Positions 1-45,494 of a stretch of DNA of 45,494 nucleotides are shown here, in pieces. This DNA comes from Acholeplasmatales bacterium. GTDB lineage: Bacteria > Bacillota_I > Bacilli_A > Acholeplasmatales > Anaeroplasmataceae. The notes below the pieces were generated by a model, which was not told the DNA's origin, did no database searches, and was given only the letters and a program-made list of their open reading frames with translations. Both the position numbers and the translations under genes were made by a program. Each line of letters starts with the position of its first letter. Position 1 is the first letter of the stretch. The DNA lies in contig JAEELJ010000038.1 in NCBI GenBank assembly GCA_016288855.1, positions 1 through 45,494 on the forward strand, written 5' to 3'.

Positions 1-2
1 CT

Positions 3-179
3 CTTGATGCAAAAAAGAATAAGGGAAGTTTAGATTCACTATTTAAATATAGAGAAATAAATAAAAATGAATTAGCGATTAAAGTTAGCCAAAATAAATA
101 TGGTTATAATGAAGATAAAAAATTATTAACGTTACCATTCTATTATTTGGGTTTTTATTTAGATAGTAAAAAACAATAA
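3..179 (+). CDS. 3' end of an unidentified protein (partial)
   Basis: An open frame enters from the left edge and runs 58 codons to a TAA at 177-179. The visible C-terminus is Lys- and Asn-rich and ends in an aromatic stretch (LPFYYLGFYLDSKKQ). No start, domain or family can be recognised from this tail. It is called coding because it is open on the same strand as all neighbours, has ordinary codon use for the region, and is followed by a plausible terminator at 245-274. Function unknown. Confidence 0.55.
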   Translation, partial: LDAKKNKGSLDSLFKYREINKNELAIKVSQNKYGYNEDKKLLTLPFYYLGFYLDSKKQ

Positions 180-244
180 AAACTATCAATATGTGAAGTG
201 ACACAGTCGCTCGCAAGGAAATGACATAAAACATAAGTATGAAT

Positions 245-274
245 GACCTTGTCAATTTTTGATGAGGTCTTTTT
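245..274 (+). terminator. Rho-independent terminator after the first partial gene
   Basis: GACCT at 245-249 pairs with AGGTC at 265-269, an inner TCAA/TTGA helix (252-255 with 259-262) extends the stem, and T runs to 274. It ends the upstream gene just before the arsR-like promoter. Confidence 0.65.
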
Positions 275-279
275 ATATA

Positions 280-332
280 TAACACATTGACATTCATCAA
301 TGTGTTATGGTAATATATTGATAATCATCAAT
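280..332 (+). promoter_or_regulatory. Promoter with two ArsR-type operators
   Basis: A -35 TTGACA (287-292) and a -10 TAATAT (311-316) are 18 bp apart. A perfect 11-bp inverted repeat (TAACACATTGA at 280-290, TCAATGTGTTA at 297-307) covers the -35. A second copy of its core, ATTGA-N6-TCAAT, lies at 317-332 just downstream of the -10. The two cores start 31 bp apart, about three helical turns, so two repressor dimers could sit on the same DNA face. The adjacent gene encodes an ArsR-family protein, so autoregulation is the natural inference. Confidence 0.75.
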
Positions 333-348
333 GCGAAGGAGTGATTAT

Positions 349-657
349 ATGACTAATTTAGATTTTATAAAGAGAATTAGATTAATTAGTGATGAAACAA
401 GATTAAAAATCATTAAATATTTATCAGATAATGGGACAAAATGTGCATGTAAAATATTAGAAGAACTAAATATTACTCAAGGCACATTATCTCATCATAT
501 GAAATTATTATGTGAAGAAAATATCACTACTTGTAAAAAAGATGGTAAGTGGTGCTATTATACATTAAATAAGAAAGCAATATGTGATCTATCATATTTT
601 CTTCTAGATATATGCAAAACTAATGAAAATGATAATAAATGTTGTTGTGGTGAATAA
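349..657 (+). CDS. ArsR/SmtB-family metalloid-responsive repressor
   Basis: A 102-residue winged-helix protein. The recognition helix region is residues 41-54 (NITQGTLSHHMKLL). A CxC pair at C32/C34 sits at the start of the DNA-binding helices, matching the position of the As(III)-binding cysteines of the ELCVCDL motif in classical ArsR; the third classical cysteine is replaced by Leu37. There is a further C-terminal CCC (98-100). The start chosen is the ATG at 349 because AAGGAG precedes it at proper spacing; an upstream in-frame ATG at 331 lies inside the operator and has no ribosome site. It should repress its own promoter and release on binding As(III), Sb(III) or a soft metal. No arsenite pump is present nearby; the only co-transcribed gene is the Cys-rich protein at 660. 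Confidence 0.85.
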   Translation: MTNLDFIKRIRLISDETRLKIIKYLSDNGTKCACKILEELNITQGTLSHHMKLLCEENITTCKKDGKWCYYTLNKKAICDLSYFLLDICKTNENDNKCCCGE

Positions 658-659
658 TC

Positions 660-1118
660 ATGGAAAATAAAGAAATGGCATTAGAATATTTTAAAAATGG
701 TTACCATTGTTCACAATCGATTTTGGCAACATACCATAAAGAATGTGGAATCTCTTTAGAACAAGCATTAAAATTAGGATCTTGTTTTGGTGCAGGTATG
801 AGACAAGGAGAAGCTTGTGGAGCTGTTACAGGTGCTTTAATGGTTTTAGGCTTTCTATATGGAACTACTGAAGCAACTAATAAAATTAAAGCCCACAATG
901 CATGTGATGAATTTATTAAAAGAATTAAAGAAAGAAACAAAACACATATTTGTAATGACTTTCTAGGATGTGATATGAGAACTGAAGAAGGAAAGAATTA
1001 TGCAAGAAAAAATAATTTATTCGAACAATTATGTCCTATGATGGTTATTAATTCATGTGAAATAATAGAAGAAATAATAAATGAAACTGAATTAGATATT
1101 ACAAATAATAAAATATAA
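660..1118 (+). CDS. C_GCAxxG_C_C family protein
   Basis: A 152-residue soluble Cys-rich protein. The family signature is seen as Cys17, the central CGAVTG block (residues 53-58) in a Gly/Ala-rich segment GEACGAVTGALMVLG, and downstream cysteines in HICNDFLGCD and LFEQLCP. Proteins of this family are widespread in anaerobes and have no firmly established biochemical role; a redox or metal-binding function is usually assumed from the conserved cysteines. It starts 2 bp after the arsR-like stop and shares its promoter, so it is probably induced by the same metalloid signal. No clear terminator follows. Family assignment is good, function is inference. Confidence 0.75.
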   Translation: MENKEMALEYFKNGYHCSQSILATYHKECGISLEQALKLGSCFGAGMRQGEACGAVTGALMVLGFLYGTTEATNKIKAHNACDEFIKRIKERNKTHICNDFLGCDMRTEEGKNYARKNNLFEQLCPMMVINSCEIIEEIINETELDITNNKI

Positions 1119-1164
1119 AGATAGATTTTTATAAAAAGTGAGACTAAAGAAGAATTAGCATTGT

Positions 1165-1192
1165 TTGACACAAAAAAAATGTAGTATAATAT
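1165..1192 (+). promoter_or_regulatory. Promoter of the membrane GGDEF gene
   Basis: TTGACA at 1165-1170 is followed 16 bp later by TAATAT (1187-1192), which overlaps a TATAAT at 1185-1190 (14-bp spacing). The exact -10 is ambiguous, but the motif pair and the short leader to a strong ribosome site (GAGGGGTGG, 1201-1209) make it convincing. Confidence 0.6.
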
Positions 1193-1212
1193 TTTATATA
1201 GAGGGGTGGAAA

Positions 1213-2277
1213 ATGGAAATATTAAAAGAGTATCTATTACAAAATTGGGCTTTGGTTTTAGTCCTAATGGCATTTACAATTATGCTAATGATTACAGTTT
1301 TTTTTAGAAAGAAAACGATAAGAAGATTATATATTCTAGTCATTTTTGTGCTTTTTCTATCCATTTGTGTATTCTTTGAATTTTTATTATTAGAAAGAAA
1401 AGAATTACTTGGACTTGTAAAAGTTTTAGTGGCAATTAGGTATAGCGCTACTCCAGTTATTATAGCTTTAATCCTATATGCTTCAATTAAGAAAAAGCAT
1501 TGGTATGTAATAGTTCCTGCGGGCATTCTTATGGTTATAGATATCATATCGATATTTACTGGAATTGTTTTTAATATTGATGAAAATGGCAATCTAATTC
1601 GTGGTATTTTAGGATATTTGCCATATGTTGTTGTAGGTTGCTATAGTGCTTTATTAATCTATGTATTAATCAAAAAGAGTAATAAACAAATCATTGAAAT
1701 TATTCCAATTGCATTCCTAGCATTTTGCTTATTTACAGGTTTAGTGTTTCCACTTATCTTTGGAAAAGAATATTCTAAAATTTTCTGTACAACATTAGGA
1801 ATTGCAATATTCGTATATTATGTTTTTTTAATTCTAGGACTAACCAAAAAAGATCCACTTACAGGCTTATTAAATCGTCAAGCTTATTATTCAACAATAC
1901 ATAATTCAAGTGATATTACCGCAATAGTTTCTATAGATATGAATGGTTTAAAAAAGATAAATGATACTCAAGGTCATTCGGCTGGTGATGAGGCAATTAG
2001 TACAGTAGCTTCATGTTTAATGCAAGCAATAACATTTAGACAATCTGCCTACAGAATCGGTGGAGATGAATTTATTATCATTTGTAAAAAAACGAAAGAA
2101 GAAGAATTAATGAAATTAATTGATAAGCTTAACCAAAAGATATCTGAAACAAAATATACGATTGCTGTTGGATATAGTTTTTCTTTAGAACAATATAAAG
2201 ATATAGAAAAAATGGTTAAAGAATCAGATGATATGATGTATCAAAATAAATCCTTGTTTTATGCAAATAACAAATAA
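1213..2277 (+). CDS. Seven-TM membrane protein with C-terminal GGDEF domain (diguanylate cyclase)
   Basis: 354 residues. About seven hydrophobic segments occupy residues 1-205, followed by a GGDEF domain (about 213-345) that starts with the usual DPLTGLLNR and has an intact GGDEF signature at 283-287 plus the metal/base-binding DMNGLKKINDTQGH block. The inhibitory RxxD I-site is absent at its usual place five residues before GGDEF, so product inhibition by this route is unlikely. Predicted role: synthesis of c-di-GMP from two GTP in response to a membrane-sensed signal. The ATG at 1213 is preferred over an upstream TTG at 1165 because a strong GAGGGGTGG lies just before it and the promoter overlaps the longer version. 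Single-gene unit ended by a terminator. Confidence 0.85.
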   Translation: MEILKEYLLQNWALVLVLMAFTIMLMITVFFRKKTIRRLYILVIFVLFLSICVFFEFLLLERKELLGLVKVLVAIRYSATPVIIALILYASIKKKHWYVIVPAGILMVIDIISIFTGIVFNIDENGNLIRGILGYLPYVVVGCYSALLIYVLIKKSNKQIIEIIPIAFLAFCLFTGLVFPLIFGKEYSKIFCTTLGIAIFVYYVFLILGLTKKDPLTGLLNRQAYYSTIHNSSDITAIVSIDMNGLKKINDTQGHSAGDEAISTVASCLMQAITFRQSAYRIGGDEFIIICKKTKEEELMKLIDKLNQKISETKYTIAVGYSFSLEQYKDIEKMVKESDDMMYQNKSLFYANNK

Positions 2278-2287
2278 TATGAATTAT

Positions 2288-2309
2288 GGCCTCTTATGAG
2301 GCCTTTTTT
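2288..2309 (+). terminator. Rho-independent terminator
   Basis: GGCCTC (2288-2293), loop TTAT, GAGGCC (2298-2303), then six T. Separates the GGDEF gene from the ABC operon. Confidence 0.9.
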
Positions 2310-2310
2310 C

Positions 2311-2340
2311 ACCGAATACATTATTAAAACAACCGAATAC
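2311..2340 (+). promoter_or_regulatory. Candidate LytTR operator: two direct repeats ACCGAATAC
   Basis: The 9-mer ACCGAATAC occurs at 2311-2319 and again at 2332-2340 with exactly 12 bp between (21-bp period). Two 9-bp direct repeats with a 12-13 bp spacer is the established site architecture for LytTR-domain regulators such as AgrA and ComE. It lies upstream of a promoter (TATAAT at 2373-2378, weak -35 near 2350) whose operon encodes a LytTR protein at 3944. The match in architecture is seen directly; that this protein binds here is inference. Confidence 0.6.
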
Positions 2341-2397
2341 CTCAAATCTATTTAATTTCTCTTTTATATTAATATAATAAAGGCTGAGGTGAGGCAA

Positions 2398-3111
2398 ATG
2401 GAAATTATTACAGTAAATAATATTTGTAAGGATTATAAAAAATTAAGAGCATTAAATAATGTATCACTTTCAATTAATGAAGGTGAGTTATATGGCTTAC
2501 TTGGAGTAAATGGTGCAGGCAAAACAACATTATTAAAAATATTGTCAGGCCTAACAAATTTAACAAGTGGAGAATTTATAATTTCAGGCTATAACAAAAA
2601 TCAGATGGACGAAATAAAGAAAATAATTGATATTTCACCACAAGAAACTGCAGTTGCAAAAAACTTAACTGTATTAGAGAATTTAAAATTTTTCCAGGAA
2701 TTATACGACAAAGATGATTCTATATATTTAGATCAAATAATTAATGATTTAGGATTAACTGAAGTATTAAATCAAAGGGCTAAAACCTTATCTGGCGGTT
2801 ATCAAAGAAGGTTATCAATTGCGTTAGGGCTAATATCTAAGCCTAAAATATTATTACTTGATGAACCAACACTTGGACTTGATGTTTTAGCTAGAAGAGA
2901 ATTATGGAATATAATTAATAAATTTAAAGGTAAAATAACAATCATATTAACTTCACATTATTTAGAAGAAATAGAAGCTTTATGTGATAGAGTTGCTATA
3001 ATGTCTAAAGGTAATTTATTAATTGAAGGAACTATTAAAGAAATAAAAGAAAAAACAAATGAAACTAATTTTGAAGAAGCATTTATTAAGATTGTAGGAG
3101 GTGTGAATTAA
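2398..3111 (+). CDS. ABC-2 type exporter, ATP-binding protein
   Basis: About 237 residues, a single ABC ATPase domain: Walker A GVNGAGKTT near residue 37, signature LSGGY in mid-protein, Walker B ILLLDEP, and the H-loop TSHYLEE. The order and length match the CcmA/NatA-like ATPases that drive small ABC-2 exporters (drug, peptide or lantibiotic immunity). The ATG at 2398 has AGGTGA five bases upstream; a GTG at 2389 is the alternative. The stop overlaps the permease start by one base, so the two are translationally coupled. Substrate cannot be told from sequence; the LytTR/DUF3021 neighbours suggest a system induced by an envelope or peptide signal. Confidence 0.85.
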   Translation: MEIITVNNICKDYKKLRALNNVSLSINEGELYGLLGVNGAGKTTLLKILSGLTNLTSGEFIISGYNKNQMDEIKKIIDISPQETAVAKNLTVLENLKFFQELYDKDDSIYLDQIINDLGLTEVLNQRAKTLSGGYQRRLSIALGLISKPKILLLDEPTLGLDVLARRELWNIINKFKGKITIILTSHYLEEIEALCDRVAIMSKGNLLIEGTIKEIKEKTNETNFEEAFIKIVGGVN

Positions 3112-3911
3112 TGAATAAGTCTATAGTATTTATGAAAAGAAATTTAAAAGAAATGACAAGAGATCCATTAATTTATATCTTTTGTTTAGGATTTCCTATT
3201 CTTATGGTTTTAATGTTTCAAATTATTTTAAATTTTACTGGAGAAAATACTCCTATATTTGAGGTTAAAAGCTTAATACCAGGTATAATGATGTTTTCAT
3301 ATTCTATGCTAATGCTAATAACATCATTATTAATATCTAAAGATAAAACAAGTGCATTTTTAAAAAGATTATATACATCTCCTATGAAAAGCTATAATTA
3401 TATAATTGGATATTTTATTCCATTCTTAATTGTTGGAATTATTCAATCTGTTATATGCATTATACTTGGATATATATTTGGTGCTATATCAGGTACAGGA
3501 TTCATATCTTTTGGAGCAAGCTTATTATTAATAGTAGAAATGCTACCAATGATTACAATTAATATTTTTATTGGAATGATATTAGCTTCATTATTAAATG
3601 AAAAATCAGCTCCTGCAGTGACATCAATATTTATTTCACTTTGTGGTGTAATTGGTGGTGCTTGGATGCCTCTTGATACTATGGGGGATTTTGAGAAAAC
3701 TGCAGAAGTTCTACCATTTTATCCTTCAGTTTATTTAGGTAGAGTAATTACTAATGCTTGTCATACAAAACCTGATGAATTTGGTAATATAGTATATTAT
3801 CAATTTAGCGATAGAGGATTAATGTTTCTATTAATCTTATTAGGATATATGATTATATTCGGTTTATTAACAATTTTATTCTTTAATAAAAGATTAAAAA
3901 ATGATTGCTAG
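3111..3911 (+). CDS. ABC-2 type exporter, permease
   Basis: 266 residues with six hydrophobic segments, the first at about residues 20-45 and the last near the C-terminus, as expected for an ABC2_membrane permease. A typical VTSIFISLCGVIGGAWMPLD stretch (fifth segment and its turn) is present. It forms the membrane part of the exporter with the ATPase at 2398 (one-base overlap TAATG). The stop is TAG. A TATAAT at 3917-3922 after the stop could give an extra internal promoter for the regulator that follows, but no good -35 accompanies it. Confidence 0.85.
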   Translation: MNKSIVFMKRNLKEMTRDPLIYIFCLGFPILMVLMFQIILNFTGENTPIFEVKSLIPGIMMFSYSMLMLITSLLISKDKTSAFLKRLYTSPMKSYNYIIGYFIPFLIVGIIQSVICIILGYIFGAISGTGFISFGASLLLIVEMLPMITINIFIGMILASLLNEKSAPAVTSIFISLCGVIGGAWMPLDTMGDFEKTAEVLPFYPSVYLGRVITNACHTKPDEFGNIVYYQFSDRGLMFLLILLGYMIIFGLLTILFFNKRLKNDC

Positions 3912-3943
3912 TATTGTATAATTTATCTTAGGAGGGTGATCCT

Positions 3944-4375
3944 ATGAAATGTTATACATATATAGAAGAGATTGAAGAAGAAAAGGTATTAATATATGCT
4001 AAAGAAAGAAACAAACTTGTTGATGAAATTGAGGCTTTAGTTATATCATCTGACATTGATTTAACAGGTATTTATAATGAAGAAATAGTTAAAATCAACG
4101 TTAATGATGTTACATGCTTTATATCTGAAAACAATAAGGTTTTTGCATTAATAGGTGATAAAAAATATCAAATTAAGCATAGATTATATCAAATAGAAGA
4201 AATGAATTTAAATACATTTATTAAAATAAACCAATCTTGCCTAGCAAATAAAAATAAAATAAAAAAATTTGAAACAACAATTGGTGGTGCATTAAAGGTT
4301 GTTTTTAAAAACGGATATATAGATTATATATCAAGAAGAGAATTAAAAAATGTTAAGACAAGGATGGGGATATAA
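3944..4375 (+). CDS. LytTR-domain transcription regulator
   Basis: 143 residues. The N-terminal 40 residues form a short non-receiver region, and residues about 45-140 are a LytTR DNA-binding domain (INVNDVTCFISENNKVFAL, then FIKINQSCLANKNKIKKFE and the C-terminal YISRRELKNVK). There is no CheY-like receiver, so it is not a classical response regulator. A stand-alone LytTR regulator followed by a small membrane inhibitor is the arrangement of the LytTR regulatory systems known in streptococci (HdrRM/BrsRM); here the membrane partner is at 4377. Ribosome site GGAGGG; a short inverted repeat TAGGA/TCCTA (3929-3933, 3940-3944) brackets it and may damp translation. Likely autoregulates through the repeats at 2311-2340. 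Confidence 0.85.
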   Translation: MKCYTYIEEIEEEKVLIYAKERNKLVDEIEALVISSDIDLTGIYNEEIVKINVNDVTCFISENNKVFALIGDKKYQIKHRLYQIEEMNLNTFIKINQSCLANKNKIKKFETTIGGALKVVFKNGYIDYISRRELKNVKTRMGI

Positions 4376-4376
4376 T

Positions 4377-4811
4377 ATGAATTATTATGTAAAAGAATTC
4401 TTGAAAAGAGGCTTAATGTTTTCTGGCTTTGGTCCAATTATTGCTGGAATAGTTTATTTAAGTATAGAAAAATCTGGTGTGGACTTAAAGCTTACAGGGT
4501 TTAATGTATTTTTAGCTATTATAACAACATATGTAATCGCATTTGTTGAGGCAGGAAGCTCAGTATTTAATCAAATAGATTCTTGGCCTAAGGCTAAAAG
4601 CTTATTTTTCCAAATGACATCTATTTATGTTGTTTATATTGGTGGATATTTAATTAATAATTGGATCCCATTCAAATTAGAAGTAATAATAATATTTACA
4701 TGCGTATTTGTTGTAACATATTTAACAATATGGTTAACTGTTTATTTTATAAATAAAAAAACATCTAAAAAATTAAATGAAAAATTAAATAATGAATTAG
4801 AACATGAATAA
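4377..4811 (+). CDS. DUF3021-type four-TM membrane protein, probable LytTR partner
   Basis: 144 residues, four hydrophobic segments (about 10-30, 40-60, 78-96, 104-126) and a charged C-terminal tail rich in Lys, Glu and Asn. Size, topology and position directly after a LytTR gene match DUF3021 proteins. In known LytTR regulatory systems the membrane protein holds its regulator inactive; whether this one does is inference. The ATG at 4377 is used because GGATGGGGA lies just before it and it falls one base after the regulator stop; a longer frame from 4350 would overlap the regulator without a ribosome site. Confidence 0.8.
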   Translation: MNYYVKEFLKRGLMFSGFGPIIAGIVYLSIEKSGVDLKLTGFNVFLAIITTYVIAFVEAGSSVFNQIDSWPKAKSLFFQMTSIYVVYIGGYLINNWIPFKLEVIIIFTCVFVVTYLTIWLTVYFINKKTSKKLNEKLNNELEHE

Positions 4812-4813
4812 TA

Positions 4814-4851
4814 AAATGACCTCATCTATAATAGGTGAGGTTATTATTTTT
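4814..4851 (+). terminator. Rho-independent terminator
   Basis: ACCTCA (4819-4824) pairs with TGAGGT (4836-4841); flanking AAT/ATT extend the stem and a T run starts at 4846. Ends the ABC-LytTR operon. Confidence 0.7.
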
Positions 4852-5131
4852 GTATAAAAATGGTAATATAAAAGATTAATAAAACGATTGAAAATGTTTG
4901 TAATCAAAAATATTCATTACTTGTTAGTTGAATTTATGAAGTAAAATTATACCTTTTAATTACAAAGTATAAAATATTGGAGGATAGTACATCTATTTCT
5001 AGTACTGTTGCGATATATACTGAATAGAATAATTACTAAAAGAAAAGTTATCTTTATTAATTAATTTCTATATGTTATAATAAACTAAATAAAACATTCT
5101 ATTTAAATTTAATATAAATGGAGGTGGTAGT
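4852..5131 (+). promoter_or_regulatory. A+T-rich intergenic region with extended -10 promoter
   Basis: The region between the terminator and the next gene. The only clear signal is TGTTATAAT at 5073-5081, a perfect extended -10, with a TTTATT -35 at 5053-5058 (17 bp). A weak hairpin AGTAC/GTACT lies at 4986-5006. A GGAGG at 4979-4983 has no start codon within reach. The leader ends in a strong ribosome site (GGAGGTGG) before the ATG at 5132. The rest (about 4860-4975) shows nothing recognisable. Confidence 0.55.
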
Positions 5132-6192
5132 ATGCAGAGCTTAGGAGAAAAAAAGAATATAACCGCGTTGTTCAAGGAACGTGTATTAAAAGTAATGCGG
5201 CTTATTTAATTTTACATTTAATCTATCTTATTTTATTTATAATTGGATTAATTGTTACTCAAAATAATAAATATTGGATATTAATCATTTTAGGTGGAGT
5301 AAGTTTATTAATTTATTTACTTACATTTATTGTAATAAAAAAAGGCTTATTCAAGCTTTATGCATATATTTGTGGATTTGAATTTATTTCATTTAATTCT
5401 GCCGCAACAATTATTTGTGGATTATATCCAGGCTTCCATTTATCTATAATTGGACTTAGCATTGTATCATTCTTCACAACATACTTTTCTAAGGTTAAAA
5501 GAGATACAAGACAAGCAGTAGCTTGGACAGTATATTCACTTGTTATATATCTTGCGATATACTATGTTACATTAAAAATGGGTGGTTCAATTATTAATCT
5601 AGAAAAATGGCTTTATGTTACATTTAATACAATTAATTCTTGTTTAGTATTTGCGTTCATAATTTTCTATTTAGTTATATTTACTAAATATGCAATGAAG
5701 CTAGAAGAAAAGATATTAAATGAATCTAGAACTGATAAATTATCAGGTCTACATAATAGATATGATTTATATAATTACTTAGATTCTATAAATGATAAAA
5801 CTGATTATGCATTAGCTATTTTTGATATTGATAACTTTAAGAAAGTTAATGATACCCATGGACATATATATGGAGATTATGTAATAAAAGAAATATCAAA
5901 AATTGCTAAAAATTATTCATGTGATCAATTTGTAGCTAGATACGGTGAAGAAGAATTTATAGTCATTATCAAGCTTGATAATGATATAAATAAATCTTTT
6001 ACAATAATGGAAGATATAAGAAGTAAGATTGATGAATTTACATTTGATTTTAATGGTATAAAATCACATATTACAGTAAGTATAGGTATTTCTAAATACC
6101 AAGAAGGTATTGGAAATGATGATTGGATTAAAAATGCTGATGAAAAGCTTTATGAAGCTAAGTATAATGGAAAGAATCAAACAATAATGTAA
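5132..6192 (+). CDS. Membrane GGDEF protein in two frames joined by a -1 shift at 5149-5155
   Basis: A strong GGAGGTGG precedes the ATG at 5132, but that frame ends after 25 codons at a TAA (5207-5209). The body (six or so TM segments, then a GGDEF domain) is open from 5131 in the -1 frame but has no ATG, GTG or TTG until 5578, in the middle of the membrane region. A -1 shift at GAA AAA AAG (5147-5155) gives a continuous protein of about 353 residues whose N-terminus, MQSLGEKKEYNRVVQG, runs naturally into KEYNRVVQG and the first TM. The GGDEF region has SGLHNR and DIDNFKKVNDTHGH intact, but the signature reads GEEEF with the second Gly replaced by Glu, and no RxxD I-site, so activity is uncertain. 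Either programmed frameshifting, phase variation at A7, or a single-base deletion (true mutation or assembly error). Confidence 0.7.
5149..5200 (+). other. Candidate -1 frameshift signal: slippery heptamer plus downstream stem
   Basis: The heptamer A_AAA_AAG (5149-5155), the same as the dnaX slippery site, is in the correct phase of the initiating frame. After 7 bases, CCGCGTTG (5163-5170) can pair with TAATGCGG (5193-5200) as an 8-bp helix with two G-U pairs; a smaller GTTC/GAAC hairpin (5170-5180) nests in the loop. An AGGAG (5143-5147) abuts the heptamer, closer than the 10-14 bases that stimulate shifting in dnaX. The elements are seen; function is inference. Confidence 0.45.
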
Positions 6193-6193
6193 G

Positions 6194-6221
6194 AAGAAGC
6201 TGATTGAATCAGCTTCTTTTT
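6194..6221 (+). terminator. Rho-independent terminator
   Basis: GAAGCTGAT (6196-6204), loop TGA, ATCAGCTTC (6208-6216), then five T; AA/TT pairs extend the base. Confidence 0.9.
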
Positions 6222-6241
6222 AGTTATTTATTAGTTTAAAT

Positions 6242-6270
6242 TTGGAATAATATTAAAAAAGATATATAAT
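6242..6270 (+). promoter_or_regulatory. Promoter of the two-component operon
   Basis: TTGGAA (6242-6247), 17 bp, TATAAT (6265-6270). The 9-mer ATTGTTAAG follows at 6274-6282 and recurs at 8239-8247 upstream of the linked ABC genes, so it may be a response-regulator box. Confidence 0.65.
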
Positions 6271-6306
6271 CAAATTGTTAAGTTTAGTTTTAGGGGTGAA
6301 TTAAAT

Positions 6307-6981
6307 ATGAATTATGATTGCTTGATTGTTGATGATGAAGAGGTTTTAGCTAAAAGTACTATGGATTATTTTAATCTTTTTGGTGTTAAAACTATTTCAT
6401 TATATTCATATAATGAATGTGTTGAATTTTTTGAAAATAATACATGTGAATTAATATTATTAGATATTAATTTGGGGGATGGTAGTGGCTTTGAGCTATG
6501 TAAATATTTAAGAGAGCAAATAAATATACCAATTTTATTTATTTCTGCAAGAAATACAGATGATGATAAGATAATTGCGTTATCAATAGGTGGGGATGAT
6601 TATATTGAAAAGCCATATTCCTTAGGAGTTATTCTTGCGAAGGTTAAGGCAGTATTAAAAAGATATAAGAAGCCAGTTTTTGAAATATATGACGATGGTC
6701 ATATTAAAATTGATTTTAATAGTCGTGATGTTTTTATAGATAATAAAGAAATTAAATTAACCTCACTAGAATATAAGCTATTATCATATTTAGTTAATAA
6801 CCCAAATAGATTAATTACAAAAAATGAATTGTTTGATAATGTTTGGAATGATAAATTTGTTTCTGATGGTACATTAAATGTACACATAAGAAAGATAAGA
6901 GAGCTTATTGAGGAAGATCCGAATAATCCAAATTACATAATAACTATTTGGAAGGAAGGATATAGATTTAATAAGAGATGA
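6307..6981 (+). CDS. OmpR/PhoB-family response regulator
   Basis: 224 residues. Receiver domain 1-115 with acidic pocket D9/D10, phospho-acceptor D53 (LLLDINLG), S80 and K102 (EKPYS). A winged-helix DNA-binding domain covers about 128-222 (LTSLEYKLLSYLVNNPNRLI, then VSDGTLNVHIRKIRELIEE and the wing GYRFNKR). Ribosome site AGGGGTGAA. It ends ATGA, overlapping the start of the histidine kinase at 6978, so the two are co-translated. It most likely controls the ABC transporter at 8291-11390, the arrangement seen for Bce- and Vra-like peptide-resistance modules. Confidence 0.9.
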   Translation: MNYDCLIVDDEEVLAKSTMDYFNLFGVKTISLYSYNECVEFFENNTCELILLDINLGDGSGFELCKYLREQINIPILFISARNTDDDKIIALSIGGDDYIEKPYSLGVILAKVKAVLKRYKKPVFEIYDDGHIKIDFNSRDVFIDNKEIKLTSLEYKLLSYLVNNPNRLITKNELFDNVWNDKFVSDGTLNVHIRKIRELIEEDPNNPNYIITIWKEGYRFNKR

Positions 6982-8225
6982 AAAAGAGATATTTTATTTT
7001 ATTAATTATCCTAAGTTTTATTATAGAAATTATTACAGTTATTATATTAGTAAATAATAGCTATAGCTATAAAAATGATACAATTAAAATCAATGAGCTT
7101 TCACATGAGATAGAATTAAATTTTAATGATATTACTAAATACCCTAACTATTATGATTATTCAATAATTGATGATAACGGTAATGTTATTTATAGTAGCT
7201 CTATAAATACATCTAAAAGCTTAACTGAAGCATATAAAAATAAAGATACAATTGTAGATATTAATATAGATTCAAATACTTATAAAATTTTAATTAATAA
7301 CAATTTAGAAGAATATATTAAAAATAATAATAGCTTTATTATTATAACAGTATTAGTAATATCTATAATTCAGCTAGCAATTATAATTACATATTTTATT
7401 TACCTACAAAAGAATATATTAAATCCTTTTAAGGATATGAAGGCTTACGCAACAAGAATATCTAGTGGAGATTTAGATATTCCACTTACAATGGATAAGG
7501 GGAATAATTTTGGCGCTTTTACTGAAAGTTTTGATATTATGAGAGAGGAATTAAAGAAAGCAAGAAAAAAAGAAAAGGAAGCTAATGATACTAAAAGAGA
7601 GTTAGTCGCAAAGCTTTCTCATGATATTAAAACACCAGTTTCATCTATTAAATCAACTAGTGAGCTTGGAAGTGCAATATCAAAGGATGAAAAGAATAAG
7701 TATTATTTTGATGTTATAAATGCTAAAGCGGATCAAATTAATACATTAGTTTCTAACTTATTGATTTCTTCCTTAGAGGATTTAGATAAAATTAGTATTT
7801 CACCTAAAAAATGTGAAAGTTTTATATTATATGATTTAATTAAGAATTCAGATTACCTAGTTAAGGTTTTAGAATATAAGATTCCACAAGTAAATATTTA
7901 TATAGATAGAATAAGATTACAGCAGGTAATTGATAATATTATTTCTAATTCATATAAATATGCAAATACTAATATTAATATAAATTCTTATATAGATAAT
8001 AGTTATTTATGCTTAGAGTTTATTGATTATGGTAGTGGTGTAGATGAATTAGAATTACCTTTACTTACTGAAAAGTTTAAGAGAGGAAGTAATTCAGAAT
8101 CAAAGGATGGAACTGGATTAGGGTTATATATTTCTAAAACATTTATTAATGAAATGGATGGCATTTTTGAGATTAAAAATGGTAATCCTGGGTTTATCGC
8201 AATTATAAAATTAAGAATTATTTAA
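6978..8225 (+). CDS. Sensor histidine kinase
   Basis: 415 residues. TM1 about 5-25, an extracytoplasmic domain of roughly 95 residues, TM2 about 119-142, HAMP linker about 145-197, HisKA with phospho-acceptor H215 (KLSHDIKTP), then HATPase_c with N-box IIDNIISNSYKYA-like residues, G1 DYGSG and G2 DGTGLGLYISK. All catalytic motifs are intact. The sizeable outside domain distinguishes it from BceS-type intramembrane kinases, so it may sense its ligand directly. Start overlaps the regulator stop by four bases. Confidence 0.9.
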   Translation: MKKRYFILLIILSFIIEIITVIILVNNSYSYKNDTIKINELSHEIELNFNDITKYPNYYDYSIIDDNGNVIYSSSINTSKSLTEAYKNKDTIVDINIDSNTYKILINNNLEEYIKNNNSFIIITVLVISIIQLAIIITYFIYLQKNILNPFKDMKAYATRISSGDLDIPLTMDKGNNFGAFTESFDIMREELKKARKKEKEANDTKRELVAKLSHDIKTPVSSIKSTSELGSAISKDEKNKYYFDVINAKADQINTLVSNLLISSLEDLDKISISPKKCESFILYDLIKNSDYLVKVLEYKIPQVNIYIDRIRLQQVIDNIISNSYKYANTNININSYIDNSYLCLEFIDYGSGVDELELPLLTEKFKRGSNSESKDGTGLGLYISKTFINEMDGIFEIKNGNPGFIAIIKLRII

Positions 8226-8290
8226 GAATTAGATAAAGATTGTTAAGATTTAAAAGTGTATTATAAGGCTGTAAAAAGGAGATATCAGTT

Positions 8291-9052
8291 ATGGAAGATA
8301 ATGTTATTATTGAAACAAAAAAACTATGTAAATCTTTTTCTAACGGTGGTGTTTTACAGCATGTATTAAAAAATATAGATTTAGAAATCTATAAAGGTGA
8401 TTTTACTGTTATAATGGGGGCTTCTGGTGCAGGAAAATCAACACTTTTATATGCACTATCTGGAATGGATAAGCCAACACTTGGTAATATTATATTTAAT
8501 GATAAGGATATAACTAAGCTTACAAGTGATGAGCTTGCGGTATTTAGGAGATATTCATCTGGATTTGTATTTCAATCAATTTATTTAATAGAGTCAATGT
8601 CTGTTTTAGATAATATTTTGGCTTCTGGATTATTAGTTAATAAAAATAAAAAGGAAGTTATTAATAATGCTAAAAAGATCTTAAAAGACTTAGATATTGA
8701 TGATGCATTATGGAATAAGTTCCCTAACCAAATGTCTGGTGGAGAATGCCAAAGGGTTGGAATTGCAAGAGCGTTAATTAATAATCCTAGTATCTTATTT
8801 GCAGATGAACCAACGGGTGCTCTAAATTCTAAGACAGGTAAGGATGTATTAGATGCCTTAACCTTGGCAAATGAAAACGGACAAACTATTGTGATGGTTA
8901 CACATGATATTACATCCGCAAGAAGAGCGAATCGTATAATCTATATTAAGGATGGAGAGATTTTTGGTGAATTAGATTTAGGAAAATATAAGAGTGAGGA
9001 TCAATTACGTCATCAAAAATTAAATGAATTTTTAGTGAATATGGGGTGGTAA
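8291..9052 (+). CDS. MacB/LolD-like ABC transporter ATP-binding protein
   Basis: 253 residues with Walker A GASGAGKST, Q-loop VFQS, signature MSGGECQR, Walker B ILFADEP and the TGALNS D-loop typical of the MacB/FtsE-like class. H-loop VTHD. It pairs with the FtsX-type permease one base downstream. Such mechanotransmission transporters export or displace antimicrobial peptides, or act on the envelope; the specific target is not visible. The preceding two-component genes suggest inducible expression. No strong promoter is seen in 8226-8290, but repeats TTAAGA-N16-TTAAGA (8222-8249) and the shared ATTGTTAAG lie there. Ribosome site AAAGGAGA. Confidence 0.88.
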   Translation: MEDNVIIETKKLCKSFSNGGVLQHVLKNIDLEIYKGDFTVIMGASGAGKSTLLYALSGMDKPTLGNIIFNDKDITKLTSDELAVFRRYSSGFVFQSIYLIESMSVLDNILASGLLVNKNKKEVINNAKKILKDLDIDDALWNKFPNQMSGGECQRVGIARALINNPSILFADEPTGALNSKTGKDVLDALTLANENGQTIVMVTHDITSARRANRIIYIKDGEIFGELDLGKYKSEDQLRHQKLNEFLVNMGW

Positions 9053-9053
9053 T

Positions 9054-11390
9054 ATGAAAGAAATATTGCTAGCAAAATCCCATTTTAAAAAGAAAAGAAG
9101 TATCTCTATTGCGATAGGATTAATTATAATTCTTGCATCATTTTTAATTGGAATAAGCCTATTATTAATTTTAGATGCCTATGGTAATCCAAAAAAATAT
9201 GCTAAAAAGCTTAATAGTGGAGATGGAATTTCTATAATATATAATGACCTAGATTCTATAGATTCTAATGTAATAAGTGATGCTTTAAGAGGGGCTTATT
9301 CTTATGAGGTTATAGATTATTCTTTTTTCCATGCAACATCTATTACATTTGGTTCTGGAGAGTTAGTTATAAATGTATTAATTAATGACTCTAAGTCTTT
9401 TAATAAAACAATTGATAGAAGTGAGATTGCATTAGAAGATACTAATATAAAAAATAATTATATTTACTTACCATATCAATTTCATACATCAGCTGATGTA
9501 AAAATTGGTGATACATATACATTAAACTTAAATTCTAAAAGATATGAATATAAGGTTAGAGGATTTATAAGTAATACATACTATGGATGTAATAATAGTG
9601 GATTTTATGAATTTATTTTAGATGATATTTCATATGAAGCATTTAGAAATGATAATAGTAGTAATAATTCATATGTTATTTCATTTAAGGTAAGTGAAAT
9701 TTCATCAAGTAGAATGCTACTTCAAATAACTAACGCTATTGCAAAAGCGAATTCAAATTCTAGTGTTGAAGGAACAACACTTGATGGTGTGTACTTTAAT
9801 AGAGGATTTATGGCTTTAATATTAGCTATATCATTTATTATGGTTTCTTTAATATTATTAATTGTTGTAATATTTATGCTATTTAATTCTATTTCTGATT
9901 TTATTAAAGAAAACATGAAGGAAATAGGTGCCTTAAAGGCAATGGGATATACAACAAAGAATATAGTAATATCATTATTATTACAGTTCTTAATTTTATC
10001 TATTATAGGTTCAATATTAGGTGTTATATTAAGCTATATTGGAATGCCTTTAATTGGAATCTTAATTGAAAAGCAGCAAGGATTACCATATAATGTTGCA
10101 TTTAATTTTATTGCGGTATTTGTACCAATAGTATTTATAGTATTATTTACTCAGGTGTTAGTTTTAATTTCTACAAGAAAGATTTATAAAATAGAACCAA
10201 TTGTTGCCTTAAGAGAAGGATTAAATACTTATAATTTTAAGAAAAATAGAGTTCCTTTAGATAAAGGTAATATTGGATTAAATTTAAGTCTATCACTTAA
10301 AACTTTATTTAATAACATTGGTCAAAATATTATCACATTCTTTGTTGTTGGATTTATTACATTTACATGTGTTGTTGCATTATTAATGTTTGAAAACTTT
10401 AATAGACATCCAAAAATTGATATGCTAACATTTGAAACATGTAGTGGTGTTGTTGCAATTGATAGTGAATATAAGGATTCATTATATCAATATCTAGAAG
10501 ATAGAAGTGATGTCACTAATGTTAAAAATATGATTAATTTAAATCTTATTTATAAAGATAATGAAGATTCAGTATTCTCATATATAATTGATGATATCAA
10601 TAAGCTTAATAATAAAAATGTATGCTATAAGGGTAGATTACCTATTTATGATAATGAAATTGCATTAAGTGGTAAATTCTTAAGTAATTATAAAATTAGT
10701 GTTGGTGATGAAATAGAATTTATGTATGCAGGTAATAAGCAAAAATTCTTAATTTCTGGTGCCATTCAAACAACTAATAATGGCGGAAGAGAAGCTTTGT
10801 TATCTTTTGATGCTGCAAGTAGATTTACTGATTTAACAAGCGCACCTGGTTATTTATGGTTTGATTCTGATGTTGATGCAGATATTATATTCGATGATTG
10901 TATTCAAATTTATCAAGATCATATTATTACTACTATGAATTTTAATAAGGTAATGGATGCAGGTATTAAGAATTTTAAATCTATTGCGTTAGTTATGCTT
11001 ATTGCAATGCTAGTAATTTCTTCTTTAATTATATTATTAGTTCTATATTTATTAATTAAGTCATTAATGAGAAAGAAGAAAAAGGAATATGGTATATTAA
11101 AGGCTTTAGGATATAAAACATCAGATTTAGTATTACAAACAGCTATATCTTTTATGCCATCAATTATTATATCTGTTGCTTTATTCTCAGTTCTTTCATA
11201 TTTCCTTGCAAATCCATATATGAATTTGATAATGGTTAATTTTGGAATTATGAAATGTAATTTTTCAATTCCTGTTTTAGGTGTTTTATTAATTGGAATA
11301 TTACTAGTTTTAATATCATTCTTATTTGCAATATTTGAATCAAGAAGAATAAAGAAAATAGAACCATATAAGCTATTAATAACTGAATAA
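9054..11390 (+). CDS. FtsX-type ABC transporter permease
   Basis: 778 residues. A signal-anchor TM at about 18-42, a large extracytoplasmic domain to about 250, an FtsX block of three TMs (about 255-375) containing the coupling segment KEIGALKAMGYTTKNI, a TM near 420-445, a second extracytoplasmic domain, and a second FtsX block (about 640-770) with KKEYGILKALGYKTSDL. The two blocks are internal repeats, giving about eight TMs. It forms the membrane part of the transporter with the ATPase at 8291. The length exceeds BceB-type permeases and the two large outer domains suggest substrate handling outside the membrane. Followed by a strong terminator. Confidence 0.87.
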   Translation: MKEILLAKSHFKKKRSISIAIGLIIILASFLIGISLLLILDAYGNPKKYAKKLNSGDGISIIYNDLDSIDSNVISDALRGAYSYEVIDYSFFHATSITFGSGELVINVLINDSKSFNKTIDRSEIALEDTNIKNNYIYLPYQFHTSADVKIGDTYTLNLNSKRYEYKVRGFISNTYYGCNNSGFYEFILDDISYEAFRNDNSSNNSYVISFKVSEISSSRMLLQITNAIAKANSNSSVEGTTLDGVYFNRGFMALILAISFIMVSLILLIVVIFMLFNSISDFIKENMKEIGALKAMGYTTKNIVISLLLQFLILSIIGSILGVILSYIGMPLIGILIEKQQGLPYNVAFNFIAVFVPIVFIVLFTQVLVLISTRKIYKIEPIVALREGLNTYNFKKNRVPLDKGNIGLNLSLSLKTLFNNIGQNIITFFVVGFITFTCVVALLMFENFNRHPKIDMLTFETCSGVVAIDSEYKDSLYQYLEDRSDVTNVKNMINLNLIYKDNEDSVFSYIIDDINKLNNKNVCYKGRLPIYDNEIALSGKFLSNYKISVGDEIEFMYAGNKQKFLISGAIQTTNNGGREALLSFDAASRFTDLTSAPGYLWFDSDVDADIIFDDCIQIYQDHIITTMNFNKVMDAGIKNFKSIALVMLIAMLVISSLIILLVLYLLIKSLMRKKKKEYGILKALGYKTSDLVLQTAISFMPSIIISVALFSVLSYFLANPYMNLIMVNFGIMKCNFSIPVLGVLLIGILLVLISFLFAIFESRRIKKIEPYKLLITE

Positions 11391-11396
11391 AATTTT

Positions 11397-11424
11397 ATCC
11401 TCATCTTTATTGATGAGGATTTTT
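11397..11424 (+). terminator. Rho-independent terminator
   Basis: ATCCTCATC (11397-11405), loop TTTATT, GATGAGGAT (11412-11420), then T. A-tract on the left side makes it usable in both directions. Confidence 0.9.
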
Positions 11425-11460
11425 AAATGTGTTCATAAATATCATAAAGGTCCGAAATGC

Positions 11461-11488
11461 TTGAAAATACTATTAAATGTGCTATTAT
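11461..11488 (+). promoter_or_regulatory. Promoter of the BspA-like lipoprotein gene
   Basis: TTGAAA (11461-11466), 16 bp, TATTAT (11483-11488) with an extended TGC before it. A second hexamer TATAAT at 11488-11493 overlaps but is 21 bp from the -35. Confidence 0.6.
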
Positions 11489-11536
11489 ATAATTATAGAT
11501 ACGATAGTTATGAATTAAATATTTTGGAGGTAGCTT

Positions 11537-14500
11537 ATGAGTAAAACAAAGTCTTTTTTGTCTTTATTCTTTTTAGGAATATTAGGCTTCACAATTGTTT
11601 CATGTGGCGAAAGTAGCAATACTTTAACAAATACTCAAAGTAATACTACAACTAAAACTGTAGTAACAACTACTAACCCACATATTGAAACTACAACAGA
11701 AAATACAAAAACTGATGTAGATACAACAACCGTTAATACTACAACACAAAATCATACATCAACTATACATGATGTTACATCTTCACATAATACTACAACA
11801 TATTATGAAACAACAACAGAAGGTCATATTCATAATATGTATTTCCATTGTGCAAATCCTGCATCTTGTACAGATGATGGAAATTATGAATATTATGAAT
11901 GCCTTGATTGTGGTAAATGCTATTATGATTTTGAAGGTAAAACAGAAATTTATGATATTGTTGAACATGCATATGGGCATGATTTAGTACATCATCAATA
12001 TCAAGAACCTACATTATATTCTCTAGGTAATATAGAATACTGGGAATGTGTAAGATGTGAAGAAAAATTTAGTGATGAAGATGGACTTCATCCACTAGAA
12101 ATAGACCCAGTAATTCCTATGTTAGAAAGAAAATATATTTTTAGTAAAGATAATGTATTTATTGAAAACGATTATGTATACATAATTATATATGATGAAA
12201 ATGATACTGATTTCGAGTGTACAGTTTATGGAACATATGAAGTAAATATTGAACCTGTAACATGTCTAGAAGATGGATGTAGGACAACTACAGTCAGATT
12301 TACTGCAGATAGTATTAATTTATATTTAGGAAAAGAAGTATTAGATTCTAATTTAGAGTATGTATTTGAAACTACAATTGAAGCTAAAGGGCATACATAT
12401 TCTTATGAATGGAATTATGATTATGAATATCATTGGCATGATGCAACATGTGGCCATGATGTGACAACAGAAAAAGAAGCACATGAAATGGGTGAATGGA
12501 AGATTATGGCTCCAACCGCATCAACAAACGGTAAAGAAACTAGAAGTTGTACTAAATGTGGTTATACTGAAACTATAATAATACCATCTTACATGGTATT
12601 TGAAAGCTATAATGGTGGTTATAGAGCATCATTAAGAAAATATGATGATAAAGGTTATTCATATGAATATAATGGACCAAGCCATTTAATTATTCCTGAA
12701 ACTTATAATGGATTAAATGTGGTTGCGTTAGGTACAATTGATAATGAATTAATAGATGAGATTACAATCCCTAGATATGTAAAAGAATTATATACTCTAG
12801 GATCATCAATAAAGAAGATTCATTGGAATTGTAGTTATATTGATAATAATATGCTAAAGTATATCAATCAATTATCATTAGATGATTTCATTATTGAAAA
12901 TTACGGAACTATTACATTTGATGGAAGAGTTAAGCCGATCAATACTAAGAAATATACAGTTGATTCATCTTGCTATAGATACGCTGATGTTGATGGAATG
13001 CTATTTAGTACAGATTATAAGACTTTAATTTCATGTCCATTACTATATAAAGATGACGTAATTGATCTATCAAAATATGATACATTAATTATTATTGATA
13101 GCTGTGCATTCTTAAGCAATAATGCAAAGGAAATAATATTCCCAGCTAGCCTAGAACAAATTAGAAATTGTGCATTACAATATTCTCATATTGAAACATT
13201 AACAATTCCTAAAAAAGTTAATATGATTGGAATAGCTGCATTTAGTGAATGTGAATCATTAACAACAGTATATTTCAATGCATCTAATGTTAGTATTTCA
13301 TATAATAGTGATTATTCAACCTCACCTATTTTCTCACTATGTCCTCAATTAACTACATTGTATGTTGGTAATAGTGAAAATATAGTAAAAGTAATAAGTA
13401 AAAATACATTCCGTAGTACTAACAATTTAGTTAATGTATATATCCAAGATGGAATTGAGGCAATTGAAGAATATGCATTTATGAATTCTGGTGTTAAGGA
13501 ATTAGTAATTCCTGATACAATTGAATATATTCATAAATACGCTTTTGATGGTATAAGATTTGATAAGCTTACAGTTAAGGCAATTACATTACCTTATACT
13601 TCTATAAATGAATTAGTTATAACTGATGGAGATACCATAACTTATGATATGTTAGTTGATTTATATCATTTAGGTAAAGTAACATTACCTGAAGGTTTAA
13701 CATCTATAGATACTAAGGCATTCTATACTAAAGATATAGAAGAAATAAATTTACCATCAACTCTTTTAAATATTGGTGATAATGCATTCTATAACTGTTC
13801 TTCATTAAAATCTATAGATATTCCTAATAGTGTATCAAATATTGGTGAAAGAGCATTTTCTGGTTGTAGCAATCTAACTAAATTTAGCTTCCCAGATGGA
13901 ATAACAAAGTTAAATAATTATGTATTAAGTTCATGTGCAAAGCTAGAAGAAATATTTGTTCCAACATCAGTAACTCAATATGGTAGTTCTCCATTCTATG
14001 ATGATAATAATATCAAAATAGCAACAGGTCCTTTAAGCATATTTAGTTATATTCGTTATAGTGTTATAACATTTAATGGAACATCAGGTAATAAGTTATA
14101 CTTGGATTCTTATACATCAGTTCGTAATTTAACATTACCTAATACTATTGAAGAATTTAGCTTAAATGATAATACTTCAGTTGAATATATTGTAATTGAT
14201 GGATTTAAATATATTACTGATATTAATGGTAATCCAGTAGTATTATTAGGAGTAGAAGATAATACTATTGATACTTTAATAGTTAAAGAAACAGTTAAAG
14301 TTATTTCAGATAATGCATTTAATGGAAATACTACATTAAAGGAAGTAGATTTGAATGATGGTTTATATTCAATTATGGCAAACGCATTTACAGGCTGTAG
14401 TTCATTAGAATATATTTATATTCCTAAAAATGTAACTACTATTGGATGGGGAGCATTCTCTTATTGTACATCATTAACTGAAGTTACATTTGAAGATGAA

Positions 14501-15829
14501 AGTAACTATACTGGTACAAATAGAATATTTGGTGGAAGTAATGCAATTGAATCTATTACATGCCCAGCAAATGTATTATATGATGGATTTGTAATGAATG
14601 ATCAGACATCCCAACAAGCATTAAAGTATGTATCAATTAATGGTGGTACATATATTCCTTCAAATGCTTTATATAATGCTATTAACGTAAGTCATATTGT
14701 AATTCCTGATTACATTGAATCAATTGAAGAATATGCATTCTATAATAGTGGAATAAAAGGAGTAGATTTAAGTAAGAATATTACAAGAATTTATGAGAGA
14801 ACATTCTATAATAGTAAATTAGAGTCAATCTACATTCCAAAAAATATTAAAATTATTGATAAGGAAGCATTCTATAACTGTCCATTAGAACGTGTATCTT
14901 TTGAAGAAGGTTCATTGCTTGAATCAATTGGAAATTATGCATTTAATGGTGGAAAGTTTACTGAATTTAAGATTCCAAAATCAGTTACAAGTATTGGTGT
15001 AGGTGCATTCTATGAATGTAGTAATCTATTATCAGTTAGTATTCCATCAAGTGTGACTGTAATATTAGAAAATACATTCTATAAATGTATGAGCTTAACT
15101 ATTATTGTAATTCCTAATTCTATTACAAAGATTAGTGATGGTGCATTTGCATTCTGTAAAGTAGCATCAAGCGTAGTATTTGAAGAAGGATCAAGCTTAA
15201 ATTATATAGGCTCAGATGCATTTAAATATTGCCAAGGCTTAGAAACTATAGAAGTTCCTACAAGTGTTACATTTATTGGTGAATATGCATTCTCATATTG
15301 TAGTCAACTTAAGAGTGCAACTCTACCATTTGCTGGTACAAAGGTTTATACAAGTAGTGATGATGTGAAATATCCAGTTGCAATTCTATTTACTTCATCT
15401 AGAGATTCAACAGAATATCAAAGCATTGAGTGTAAATATGTAAGCTATTCTACAGGTTCTAGAAGAATGGTTGATGAAGTTTATTATGTTCCAAAATCAT
15501 TAACTAGTATAACAATTAATGGTGGAGGAAAGATTACAGAATACGCATTCTATGGCTATGATATATTAGAAGAGATTACACTTGCTCCATCAGTAAAAGA
15601 AATTGAGGCATATGCATTTTCTAAATGTAGTAATTTAACAACTTTAAATTTAAGAAATACATTAGAAAAGATTGGATCTTCAGTATTAGAGGATACATAT
15701 ATTACAAATATCAATTATAATGGAACAATATCACAATGGAATAGTATAGAAAAGAGCGATTTCTGGAAATATAATTGCTACACATTACAAACTATTACAT
15801 GTACAGATGGTGTAATTAATATAAGCTAA
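11537..15829 (+). CDS. BspA-like leucine-rich-repeat surface lipoprotein
   Basis: 1430 residues. Lipoprotein signal with lipobox IVSC (C23), then a Thr-rich linker (about 30-95) of the kind that spans the wall. Three short CxxC modules follow: CLDC at 122-125 in a TDDGNYEYYECLDCGK context, CVRC at 171-174, and SCTKCG near 336; such paired-Cys modules are common in surface proteins of gut Firmicutes. From about 350 to the end there are many LRR_5 (BspA-type) repeats with the recurring pattern IPxxVxxIGxxAFxxCxxL. No sortase signal, so the anchor is lipid. Role: adhesion or host/biofilm protein interaction is usual for the family; the ligand is unknown. Single-gene unit with its own promoter and terminator. 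Confidence 0.88.
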   Translation: MSKTKSFLSLFFLGILGFTIVSCGESSNTLTNTQSNTTTKTVVTTTNPHIETTTENTKTDVDTTTVNTTTQNHTSTIHDVTSSHNTTTYYETTTEGHIHNMYFHCANPASCTDDGNYEYYECLDCGKCYYDFEGKTEIYDIVEHAYGHDLVHHQYQEPTLYSLGNIEYWECVRCEEKFSDEDGLHPLEIDPVIPMLERKYIFSKDNVFIENDYVYIIIYDENDTDFECTVYGTYEVNIEPVTCLEDGCRTTTVRFTADSINLYLGKEVLDSNLEYVFETTIEAKGHTYSYEWNYDYEYHWHDATCGHDVTTEKEAHEMGEWKIMAPTASTNGKETRSCTKCGYTETIIIPSYMVFESYNGGYRASLRKYDDKGYSYEYNGPSHLIIPETYNGLNVVALGTIDNELIDEITIPRYVKELYTLGSSIKKIHWNCSYIDNNMLKYINQLSLDDFIIENYGTITFDGRVKPINTKKYTVDSSCYRYADVDGMLFSTDYKTLISCPLLYKDDVIDLSKYDTLIIIDSCAFLSNNAKEIIFPASLEQIRNCALQYSHIETLTIPKKVNMIGIAAFSECESLTTVYFNASNVSISYNSDYSTSPIFSLCPQLTTLYVGNSENIVKVISKNTFRSTNNLVNVYIQDGIEAIEEYAFMNSGVKELVIPDTIEYIHKYAFDGIRFDKLTVKAITLPYTSINELVITDGDTITYDMLVDLYHLGKVTLPEGLTSIDTKAFYTKDIEEINLPSTLLNIGDNAFYNCSSLKSIDIPNSVSNIGERAFSGCSNLTKFSFPDGITKLNNYVLSSCAKLEEIFVPTSVTQYGSSPFYDDNNIKIATGPLSIFSYIRYSVITFNGTSGNKLYLDSYTSVRNLTLPNTIEEFSLNDNTSVEYIVIDGFKYITDINGNPVVLLGVEDNTIDTLIVKETVKVISDNAFNGNTTLKEVDLNDGLYSIMANAFTGCSSLEYIYIPKNVTTIGWGAFSYCTSLTEVTFEDESNYTGTNRIFGGSNAIESITCPANVLYDGFVMNDQTSQQALKYVSINGGTYIPSNALYNAINVSHIVIPDYIESIEEYAFYNSGIKGVDLSKNITRIYERTFYNSKLESIYIPKNIKIIDKEAFYNCPLERVSFEEGSLLESIGNYAFNGGKFTEFKIPKSVTSIGVGAFYECSNLLSVSIPSSVTVILENTFYKCMSLTIIVIPNSITKISDGAFAFCKVASSVVFEEGSSLNYIGSDAFKYCQGLETIEVPTSVTFIGEYAFSYCSQLKSATLPFAGTKVYTSSDDVKYPVAILFTSSRDSTEYQSIECKYVSYSTGSRRMVDEVYYVPKSLTSITINGGGKITEYAFYGYDILEEITLAPSVKEIEAYAFSKCSNLTTLNLRNTLEKIGSSVLEDTYITNINYNGTISQWNSIEKSDFWKYNCYTLQTITCTDGVINIS

Positions 15830-15837
15830 TATAATAA

Positions 15838-15874
15838 ATGTCCTATATAGAACAATCTATATAGGGCATTTTTT
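15838..15874 (+). terminator. Rho-independent terminator
   Basis: A 14-bp near-perfect stem (15838-15851 with 15856-15869, loop ACAA) followed by T to 15874. Confidence 0.9.
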
Positions 15875-15907
15875 AATGCTATAAATATTTTAAATATTTA
15901 TTTATTA

Positions 15908-15916
15908 TGCTAAAAT
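15908..15916 (+). promoter_or_regulatory. Extended -10 promoter
   Basis: TGCTAAAAT at 15908-15916 with a weak TTTTAA 17 bp upstream (15888-15893). It precedes the ribosome site AGGTGA of the glycosidase gene. Confidence 0.45.
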
Positions 15917-15933
15917 AAATAGTAGGTGATTGT

Positions 15934-18381
15934 ATGAGGGAAAGCTTTTTAGACGGTACAAAAATCGATTCATTTTTTAAAAATAATAATGAAATTGATA
16001 TTAATCAATTTAATAATAAATACTATTTAAGTAATTATTGTAATGATAATAAAAATATTGTTACAAATATTATTCAAGATTTAATTGATGATATAAGTGA
16101 TAATGGTGGAGGCTTATTAATTGTTGATAATATATATCATACAGGGGCATTATATTTTAAAAACAATGTAAACTTATGTATTTTAGAAAATGCTAAGCTT
16201 ATAGGTAGTAATAATATTAATGATTATCCATTATGTTATACAAGAATAGAAGGAGAAAGTGGATTATATTTTCCTGCATTATTAAACTTTATTGGAGTAT
16301 CTAATACATATATATTTGGTAAGGGTATTATTGATGGTAATGGACTTAATAGCTGGAAGAGCTTTTGGACAAGAAGAGAATGGAATGATAAAGCAACTAA
16401 TAAGGATGAACAAAGACCTAGATTAATATATGTATCTAATTCTTTTAATGTAAATATTTGTGGCTTAACATTAATTAATTCCCCTTTTTGGAATATACAT
16501 ATATATAAATCAGAATATATAAAATTAATTAATTTAAATATATATTCACCTGAAGTACCAGTAAAAGCTCCATCTACAGATGGTATTGATATTGATTATG
16601 CGAGATATGTATTAATTAGTAATAACACATTTGATGTTAATGATGATGCAATAGCCCTAAAGGGTGGTAAGGGAGCATACGCAGATAAAGATTTCCACAA
16701 TGGTATAAATGAATATATTATTATTGAGGATAATAATTTTAAATTTTGTCATTCATGTTTAACCTTAGGAAGTGAGTCAATTCACAATAAGGATATTATT
16801 TTTAGTGGTATAGATTCAATTGAATCTAATAATATAATTTGGTTTAAGGTTAGACCGGATACGCCTCAAATATATGAAAATGTATTAGTAGAAGATATAA
16901 AAGGTTATTCTAAAGCATTAATATATATTTGGCCTTGGACTCAATTCTTCGACTTAAAGGGAAGAGATGATACTTTTAAAAATATTGTAAGAAATATTCA
17001 TATTTCTAATACTAAATTAGAATGTGATAATTTCTTTAAGGTAACTAAATCTGATCAATATATATTAAAAGATTTTTACTTAAATGATTTAGATATTAAT
17101 TGCTTAGTATCTGGATTTGATATTAATAAGGTAGATAATTTATTTTATAAAAATATTAATATAAATGAAAAATATAAGAATCTAGAAGAAAAAGTAGATG
17201 AAATATCTAGAATATTTATTAGTGAACATATTAAAACTGTCAATAAATATAAAGAAAAAGTAATTGTTGTTTCAAATCAATATAATGGTATTTGGTTAGA
17301 ACATGTTTATGATTCAATAATGTATGGTAATCTATTTGATGATTTTAGTATTGCTAAAAACACTATTAATTTATTCTTAGATTTAATGAATGATAAAGGC
17401 CAATATCCTTGCTTCATAAAGGATAAGGAAGGTGTTGGTTATTCTCAGCTACAGGAATGCGTTTCTTTTGCAAGACTAGGCCTTATTGTATATAGAAAAA
17501 CAAATGATCAAGAATTATTAGAAAAACTATATAATGGTACTAAGAAGTGGGTAGATTTTTTATATAAATATAGAATGACTTTAGGAAAAGGCTTAGTTGA
17601 AATGTTTGTTGGATATGATACAGGCCATGATAATAGCGCAAGACTAGATAATATGAAATATAAAACTTATTATTCAATTGATGGTATAAGACAGGATGCA
17701 TCAATAAAGCCAGATAGTAGGGGTATTATTGCAGTTGACTTAAATTGTAATTTATATATGACATTAAAGTCATTACACGAAATGGCAATAATCCTAAACG
17801 ATAGTAATAATATTGATAAATACGATATGCTTGCAAGAAGAATAAAAAAGAACTTGTTTAAGGAATGCTTATCAAAAGAGGATTCATTCTTTTATGATAG
17901 AGATTCTAATGGTTTAAGAAAATATAGGTCTAGTCAAATATTTTTGCTTTTCCAAGAAAGAGTATTAGATAAAGAAAAGGATAAGGAATTAATAGATTTA
18001 ATATATAATAAATATATTAAGAATCCTAAAGAATTCTATACGGAATATCCATTTCCTTCAATGTCTATATCTGATCCATCCTTTAAAGACCATAAAATGC
18101 CAAATTCTTGGGGATATTACAGTCAAGCATTAATTACCTTAAGATGTTCACTTTGGATGGATTATTATGGATATAAGAAGGAATATGATCATATATTATA
18201 TAAATGGTTAGATAGATTTATTAAATATTATGATGATATGCCATTTGGTCAGGAATTAGATCCTATAAGTGGAGAATGTAGTGGAGCATCGCTAAATTAT
18301 TCTACATCTATATTATTATTCTTATATGCAATAAGAAGATTAAAAATTGTAAAATCACATGATATAATACCAACGTTTTAA
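15934..18381 (+). CDS. GH28 polygalacturonase-like domain fused to a six-hairpin glycosidase domain
   Basis: 815 residues with no signal peptide. Residues about 50-410 form a right-handed beta-helix of GH28 type: STDGIDID (214-221), NDDAIALK with the DD pair at 237-238, H273 in the FCHSCLTLGSES block that replaces the usual GHG, and WFKVRPDT (303-310) for the usual RIK. Residues about 445-805 look like an (alpha/alpha)6 six-hairpin glycosidase of the mannosylglycerate-hydrolase-like or trehalase-like class (GYDTGHDNSARLD, NSWGYYSQALIT, ELDPISGECSGASLNYS). Predicted to cleave uronic-acid or rhamnose-containing oligosaccharides, probably in the cytoplasm. The fusion may couple two successive cuts. 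The next gene starts 12 bp downstream. Confidence 0.75.
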   Translation: MRESFLDGTKIDSFFKNNNEIDINQFNNKYYLSNYCNDNKNIVTNIIQDLIDDISDNGGGLLIVDNIYHTGALYFKNNVNLCILENAKLIGSNNINDYPLCYTRIEGESGLYFPALLNFIGVSNTYIFGKGIIDGNGLNSWKSFWTRREWNDKATNKDEQRPRLIYVSNSFNVNICGLTLINSPFWNIHIYKSEYIKLINLNIYSPEVPVKAPSTDGIDIDYARYVLISNNTFDVNDDAIALKGGKGAYADKDFHNGINEYIIIEDNNFKFCHSCLTLGSESIHNKDIIFSGIDSIESNNIIWFKVRPDTPQIYENVLVEDIKGYSKALIYIWPWTQFFDLKGRDDTFKNIVRNIHISNTKLECDNFFKVTKSDQYILKDFYLNDLDINCLVSGFDINKVDNLFYKNININEKYKNLEEKVDEISRIFISEHIKTVNKYKEKVIVVSNQYNGIWLEHVYDSIMYGNLFDDFSIAKNTINLFLDLMNDKGQYPCFIKDKEGVGYSQLQECVSFARLGLIVYRKTNDQELLEKLYNGTKKWVDFLYKYRMTLGKGLVEMFVGYDTGHDNSARLDNMKYKTYYSIDGIRQDASIKPDSRGIIAVDLNCNLYMTLKSLHEMAIILNDSNNIDKYDMLARRIKKNLFKECLSKEDSFFYDRDSNGLRKYRSSQIFLLFQERVLDKEKDKELIDLIYNKYIKNPKEFYTEYPFPSMSISDPSFKDHKMPNSWGYYSQALITLRCSLWMDYYGYKKEYDHILYKWLDRFIKYYDDMPFGQELDPISGECSGASLNYSTSILLFLYAIRRLKIVKSHDIIPTF

Positions 18382-18393
18382 GGGGAGAAAAAT

Positions 18394-19554
18394 ATGAAGC
18401 ATTTAAAAAGAAGCTTAGCATTAGCTTTCTTATCTTTAAGTATTTTTTTATTATCTTCATGTAATAAAGATAATACTACTTTAATAGAAAACTTAAATCT
18501 AGACCATGAATTAGAATTTGGTGGAGTATATTTTGGAATTACTATTGATGATTTTAATAGTAAAGGCTTTGATTATGGAGATAGTATTTCATTAGAATTT
18601 AGTAATGGATATAAAATATTAGATTTACCATATTATAATGGTTATTATGTAGACGCAGGAGAATCATTATTAGTTGGATATCCTGGATATGAATATATTA
18701 AATTAGCTATTAATTATGGTGATGATTATTGGGACATCATAGGATTAAATGATAATGATACTGCAAGTATTAAATTAAATGAAAAGGCTAAATATAAAGA
18801 TATTCAAGATACAATGAATATCCAATATAAGGATGATAGAACACTATATGATAGTGATATAATGTTTGCAAATTATAGATCGTTAAATAATATTGGTAAT
18901 ATTAAAGATAATATTTTATTTAGATCAGCATCTCCATGCGATAATAAGCATAATAGAGCTCATTATGTTGATACATTAATAGAAAATGATAATGTTAATT
19001 TTATTATGAATTTAGCAGATACTAAAGAAAAAATAGAAGGCTATATTCAAAAAGAAGATTTTAATTCTCCATATTTCTTATCACTTTATAGAAAAAATTC
19101 TATTTTATTTACTGCATCTAATGATGAGAAGATTATTCCTTTAGCAATGAATATGAATTATAAATCTGATGAATTTAGAAATAAGGTATCATTAGGATTT
19201 AGACAGTTCTTAGAAATAGATGGTCCATATTTAATTCATTGTCAGGAAGGTAAAGATAGAACTGGATTTGTATGCATAGTTATTGAAGCACTATGTGGTG
19301 CAACATATAAAGAAATAGTGGATGATTATATGCTAACATATTATAACTATTATAGAATTACAGAAGAAAGTGATCCATTAAGATATAGAATTATAAAGGA
19401 AAGAAACGTTGATACAATGCTAAGATTCTTAGTTGGTGATGATGAAATAAAACTAGACGAAGTAGATTTTTCACCATATATTAAGACTTATTTAATTAAT
19501 GGTGGAATGACTAATAATGAAGTAGAAACATTAATTAGAATTCTTTCTAACTAA
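18394..19554 (+). CDS. Lipoprotein with tyrosine-phosphatase domain
   Basis: 386 residues. Lipobox LSSC (C23). The C-terminal half is a Y_phosphatase3-like protein phosphatase with the P-loop HCQEGKDRTG: catalytic C283, R289 (CX5R). The N-terminal half (about 38-130) carries a pattern, FDYGDSISLEFSNG then YYVDAGESLLVGYPGYEYIK and LAINYGD, that resembles the C-terminal barrel of SAM hydroxide adenosyltransferases; this link is inference. The protein would act outside the membrane, on phosphoesters or phosphorylated oligosaccharides or peptides. Ribosome site AAGGGGAG. Co-transcribed with the glycosidase fusion upstream. Confidence 0.78.
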   Translation: MKHLKRSLALAFLSLSIFLLSSCNKDNTTLIENLNLDHELEFGGVYFGITIDDFNSKGFDYGDSISLEFSNGYKILDLPYYNGYYVDAGESLLVGYPGYEYIKLAINYGDDYWDIIGLNDNDTASIKLNEKAKYKDIQDTMNIQYKDDRTLYDSDIMFANYRSLNNIGNIKDNILFRSASPCDNKHNRAHYVDTLIENDNVNFIMNLADTKEKIEGYIQKEDFNSPYFLSLYRKNSILFTASNDEKIIPLAMNMNYKSDEFRNKVSLGFRQFLEIDGPYLIHCQEGKDRTGFVCIVIEALCGATYKEIVDDYMLTYYNYYRITEESDPLRYRIIKERNVDTMLRFLVGDDEIKLDEVDFSPYIKTYLINGGMTNNEVETLIRILSN

Positions 19555-19557
19555 TAC

Positions 19558-19600
19558 TTCATACATAGTATGAATACAAAAATGTAAAACAAACTTTACA
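19558..19600 (+). repeat. Two perfect inverted repeats in the intergenic region
   Basis: TTCATAC-ATA-GTATGAA at 19558-19574 and TGTAAA-N6-TTTACA at 19583-19600. The first lacks a T tract so is a poor terminator. Both sit just upstream of the next promoter and could be operators. Confidence 0.4.
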
Positions 19601-19607
19601 AAAAGTA

Positions 19608-19636
19608 TTGCATTAGAGAAAATAGTATGCTAATAT
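19608..19636 (+). promoter_or_regulatory. Promoter of the small membrane protein gene
   Basis: TTGCAT (19608-19613), 17 bp, TAATAT (19631-19636) with an extended TGC. Confidence 0.6.
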
Positions 19637-19662
19637 AATAATTGCCGAGGGGGTATAGAATT

Positions 19663-20121
19663 ATGAAGAGAATATTCATGGGAATTTTGTACTTATTACT
19701 TTTAGTTATGACTTTTGTGTATGTTTTAATATATTGTGTAGATGCTACATCTAATGGTGAAACAATTAAGCATACAATCATCAGTGCTAGTGCATTTACT
19801 GGATTATCAGTAATTGGATTTATATTTACTATTCCAGCAATTGTATTCACAATCCTATCATTAACTATTGATAAATTATTACAAAAGTTCCTACGTGACA
19901 TGTTCGCATTCTTCGCAAGTGTATTCTCACTTGCAGCAGCAATAGTAACTGTAATTAAGTATCATGATAGTATTACAAATTCTTTTGTACCAGTTATTTT
20001 AATGGTATGTACTGTAGTATTATTAGTGATTTCATTAGTTGGAGTTATTAATGCAATTCACAAGGATCAAGAAAATAAAAAGAAGCTTGGATCTAATGAA
20101 AATGTAGAAGTGTTACAATAA
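19663..20121 (+). CDS. Four-TM membrane protein of unknown function
   Basis: 152 residues with four hydrophobic segments (about 5-27, 42-66, 80-98, 108-130) and a short charged tail ending in Glu, Lys and Asn residues. No family recognised. The ATG at 19663 is chosen over a TTG at 19642 because GAGGGGG lies between them. Own promoter and terminator, so it is a single-gene unit; the paired inverted repeats upstream hint at regulation. Confidence 0.7.
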   Translation: MKRIFMGILYLLLLVMTFVYVLIYCVDATSNGETIKHTIISASAFTGLSVIGFIFTIPAIVFTILSLTIDKLLQKFLRDMFAFFASVFSLAAAIVTVIKYHDSITNSFVPVILMVCTVVLLVISLVGVINAIHKDQENKKKLGSNENVEVLQ

Positions 20122-20140
20122 ATTAAAGAGAGTTATAAAA

Positions 20141-20174
20141 ATAAGTCCTATTGAAAAATAGGATTTATTTTTTT
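20141..20174 (+). terminator. Rho-independent terminator
   Basis: ATAAGTCCTATT (20141-20152), loop GAAA, AATAGGATTTAT (20157-20168, one G-U), then T. Confidence 0.85.
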
Positions 20175-20175
20175 A

Positions 20176-20204
20176 TTGACATTAATATATCTTAATTTTA
20201 AAAT
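20176..20204 (+). promoter_or_regulatory. Promoter of the thiamine operon
   Basis: TTGACA (20176-20181), 17 bp, TAAAAT (20199-20204), just upstream of the TPP aptamer. Confidence 0.8.
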
Positions 20205-20224
20205 ATATTTGTAAATATGAAAAA

Positions 20225-20345
20225 GGGAGCTGGTGTGACCGGCTGAGAGGAAGATATATCTTCGACCTATCCTGATCTAGGTAATGCTAGCGTAGGCGTA
20301 TATTTTATTTTTAATTATTAAGGACGCTTACAGTGCCCTTTTTTT
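20225..20345 (+). promoter_or_regulatory. TPP riboswitch with attenuator terminator
   Basis: The aptamer (about 20225-20300) has the conserved CTGAGA (20243-20248), a P3 hairpin GAAGATATATCTTC, and CCTGATCTAGGTAATGCTAG followed by GCGTAGG. The expression platform is a terminator, AAGGACGC (20320-20327) with GTGCCCTT (20333-20340) and T to 20345. AGCGT (20289-20293) in the aptamer 3' strand can pair with ACGCT (20324-20328) as a competing antiterminator. Predicted: TPP stabilises the aptamer and shuts off thiM onward. Confidence 0.92.
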
Positions 20346-20363
20346 ATATTTTAGGAGGTAAGA

Positions 20364-21176
20364 ATGGGTTTTATAAATAATATTAGAGAAAAGTCACCAT
20401 TAATTCATTTCATTACGAATTATGTGACTGTAAATGATGTTGCGAATGCAACATTAGCAATAGGAGCATCTCCTATTATGACAGATGAAATTAATGATGC
20501 ACCTGATATGCAAAACATTTGTAATGCGTTAGTAATTAACACAGGTACATTAAATAAAAACACTGTTGTTTCTATGATTGAATCTGGAAAAAGAGCTAAT
20601 GAACTTGGGCATGTAGTTGTATTAGATCCATGTGGTGCAGGTGCAACACCATATAGAAATGAAGTTATTAAAAAGCTTATGGATGAAATTAAATTTGATT
20701 GTATTAAGGGCAACATAAGTGAAATAAAGGCTTTAGCAAATGTTTCATCTAAAACTAAGGGTGTTGATGCAAGTGAGGCTGATCAGGCAACAAGGAAAAA
20801 TTTAAAAGATGTTTTTAAATTTGCAAAAGACTTATCTAAAGCAACTGGTGCAGTTATTGCAATTACAGGTGTTATTGATGTAATTGTTGATAAAAATACT
20901 GCATATATTACTGATAATGGCTGTAAGGAAATGAGAGCTATTACAGGTACTGGCTGTATGACAGCTGGTGTTATTGCAGCATCAATTGTTGCAAATAGGG
21001 ATAATAGACTTGAGGCTGTTTTAAATTCAATTGTTGCAGTTGGTCTTTCAGGAGAGCTTGCAAAGGAATATGCAAAGGGTACAGGTAGCCTACATATTGG
21101 ATTAATTGATGAATTATCTAATATGACTGATGAAAAAATAGAAAAAGGTGCTAAAGTTGAAAAGTTTGAAATCTAG
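20364..21176 (+). CDS. thiM: Hydroxyethylthiazole kinase
   Basis: 270 residues; phosphorylates 4-methyl-5-hydroxyethylthiazole (THZ) for thiamine salvage. Full family length with LIHFITNYVTVNDVAN at the N-terminus, DPCGAGAT in the middle, and the ribokinase-fold anion-hole TGTGCMTAG with its catalytic Cys. Strong ribosome site AGGAGG. First gene of the TPP-controlled operon. The downstream gene starts inside its 3' end. Confidence 0.93.
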   Translation: MGFINNIREKSPLIHFITNYVTVNDVANATLAIGASPIMTDEINDAPDMQNICNALVINTGTLNKNTVVSMIESGKRANELGHVVVLDPCGAGATPYRNEVIKKLMDEIKFDCIKGNISEIKALANVSSKTKGVDASEADQATRKNLKDVFKFAKDLSKATGAVIAITGVIDVIVDKNTAYITDNGCKEMRAITGTGCMTAGVIAASIVANRDNRLEAVLNSIVAVGLSGELAKEYAKGTGSLHIGLIDELSNMTDEKIEKGAKVEKFEI

Positions 21177-22425
21177 TTTAAAGCTTTATGCAGTAACTGA
21201 TCGATATTGGTTAGAAGGAAGAAAGCTTAAGGATGATGTTGAAAAGGCAATACTTGGTGGTGCAACAATGATTCAGCTAAGAGAAAAAGAGTTAGATACT
21301 GAATCATTTATAAAGGAAGCATTTGAAATAAAGGAAGTATGCAAAAAATATGATGTGCCATTTATTATTAATGATTCACTTGAGGTTTTTTTAGCTGTAG
21401 ATGCTGATGGTATTCATGTTGGTCAATCTGATATGAGGGCTGATTTAGTAAGAGAAAAGATTGGCAAAAATAAAATACTTGGTGTTTCAGCTGAAACTGT
21501 TGAAGAAGCTATTTTAGCAGAAAAAATGGGGGCTGATTATTTAGGTGTTGGTACTATTTTTCAAACATCAACAAAGCTTGATGCAAAAGCTGTTGAAATT
21601 AAAATTTTAACTGAAATATGTGATAGCGTAAAAATACCTGTTTGTGCAATAGGTGGGATAACTAAGGATAATATCATAGATTTGAAGGATACTATGATTG
21701 ATGGTATTAGTGTTGTTTCTGCGATATTTAAAGAAAAAGATATTGTCTCTGCAACAAAAGAATTAGCTAAGAGGGTTGATGAAATACTTCTTAATACTAA
21801 TGATTATAAATTATTTATAGTTGATTATGATGGGACATTATTAGAATCAATGGGAATGTGGAGTGATATAACTTCAAGATATCTAGTATCTAAAGGAATC
21901 GTACCACCTAAAACAATTGATTATGATGTTAGACTTCAAACAAATGATGAAACTGCAGAATATCTAAGAGATTTATTTTTCCCTGGTGTTGATGCATCTA
22001 TAATAATGGATGAATTAAATACATTTATTATGGCTGAATATGTAAAAATAAATCTAAATGAGGGAGTTAAAGACTTTTTAGATGATATTAATAAAAAGGG
22101 GATGGTTGTTTTATATACAGCAACATCAGAGCCCTTAATATTAGCATCATTAGAAAAAAATGGAATTAAGGATTGCTTTAAAAGATTATATACATCTACA
22201 AATTACAATATAACAAAGGTTGATGGTAATGGCTATTTAGGGATAGCTAATATGTTAGGATTCAGTAGGGAAGAGACGTTGATAGTTGAAGATGCTCCTC
22301 ATGCATTAGAAGGTGCAGCTTTAAGCGGTATAAAGGTGCTTGGAATAAAGGGGAAGAGTAATTTCAAGCATTATGATATAGTTAGAAAAACATGTAATTA
22401 TTATTTAAATTTGAGGAGATACTAA
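21157..22425 (+). CDS. thiE: Thiamine-phosphate synthase fused to a HAD phosphatase
   Basis: About 422 residues. Residues about 10-215 are a complete ThiE TIM barrel (LYAVTDR, MIQLREKE, FIINDSL, GIHVGQSDM, GVGTIFQTSTK, AIGGI), which joins HMP-PP and THZ-P to TMP. From about 218 on is a HAD hydrolase: FIVDYDGTLLESM (DxD), TATSEP as motif II, a Lys, and VEDAPHALEG as motif IV. The HAD half could dephosphorylate TMP to thiamine, or HMP/THZ phosphates. Start is uncertain: no good Shine-Dalgarno site. TTG 21157 (AAAGG eight bases upstream) is preferred; GTG 21148 and TTG 21166 are options. All overlap thiM, so coupling is likely. Confidence 0.88.
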   Translation: MKSLKSSLKLYAVTDRYWLEGRKLKDDVEKAILGGATMIQLREKELDTESFIKEAFEIKEVCKKYDVPFIINDSLEVFLAVDADGIHVGQSDMRADLVREKIGKNKILGVSAETVEEAILAEKMGADYLGVGTIFQTSTKLDAKAVEIKILTEICDSVKIPVCAIGGITKDNIIDLKDTMIDGISVVSAIFKEKDIVSATKELAKRVDEILLNTNDYKLFIVDYDGTLLESMGMWSDITSRYLVSKGIVPPKTIDYDVRLQTNDETAEYLRDLFFPGVDASIIMDELNTFIMAEYVKINLNEGVKDFLDDINKKGMVVLYTATSEPLILASLEKNGIKDCFKRLYTSTNYNITKVDGNGYLGIANMLGFSREETLIVEDAPHALEGAALSGIKVLGIKGKSNFKHYDIVRKTCNYYLNLRRY

Positions 22426-22426
22426 T

Positions 22427-23224
22427 ATGAAGGTAGTTTTATCTATTGCTGGTTCAGATTCATCAGGTGGTGCTGGAATTCAAGCAGATATAAAAACAAT
22501 ACTTGCAAATAAATGCTTTGCTGAAACAGCAATAACTGCATTAACAGCACAAAATACCTTAGGTGTATATGATATTATGAATGTTACACCTAAGTTTTTA
22601 GAAGAAGAGATTGATGCTATATTTAAAGATATTAGACCTGATGCAGTAAAAATAGGTATGGTTTCTGATAAGGAATTAATTAAGACTATTAGCAAAAAGC
22701 TTAAGGAATATAATGCTACTAATATAGTTTTAGATCCTGTTATGGTTGCAACAAGTGGAGCTAGATTATTAAGTGCTGATGCAGAAGAAACATTAATAAA
22801 AGAATTAATTCCTTTAGCTGATGTAATAACACCTAATATTCCTGAAGCTGAGGTTTTATCTGGAATGAAAATTTCTAATTCAGAAGACATGGAAACTGCA
22901 GCTAAAAAGATAATGGAATTAGGGCCAAAGGCTATCTTAGTAAAAGGTGGACATAGGGTTAATGATGCAAATGATCTTTTATGTCAAAATGGAAAATTGA
23001 CTTGGATTTTTGGAAGAAGAATTGATAATCCAAATACACATGGTACAGGTTGCACATTATCTAGCGCAATTGCATCAAATCTTGCAAAAGGTAAAAGCGT
23101 TGAAAAATCAATTAGAAATGCTAAGGAATATTTATCTGATTGTTTAAATGAAATGCTTGATTTAGGCAAAGGTAGCGGTCCAATGGATCATGGATGTAAT
23201 ATTAAGGAGAAGTACAATGACTAA
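22427..23224 (+). CDS. thiD: Hydroxymethylpyrimidine (phosphate) kinase
   Basis: 265 residues; phosphorylates HMP to HMP-P and HMP-PP. The N-terminal SIAGSDSSGGAGIQADIKT, LDPVMVATSG, VKGGH and the C-terminal catalytic HGTGCTLSSA are all present. Begins one base after the thiE-HAD stop and overlaps tenA by 8 bases. Confidence 0.93.
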   Translation: MKVVLSIAGSDSSGGAGIQADIKTILANKCFAETAITALTAQNTLGVYDIMNVTPKFLEEEIDAIFKDIRPDAVKIGMVSDKELIKTISKKLKEYNATNIVLDPVMVATSGARLLSADAEETLIKELIPLADVITPNIPEAEVLSGMKISNSEDMETAAKKIMELGPKAILVKGGHRVNDANDLLCQNGKLTWIFGRRIDNPNTHGTGCTLSSAIASNLAKGKSVEKSIRNAKEYLSDCLNEMLDLGKGSGPMDHGCNIKEKYND

Positions 23225-23891
23225 TTACATGGATGAAATTATTAAAGATTCATTACCTATATGGAATGAATGTATTAATTCAAAATTTGTTCAAGGATTA
23301 CTTAATGGAACACTAACTGATGAGCAAATGACTAAATATATTGTAGAAGATACAAGATATTTATTAAATTATGCAAAATGCTATGCACATCTTATTACTA
23401 AGTGTAATACTTTAGATGAGATAAGAATGATTTATGATATGCTATCCTTTGTTAGAGAAGGTGAAACATCAGTAAGAAGAGATTATATTTCAAAGCATAA
23501 TCTTACAGATTTTGAGGTTGAAACAACAATTCCTGATGTTGAATCTCAAATATATATCGATTCTATGATGAATTGGTGTGCTAATGGATCTTTAATTGAA
23601 GGAATGATGTCTATCCTTCCTTGTATGTTATCTTATGAATATATTTTTAATAAGAGTTATAAAGAAAATCCAAATATACTTGAAGGAAATAAATATAGAT
23701 TCTTATTAGAAACATATATAGGTGATTTCATGACTGAATGTGCTAAATCATGGTCTGATTTTGCAAATGATTTAATGAATAGATACCAATTTAGTTTTGA
23801 GAAGTGTAAAGAAATATTTAGATTTTCATCAATTAGAGAAAAAGCCTTTTGGGAAATGAGTTTTGATAAGAAATTGGAATTTAGAAAATAA
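23217..23891 (+). CDS. tenA: TenA-family aminopyrimidine aminohydrolase (thiaminase II)
   Basis: 224 residues, all-helical heme-oxygenase-like fold. The catalytic Cys is in ILPCMLSYEYI, and the C-terminal ETYIGDFMTECAKSW matches the family active-site helix. It hydrolyses aminomethyl-HMP from degraded thiamine to HMP, which ThiD then uses; with ThiM this makes the operon a salvage route (no thiC here). Start is the ATG at 23217 with AAGGAGA upstream; it overlaps thiD by 8 bases. Confidence 0.88.
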   Translation: MTNYMDEIIKDSLPIWNECINSKFVQGLLNGTLTDEQMTKYIVEDTRYLLNYAKCYAHLITKCNTLDEIRMIYDMLSFVREGETSVRRDYISKHNLTDFEVETTIPDVESQIYIDSMMNWCANGSLIEGMMSILPCMLSYEYIFNKSYKENPNILEGNKYRFLLETYIGDFMTECAKSWSDFANDLMNRYQFSFEKCKEIFRFSSIREKAFWEMSFDKKLEFRK

Positions 23892-23914
23892 ATAGTTTGA
23901 ATATCTCCTTTTTA

Positions 23915-23923
23915 TGTTATACT
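23915..23923 (+). promoter_or_regulatory. Extended -10 promoter
   Basis: TGTTATACT at 23915-23923 with only a poor -35 (TTGAAT, 23897-23902, 15 bp away). Precedes the ribosome site AAGGAG of the lipoprotein gene. Confidence 0.4.
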
Positions 23924-23953
23924 TATGTAAACATTGAAAGGAGTATTTTTTTT

Positions 23954-25303
23954 ATGAAATTAGGAAAAATATTTTTAGGGTTAGCATTATCTTTTTTATT
24001 AACAGCTTGTAGTACAACAAAAGGTAATGAAATTACAAATAATTTAACAACATCTTTTAATACAACTACAACAATAGAAAAAAATGTTTATATTAATAAT
24101 TTCAGTAGTGATATAAAAACTACTGGAGTAGTAAATCCATGTATGGGATTTTATAGAACTAGATATTTGAATTTAAAAAGATCTGGTGTTGAAGTAGATG
24201 ATGATTTTGAAGAAAATGGTTTCTATCATTTAAGAGTTGATATATCTGATTTTTCAAGTGCTACGAATAATGAAGCTGATTATGAAATAACAGATGATGC
24301 ATTAGAAAAATTAGAAACTTACTTATATTATGCTAATAATAAAAGATGTTCTATAATTATTAGATTTGCGTATGATGAATATAAAGGAAAAGAAAATATG
24401 GAACCTTCAATTCCTATGATGGTAAAGCATATAGAAAAGCTTTCTTCAGTAATTAATCAATATAAAGATTTATTGGTTGCAATAGAATGTGGTCTTATAG
24501 GACCTTGGGGTGAAATGCATACATCAGTATTATCTATTCAATCAACATATAATGTTTTACTTGAGGCTTGGTTAAATAATGTAGAAACATTACCGATTCT
24601 TTCAAGAAAGCCTGTTTTTGTTTATGAATATTTAGGATATAACTACTCTAATCTCGATACATTTATACTAGATGAAACTAATAATAGATTAGGAGTTTTT
24701 AATGATGGCTATTATGGTACTATAGTTGATAGTGGGACATATGAAAGTCTTGATGCAAGAATAAAAGAAACTAATTTCTTAGGTAAGCTTATAACTCCAT
24801 TTGGTGGTGAGGTAATAGGAGAACCAACAAATTTATTTACAATAGATGAGGTATTAGCTGAAATGGATTTAGTTGGATTATCATATTTAAATTTAGAATG
24901 GGATGATAATTTAGTAAATTCATGGAGAGATAAAGAATATAATGGCCAATCATTTTATGATTATATGGTAAACCATATGGGCTTTAAATTATATGTAGAA
25001 AGTATTGCAACAGAATATAAATTAGGTGTTTTAAAAATAGATGTTAATTTAGCTAATATGGGATTTAATAATATATATGAAGAATTAACAGTAGATTTAT
25101 ATATTAAAACATCTAATGGGCTTATTCATACTTATAAGAAAATAAATGACAACGATTTAAAAGTATCTTTAGAAGCAGTTACTGATGATTCTAATGTAGA
25201 ATTATATATATCAATTAAAGATAATGCGTTAAGAGAATATGAATTAATGAATGGTAAGTATAGTAATGGTAAAAATTATTTAGGTGATTTAGTAATAGAA
25301 TAA
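23954..25303 (+). CDS. DUF4874/DUF4832-like lipoprotein
   Basis: 449 residues from the ATG at 23954, chosen because AAGGAG lies at 23938-23942 and a lipoprotein signal (LLTAC, C19) follows directly. A short Thr/Asn linker leads to a TIM-barrel-like domain (about 45-370) with VNPCMGFYRTRYLN, FHLRVDISDF-like residues and the family hallmark ECGLIGPWGEMHTS. A smaller C-terminal beta domain covers about 370-449. The GLIGPWGEMH segment is characteristic of DUF4874, a domain related to glycosidase barrels. Surface-exposed; probable role in polysaccharide binding or cleavage. Unrelated to thiamine genes upstream in function. Confidence 0.75.
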   Translation: MKLGKIFLGLALSFLLTACSTTKGNEITNNLTTSFNTTTTIEKNVYINNFSSDIKTTGVVNPCMGFYRTRYLNLKRSGVEVDDDFEENGFYHLRVDISDFSSATNNEADYEITDDALEKLETYLYYANNKRCSIIIRFAYDEYKGKENMEPSIPMMVKHIEKLSSVINQYKDLLVAIECGLIGPWGEMHTSVLSIQSTYNVLLEAWLNNVETLPILSRKPVFVYEYLGYNYSNLDTFILDETNNRLGVFNDGYYGTIVDSGTYESLDARIKETNFLGKLITPFGGEVIGEPTNLFTIDEVLAEMDLVGLSYLNLEWDDNLVNSWRDKEYNGQSFYDYMVNHMGFKLYVESIATEYKLGVLKIDVNLANMGFNNIYEELTVDLYIKTSNGLIHTYKKINDNDLKVSLEAVTDDSNVELYISIKDNALREYELMNGKYSNGKNYLGDLVIE

Positions 25304-25374
25304 TATTTTAATAAAATATTAAATAAATATAATTTTATTTTTAAACCATATTTTGAAAAAAGTATCGAAAAGTA

Positions 25375-25403
25375 TTGACGCAATTAGAATATTGTTTTAT
25401 AAT
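25375..25403 (+). promoter_or_regulatory. Promoter of the trp operon
   Basis: TTGACG (25375-25380), 17 bp, TATAAT (25398-25403), upstream of the T-box leader. An AT-only inverted repeat just after the previous stop (25301-25321) is a doubtful terminator. Confidence 0.8.
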
Positions 25404-25409
25404 ACTAGT

Positions 25410-25678
25410 AATTTCATAATTAAACCGTTGATATGGAGATAAAACATTAAAAGTGCTTATAGAGAGCAGGGGATGGTGGAAGCCCTGTGGATTACTATTT
25501 TGTAAATGGACCATAGAGGGAATAGCGAAAAAGAAGAAATTCTTTAGTATCCTATTACGTTTTCATACGTCAGTTGATAGAAATGTGTTGGCATTTTAAA
25601 GTGTATGGCATCAAAGTCATAAAATTAGGTGGTACCGCGGGTTATTACTCGTCCTATGTATTTAGGACGAGTTTTTTT
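25410..25678 (+). promoter_or_regulatory. T-box leader, tryptophan (UGG specifier)
   Basis: Stem I carries the AGAGA and GGTGGAAG elements (about 25460-25485) and a specifier TGG at 25507-25509, in the usual AxTGGACC setting. The T-box AGGTGGTACCGCG is at 25627-25639. The terminator is ACTCGTCCT (25647-25655) with AGGACGAGT (25664-25672) and T to 25678. Uncharged tRNA-Trp should bind and allow read-through into trpE. The specifier agrees with the downstream pathway. Confidence 0.93.
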
Positions 25679-25700
25679 ATTTTCAAAGGGAGGAAATAAT

Positions 25701-27161
25701 ATGAGACCAAGTTTAGAAGAAATTCAAAATTTAAAGGATTATAATACCATTCCAGTTTCTGAAGAAATAATGAGTGATATTAAAAATCCAATTCAAGTAT
25801 TAAAAAACTTAAAGGCAATTTCAAATAAGCATTATTTATTAGAATCTGTTACAAATGAAAAGCTAGGAAGATATTCTTTCTTAGGATATGATCCTATCTT
25901 AGAAATTAAATGTAAGGATAATATGGTTACAATTATAAATGGGTGTAAGGAAGAAAAGTTTGAATCAAAGGATCCAATGAATGAAATTAGAAAGATTATT
26001 TCTAAATATAAGTCACCACATTTTGATTACCTTCCTTCATTTACAGGCGGCTTTGTTGGATATGCATCATATGATACTGTTAAATATAAAGAGCCTACAT
26101 TAAAATTCAAATCTTATGATGAGGCAGAATTTAATGATTATCATTTTATGCTATTTGATAAGGTTATTGCCTTTGACAATATTAGACAAAAAATAATTGT
26201 AATAGTTAATATTAATACTGATAACTTGGAAGAAAATTATGATAAGGCTTTAAAAGAAATTCACAATTTAATTACTTTAATTAAAGCTGATTTCCATCCT
26301 AATATACCTAATAACAAAATTATTGAGCCTATAGTTGCACACGATAATTTTTTAAGCTATAGCGAATCAATTGAAAAAATAAAGAATTACATAAAGGATG
26401 GAGATATATTCCAATGTGTATTTTCTAGAAGATTTAAAGGAAAAATGGAAGGAGACCTTTACAACACTTATAGAGTTTTAAGAGGCTTAAATCCATCTCC
26501 TTATATGATTTATATGGACACTGGAGAAATTGAGATTGCAGGTGCATCTCCTGAAACACTTGTTAAGAAGGAAGGAGATTTACTACAAACATTCCCAATC
26601 GCTGGCACAAGACCTAGAGGTAAAAATGAAAAAGAAGATGTTTTAATTGAAGAAGAATTAAAGCATGATGAAAAAGAACTTGCAGAACATAATATGTTAG
26701 TTGATTTAGGAAGAAATGATATTGGTAGAATTTCTAAATTTGGTTCTGTTGAGGTTGTTAAATATCAATATATATTAAAATTCAGTCATGTAATGCATAT
26801 TACATCAACAGTTAATGGAATTATAAGAGATGATTATGATGCAGTTGATGCATTAACATCATTACTTCCAGCAGGAACTTTATCTGGCGCACCTAAGATT
26901 CGTGCAATGGAAATAATAGATGAACTAGAGCCTGTAAGAAGAGGTATTTATGGTGGTGCAATTGGATATATTGATTTTAGAGGAAATCTTGATATGTGCA
27001 TTTGTATTAGAACAGCTATTAAAAAGGGTGATGATGTTTATGTACAAGCAGGTGGTGGAATTGTATTAGATTCTGTTCCTCTAAATGAATATCAAGAAAC
27101 TGAAAATAAAGCTAAAGCAATACTAAAGGCATTAGAAATGTCAGAGGGGGAATTAGAATGA
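25701..27161 (+). CDS. trpE: Anthranilate synthase component I
   Basis: 486 residues; chorismate to anthranilate with TrpG. The N-terminal region has LLESV, the usual tryptophan feedback site; the catalytic domain has GDIFQCVFSRR, NPSPYMIYMD, AGASPETLV, PIAGTRPRG, ELAEHNMLVDLGRND and the C-terminal GGGIVLDS block. The start is the ATG at 25701 (GGGAGG upstream); a longer frame from 25629 would begin inside the T-box terminator. First gene of a seven-gene operon; its stop overlaps trpG by four bases (ATGA). Confidence 0.95.
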   Translation: MRPSLEEIQNLKDYNTIPVSEEIMSDIKNPIQVLKNLKAISNKHYLLESVTNEKLGRYSFLGYDPILEIKCKDNMVTIINGCKEEKFESKDPMNEIRKIISKYKSPHFDYLPSFTGGFVGYASYDTVKYKEPTLKFKSYDEAEFNDYHFMLFDKVIAFDNIRQKIIVIVNINTDNLEENYDKALKEIHNLITLIKADFHPNIPNNKIIEPIVAHDNFLSYSESIEKIKNYIKDGDIFQCVFSRRFKGKMEGDLYNTYRVLRGLNPSPYMIYMDTGEIEIAGASPETLVKKEGDLLQTFPIAGTRPRGKNEKEDVLIEEELKHDEKELAEHNMLVDLGRNDIGRISKFGSVEVVKYQYILKFSHVMHITSTVNGIIRDDYDAVDALTSLLPAGTLSGAPKIRAMEIIDELEPVRRGIYGGAIGYIDFRGNLDMCICIRTAIKKGDDVYVQAGGGIVLDSVPLNEYQETENKAKAILKALEMSEGELE

Positions 27162-27721
27162 TCTTATTAATTGATAATTATGATTCATTTTCATATAACC
27201 TATATCAATTTATTGGAACAATAAATAGTGATATTAAGGTAATAAGAAATGATGAATTAACTGTAAAAGAAATCCTTGAATTAAAACCTTCACATATTAT
27301 TATTTCCCCAGGTCCTGGTACACCAAAGAATGCAGGTATAATTGAGGATTTGATAAGAAATATTGATGATACGCCATTACTTGGTGTTTGCCTTGGACAT
27401 CAAGCAATTTGTGAGGTTTTTGGTGCAAAAATAGTGCATGCACCAAAGATAATGCATGGTAAGAAGGATATATTAGAAATAGATAATAATGCAACAATAT
27501 TTAAAGGATTAACAAAGGAAATTGAAGCTGCAAGATATCATTCACTTGTTGCAATAGATATTCCTAATGAATTAAAGGTAATATCAAAATCAAAGGATGG
27601 AGATATTATGGCAGTTATGCATAAAACTAAAAAAATATATGGAGTTCAGTTTCATCCAGAATCAATAATGACAAAGGACGGAATGAAAATATTAAAGAAC
27701 TTTATTGAAGAGGTAAGATAA
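27158..27721 (+). CDS. trpG: Anthranilate synthase component II (glutamine amidotransferase)
   Basis: 187 residues; class I amidotransferase that supplies ammonia to TrpE. NYDSFSYNL, PGPGTP, the nucleophile Cys in GVCLGHQAI, and the His-Glu pair in VQFHPESI are intact. It may also serve p-aminobenzoate synthesis, as in many Firmicutes. Overlaps trpE by four bases, one base before trpD. Confidence 0.95.
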   Translation: MILLIDNYDSFSYNLYQFIGTINSDIKVIRNDELTVKEILELKPSHIIISPGPGTPKNAGIIEDLIRNIDDTPLLGVCLGHQAICEVFGAKIVHAPKIMHGKKDILEIDNNATIFKGLTKEIEAARYHSLVAIDIPNELKVISKSKDGDIMAVMHKTKKIYGVQFHPESIMTKDGMKILKNFIEEVR

Positions 27722-27722
27722 A

Positions 27723-28733
27723 ATGGAGATTAAAGATATTTTAGGTAAATTAGTAGATAAGAATGATTTAACATTTGATGAAGCATACTTCATGCTAGAT
27801 AAAATAATGAAAGGCGATATTGAAGAAGCTCAAGCAGGTGCCTATCTTACTGCATTAAGAATGAAAGGCGAAACTGTTATTGAAATTGCAGCCTCAGCTA
27901 AAGCAATGAGAGATAATGGTACTTATTTTGAAGGTGCAGAAGATGCAATTGATATTGTTGGTACTGGTGGAGATAAATCATCTTCAATCAATATTTCATC
28001 AATTGCTGCATTAGTTGTTGCAGCTTCAGGTGTTAAGGTTGCTAAGCATGGTAATAGAGCTGTTTCATCAAAATGTGGCGCTGCAGATTTATTTGAAGCA
28101 TTAGGAGTAAATATTAGAACAACTAAAGAAGAAGCACAAAAGATATTTAATAAAACAAATATAATTTTCCTATTTGCTCAAGTATATCATCAAGCAATGA
28201 AGAATGCAGGCCCAATCCGTAAGTCATTAGGCTATAGAACAGTATTTAATATTTTAGGACCTTTAACAAATCCGGCCCATACAGAAAAAATTGTTTTAGG
28301 TTCTTATTCTAAAGAATTACTTCCTGTAATTGCAGAGGTTGCAAAGGAGGTTGGAATTAAGAATGCGTTAATAGTTAATGGTAATGATGGACTTGATGAA
28401 GTAACCCTAACTGGTAAAACAAATATTTGTGAATTAAGAAATGGTATTATTTCATCATTTGAATTTGATCCAAGAGCTTATGGCTTTAACTATTGTGAAA
28501 TGAAGGATCTAATTGGCGGTGATCCAAAGGAAAATGCAGAAATTGCCTTAAAGATTTTAAATAATGAAGAATCTAAGAGACGTGATGCAGTTATTCTAAA
28601 CGCAGGTCTTGCAATATATGTTGCAACAGATGGAATCTCAATTCAAAAAGGTATAGAAATTGCTCGTGAAACTTTAGCATCAGGTAAGGCTTTAAAGAAG
28701 TTAAACGAGTTTGTTGAGGCATCAAATCAATAA
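27723..28733 (+). CDS. trpD: Anthranilate phosphoribosyltransferase
   Basis: 336 residues; joins anthranilate to PRPP. Glycine loop GTGGDKSSSINISS, KHGNRAVSSKCGAAD, and GPLTNPA are intact. Ends TAATG, overlapping trpC by one base. Confidence 0.95.
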   Translation: MEIKDILGKLVDKNDLTFDEAYFMLDKIMKGDIEEAQAGAYLTALRMKGETVIEIAASAKAMRDNGTYFEGAEDAIDIVGTGGDKSSSINISSIAALVVAASGVKVAKHGNRAVSSKCGAADLFEALGVNIRTTKEEAQKIFNKTNIIFLFAQVYHQAMKNAGPIRKSLGYRTVFNILGPLTNPAHTEKIVLGSYSKELLPVIAEVAKEVGIKNALIVNGNDGLDEVTLTGKTNICELRNGIISSFEFDPRAYGFNYCEMKDLIGGDPKENAEIALKILNNEESKRRDAVILNAGLAIYVATDGISIQKGIEIARETLASGKALKKLNEFVEASNQ

Positions 28734-29503
28734 TGATTCTAGATGAATTAGTTGACGCAGTAAAAGATAGATACAAAGATAAGAAAGAAAATATAGAATA
28801 TATTAAGGAAATGGCAAATAAGCGTGATCCTAAAACAATGGTTTCATTCTATGATGCTATTGGCAAAAAGGGAATTTCATTTATTTGTGAAATTAAAAAA
28901 GCATCCCCATCTAAAGGATTAATTAGTAAAGACTTTTTATATAAGGATATCGCTTTATGCTATAACCAATGTGCTGATGTTATATCAGTTTTAACAGAAC
29001 CAACTAGATTCCTTGGTTCTGATAAAATATTAACTGATGTAAAATCTTTAGTATCAGTCCCTGTATTAAGAAAAGATTTTATACTTTACCCTTATCAAAT
29101 ATATGAAGCAAAAGCAATTGGTGCAGATGCTATATTACTTATAGTTGCAATACTAAAAAAAGAAGAACTAAAGGAATATTTAGAACTTGCACATTCCTTA
29201 GGCTTAGGATGCTTAGTTGAAGCACATGATGAGGAAGAGGTTAAGATTGCATTGTCTATTGGCGCAAAAGTTATAGGCGTAAATAATAGAAATTTAAAGG
29301 ATTTTACTATTGATATGCATAATTCAATTAATTTGAGAAATTTAGCACCAAAATCAGTTAAATTCGTAAGTGAATCAGGAATTAAAACTAGAGAAGATAT
29401 TAAAGTATTAGAAGAAAATGATGTTGATGCAGTTTTAATTGGAGAGACACTTATGCGTTCAGATAACCCAATTGAAATGGTAAATAAATTAAAATATGAC
29501 TAA
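28733..29503 (+). CDS. trpC: Indole-3-glycerol phosphate synthase
   Basis: 256 residues; closes the indole ring from CdRP. TIM barrel with CEIKKASPSKG, LRKDFI, DAILLIVAIL, EAHDEEE, GVNNRNL and SESGI. Overlaps trpF by 8 bases. Separate from TrpF, not fused as in enterics. Confidence 0.95.
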   Translation: MILDELVDAVKDRYKDKKENIEYIKEMANKRDPKTMVSFYDAIGKKGISFICEIKKASPSKGLISKDFLYKDIALCYNQCADVISVLTEPTRFLGSDKILTDVKSLVSVPVLRKDFILYPYQIYEAKAIGADAILLIVAILKKEELKEYLELAHSLGLGCLVEAHDEEEVKIALSIGAKVIGVNNRNLKDFTIDMHNSINLRNLAPKSVKFVSESGIKTREDIKVLEENDVDAVLIGETLMRSDNPIEMVNKLKYD

Positions 29504-30062
29504 AATTAAAATATGTGGTTTAAGAAGAAAAGAGGATATTTTAATTGTTAATAAATATAAACCTGACTATATTGGATTTATATTAGCCTTTGATAAGAAA
29601 AGAACAATTGATATTAATACATTAAAAAATCTTTATAATATGCTAGATCATAGTATAAAGGCAGTTGGAGTATTCTTAAATCAAGAAATAGATTATATTA
29701 AAGAAGCTTTACCATATATTGATTTAATTCAATTACATGGTAATGAGGATGAAGAATATATTAAAAATTTAAAAGCAATAACAAATAAGCCAATTATAAA
29801 TGCTTATAGATTAGATAAAAATGCTGATTATTTATTGCTAGATAATATTAATCCTGGAAGTGGAGAGATATTTGATTGGACTACAATAAAAGAATATAGT
29901 AAGCCTATATTTTTAGCAGGTGGTATTTCAATTTTAAATATTGAAGAAGCATTAAAGCTTATGCCATATTGTATAGATTTATCAAGTGGTGTTGAGGTTA
30001 ATGGCTTTAAGGATGAAGAAAAAATAGAAGAGATTATAAGAAAGGTTAGAGAATATGAGTAA
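29496..30062 (+). CDS. trpF: Phosphoribosylanthranilate isomerase
   Basis: 188 residues; isomerises PRA to CdRP. KICGL with catalytic Cys at the N-terminus, VGVFLNQ, IQLHGNE, and the C-terminal LAGGI and DLSSGVE with the catalytic Asp. Slightly short for the family but all motifs remain. Overlaps both neighbours by 8 bases. Confidence 0.93.
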
Positions 30063-31239
30063 AGGAAGATATGGAGAATTTGGTGGACAATATGTCCCAG
30101 AAACATTAATGAATGCAGTTAATGAGCTTGAAGAGGCATATAATTTTTATAGCAAGGATCCAAGCTTTATTAAGGAATTAAGGGATTTATATAATAATTA
30201 TGCTGGACGTCCATCTATGTTATATTATGCAGAAAATATGACTAAGGATTTAGGTGGTGCCAAAATTTATTTAAAGCGTGAAGATTTAAACCATACTGGT
30301 GCTCATAAGATTAATAATTGTCTTGGTTTATGTCTTCTTGCAAAAAAGATGGGCAAAAAAAGAGTAATTGCAGAAACAGGTGCTGGTCAGCATGGTGTTG
30401 CAACTGCGACTGTTGCAGCATTATTAGGACTTGAATGTGAAATATTCATGGGCGAAGAGGATACAAAAAGACAAGCACTTAATGTATTTAGAATGAAGCT
30501 TTTAGGTGCTAAGGTAAATGCTGTTACATCTGGATCAAAGGTATTAAAGGATGCAGTTAATGCTGCAATGAAGGAATGGGCTTCAAGAATGGATGATACT
30601 TTATATGTATTAGGCTCAGTAATGGGACCACATCCATTCCCAATGATTGTTCGTGATTTCCAAAAAATTATTGGTGAAGAAATTAAAATGCAGGTTAATG
30701 CATTAGAAGGAAGAAACCCAGATATGGTTATCGCATGTGTAGGCGGAGGATCTAATGCAATTGGTGCATTCTATGATTTTATTCCAAATAAAGAAGTTGA
30801 ATTAGTTGGTTGTGAAGCAGCAGGAAAAGGAATTGATACAAAGCTTACTGCAGCAACAATTTCAACAGGTAGAACTGGCGTTTTCCATGGTATGAAGTCA
30901 TTATTCTGCCAAGATGATGATGGACAAATTGCACCAGTTTATTCTATATCTGCAGGTCTAGATTACCCAGGAATTGGACCTGAACATGCAAACCTTTACA
31001 AAACAGGTCGAGCAAAATATGTTCCTGTTACTGATGATGAGGCTGTTGAAGCATTTAAGTATTTATCTAAGACTGAAGGTATTATTCCAGCAATTGAATC
31101 ATCACACGCAGTTTCTTATGCATTAAAGGTTGCACCAAAAATGTCAAAAGATAAGATCATTGTTATTAATATTTCTGGTAGAGGAGATAAGGATGTTGCT
31201 GCAATAGCAAGATATTTAGGAGAAGATATTCATGATTAA
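30055..31239 (+). CDS. trpB: Tryptophan synthase beta chain
   Basis: 394 residues; PLP enzyme joining indole and serine. [16 protein letters not shown], the PLP Lys in [22 protein letters not shown], the phosphate loop [10 protein letters not shown], and [11 protein letters not shown] are all present. A TrpB1-type sequence meant to pair with the TrpA that follows (8-base overlap). Confidence 0.96.
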
Positions 31240-32008
31240 TTTTAGAAACTATATTAAAAATAAAAAAGCATTTATACCTTTTGTTACTGCAGGTGATCCT
31301 AACCTAGATACAACAAAGGAAATAATTAAAACTTTAATTAAGGCCGGCTCATCAATTATCGAAATTGGTATTCCTTTTTCAGATCCAATTGCTGAAGGAA
31401 ATACTATTATGGAAGCAGATATTAGAGCTTTAGCTAGCGGAACAACAGTAGATAAAATTTTTGAGATGGTTAAGGAATTAAGAGTTGATGAACCTAACTT
31501 TCCATTAGTATTTATGACTTATTTAAACCCAGTTTTCTCATATGGATATGATGAATTCTTTAAGAAATGTAAGGAAGTAAATATTTGTGGTATCATAATT
31601 CCTGATATGCCTTTTGAAGAAAAAGAAGAGGTTAAGGCTATAGCATCAAAATATAATGTTGCAGTTGTTTCATTGATTGCGCCAACATCTGATAATAGAA
31701 TTAAAATGATTGCATCTGAATCAGAAGGATTCTTATATTTAGTTTCATCACTTGGTGTTACTGGTGTAAGAGATAATATTACAACAGATATTAATGGTAT
31801 GGTAAAAGAAATAAAGAAATATACTGATATACCTGTTTGTGTTGGATTTGGTATTAAAAATGCAGCAACAGCTGTTAAAATGACAGAGGTTGCAGATGGT
31901 GCAATTATTGGTTCTGCAATTGTTAATATTATTGCAAAATATGGTGTTGATTCACCTAAATATGTATACGATTTTGTAAAAGAAATTGTAGATGAAATTA
32001 ATAAATAA
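31232..32008 (+). CDS. trpA: Tryptophan synthase alpha chain
   Basis: 258 residues; cleaves indole-3-glycerol phosphate. [12 protein letters not shown], catalytic Glu in [11 protein letters not shown], catalytic Asp/loop area [20 protein letters not shown] and GFGIKNA are intact. Last gene of the trp operon, followed by a terminator. Confidence 0.95.
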
Positions 32009-32020
32009 ATTAATGTTTAT

Positions 32021-32042
32021 GGGAGCCTTCTGGCTCCCTTTT
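32021..32042 (+). terminator. Rho-independent terminator of the trp operon
   Basis: GGGAGCC (32021-32027), loop TTCT, GGCTCCC (32032-32038), then T. Confidence 0.92.
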
Positions 32043-32083
32043 ACTTTATAAGTAAACAAACAATTTAAGCTATTGCCTATTTG

Positions 32084-32112
32084 TTGATAAATGATTTATT
32101 TTTTGATATAAT
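32084..32112 (+). promoter_or_regulatory. Promoter of the gdpP-rplI-dnaB-prfA cluster
   Basis: TTGATA (32084-32089), 17 bp, TATAAT (32107-32112), 25 bp before the gdpP start. Confidence 0.8.
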
Positions 32113-32136
32113 TGATTTATGATTGAGGTGATGGCC

Positions 32137-34602
32137 ATGAAATTTATAATTTCAAGTATTATTTTATTGCTTGGAAGTGGTGGATTAGGATTTTTATCAT
32201 TCTATTACTCTTTTATTGTAGAAAAGAAAAACTATCCAATAGCTATATCTGCGATTGCTGGAGCATTATTATGCCTTATTTTAGCATTCGTTTTTATTCA
32301 TCGCTTCTTAGTTAGAAAGTTAAAAAATAATAACGCAAGTATTAGTGAACAGCTTGCTCAATGGAAAAACATTTCATATTATGCTCAAAAGGCAGGAGAT
32401 GAATCATTCCACTCATTACCTATTGGAATTATGATTTATGATGAAGCATACCAAATTTCATGGGCTAATGAATATGCATTATCTAGATTTGGCGAGAATA
32501 TTGTAAAAGATGAGCTTAAGGTTACTGATGTTTCACCTGAATTACATGAATCAGCAATTACTCAAAATAAAGATAAGTTTTTATTACAATATAAAAATAA
32601 ATTTTATGATGTCACACACAATTCTGATTATAGAATTCTTTATTTTTTTGATGAAACTGCAAGAGAAAATTTAAATAAAAGATATAACGATAGAATTACA
32701 GGTATTGGTATTATTGCACTAGACAACCTAGAAGAATCATTAAAGAAGTTTGATGTACAAGAAAAAGCAAATATTCGTGGTCAAATTTTAGGTATTGTTA
32801 CAGATTGGTTAGAAAAATATAGATGTTATTTACAATCAACAGCTGGAGATAGATTCTTATTCATTATGGACCAAGAATCTTTAAATGCAATGATTCAAGA
32901 TAAATTCTCTATTTTAAATGATGTTCATAATGTTGCACAAACAAATAGATTAAAGGCAACTTTATCTATGGGTATTGCATGCTATGACGTATCTTATGAG
33001 GAATTAGGAACTATCGCTAATAATGCAATTGAATTAGCTGAAAAGCGTGGTGGTGACCAGATAGTTGTTAACGTTGAACATAAGAAGATTCAATTCTACG
33101 GCGGTAATGCAAACTCACAAGAAAAGAATACATTAATTGAAGCACGTATGCAGGCTGTTTCATTAAAGGAAGCAGTTGAGGATTCAAGTGATGTATTAAT
33201 CATGTGTCATAATTTTGCAGATACTGATGCTTTTGGTTCTATGATTGGTGTATTCCATATGGTTCAATCTGGAAATAAACCAGTTAAGATGGTGTTTGAT
33301 CCTGAACGTGCTGATAGAACAGTTCAGAAGGTTTATGCTGGTCTTGAGGCTCATCCTGAAATTATAGATAATTTTATTGATTGTGAAACAGCATTAGAAT
33401 TAATTAAGCCTACAACATTATTAATTGTTACAGATACACAATCACCATCATTAGTAATGTTTAAGGATTTATTTGCTAAGGCAGAAAGATTATCAATAAT
33501 TGACCACCATAGAGCAGGTGATCCTGGATACTCTGGATATTTAACTTATTATGTAGAAACATCTGCATCAAGTGCAGTAGAATTAGTTTCTGAAATGTTT
33601 ATGTTCTATAATTCAAATATTACAGTTTCTCCAATTGAAGCATCTATTATGTTATCAGGTATTATAGTTGATACAAATAACTTTACAATGCGTGCTGGTA
33701 CGAGAACATTTGAAGCTGCTGCAACATTAAAATCAATGGGTGCAGATATGATTTTCGTTAAGAAATTATTACAAGAATCTCTAGATTCAGAAAAAATCAT
33801 TGCAGATGCTCTATTAAAATCAGAAATTGTATATGGTAGATTTGCAATAAGTAATGTTGGTGATACTAAGATTCCTGATAGAACTATGCTTGCTAAGATA
33901 TCAGATCAGCTATTAGAGGTTGCTGGTGTTGAAGCATCATTTACAATTGGTAGAATTGATAGTAATACAGTTGGTATTTCTGCAAGAAGCTTAGGTGACT
34001 CTGTTAATGTTCAGGTTATTATGGAACTAATGGGTGGTGGAGGACACTTTAATAGTGCTGCATCACAAATTAAGGATAAGTCTGTTGATGAAATTAAAGA
34101 TGATTTAATTGCACAACTAAGAGAAGAATATATCGATAAGACTACTGCAACAATGCAGGTATTATTATTAGAGGATTTAAAAGGCAAAGGCAAGAAGGAT
34201 GATGTTATTACAGTATCATCTAATTTAGCAAATAAGCTTATAACTGAAAAGAAAGCAGTTGAAGCATCTGATGATGCATTAAAGAAGCTTGAAGCTAAGA
34301 AAGCGAAAGAAAAGAAGCAGGGTGAAGCTTATAAGGATATCCTTAAGAAGTTTAGACAAGATATCGATGGTAAGACTATAACTGTTTATTTAACTACTAA
34401 GGAAGGTAATACGCTAAAGCATATTACTAAGACATTAATTTGTGAAGAATTTATGAAACAAACTGGAATTACTTTAAACAGAAGCAAGGTTGAATTACCT
34501 GGTGAAATTTCTGCAAGAGGTATTTATACAGTAACTGTAAGACTTGATACTGATGTTACTGCATCATTTGCGGTTATTGTAGAGGATAAGCCTTCAGTTT
34601 AA
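32137..34602 (+). CDS. gdpP: Cyclic-di-AMP phosphodiesterase GdpP with C-terminal ribosomal bL9-like domain
   Basis: 821 residues. Two N-terminal TMs (about 2-27, 33-55), a PAS-like domain (about 85-170), a degenerate GGDEF (AGDRF at 236-240), DHH (HNFADTDAFGS about 358-368, DHH 456-458) and DHHA1 (GGGGHFNSAAS). It should hydrolyse c-di-AMP to pApA at the membrane. Unusually, from about residue 673 to the end it carries a bL9 homologue (MQVLLLEDLKGKGKKDDV, ICEEFMKQTGITLNRSKVEL), clearly akin to the rplI product just downstream. In the fused copy the rRNA-binding GYANHL segment has become SNLANKL. ATG 32137 (AGGTG six bases upstream) is preferred to ATG 32131 or 32119. No internal ribosome site precedes the bL9 part. 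Confidence 0.9.
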   Translation: MKFIISSIILLLGSGGLGFLSFYYSFIVEKKNYPIAISAIAGALLCLILAFVFIHRFLVRKLKNNNASISEQLAQWKNISYYAQKAGDESFHSLPIGIMIYDEAYQISWANEYALSRFGENIVKDELKVTDVSPELHESAITQNKDKFLLQYKNKFYDVTHNSDYRILYFFDETARENLNKRYNDRITGIGIIALDNLEESLKKFDVQEKANIRGQILGIVTDWLEKYRCYLQSTAGDRFLFIMDQESLNAMIQDKFSILNDVHNVAQTNRLKATLSMGIACYDVSYEELGTIANNAIELAEKRGGDQIVVNVEHKKIQFYGGNANSQEKNTLIEARMQAVSLKEAVEDSSDVLIMCHNFADTDAFGSMIGVFHMVQSGNKPVKMVFDPERADRTVQKVYAGLEAHPEIIDNFIDCETALELIKPTTLLIVTDTQSPSLVMFKDLFAKAERLSIIDHHRAGDPGYSGYLTYYVETSASSAVELVSEMFMFYNSNITVSPIEASIMLSGIIVDTNNFTMRAGTRTFEAAATLKSMGADMIFVKKLLQESLDSEKIIADALLKSEIVYGRFAISNVGDTKIPDRTMLAKISDQLLEVAGVEASFTIGRIDSNTVGISARSLGDSVNVQVIMELMGGGGHFNSAASQIKDKSVDEIKDDLIAQLREEYIDKTTATMQVLLLEDLKGKGKKDDVITVSSNLANKLITEKKAVEASDDALKKLEAKKAKEKKQGEAYKDILKKFRQDIDGKTITVYLTTKEGNTLKHITKTLICEEFMKQTGITLNRSKVELPGEISARGIYTVTVRLDTDVTASFAVIVEDKPSV

Positions 34603-34669
34603 CGTTATCATAAAAAAAGTTATTGTATTACATAAAAGCAAGTAATATATTTATAAAGGAGCTTTTAAA

Positions 34670-35110
34670 ATGAAAATTATTTTATTAAAAGATGTTAAAG
34701 GCAAAGGCAAGAAGGATCAAATTGTTGATGTTGCACAAGGTTATGCAAATCATTTAATTGTATCTGGTTCTGCAGCAATTTATAACGATGAAAATACAAA
34801 AAAACTAGAGGAAAGAAAAGCTGATCAAGCTTTACAATTAAAACTAGAAAGAGAAGCAAATTTAGCATTAAAGAGTGAGATTGATTCTAAACAAATATTA
34901 TGCTATATAAAGATTGGCGCAAATGGTAAAACTTTTGGCCAAATTACTAAAACTCAGGTTTGTGAAGAATTTGAAAAGCAAACTGGAATTAAGCTTAATA
35001 AGCAAAAATTAGAAATGAATGATATCCATGGTGTTGGTATAACTGAGGTTAAGGTTAAGCTAGATACTGATATCATTGCAGTATTTAAGGTAAAAACAGA
35101 AGGCAAGTAG
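34670..35110 (+). CDS. rplI: 50S ribosomal protein bL9
   Basis: 146 residues, normal length for the family. N-terminal rRNA-binding domain (MKIILLKDVKGKGKKDQIV, GYANHLIVSGSA), a connecting helix, and the C-terminal domain (TKTQVCEEFEKQTGIKLNKQKLEM). It sits between gdpP and dnaB as in Bacillus. Its sequence parallels the C-terminal part of the gdpP product, so one copy arose by duplication. Ribosome site AAAGGAGC. Confidence 0.95.
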   Translation: MKIILLKDVKGKGKKDQIVDVAQGYANHLIVSGSAAIYNDENTKKLEERKADQALQLKLEREANLALKSEIDSKQILCYIKIGANGKTFGQITKTQVCEEFEKQTGIKLNKQKLEMNDIHGVGITEVKVKLDTDIIAVFKVKTEGK

Positions 35111-35131
35111 CGAAAAAAGGAGGGAACAAAA

Positions 35132-36496
35132 ATGGCAAATAATACAACTAATACTAATGTTAAGATTGTTCCAGCCGATGAAGACGCTGAAATTGCGGTT
35201 TTAGGATGTTGCTTCCTAGAACCTTCAATGATTGCCCCAAAAATCTTAGATGAATTAGCAGTAGAGGATTTTTATAATCAAAAAAATTCAATTGTATTTA
35301 TGGCTATATCAGAATTATATAAAAATGGTATAGCAATTGATGCAACTACTGTTTTGGGTGAACTTGAAAGAAAAAACATGCTTACTCAGGCAGGTGGCTA
35401 TGACTATATTGCATCAATTTATGAGCATAGCTATACAATAGAAAATGTTGAAGTATATATATCTCGTATTTTGGATTCTTCACTTAGAAGAAAAACAATT
35501 GATAAATTAAGAGATTTATCTGAGATTGGTTATGATAGAGAAGTTAATACGTTTGATTATGTTGAAAATGTCGAACGTTCAATTTTTGAAATATCTAATG
35601 CAAGAAAGGGTGGAGCATTAGTTGGTATTTCTGATGTAATTAAGAGTGTAAGTGACTCTATTGCAAAAAGAAGTCAGCAAAGTGCTAATCTAATTGGTCT
35701 TGATACTGGAATTAATTCATTAAATCGTATTACTCAGGGATTTCAGCCTGGACAATTGATTATTCTTGCGGCACGTCCTGCGATGGGTAAGTCTGCGTTT
35801 GCGTTAAATCTTGCACAAAACATTGCTAGATTTAATAAAAAGGGACATGCATCTGTTGCTGTATTTTCACTTGAAATGTCAGCAGAACAGCTTGTTGAAA
35901 GAATGATGGCTTGTGATTCTTCAATTTCACTAGGTAAGCTAAAAACTGGTCAATTTGATAATCAAGAAGCTACACGTTTTGCAACATCATCAGCTAAAAT
36001 CTCAAGATTGAATATTTATTTTGATGATACATCTAACATTAGTGTTGCATCTATTCGTGCAAAATGTCGTTCTTTAAAGAGTAATAATAATCTTGATATG
36101 ATTGTAATTGACTACTTACAGTTAATTGAACCAGATCAGGCATCAGCAAAGCTATCTACTTCTGAACGTGTAACAAAGATTACTCGTGGATTAAAGTTGA
36201 TGGCAAGAGAATTAAATGTACCTGTAATTGCATTATCACAGCTATCACGTGAGGTTGAAAAGCGTGATGACAAAAAGCCTATTATGGCGGACTTAAGAGA
36301 TTCAGGTTCTATCGAACAGGATGCCGATATAGTTATGTTCTTATATCGTGAAGATTATTATTTAAAAAGTGCTTCAACTCGTCAAGGTGAAGCTGATTTG
36401 ATTATTGCAAAGAACCGAAGCGGTTCTACGCATGAAGGTTTACCATTTACATTTATTGGTGAATTACAGAAGTTTATAGAAAAAGCAGAGGATTAA
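35132..36496 (+). CDS. dnaB: Replicative DNA helicase
   Basis: 454 residues; hexameric helicase at the replication fork. The N-terminal domain (EIAVLGCCFLEPSMI) binds primase; the RecA-like domain has Walker A ARPAMGKSAFAL, Walker B MIVIDYLQLI, ALSQLSREVEKR and the arginine finger region DLRDSGSIEQDAD. Ribosome site GGAGGG. Named dnaC in Bacillus. Confidence 0.95.
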   Translation: MANNTTNTNVKIVPADEDAEIAVLGCCFLEPSMIAPKILDELAVEDFYNQKNSIVFMAISELYKNGIAIDATTVLGELERKNMLTQAGGYDYIASIYEHSYTIENVEVYISRILDSSLRRKTIDKLRDLSEIGYDREVNTFDYVENVERSIFEISNARKGGALVGISDVIKSVSDSIAKRSQQSANLIGLDTGINSLNRITQGFQPGQLIILAARPAMGKSAFALNLAQNIARFNKKGHASVAVFSLEMSAEQLVERMMACDSSISLGKLKTGQFDNQEATRFATSSAKISRLNIYFDDTSNISVASIRAKCRSLKSNNNLDMIVIDYLQLIEPDQASAKLSTSERVTKITRGLKLMARELNVPVIALSQLSREVEKRDDKKPIMADLRDSGSIEQDADIVMFLYREDYYLKSASTRQGEADLIIAKNRSGSTHEGLPFTFIGELQKFIEKAED

Positions 36497-36502
36497 TTTA
36501 TT

Positions 36503-37579
36503 ATGACTGATCGTATATTAGTTATGGAAGCCAGATATGATGAAATTAGTAAAGAATTATCATCACCAGAAGTAATGGCTGACTTCAAGAAAATTCAGGA
36601 ATTATCTAAGGAACAAAAGCAATTAGAAGCTCCTGTATTGTTATATCGTGAACAAAAGAAATTATTAGATTCATTAGCTGATTTAAAGGAAATGAGAAAA
36701 TCAGACGATGAAGAAATTAGAATGATGGCTGAAGAGGAATATCAAGAAGCTAATAAGAGAATCGATGAAATTGAAGAAGAGGTTAAGGTTTTATTATTAC
36801 CAAAGGATCCTAACGATGACAAGAACGTAGTTGTTGAAATTAAGGGTGCTGTTGGTGGAGATGAAGCAAACATTTTCGCTGGAGACTTATTTAGAATGTA
36901 TTCAAAATATGCAGATTCTAAGGGTTGGAAGATTACAATCGATGATTCTATGGATGGTGCTGCAGGTGGATATTCTAATATCTCATTTACTATTTCAGGT
37001 GATTCAGTTTATTCATTCATGAAATATGAATCAGGTGGACATAGAGTTCAAAGAATTCCAACTACTGAAGCAAATGGTCGTATTCAAACTTCTATTGCAA
37101 CAGTATTAGTAATGCCTGAGGCTGAAGAAGATGATTTTGAAATCGATGAAAAGGATTTAAAGATTGATACATTCTGTTCTTCAGGTCCAGGAGGACAAGG
37201 TGTTAATACAACATATTCAGCAGTACGTGTTACATATATCCCAACTGGTGATTTCGTAGCATGTCAGATTGCGAGATCTCAACATGAAAATAAGGCAACA
37301 GCTATTTCATTATTAAGAACTCGTCTAAAGAATAGACGTGATCAAGAAAAAGCTGAAAAGGAAGGCTCTGTAAGACAAAACCTTGTAGGTAGTGGTGAAA
37401 GAAGCGAAAAGATTCGTACATATAACTATCCACAAAACCGTGTTACTGATCATAGAATTGGTTTAACAATTAATAGATTAGATGCAATCATTGAAGGTAA
37501 GTTAGATTTAGTTATTCAGCCTTTAATTGATGAAGATCAAAAGAGAAAATTAGAAAACCAAGATGCAATTCGTTTATAA
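36503..37579 (+). CDS. prfA: Peptide chain release factor 1
   Basis: 358 residues; terminates translation at UAA and UAG. The recognition tripeptide reads PTT in HRVQRIPTTEANGRI (PxT type, hence RF1, not the SPF of RF2). The hydrolysis motif is SSGPGGQGVNTT with GGQ intact. Lies 6 bp after dnaB; prmC does not follow it. Confidence 0.95.
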   Translation: MTDRILVMEARYDEISKELSSPEVMADFKKIQELSKEQKQLEAPVLLYREQKKLLDSLADLKEMRKSDDEEIRMMAEEEYQEANKRIDEIEEEVKVLLLPKDPNDDKNVVVEIKGAVGGDEANIFAGDLFRMYSKYADSKGWKITIDDSMDGAAGGYSNISFTISGDSVYSFMKYESGGHRVQRIPTTEANGRIQTSIATVLVMPEAEEDDFEIDEKDLKIDTFCSSGPGGQGVNTTYSAVRVTYIPTGDFVACQIARSQHENKATAISLLRTRLKNRRDQEKAEKEGSVRQNLVGSGERSEKIRTYNYPQNRVTDHRIGLTINRLDAIIEGKLDLVIQPLIDEDQKRKLENQDAIRL

Positions 37580-37614
37580 TTTAAACTAGATTTTAAAGAT
37601 AGGGGGAGATGCAT

Positions 37615-37815
37615 TTGTATAATAATGTCCATAAATTAAGAAAAAATTTACATATGACTCAAGAAGATTTAGCAAAGGCTGTTGGTGTAACAAGACAAAC
37701 TATTATATCTATTGAGCAGGGAAAGTATATTGCATCTCTACCATTAGCTTTAAAAATTGCTAAGGTATTTAATACCCCTGTTGAAGAAATTTTTGAGTTG
37801 GGGGAGGAAGACTAA
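37615..37815 (+). CDS. XRE-family HTH regulator
   Basis: 66 residues, one helix-turn-helix (TQEDLAKAVGVTRQTIISIEQGKY) typical of small Cro/YozG-type regulators. A TTG at 37615 is the likely start: AGGGGGAG lies six bases before it, whereas the in-frame ATG at 37609 directly abuts that site. It overlaps the next gene by one base (TAATG). Regulators of this size are commonly paired with a small membrane protein, as here. Confidence 0.82.
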   Translation: MYNNVHKLRKNLHMTQEDLAKAVGVTRQTIISIEQGKYIASLPLALKIAKVFNTPVEEIFELGEED

Positions 37816-38294
37816 TGAACGAGAATACTGTTAAAGAGTTAAGAGAGCAAGTGAAAATTAAATTAATCATAATGAGTATTTCATTAATAGTACCCATTAG
37901 TGTATTAGTTGTATTATATGTTCTTAATAATACAATATTACAAGGTTCTGTATTTGTTGAAAAATCTATGTTTGGTTCAATGCCATGGGTACCTGGTGTA
38001 GTTGGAGCATTATTTATTATTTATCTTTTAACTAAAATTTTTACATATATTAGAATACTTAAGGATGATGAATACGCAAGTACTATTGCGATTGTAAAAA
38101 ATGATGAAAGAAATAGATTTATTAGCGCAACTGCTAATAATATGGCATCAAAGATTTTTATCTATGTTATGGCAGTAATAACATTAGTAACTGCATTCTT
38201 TTATACAGAATTATTTTTAGGTTCATTAATTACCTTAGTATTATTTATAATTATTAAAATATTTGTATGGATTGTTTATATAAATAAATACTAA
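37815..38294 (+). CDS. Small membrane protein paired with the XRE regulator
   Basis: 159 residues with four hydrophobic segments in two pairs (about 15-40, 58-80, 112-130, 135-155). Between the pairs is KNDERNRFISATANNMASK, the DERN-type motif seen in DUF2178-like proteins that accompany XRE regulators. Molecular role unknown; the pair may form a sensor-regulator unit. Family placement is tentative. Confidence 0.65.
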   Translation: MNENTVKELREQVKIKLIIMSISLIVPISVLVVLYVLNNTILQGSVFVEKSMFGSMPWVPGVVGALFIIYLLTKIFTYIRILKDDEYASTIAIVKNDERNRFISATANNMASKIFIYVMAVITLVTAFFYTELFLGSLITLVLFIIIKIFVWIVYINKY

Positions 38295-38301
38295 AAAGAG
38301 G

Positions 38302-38351
38302 AGGGATATCATGAAAAAACTATTTTTTGTTTTAATGCTCATGATATCCCT
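38302..38351 (+). repeat. 13-bp perfect inverted repeat around the apbE start codon
   Basis: AGGGATATCATGA (38302-38314) and TCATGATATCCCT (38339-38351) with a 24-base loop. The left arm holds part of the ribosome site and the ATG (38311); the right arm is followed by TTTT. In RNA it would hide the start or act as an attenuator. Confidence 0.75.
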
Positions 38352-39345
38352 TTTATTTATTTCTTCATGTAGTGTTGTTAAGATTTATAATGATTCTTTT
38401 ATTGCATTAGGAACTGTTATAGATTTAACTATTTATGATAATGATGATGCTCTAAAGCATTATAAGGAAGTTTTAAATATAATGCGTAATATTACTAAAG
38501 CTTCATCAGCATATAAGCAATATGCAGATTCTAGTGTTTCTATATATGCTTTAAACGAAAATAAAGTAGTTTTAAATGATAATAAATACTTTGATATTTT
38601 AAAGGAATTATTAAATTATTCAATAGAAATTAAAAATACTACAAATGGATATTTTAATCCATTAATTGGTAGTATTTCTTTTAAATGGAAGGATATTATT
38701 GAAGAATATAATAAAACTAATGATAGTAGTGTTATAAACTTTTCTTCTAATGAAATAAATAATTATTTATCTAAAATTAATAATTCAGAATTAGTAATAA
38801 CTGAAGATTATATAGAATTAAAAGGGAATGCTTTAATAGATTTAGGTGCAATAGCTAAAGGCTATGCAACTAAAAAGGCTATAGAATATTTAGATAATGC
38901 AAGCTGTAATAAATATATATTAAATGCTGGTAAATCAAATATAGCATTTGGTACTAAGCCTAAAAAAGAATTTAATATTATGCTTACTGATTATGATACT
39001 AAGGATAATAAAATTACAAATATTGGTAATATAGTAGGTAATAATATGACTATTACAACATCAGCAATGGGTGAGCAAAGCTTTTATTATGATGGTAATT
39101 ATTATCATCATATAATATCACCTATTGACGGATATCCTAAATCATATTACACAACAGTTAGCATTTTTAATTTAGATCCTATGCTTTCTGATGCATATGC
39201 AACTGCAATTTTTTCAATGGATATAGATGAAGCAAAAGCTTTTATTGAAGAAAATGATTTAGAAACTATATTATATTCAAATATAGGAAATAAAGGCTAT
39301 ATTTATAAAAGTATTAAGGTGGGTGATTATTTTCATGAAAATTAA
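38311..39345 (+). CDS. apbE: ApbE-like FAD:protein FMN transferase lipoprotein
   Basis: 344 residues; attaches FMN to Ser/Thr of exported flavoproteins. Lipoprotein signal ISSC (C20). The motif ALIDLGAIAKGYA matches DLGGIAKGYA with one Gly to Ala; the SAMGEQSFYYDGNYYHHIISP block matches the TSGxYERYF...HHIIDP region, with the usual SG changed to SA; the metal-binding SDAYATAIF is intact. These changes may affect activity. The ribosome site and start are buried in an inverted repeat (38302-38351). Overlaps the next gene. Confidence 0.85.
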   Translation: MKKLFFVLMLMISLLFISSCSVVKIYNDSFIALGTVIDLTIYDNDDALKHYKEVLNIMRNITKASSAYKQYADSSVSIYALNENKVVLNDNKYFDILKELLNYSIEIKNTTNGYFNPLIGSISFKWKDIIEEYNKTNDSSVINFSSNEINNYLSKINNSELVITEDYIELKGNALIDLGAIAKGYATKKAIEYLDNASCNKYILNAGKSNIAFGTKPKKEFNIMLTDYDTKDNKITNIGNIVGNNMTITTSAMGEQSFYYDGNYYHHIISPIDGYPKSYYTTVSIFNLDPMLSDAYATAIFSMDIDEAKAFIEENDLETILYSNIGNKGYIYKSIKVGDYFHEN

Positions 39346-39673
39346 AAGAGATCTTATCTTAATAGGTATATTAATAAGTATTTCGTTAGTGTTTTTAGTT
39401 ATTTGGTTTGTTAATAATAATGATATTGGTAATTATGCAGTAATAACACATAATGATGAAGAGGTAGTAAGATTGCCACTAAACACTGATACTGAATATG
39501 AAATATTAGGTGATATATCTTTAATGCATATACATATTAAGGATGGATATGTTTATGTTCATGATTCAGGATGTAGCAATCAAATATGTGCTAACACGAA
39601 AAAAACTAATAAGAAGGGTGCTATTATAGCATGTATTCCTAATGGTGTTATCATCAAGGTGATTAAGGTATGA
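39335..39673 (+). CDS. NusG domain II-containing membrane protein (EetA-like)
   Basis: 112 residues: one N-terminal TM (about 7-27) and an extracytoplasmic NusG-II domain with HIHIKDGYVYVHDSGCSNQICAN and AIIACIPNGVIIKV, including two conserved Cys. The ATG at 39335 is preferred to a GTG at 39323; both overlap the apbE end. The stop overlaps the next start. Its pairing with ApbE and a Gx transporter recalls EetA/EetB of the extracellular electron transfer loci of Listeria and relatives; that parallel is inference. Confidence 0.78.
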   Translation: MKIKRDLILIGILISISLVFLVIWFVNNNDIGNYAVITHNDEEVVRLPLNTDTEYEILGDISLMHIHIKDGYVYVHDSGCSNQICANTKKTNKKGAIIACIPNGVIIKVIKV

Positions 39674-40197
39674 ATAAGGTAAAGAGATTAGTTTTAATTG
39701 CAATGCTTTTGGCTATGGCTATTGTTTTAAGTTATGTTGAATCATTTATTCCTTTATTCGTTCCTGGAGTAAAGCTTGGATTAGCTAATGTAATAATTTT
39801 AATTATGTTATATGAATTTAAGTTTTATGAAGCATTAATTGTTGATTTATTAAGAATATTATTAGTAAGTATTATTATAGGTTCTTTCTTAAATCCAGTA
39901 TTTTATATGTCACTTAGTGGAGGAATAGTATCATATATAGTAATGCTTATATTTACTAGAATTAAGGTATTTAGTCCTATTGGAACATCAGTACTTGGTG
40001 CGTTAGGTCATGCGTTTGGTCAGGTTGTTGTTGCATCAATATTGATGTCTACTGATTTAGTTTTCTATTATTTACCATTTATTGCGATTTTATCAATATT
40101 AACTGGTATATTATCTGGAGTTATAACTAGAATATATTTAAAAAGAAGTCCAACTAAAGAGATAATAAATAGTAGTAATAATGAATTTTTGGAGTAA
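39670..40197 (+). CDS. Gx transporter family membrane protein (EetB-like)
   Basis: 175 residues with about five TM segments; LFVPGVKLGLANVIIL and GHAFGQVVVASILM are typical of the Gx transporter family, sometimes labelled heptaprenyl diphosphate synthase component I, and it looks like an ECF-type S component. Overlaps the NusG-II gene by four bases (ATGA). Substrate unknown; a flavin or quinone-precursor role would fit the apbE neighbour. Confidence 0.8.
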   Translation: MNKVKRLVLIAMLLAMAIVLSYVESFIPLFVPGVKLGLANVIILIMLYEFKFYEALIVDLLRILLVSIIIGSFLNPVFYMSLSGGIVSYIVMLIFTRIKVFSPIGTSVLGALGHAFGQVVVASILMSTDLVFYYLPFIAILSILTGILSGVITRIYLKRSPTKEIINSSNNEFLE

Positions 40198-40216
40198 TTT
40201 ATATAAAGAATTATAA

Positions 40217-40268
40217 TTTACTTTTATCTTAAATAGTGTATAATAAAAACGATAACTATTTATAGTTA
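40217..40268 (+). promoter_or_regulatory. glnA promoter and palindrome
   Basis: TTTACT (40217-40222), 16 bp, TATAAT (40239-40244). TAACTAT-TT-ATAGTTA at 40253-40268 is a perfect 16-bp palindrome near the start point. It does not match the GlnR consensus TGTNAN7TNACA. Confidence 0.55.
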
Positions 40269-40291
40269 ATTTCTAGAGAGGTTTAGTGATT

Positions 40292-41653
40292 ATGAGTAAT
40301 TATACTAAAGACGATATTCGTCGCATTTGTAAAGAAGAAAATATCCGTTACATCAGAATGATGTTTACAGATATGGATGGCATTTTAAAGAATGTTGAAA
40401 TCCCTGTTGAACGTTTAGAGGATGCACTTGATAACAAGATTATGTTTGATGGTTCATCAATTGAAGGTTTTGCAAGAGTTTATGAAGCAGATATGTATTT
40501 ACATCCGGATTTAAATACATTCTTAATATTATCATGGGAAGATTCAAGCTATGGTAAGGCTGCTAGATTTATTTGTGATATTTATAAGCCAGGTGAAAAT
40601 GGTGGTGAGCACATTCCATTTGAAGGAGATCCACGTGGTGTATTAAAGAGAAATGTTGAATATATGAAGTCTTTAGGATACTATGCATTTAATGCAGGTG
40701 TTGAACCTGAATTTTTCTTATTTAAGTTAGATGCACAAGGTAAGCCTTCACTAGAATTTAATGATGAAGGATTCTATTTCGATTTAGCTCCAATTGATTC
40801 AGCTGTAGACTGCAGACGTGATATCGTATTAGAATTACAAAAGATTGGCTTCCAGGTTGAAGCTTCTCACCATGAAGCAGCACCAGGACAGCATGAAATT
40901 GATTTTAAGTATGACACAGCTGTTGAAGCATGTGATAATGTACAAACATTTAAGCTAGTTGTTAAGAATGTTGCAAGACGTCATGGTCTTCATGCAACAT
41001 TTATGCCAAAGCCAGTTGCTGGTATCAATGGTTCAGGTATGCATGTAAACTGTTCATTAATGACAAAGGATGGAAAGAATGCATTCTATGATCCAACTAC
41101 TCCAAATATGCTAAGCCAAGTTGCATTAGACTGGATTGATGGTATTTTAACACATGCAAAGGGATTTGCTTTCTTAACAAATCCAACTGTAAACTCTTAT
41201 AAGAGAATTGTTCCTGGCTTTGAAGCTCCATGCTATATTTCATGGTCAGACTCAAACCGTTCAACTATGATTCGTATTCCAGCTGCTAGAGGTATGGCTA
41301 CACGTACTGAGGTTAGATCAGTAGACGTATCTGCAAACCCATATCTTGCAATTTCAGCAATCCTACGTGCTGGTCTTGCTGGTCTTACACATGAAAAGGA
41401 TATTAAGCATTTCGCACCAGTATATGATGATTTATATACTATGAGCGATGCTGATCGTAAAAAGAAGAGGATTGATTCTTTACCTGCTAACTTACATGAG
41501 GCTATGCAGGAATTCTTAAAGGATGATTTAATGAAGGAAGCTGTTGGCATTAATGTAACAGAAAAGCTTGTTGAATCAAAGAAAAAAGAATGGGATAACT
41601 TTAGAAGAGCAGTTACAGATTGGGAAATTACTCATTATATTAATAAATATTAA
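40292..41653 (+). CDS. glnA: Glutamine synthetase, type I
   Basis: 453 residues; ATP-dependent amidation of glutamate. DMDGILKNVEIP, FDGSSIEGFARVYEADMYL, AGVEPEFFLF, the catalytic loop SHHEAAPGQHEIDFKYD, GSGMHVN, NPTVNSYKR and RIPAARG are intact. The length fits GSI-alpha; no adenylylation Tyr segment NLYDLP is seen, so it is likely feedback-regulated. Start at ATG 40292 (GAGAGG upstream). The palindrome at 40253-40268 may regulate it. Confidence 0.95.
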   Translation: MSNYTKDDIRRICKEENIRYIRMMFTDMDGILKNVEIPVERLEDALDNKIMFDGSSIEGFARVYEADMYLHPDLNTFLILSWEDSSYGKAARFICDIYKPGENGGEHIPFEGDPRGVLKRNVEYMKSLGYYAFNAGVEPEFFLFKLDAQGKPSLEFNDEGFYFDLAPIDSAVDCRRDIVLELQKIGFQVEASHHEAAPGQHEIDFKYDTAVEACDNVQTFKLVVKNVARRHGLHATFMPKPVAGINGSGMHVNCSLMTKDGKNAFYDPTTPNMLSQVALDWIDGILTHAKGFAFLTNPTVNSYKRIVPGFEAPCYISWSDSNRSTMIRIPAARGMATRTEVRSVDVSANPYLAISAILRAGLAGLTHEKDIKHFAPVYDDLYTMSDADRKKKRIDSLPANLHEAMQEFLKDDLMKEAVGINVTEKLVESKKKEWDNFRRAVTDWEITHYINKY

Positions 41654-41660
41654 AAATATT

Positions 41661-41688
41661 GCCAAGGTTTGTACCTTGGCATTTTATT
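41661..41688 (+). terminator. Rho-independent terminator of glnA
   Basis: GCCAAGG (41661-41667), loop TTTGTA, CCTTGGC (41674-41680), then ATTTTATTT. Confidence 0.85.
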
Positions 41689-41822
41689 TGTTTAAAATAA
41701 TATTTTTGATATGATTTCGAATATAATTTGTACATTTTATCATAAATTCGATAAAAATTCAATATTGTTTAAGAATTGTAAAATAATAAAACAAGAAAAT
41801 AATAAAAATTAAATAAAAGGTA

Positions 41823-41851
41823 TTGATTTAATAATCTATAAGGTATATAAT
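41823..41851 (+). promoter_or_regulatory. Promoter of the serine operon
   Basis: TTGATT (41823-41828), 17 bp, TATAAT (41846-41851). The A+T-rich stretch 41690-41820 before it shows no other clear signal. Confidence 0.7.
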
Positions 41852-41856
41852 TAAAG

Positions 41857-42082
41857 AAATTTTTAAATAGCCAATAAAGAGACTATAGAAGGATTAATTA
41901 ATCCAAGAGAGTAAACGTTTGGTGAAAGTTTACATTAATTACCTTTGAATCTACCTCTTTGGTGAATCTAATCAATTCCGGTTGATTACCGTTAAAGAAT
42001 CATGAGTGAGGTTGCCTAATTAGGGTGGTACCGCGGATTAATAAATTCGTCCCTTTTCCAGTAGTGGAGAAGGGATTTTTTT
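41857..42082 (+). promoter_or_regulatory. T-box leader, serine (UCU specifier)
   Basis: Stem I has AGAGAGT and GTTTGGTGAAAG (about 41904-41931), then the specifier TCT at 41950-41952 in GAATCTACC. The T-box AGGGTGGTACCGCGG is at 42022-42036. The terminator is TCCCTTTTCCA (42050-42060) with TGGAGAAGGGA (42065-42075, one G-U) and T to 42082. Uncharged tRNA-Ser should switch on serC onward; UCU is a Ser codon and agrees with the genes. Confidence 0.92.
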
Positions 42083-42167
42083 ATTCCCTAGAAAAGGTAA
42101 GGTCTTGGATTATTTAAAGATTTAATAATAGTATTAATATAAGAAAGAAAAGAGGAAATAAGAGATT

Positions 42168-43262
42168 ATGAGTAGAGTATTTAATTTCTCAGCTGGTCCA
42201 GCTGTTTTACCAGAGGAAGTTTTAAAAGAAGCAGCAGCAGAAATGTTAGATTATGAAGGTTCAGGCATGTCTGTAATGGAAATGTCTCATAGATCTAAAC
42301 CATTCCAGAAAATATTAGATGAAGCAACTCAGGATTTAAGAGATTTAATGAATATTCCTGATAATTATAAGGTTATATTTGTTCAAGGTGGTGCAACTCA
42401 GCAATTCGCAGCTGTACCAATGAACTTACAAACTAAGGGTGGAAATGCCGTTTATGTTGATTCAGGTAATTTCGCTCATAAGGCATTTGAAGAAGCACAA
42501 ATTTTCTATGGGGAAAATGCAATTGTTGGTGCATCTTCAAAGGAAGACAATTATACATATATTCCAGATGTAGATAATCTTCCTATCAATGATAAAACAG
42601 ATTATGTTTATATTTGTGAAAATAATACAATATTTGGTACAACTTTCCATAAGCTACCTAATACACAAGGTAAGCCACTTGTATCTGACCAATCATCAAT
42701 GTTCTTATCAAGACCAGTTGATGTAACTAAGTATGGTGTTATTTATGCAGGTGTTCAAAAGAACGTTGGTCCAGCTGGATTAGTTATTTTAATTATTCGT
42801 GAGGATTTAGTTAAGTCAGAATTTGTAAATCCAACTGCAACTATGCTTAAGTGGAAGACACAGGTTTCAAAGGATTCTTTATATAATACACCAAACTGCT
42901 GGTCTATTTATATCTGTGGTAAGGTATTTAAATGGTTAAAGAAGAATGGTGGTCTTAAGGCTATGGAAGAAAGAAATGAAGCTAAGGCCAAGGTATTATA
43001 TGATTACTTAGATCAATCTAAGTTATTCAAGAATACAGTAAGAAAAGATTCTCGTTCTATTATGAACGTTTGCTTCCGTACAGGTGATGAAGAATTAGAT
43101 GCTGAATTCATTAAGGGAGCTCAAGCACATAATATTGCATCAATTAAGGGTCATAGATTAGTTGGTGGTATGCGTGCTTCAATTTATAATGCTATGCCAA
43201 TTGAAGGTGTTAAGGCATTAGTTGAATATATGAAGGAATTTGAAAAGGAGCATTTAAAGTAA
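42168..43262 (+). CDS. serC: Phosphoserine aminotransferase
   Basis: 364 residues; converts 3-phosphohydroxypyruvate to phosphoserine using glutamate. FNFSAGPAVLPEEVL, MEMSHRS, QGGATQQFAA, SDQSSMFLSRP, the PLP Lys in GVQKNVGPAG, and the C-terminal GHRLVGGMRASIYNA are intact. Preceded by the serine T-box leader; one base separates it from serA. Confidence 0.95.
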   Translation: MSRVFNFSAGPAVLPEEVLKEAAAEMLDYEGSGMSVMEMSHRSKPFQKILDEATQDLRDLMNIPDNYKVIFVQGGATQQFAAVPMNLQTKGGNAVYVDSGNFAHKAFEEAQIFYGENAIVGASSKEDNYTYIPDVDNLPINDKTDYVYICENNTIFGTTFHKLPNTQGKPLVSDQSSMFLSRPVDVTKYGVIYAGVQKNVGPAGLVILIIREDLVKSEFVNPTATMLKWKTQVSKDSLYNTPNCWSIYICGKVFKWLKKNGGLKAMEERNEAKAKVLYDYLDQSKLFKNTVRKDSRSIMNVCFRTGDEELDAEFIKGAQAHNIASIKGHRLVGGMRASIYNAMPIEGVKALVEYMKEFEKEHLK

Positions 43263-43263
43263 G

Positions 43264-44412
43264 ATGAAGGCTTATTGTTTAAATAATATTTCAAATGTAG
43301 CTCTTGCTACATTAAAGAACCCAGATAAAATTGTTGAGAAGGTAGAAGATGCTGATACAATTTTAGTTCGTTCTCAAGATATGCATGAATATGAATTAGG
43401 GAAGAATATTTTAGCTGTTGCAAGAGCAGGAGCTGGTGTAAATAATATCCCACTTGATAAGTATGCAGAGCAGGGGGTAGTTGTTTTCAATACTCCAGGT
43501 GCAAATGCAAATGCAGTTAAGGAATTAGTATTAGCAGGTATGCTATTAGCATCAAGAGATATCATTGGTGGTAATAACTGGGTTAAAGAAAATGCTAATG
43601 ATGAGAATATTGCAAAATCAATGGAAAAGGCTAAGAAGGCATTTGCTGGTAATGAAATTACTGGTAAGACTATCGCAGTTTTAGGTTTAGGTGCAATTGG
43701 TATTTTAGTTGCTAATATGGCTGTTGATTTAGGAATGAAGGTAGTAGGATATGATCCATATCTTTCAATTCAAAATGCATTAAAGCTTAATAAGAACGTT
43801 AAGTTTGTTGAAAATGTAATGGATGCAGTTAAGAATGTAGATTTCATTTCTATTCATGTACCTGCAATGGAACAAACTAAGGGTATGTTAAATAAGGATG
43901 TATTCAATGCTGCTAATAAGGGTGTTGTAATCCTTGATTTCGCAAGAGATACTTTAGTTAATGAAAATGATATTAAAGAAGCTTTAGAGAATGGTCAAGT
44001 TGGTAAATTTGTTACTGACTTTGCTAATCCAAATGTAGTTAAATTACCAAATACAATCATTACTCCACATTTAGGTGCATCTACTGAAGAAGCAGAAGAC
44101 AATTGTGCATTAATGGCAATTGATGAATTAAAGGATTATGTAGAAAATGGTAATATCAGAAATTCAGTTAATTACCCTGCATTAAATGCTGGTGTTAAGG
44201 CATCTGGTGTTAGAATTTGTATTAACCATAAGAATGTTCCTGGTATGATTGCAAAATTCTCAGAAATCATTATGAAGGATGGCGCAAATATCGCAACACT
44301 TACTAATAAGAGTAAGGGAGATTATGCATATACTATCATTGATATTGATAAGAATGTTGATGATAAGAAGCTTGCTTCTGTTGAAGGAACATTAAGGGTA
44401 AGAGTGATCTAA
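43264..44412 (+). CDS. serA: D-3-phosphoglycerate dehydrogenase
   Basis: 382 residues; first step of serine synthesis. NAD fold with GLGAIG, catalytic Arg in LDFARDTLVN, and the TPHLGASTEEAE His/Glu pair. A C-terminal ACT domain (about 315-382: RICINHKNVPGMIAKFSEI) suggests serine feedback. No serB lies in the operon. Confidence 0.94.
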   Translation: MKAYCLNNISNVALATLKNPDKIVEKVEDADTILVRSQDMHEYELGKNILAVARAGAGVNNIPLDKYAEQGVVVFNTPGANANAVKELVLAGMLLASRDIIGGNNWVKENANDENIAKSMEKAKKAFAGNEITGKTIAVLGLGAIGILVANMAVDLGMKVVGYDPYLSIQNALKLNKNVKFVENVMDAVKNVDFISIHVPAMEQTKGMLNKDVFNAANKGVVILDFARDTLVNENDIKEALENGQVGKFVTDFANPNVVKLPNTIITPHLGASTEEAEDNCALMAIDELKDYVENGNIRNSVNYPALNAGVKASGVRICINHKNVPGMIAKFSEIIMKDGANIATLTNKSKGDYAYTIIDIDKNVDDKKLASVEGTLRVRVI

Positions 44413-44413
44413 T

Positions 44414-45184
44414 ATGATTAAAATCGGGATGCCACAACTATATGAATATGATTGCATTGAGGATAATTTAGTTCTTGCTAAGAAATTAGGGCTTGATTTC
44501 ATTGAATTAAACTTAAATTTTGGATACTGTAGAAAAGAAATGGAAGCTAAAACAGTTGCTGATTTATTAAAGAAATATGATATTGAAGCAACACTTCATT
44601 TCTATGATGAAGCAGATATGGGAAGTTATCAAGAGGTTGTGGATGCATACTTAGTTCATCTTGAAAGATATGCTTCATTAGGTGAAGGCTATATTAAGCA
44701 AATTAATATGCATTTAATCCCAGGCCCTGTTGTTACAATTTCAGGCGTAAAGAATTATATTTATGAAAAAGAATATGATGAGTATATTGAAAGATTAGTT
44801 ACAAATTTCAAAAAAGCAGAAGAAATTTGTAATAAGCATAATATTAATATGGTTATTGAAAATACAGATAATATTCCACAATATACTACAAAGACATATT
44901 CTGATTTATTAAAGAATAATTTTAAATTCTGTTATGACATTGGTCATGACCACCTATCATATGATATAGTATGGAATTTTATACAGCATGATGAATTACC
45001 ATTCAAAGAATTCCATATTCATGATGCAAAAGATAGAAAGAAATGCCATCTTGCATTAGGTGAAGGTACATTAGATGTTGCTAAATTCAAGAGATTAGCT
45101 GAAAAGAATGATGCTTATGTTGTTTTAGAGGTTAAGCAATCTAGTGATTTATTAATTTCTGTACCACTATTTAAGAATATGTAA
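44414..45184 (+). CDS. Sugar phosphate isomerase/epimerase-like TIM-barrel protein
   Basis: 256 residues, AP_endonuc_2/xylose-isomerase-like barrel. Likely metal ligands are seen in MVIENTDN (Glu), FCYDIGHDH (Asp, His), EFHIHDAKD (His) and VLEVK (Glu). It is the third gene of the serine operon, one base after serA. Substrate unknown; its position opposite the missing serB is suggestive but the fold is not that of a known phosphoserine phosphatase. Followed by a terminator. Confidence 0.8.
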   Translation: MIKIGMPQLYEYDCIEDNLVLAKKLGLDFIELNLNFGYCRKEMEAKTVADLLKKYDIEATLHFYDEADMGSYQEVVDAYLVHLERYASLGEGYIKQINMHLIPGPVVTISGVKNYIYEKEYDEYIERLVTNFKKAEEICNKHNINMVIENTDNIPQYTTKTYSDLLKNNFKFCYDIGHDHLSYDIVWNFIQHDELPFKEFHIHDAKDRKKCHLALGEGTLDVAKFKRLAEKNDAYVVLEVKQSSDLLISVPLFKNM

Positions 45185-45192
45185 TACCAAAT

Positions 45193-45222
45193 ACTCTAGT
45201 TTGTCTAAACTAGAGTTTTTTT
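45193..45222 (+). terminator. Rho-independent terminator of the serine operon
   Basis: ACTCTAGTTT (45193-45202), loop GTCT, AAACTAGAGT (45207-45216), T to 45222. Confidence 0.92.
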
Positions 45223-45244
45223 ATTCATTTATTGCTGTTTATTC

Positions 45245-45273
45245 TTTACAAATAATATACATAAGTGTACAAT
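45245..45273 (+). promoter_or_regulatory. Promoter of the last gene
   Basis: TTTACA (45245-45250), 17 bp, TACAAT (45268-45273). Confidence 0.65.
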
Positions 45274-45296
45274 AAAAATGTTTTTGAGGTTAAAAT

Positions 45297-45494
45297 ATGA
45301 AGAAGTATTTAATGGTATTTTTGTCATCAATCCTTTCAGGATTTTGCATCACTTTAGGTGCAACTACATTTGTATTATGTAATAATGGAGAATTTATTTG
45401 CAAATTCCTAGGTGCATTTATGTTCTGCATAGGTTTATATACAATTATTCATTTCAATTTATGGTTATATACTGGTAAGGTTGGATATGTGTTA
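45297..45494 (+). CDS. Formate/nitrite transporter-like protein (5' part)
   Basis: 66 codons run open to the right edge. GAGGT (45286-45290) precedes the ATG at 45297. The visible part, SSILSGFCITLGATTFVL then KFLGAFMFCIGLYTIIHFNLWLYTGKVGYV, follows the first two TMs of the FNT family (a Gly-rich first helix, then the GAxxFxxGLxxxxxxxxxLxTGN pattern, with Lys for the usual Asn). Probable small-anion channel. Partial; substrate not assigned. Confidence 0.7.
   Translation, partial: MKKYLMVFLSSILSGFCITLGATTFVLCNNGEFICKFLGAFMFCIGLYTIIHFNLWLYTGKVGYVL

Follow-up and report, generated by a model that had tools for sequence, protein, structure and literature searches.

A predicted two-product gdpP–rplI gene in the Acholeplasmatales and, in one lineage, its likely division between a ribosomal rplI and a GdpP whose bL9 tail is non-ribosomal

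Within the window (the whole 45,494-nucleotide stretch of DNA analysed here, contig JAEELJ010000038.1 of an Acholeplasmatales bacterium), a gene for a GdpP-type cyclic-di-AMP phosphodiesterase continues in frame into a complete copy of ribosomal protein bL9, and a separate bL9 gene (rplI) stands behind it (Table 1). Why does a second-messenger enzyme end in a ribosomal protein, and which gene would supply bL9 to the ribosome, here and in relatives that have only the fusion? The answer that we consider likely, from comparison of the sequences, is that the fusion is a two-product gene in this order, and that in the lineage of the window its roles have been divided: a separate rplI serves the ribosome, and GdpP keeps a bL9 tail with no ribosomal role.

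Table 1. Features of the gdpP–bL9 locus, with positions in the window.
Feature	Position	Strand	Basis or remark
gdpP–bL9 fusion gene, 821 aa	32137..34602	+	Pfam/NCBIfam matches
Predicted former internal ribosome-binding site and start	34117..34155	+	junction comparison, duplex energy
bL9 domain of the fusion, diverged	34153..34599	+	Pfam, residue comparison, 1div match
Spacer ahead of free rplI, 67 bp	34603..34669	+	own Shine-Dalgarno AAGGAG
Free rplI (bL9, 146 aa)	34670..35110	+	TIGR00158 100.7 bits (cut-off 58.6)
Presumed replicative helicase gene of the gdpP–rplI–dnaB order	35132..36496	+	ORF

The fused frame runs uninterrupted from the ATG at 32137 to the TAA at 34600–34602 (an ATG at 32119 is also a possible start), with no stop codon between the GdpP and bL9 parts. 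The encoded protein consists of hydrophobic N-terminal helices, a PAS domain, a degenerate GGDEF domain, DHH/DHHA1 and then the complete bL9; the Pfam profiles PAS_GdpP, GGDEF_GdpP, DHH, DHHA1, Ribosomal_L9_N (residues 673–718, E 1.7e-11) and Ribosomal_L9_C (residues 738–816, E 8.5e-11) all score above their cut-offs, and the L9 model TIGR00158 is passed with 66.7 bits (cut-off 58.6). These matches and the open frame bear out the initial annotation, which had described a full-length bL9 in frame behind DHHA1; bL9 similarity in profile searches is confirmed by L9_N, L9_C and TIGR00158 alike. The intact rplI that it had placed 67 bp downstream does begin exactly 67 bp past the fused stop, and the motifs shared by the two copies (CEEF.KQTGI.LN and KGKGKKD) and the loss of Gly-Tyr from the fused one (SNLANKL against GYANHL) are as it had described them. 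A missed stop or an assembly error between the two parts is excluded by the continuous frame together with the same two-copy layout in an independent metagenome-derived genome (G004; CACZRY010000147.1, locus L033), the proteins of which are 85–86% identical to those of the window.

The catalytic residues of DHH/DHHA1 are invariant in 66 fused homologues, and all are present in the window protein (H358, D362, D364, D433, D456-H457-H458 and G634-H637, comprising the DHH and GGGH metal-binding motifs). In its domains and catalytic residues the fusion fits a GdpP c-di-AMP phosphodiesterase, for which hydrolysis of c-di-AMP is predicted. A structure model built on the 66 fused homologues (mean pLDDT 88; pTM 0.46, hence the placement of the domains is not fixed) matches the GdpP catalytic domain 5xsi (E 4e-37, 36% identity) and bL9 1div (E 3e-9), with the bL9 fold retained; the fused bL9 domain by itself matches this solved bL9 over its full length (E 1.8e-19).

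The fusion shares with GdpP (YybT) the PAS domain, the degenerate GGDEF domain and a DHH/DHHA1 unit with intact catalytic residues, and differs from it in the extra C-terminal bL9. The same full-length architecture is that of NF011110/PRK14538 (“putative bifunctional signaling protein/50S ribosomal protein L9”), which the window protein matches over residues 41–817 of 821 (model positions 57–834 of 838) with 685.5 bits, short of the curated cut-off of 707. On this comparison it is a divergent relative of the family with the same architecture and not a member; the score may reflect the divergent bL9 tail and the distance to the reference members, and the window protein is further distinguished as a derived copy adjoining a free rplI. 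The family name implies a single bifunctional protein, and a separate internal start is absent from it. No paper on a gdpP–rplI fusion turned up in the literature searched. The fusion is already known as this named family; what is new is a predicted route to ribosomal bL9 in relatives that have only the fused gene.

A search for bL9 located it in 153 of the 160 genomes of the order, and the intact bL9 frames among the matches listed, from which the form of the frame was taken, are of the fused form and about 790–870 residues long, the few shorter frames coming from fragmented or partial assemblies. A fused frame and a free rplI occur together in only two of the 160 genomes, that of the window and G004; two further genomes have two bL9 hits, G371 with two identical-scoring fused frames, and G394. 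The search for the DHHA1–bL9 architecture in relatives, also suggested by the initial annotation, found it widespread in the order and present in some families of the class, other families having separate, adjacent gdpP and rplI. In the tree the fused genes form two large clades with one free member among them, which is compatible with a single origin as well as with several. Judged from this distribution, fusion is the ordinary condition throughout the order and the free rplI is the exception; the fused state being general, the fusion predates the duplication, and the free copy came later.

Of 37 conserved bL9 positions, the fused copy departs from 12 in the window and from 11 in G004, and the free copy from 4 and 3, whereas the other fused genes of the order depart from a mean of 1.0 and a maximum of 5. 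The losses of the fused copy in the window include Gly24-Tyr25 (to N-L), Phe89-Gly90 and a deleted Gly83; among the remaining fused and free sequences Gly24 occurs at a frequency of 1.00, and the free rplI of the window retains Gly24-Tyr25. This free gene is probably the ribosomal copy in the lineage, and the fused domain, a bL9 homologue by sequence, is not classed here as a working ribosomal bL9. Between the window and G004, dN/dS is 0.147 for GdpP, 0.115 for the fused bL9 and 0.135 for the free bL9; nonsynonymous and synonymous differences in the fused bL9 are clearly unequal (p about 2e-16), and its frame is unbroken. Such purifying selection on an intact frame makes the fused bL9 unlike a decaying passenger, and it seems to have been retained as a component of GdpP. 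Of the two possibilities raised in the initial annotation, a link to ribosomes or a plain structural tail, the evidence in this lineage points rather to a tail, one that lacks conserved bL9 residues but is still under selection as protein.

As to how the free copy arose, tandem duplication is favoured over gain from outside. In the best tree the two kinds of copy, free and fused, of the window genome and G004 are sisters (99/87) inside the fused bL9s of the genus; both copies share departures at otherwise invariant positions (K95 to T/S and D110 to N), and the free copy lies in tandem at the ancestral place. Against this evidence it is unlikely that the free rplI was acquired from outside the genus or order by horizontal transfer, leaving the fused copy free to diverge, a reading that draws on the mere 43% identity of the free and fused copies, on the long stems that both occupy in the tree, and on AU tests in which no alternative placement of the free copy is rejected (p 0.17–0.21), leaving room for one outside (p 0.17). 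Transfer from outside would leave the remainder of the two-product explanation intact. Under the duplication that we favour, the bL9 part of the fusion would have been duplicated in tandem in the lineage of the window genome and G004, and the resulting free gene, which has a ribosome-binding site of its own, would have become the source of bL9 for the ribosome; the site inside the fusion would then have decayed, and the fused bL9 would have lost its binding to rRNA and become a dedicated C-terminal part of GdpP.

The spacer ahead of the free rplI is identical at 65 of 67 positions between the window and G004, whose synonymous sites differ at about 40–50%, and the trpA–gdpP and rplI–dnaB spacers are far more diverged between the same genomes. 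A consensus scan of its + strand found no promoter or terminator, and no unusual RNA fold was detected in it (z −0.8). It contains an inverted repeat, TATTAC...GTAATA. The gene downstream of the free rplI is assigned from sequence and position, and we take it to be dnaB.

In fused-only species the fusion is the only bL9 gene, and the ribosomes therefore need a source of free bL9. The two-product explanation would provide it by internal initiation, whereas it could also be supposed that these species use the whole fusion protein as their ribosomal bL9 and that GdpP tethers some ribosomes to the membrane, coupling c-di-AMP breakdown to translation. The fused-only species do have no second bL9 gene, and their bL9 retains the conserved residues, Gly24-Tyr25 included; we nevertheless regard it as quite unlikely that the fusion protein fills this role, since a conserved internal Shine-Dalgarno (SD) sequence and start codon offer free bL9 directly, and a lone fusion would not need an SD conserved across varying codon registers. 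bL9 is moreover needed at ribosome numbers, far above the usual levels of GdpP. Tethering and a supply of free bL9 may coexist.

The evidence for internal initiation lies at the start of the bL9 part, where fused-only relatives have an in-frame ribosome-binding site followed by ATG or GTG, the bases just 5′ of the ATG resembling GAAGGAGGCGGAAGTGTTATG. A predicted internal start, recognized as a conserved in-frame SD with a start codon at a domain boundary, is present in these relatives. When the SD was scored as its pairing energy with the anti-SD in the 20 bases before the bL9 start, the median was −9.3 kcal/mol in 148 fused genes vs. −0.8 at 2932 control codons (in-frame ATG/GTG elsewhere in these genes), and the internal SD matched or exceeded in strength those of ordinary starts in the lineages concerned. 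When the complete anti-SD tail was used, all 131 fused-only genes outside the phytoplasmas scored −6.4 kcal/mol or lower, and 9% of the control in-frame ATG/GTG codons reach −6 kcal/mol. The only exceptions outside the phytoplasmas are the two genomes with a free rplI, that is, G004 (−2.3 kcal/mol) and the window, whose own gene lacks this mark of an internal start (−1.5 kcal/mol, or −0.4 with a shorter anti-SD, the anti-SD being assumed for this genome, in which the 16S rRNA 3′ end was not found with the pattern tried); there the ATG is kept at 34153, and the SD, which in fused-only relatives is GGAGG or similar, is lost. Phytoplasma genes also keep the ATG and have a weak SD at the internal start, their ordinary sampled starts being weak as well. 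The weak-SD set comprises L047, L057, L060, L066, L075, L081, L091, L092, L099, L104, L107, L111, L113, L120 and L122, from a small-genome genus that we take to be probably phytoplasmas.

The start codon and the wording of the SD bear on whether the site is selected as such. Of the 148 fused genes, 139 begin the bL9 part with ATG and 9 with GTG, and none with another codon; GTG makes up just 10% of the Val codons in these genes, yet it is the sole Val codon at the bL9 start. The Met could instead be retained there for protein reasons. The internal SD is read in two codon registers that give different peptides (GG. and KEE/QEE), and across 122 distinct peptides the choice of codons leans towards the SD more than the encoded peptide requires (pooled Z −14), a value to be read as strong consistency and not as an exact probability, since the fused sequences are related and p values overstate their independence. 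Gene by gene the synonymous test of the SD is seldom significant, and inside any one family the SD follows largely from the peptide. This last observation, and the occurrence of the same SD inside gdpP of unfused relatives, would suit an unused site, either a relic of the unfused pair or a side effect of conservation of the linker peptide. That the SD goes unused is very unlikely, however: it persists while the linker peptide varies among families, codon choice and GTG usage favour it as described, and it is gone in exactly the two genomes with a separate rplI, as expected under past selection. The pooled codon test and the change of register give no support to the SD as a pure by-product of the peptide. 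We infer that the internal site is used, so that a fused-only gene would yield a full-length, membrane-bound GdpP–bL9 by read-through and free bL9 for the ribosomes by initiation at the in-frame internal ATG or GTG.

Cas11b (PMC11899642) and the Rpn toxin-antitoxins (PMC10327210) offer precedents in which the C-terminal part of a protein is reported to be made also alone from an internal in-frame start. Their inner products are reported from experiments, whereas that of gdpP–bL9 is predicted from sequence; unlike those, it would be a ribosomal protein inside a second-messenger enzyme.

The internal site appears to have been inherited from separate genes. In the gdpP–rplI–dnaB(dnaC) operon of Firmicutes, which has the same gene order as the window, the ribosome-binding site of rplI is embedded in the 3′ end of gdpP (PMC6398277); the two genes, which can overlap (PMC10576035), stay separate, in contrast to the fused frame here. 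The order gdpP–rplI–dnaC has been reported as such (PMC6398277), as has rplI–dnaC/dnaB–prfA in phytoplasmas (PMC3750655). In Streptococcus gallolyticus the rplI ribosome-binding site within the gdpP 3′ end was protected during deletion of gdpP (PMC6398277), and in S. pneumoniae, where gdpP and rplI overlap, loss of rplI had no effect on growth (PMC10576035). Many unfused members of the class likewise carry the rplI SD inside the gdpP 3′ end, the gdpP stop falling anywhere from 23 bases beyond the rplI ATG to a few bases ahead of it, and usually in another frame; the embedded site is therefore probably older than the fusion. Two loci, L159 (G061) and L162 (G201), have separate genes in the same frame, with the gdpP stop 3 nt before the rplI ATG and nothing but this stop codon dividing the SD from the ATG, and represent either a state a single codon change from fusion or a recent split. 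From such an arrangement, the two frames would be joined, and the start site left in place, if a stop were lost or a small indel occurred, and it is in this way that gdpP and rplI may have become one frame in the Acholeplasmatales and their kin, with the embedded rplI ribosome-binding site retained.

This order of events reverses that of the initial annotation, in which a tandem duplicate of rplI fused to gdpP within this lineage and then diverged; the fusion and the complete second bL9 adjoining it are real, but that sequence of steps, suggested by two adjacent copies of which the fused one is the more diverged, can be all but discarded, given that the other bL9-bearing genomes of the order have the fused frame, that the free copy occurs in this pair alone, and that the best tree nests both copies among the fused bL9s of the genus.

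What the bL9 tail does for GdpP is a separate matter. We suggest, tentatively, an extra-ribosomal role, such as the detection of ribosomes or of free rRNA, or a part in the organisation of the enzyme. Such a role, if true, would explain why the fusion is found throughout the order despite free bL9 from the internal start, as well as the purifying selection on the window tail after loss of its conserved residues, and a single two-product gene would then tie c-di-AMP turnover to ribosome supply. With a widely conserved ribosomal protein located inside a signalling-enzyme gene across an order, annotation can overlook bL9, and the ribosomes of the order would depend on a start site within another gene. 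The lineage of the window amounts to a natural experiment, in which a separate rplI is present, the internal ribosome-binding site is gone and the altered fused copy is still selected. Both the drawing of two proteins from one fused gene by conserved internal starts and the part played by the bL9 tail in c-di-AMP metabolism thereby become testable questions.

Elsewhere in the window, T-box leaders (Rfam RF00230) were found at 25419–25659, ahead of a run of trp genes from near 25629, and at 41865–42057, ahead of a class-V aminotransferase gene (42168–43262). The gene at 15934–18381 encodes a protein of 815 aa with a glycosyl hydrolase family 28 part (residues 113–247) and an MGH1-like/alpha-rhamnosidase-type glycosidase part (residues 501–784), a combination that seemed unusual, and the 1430-aa protein encoded at 11537–15829 consists mostly of BspA-type leucine-rich repeats.
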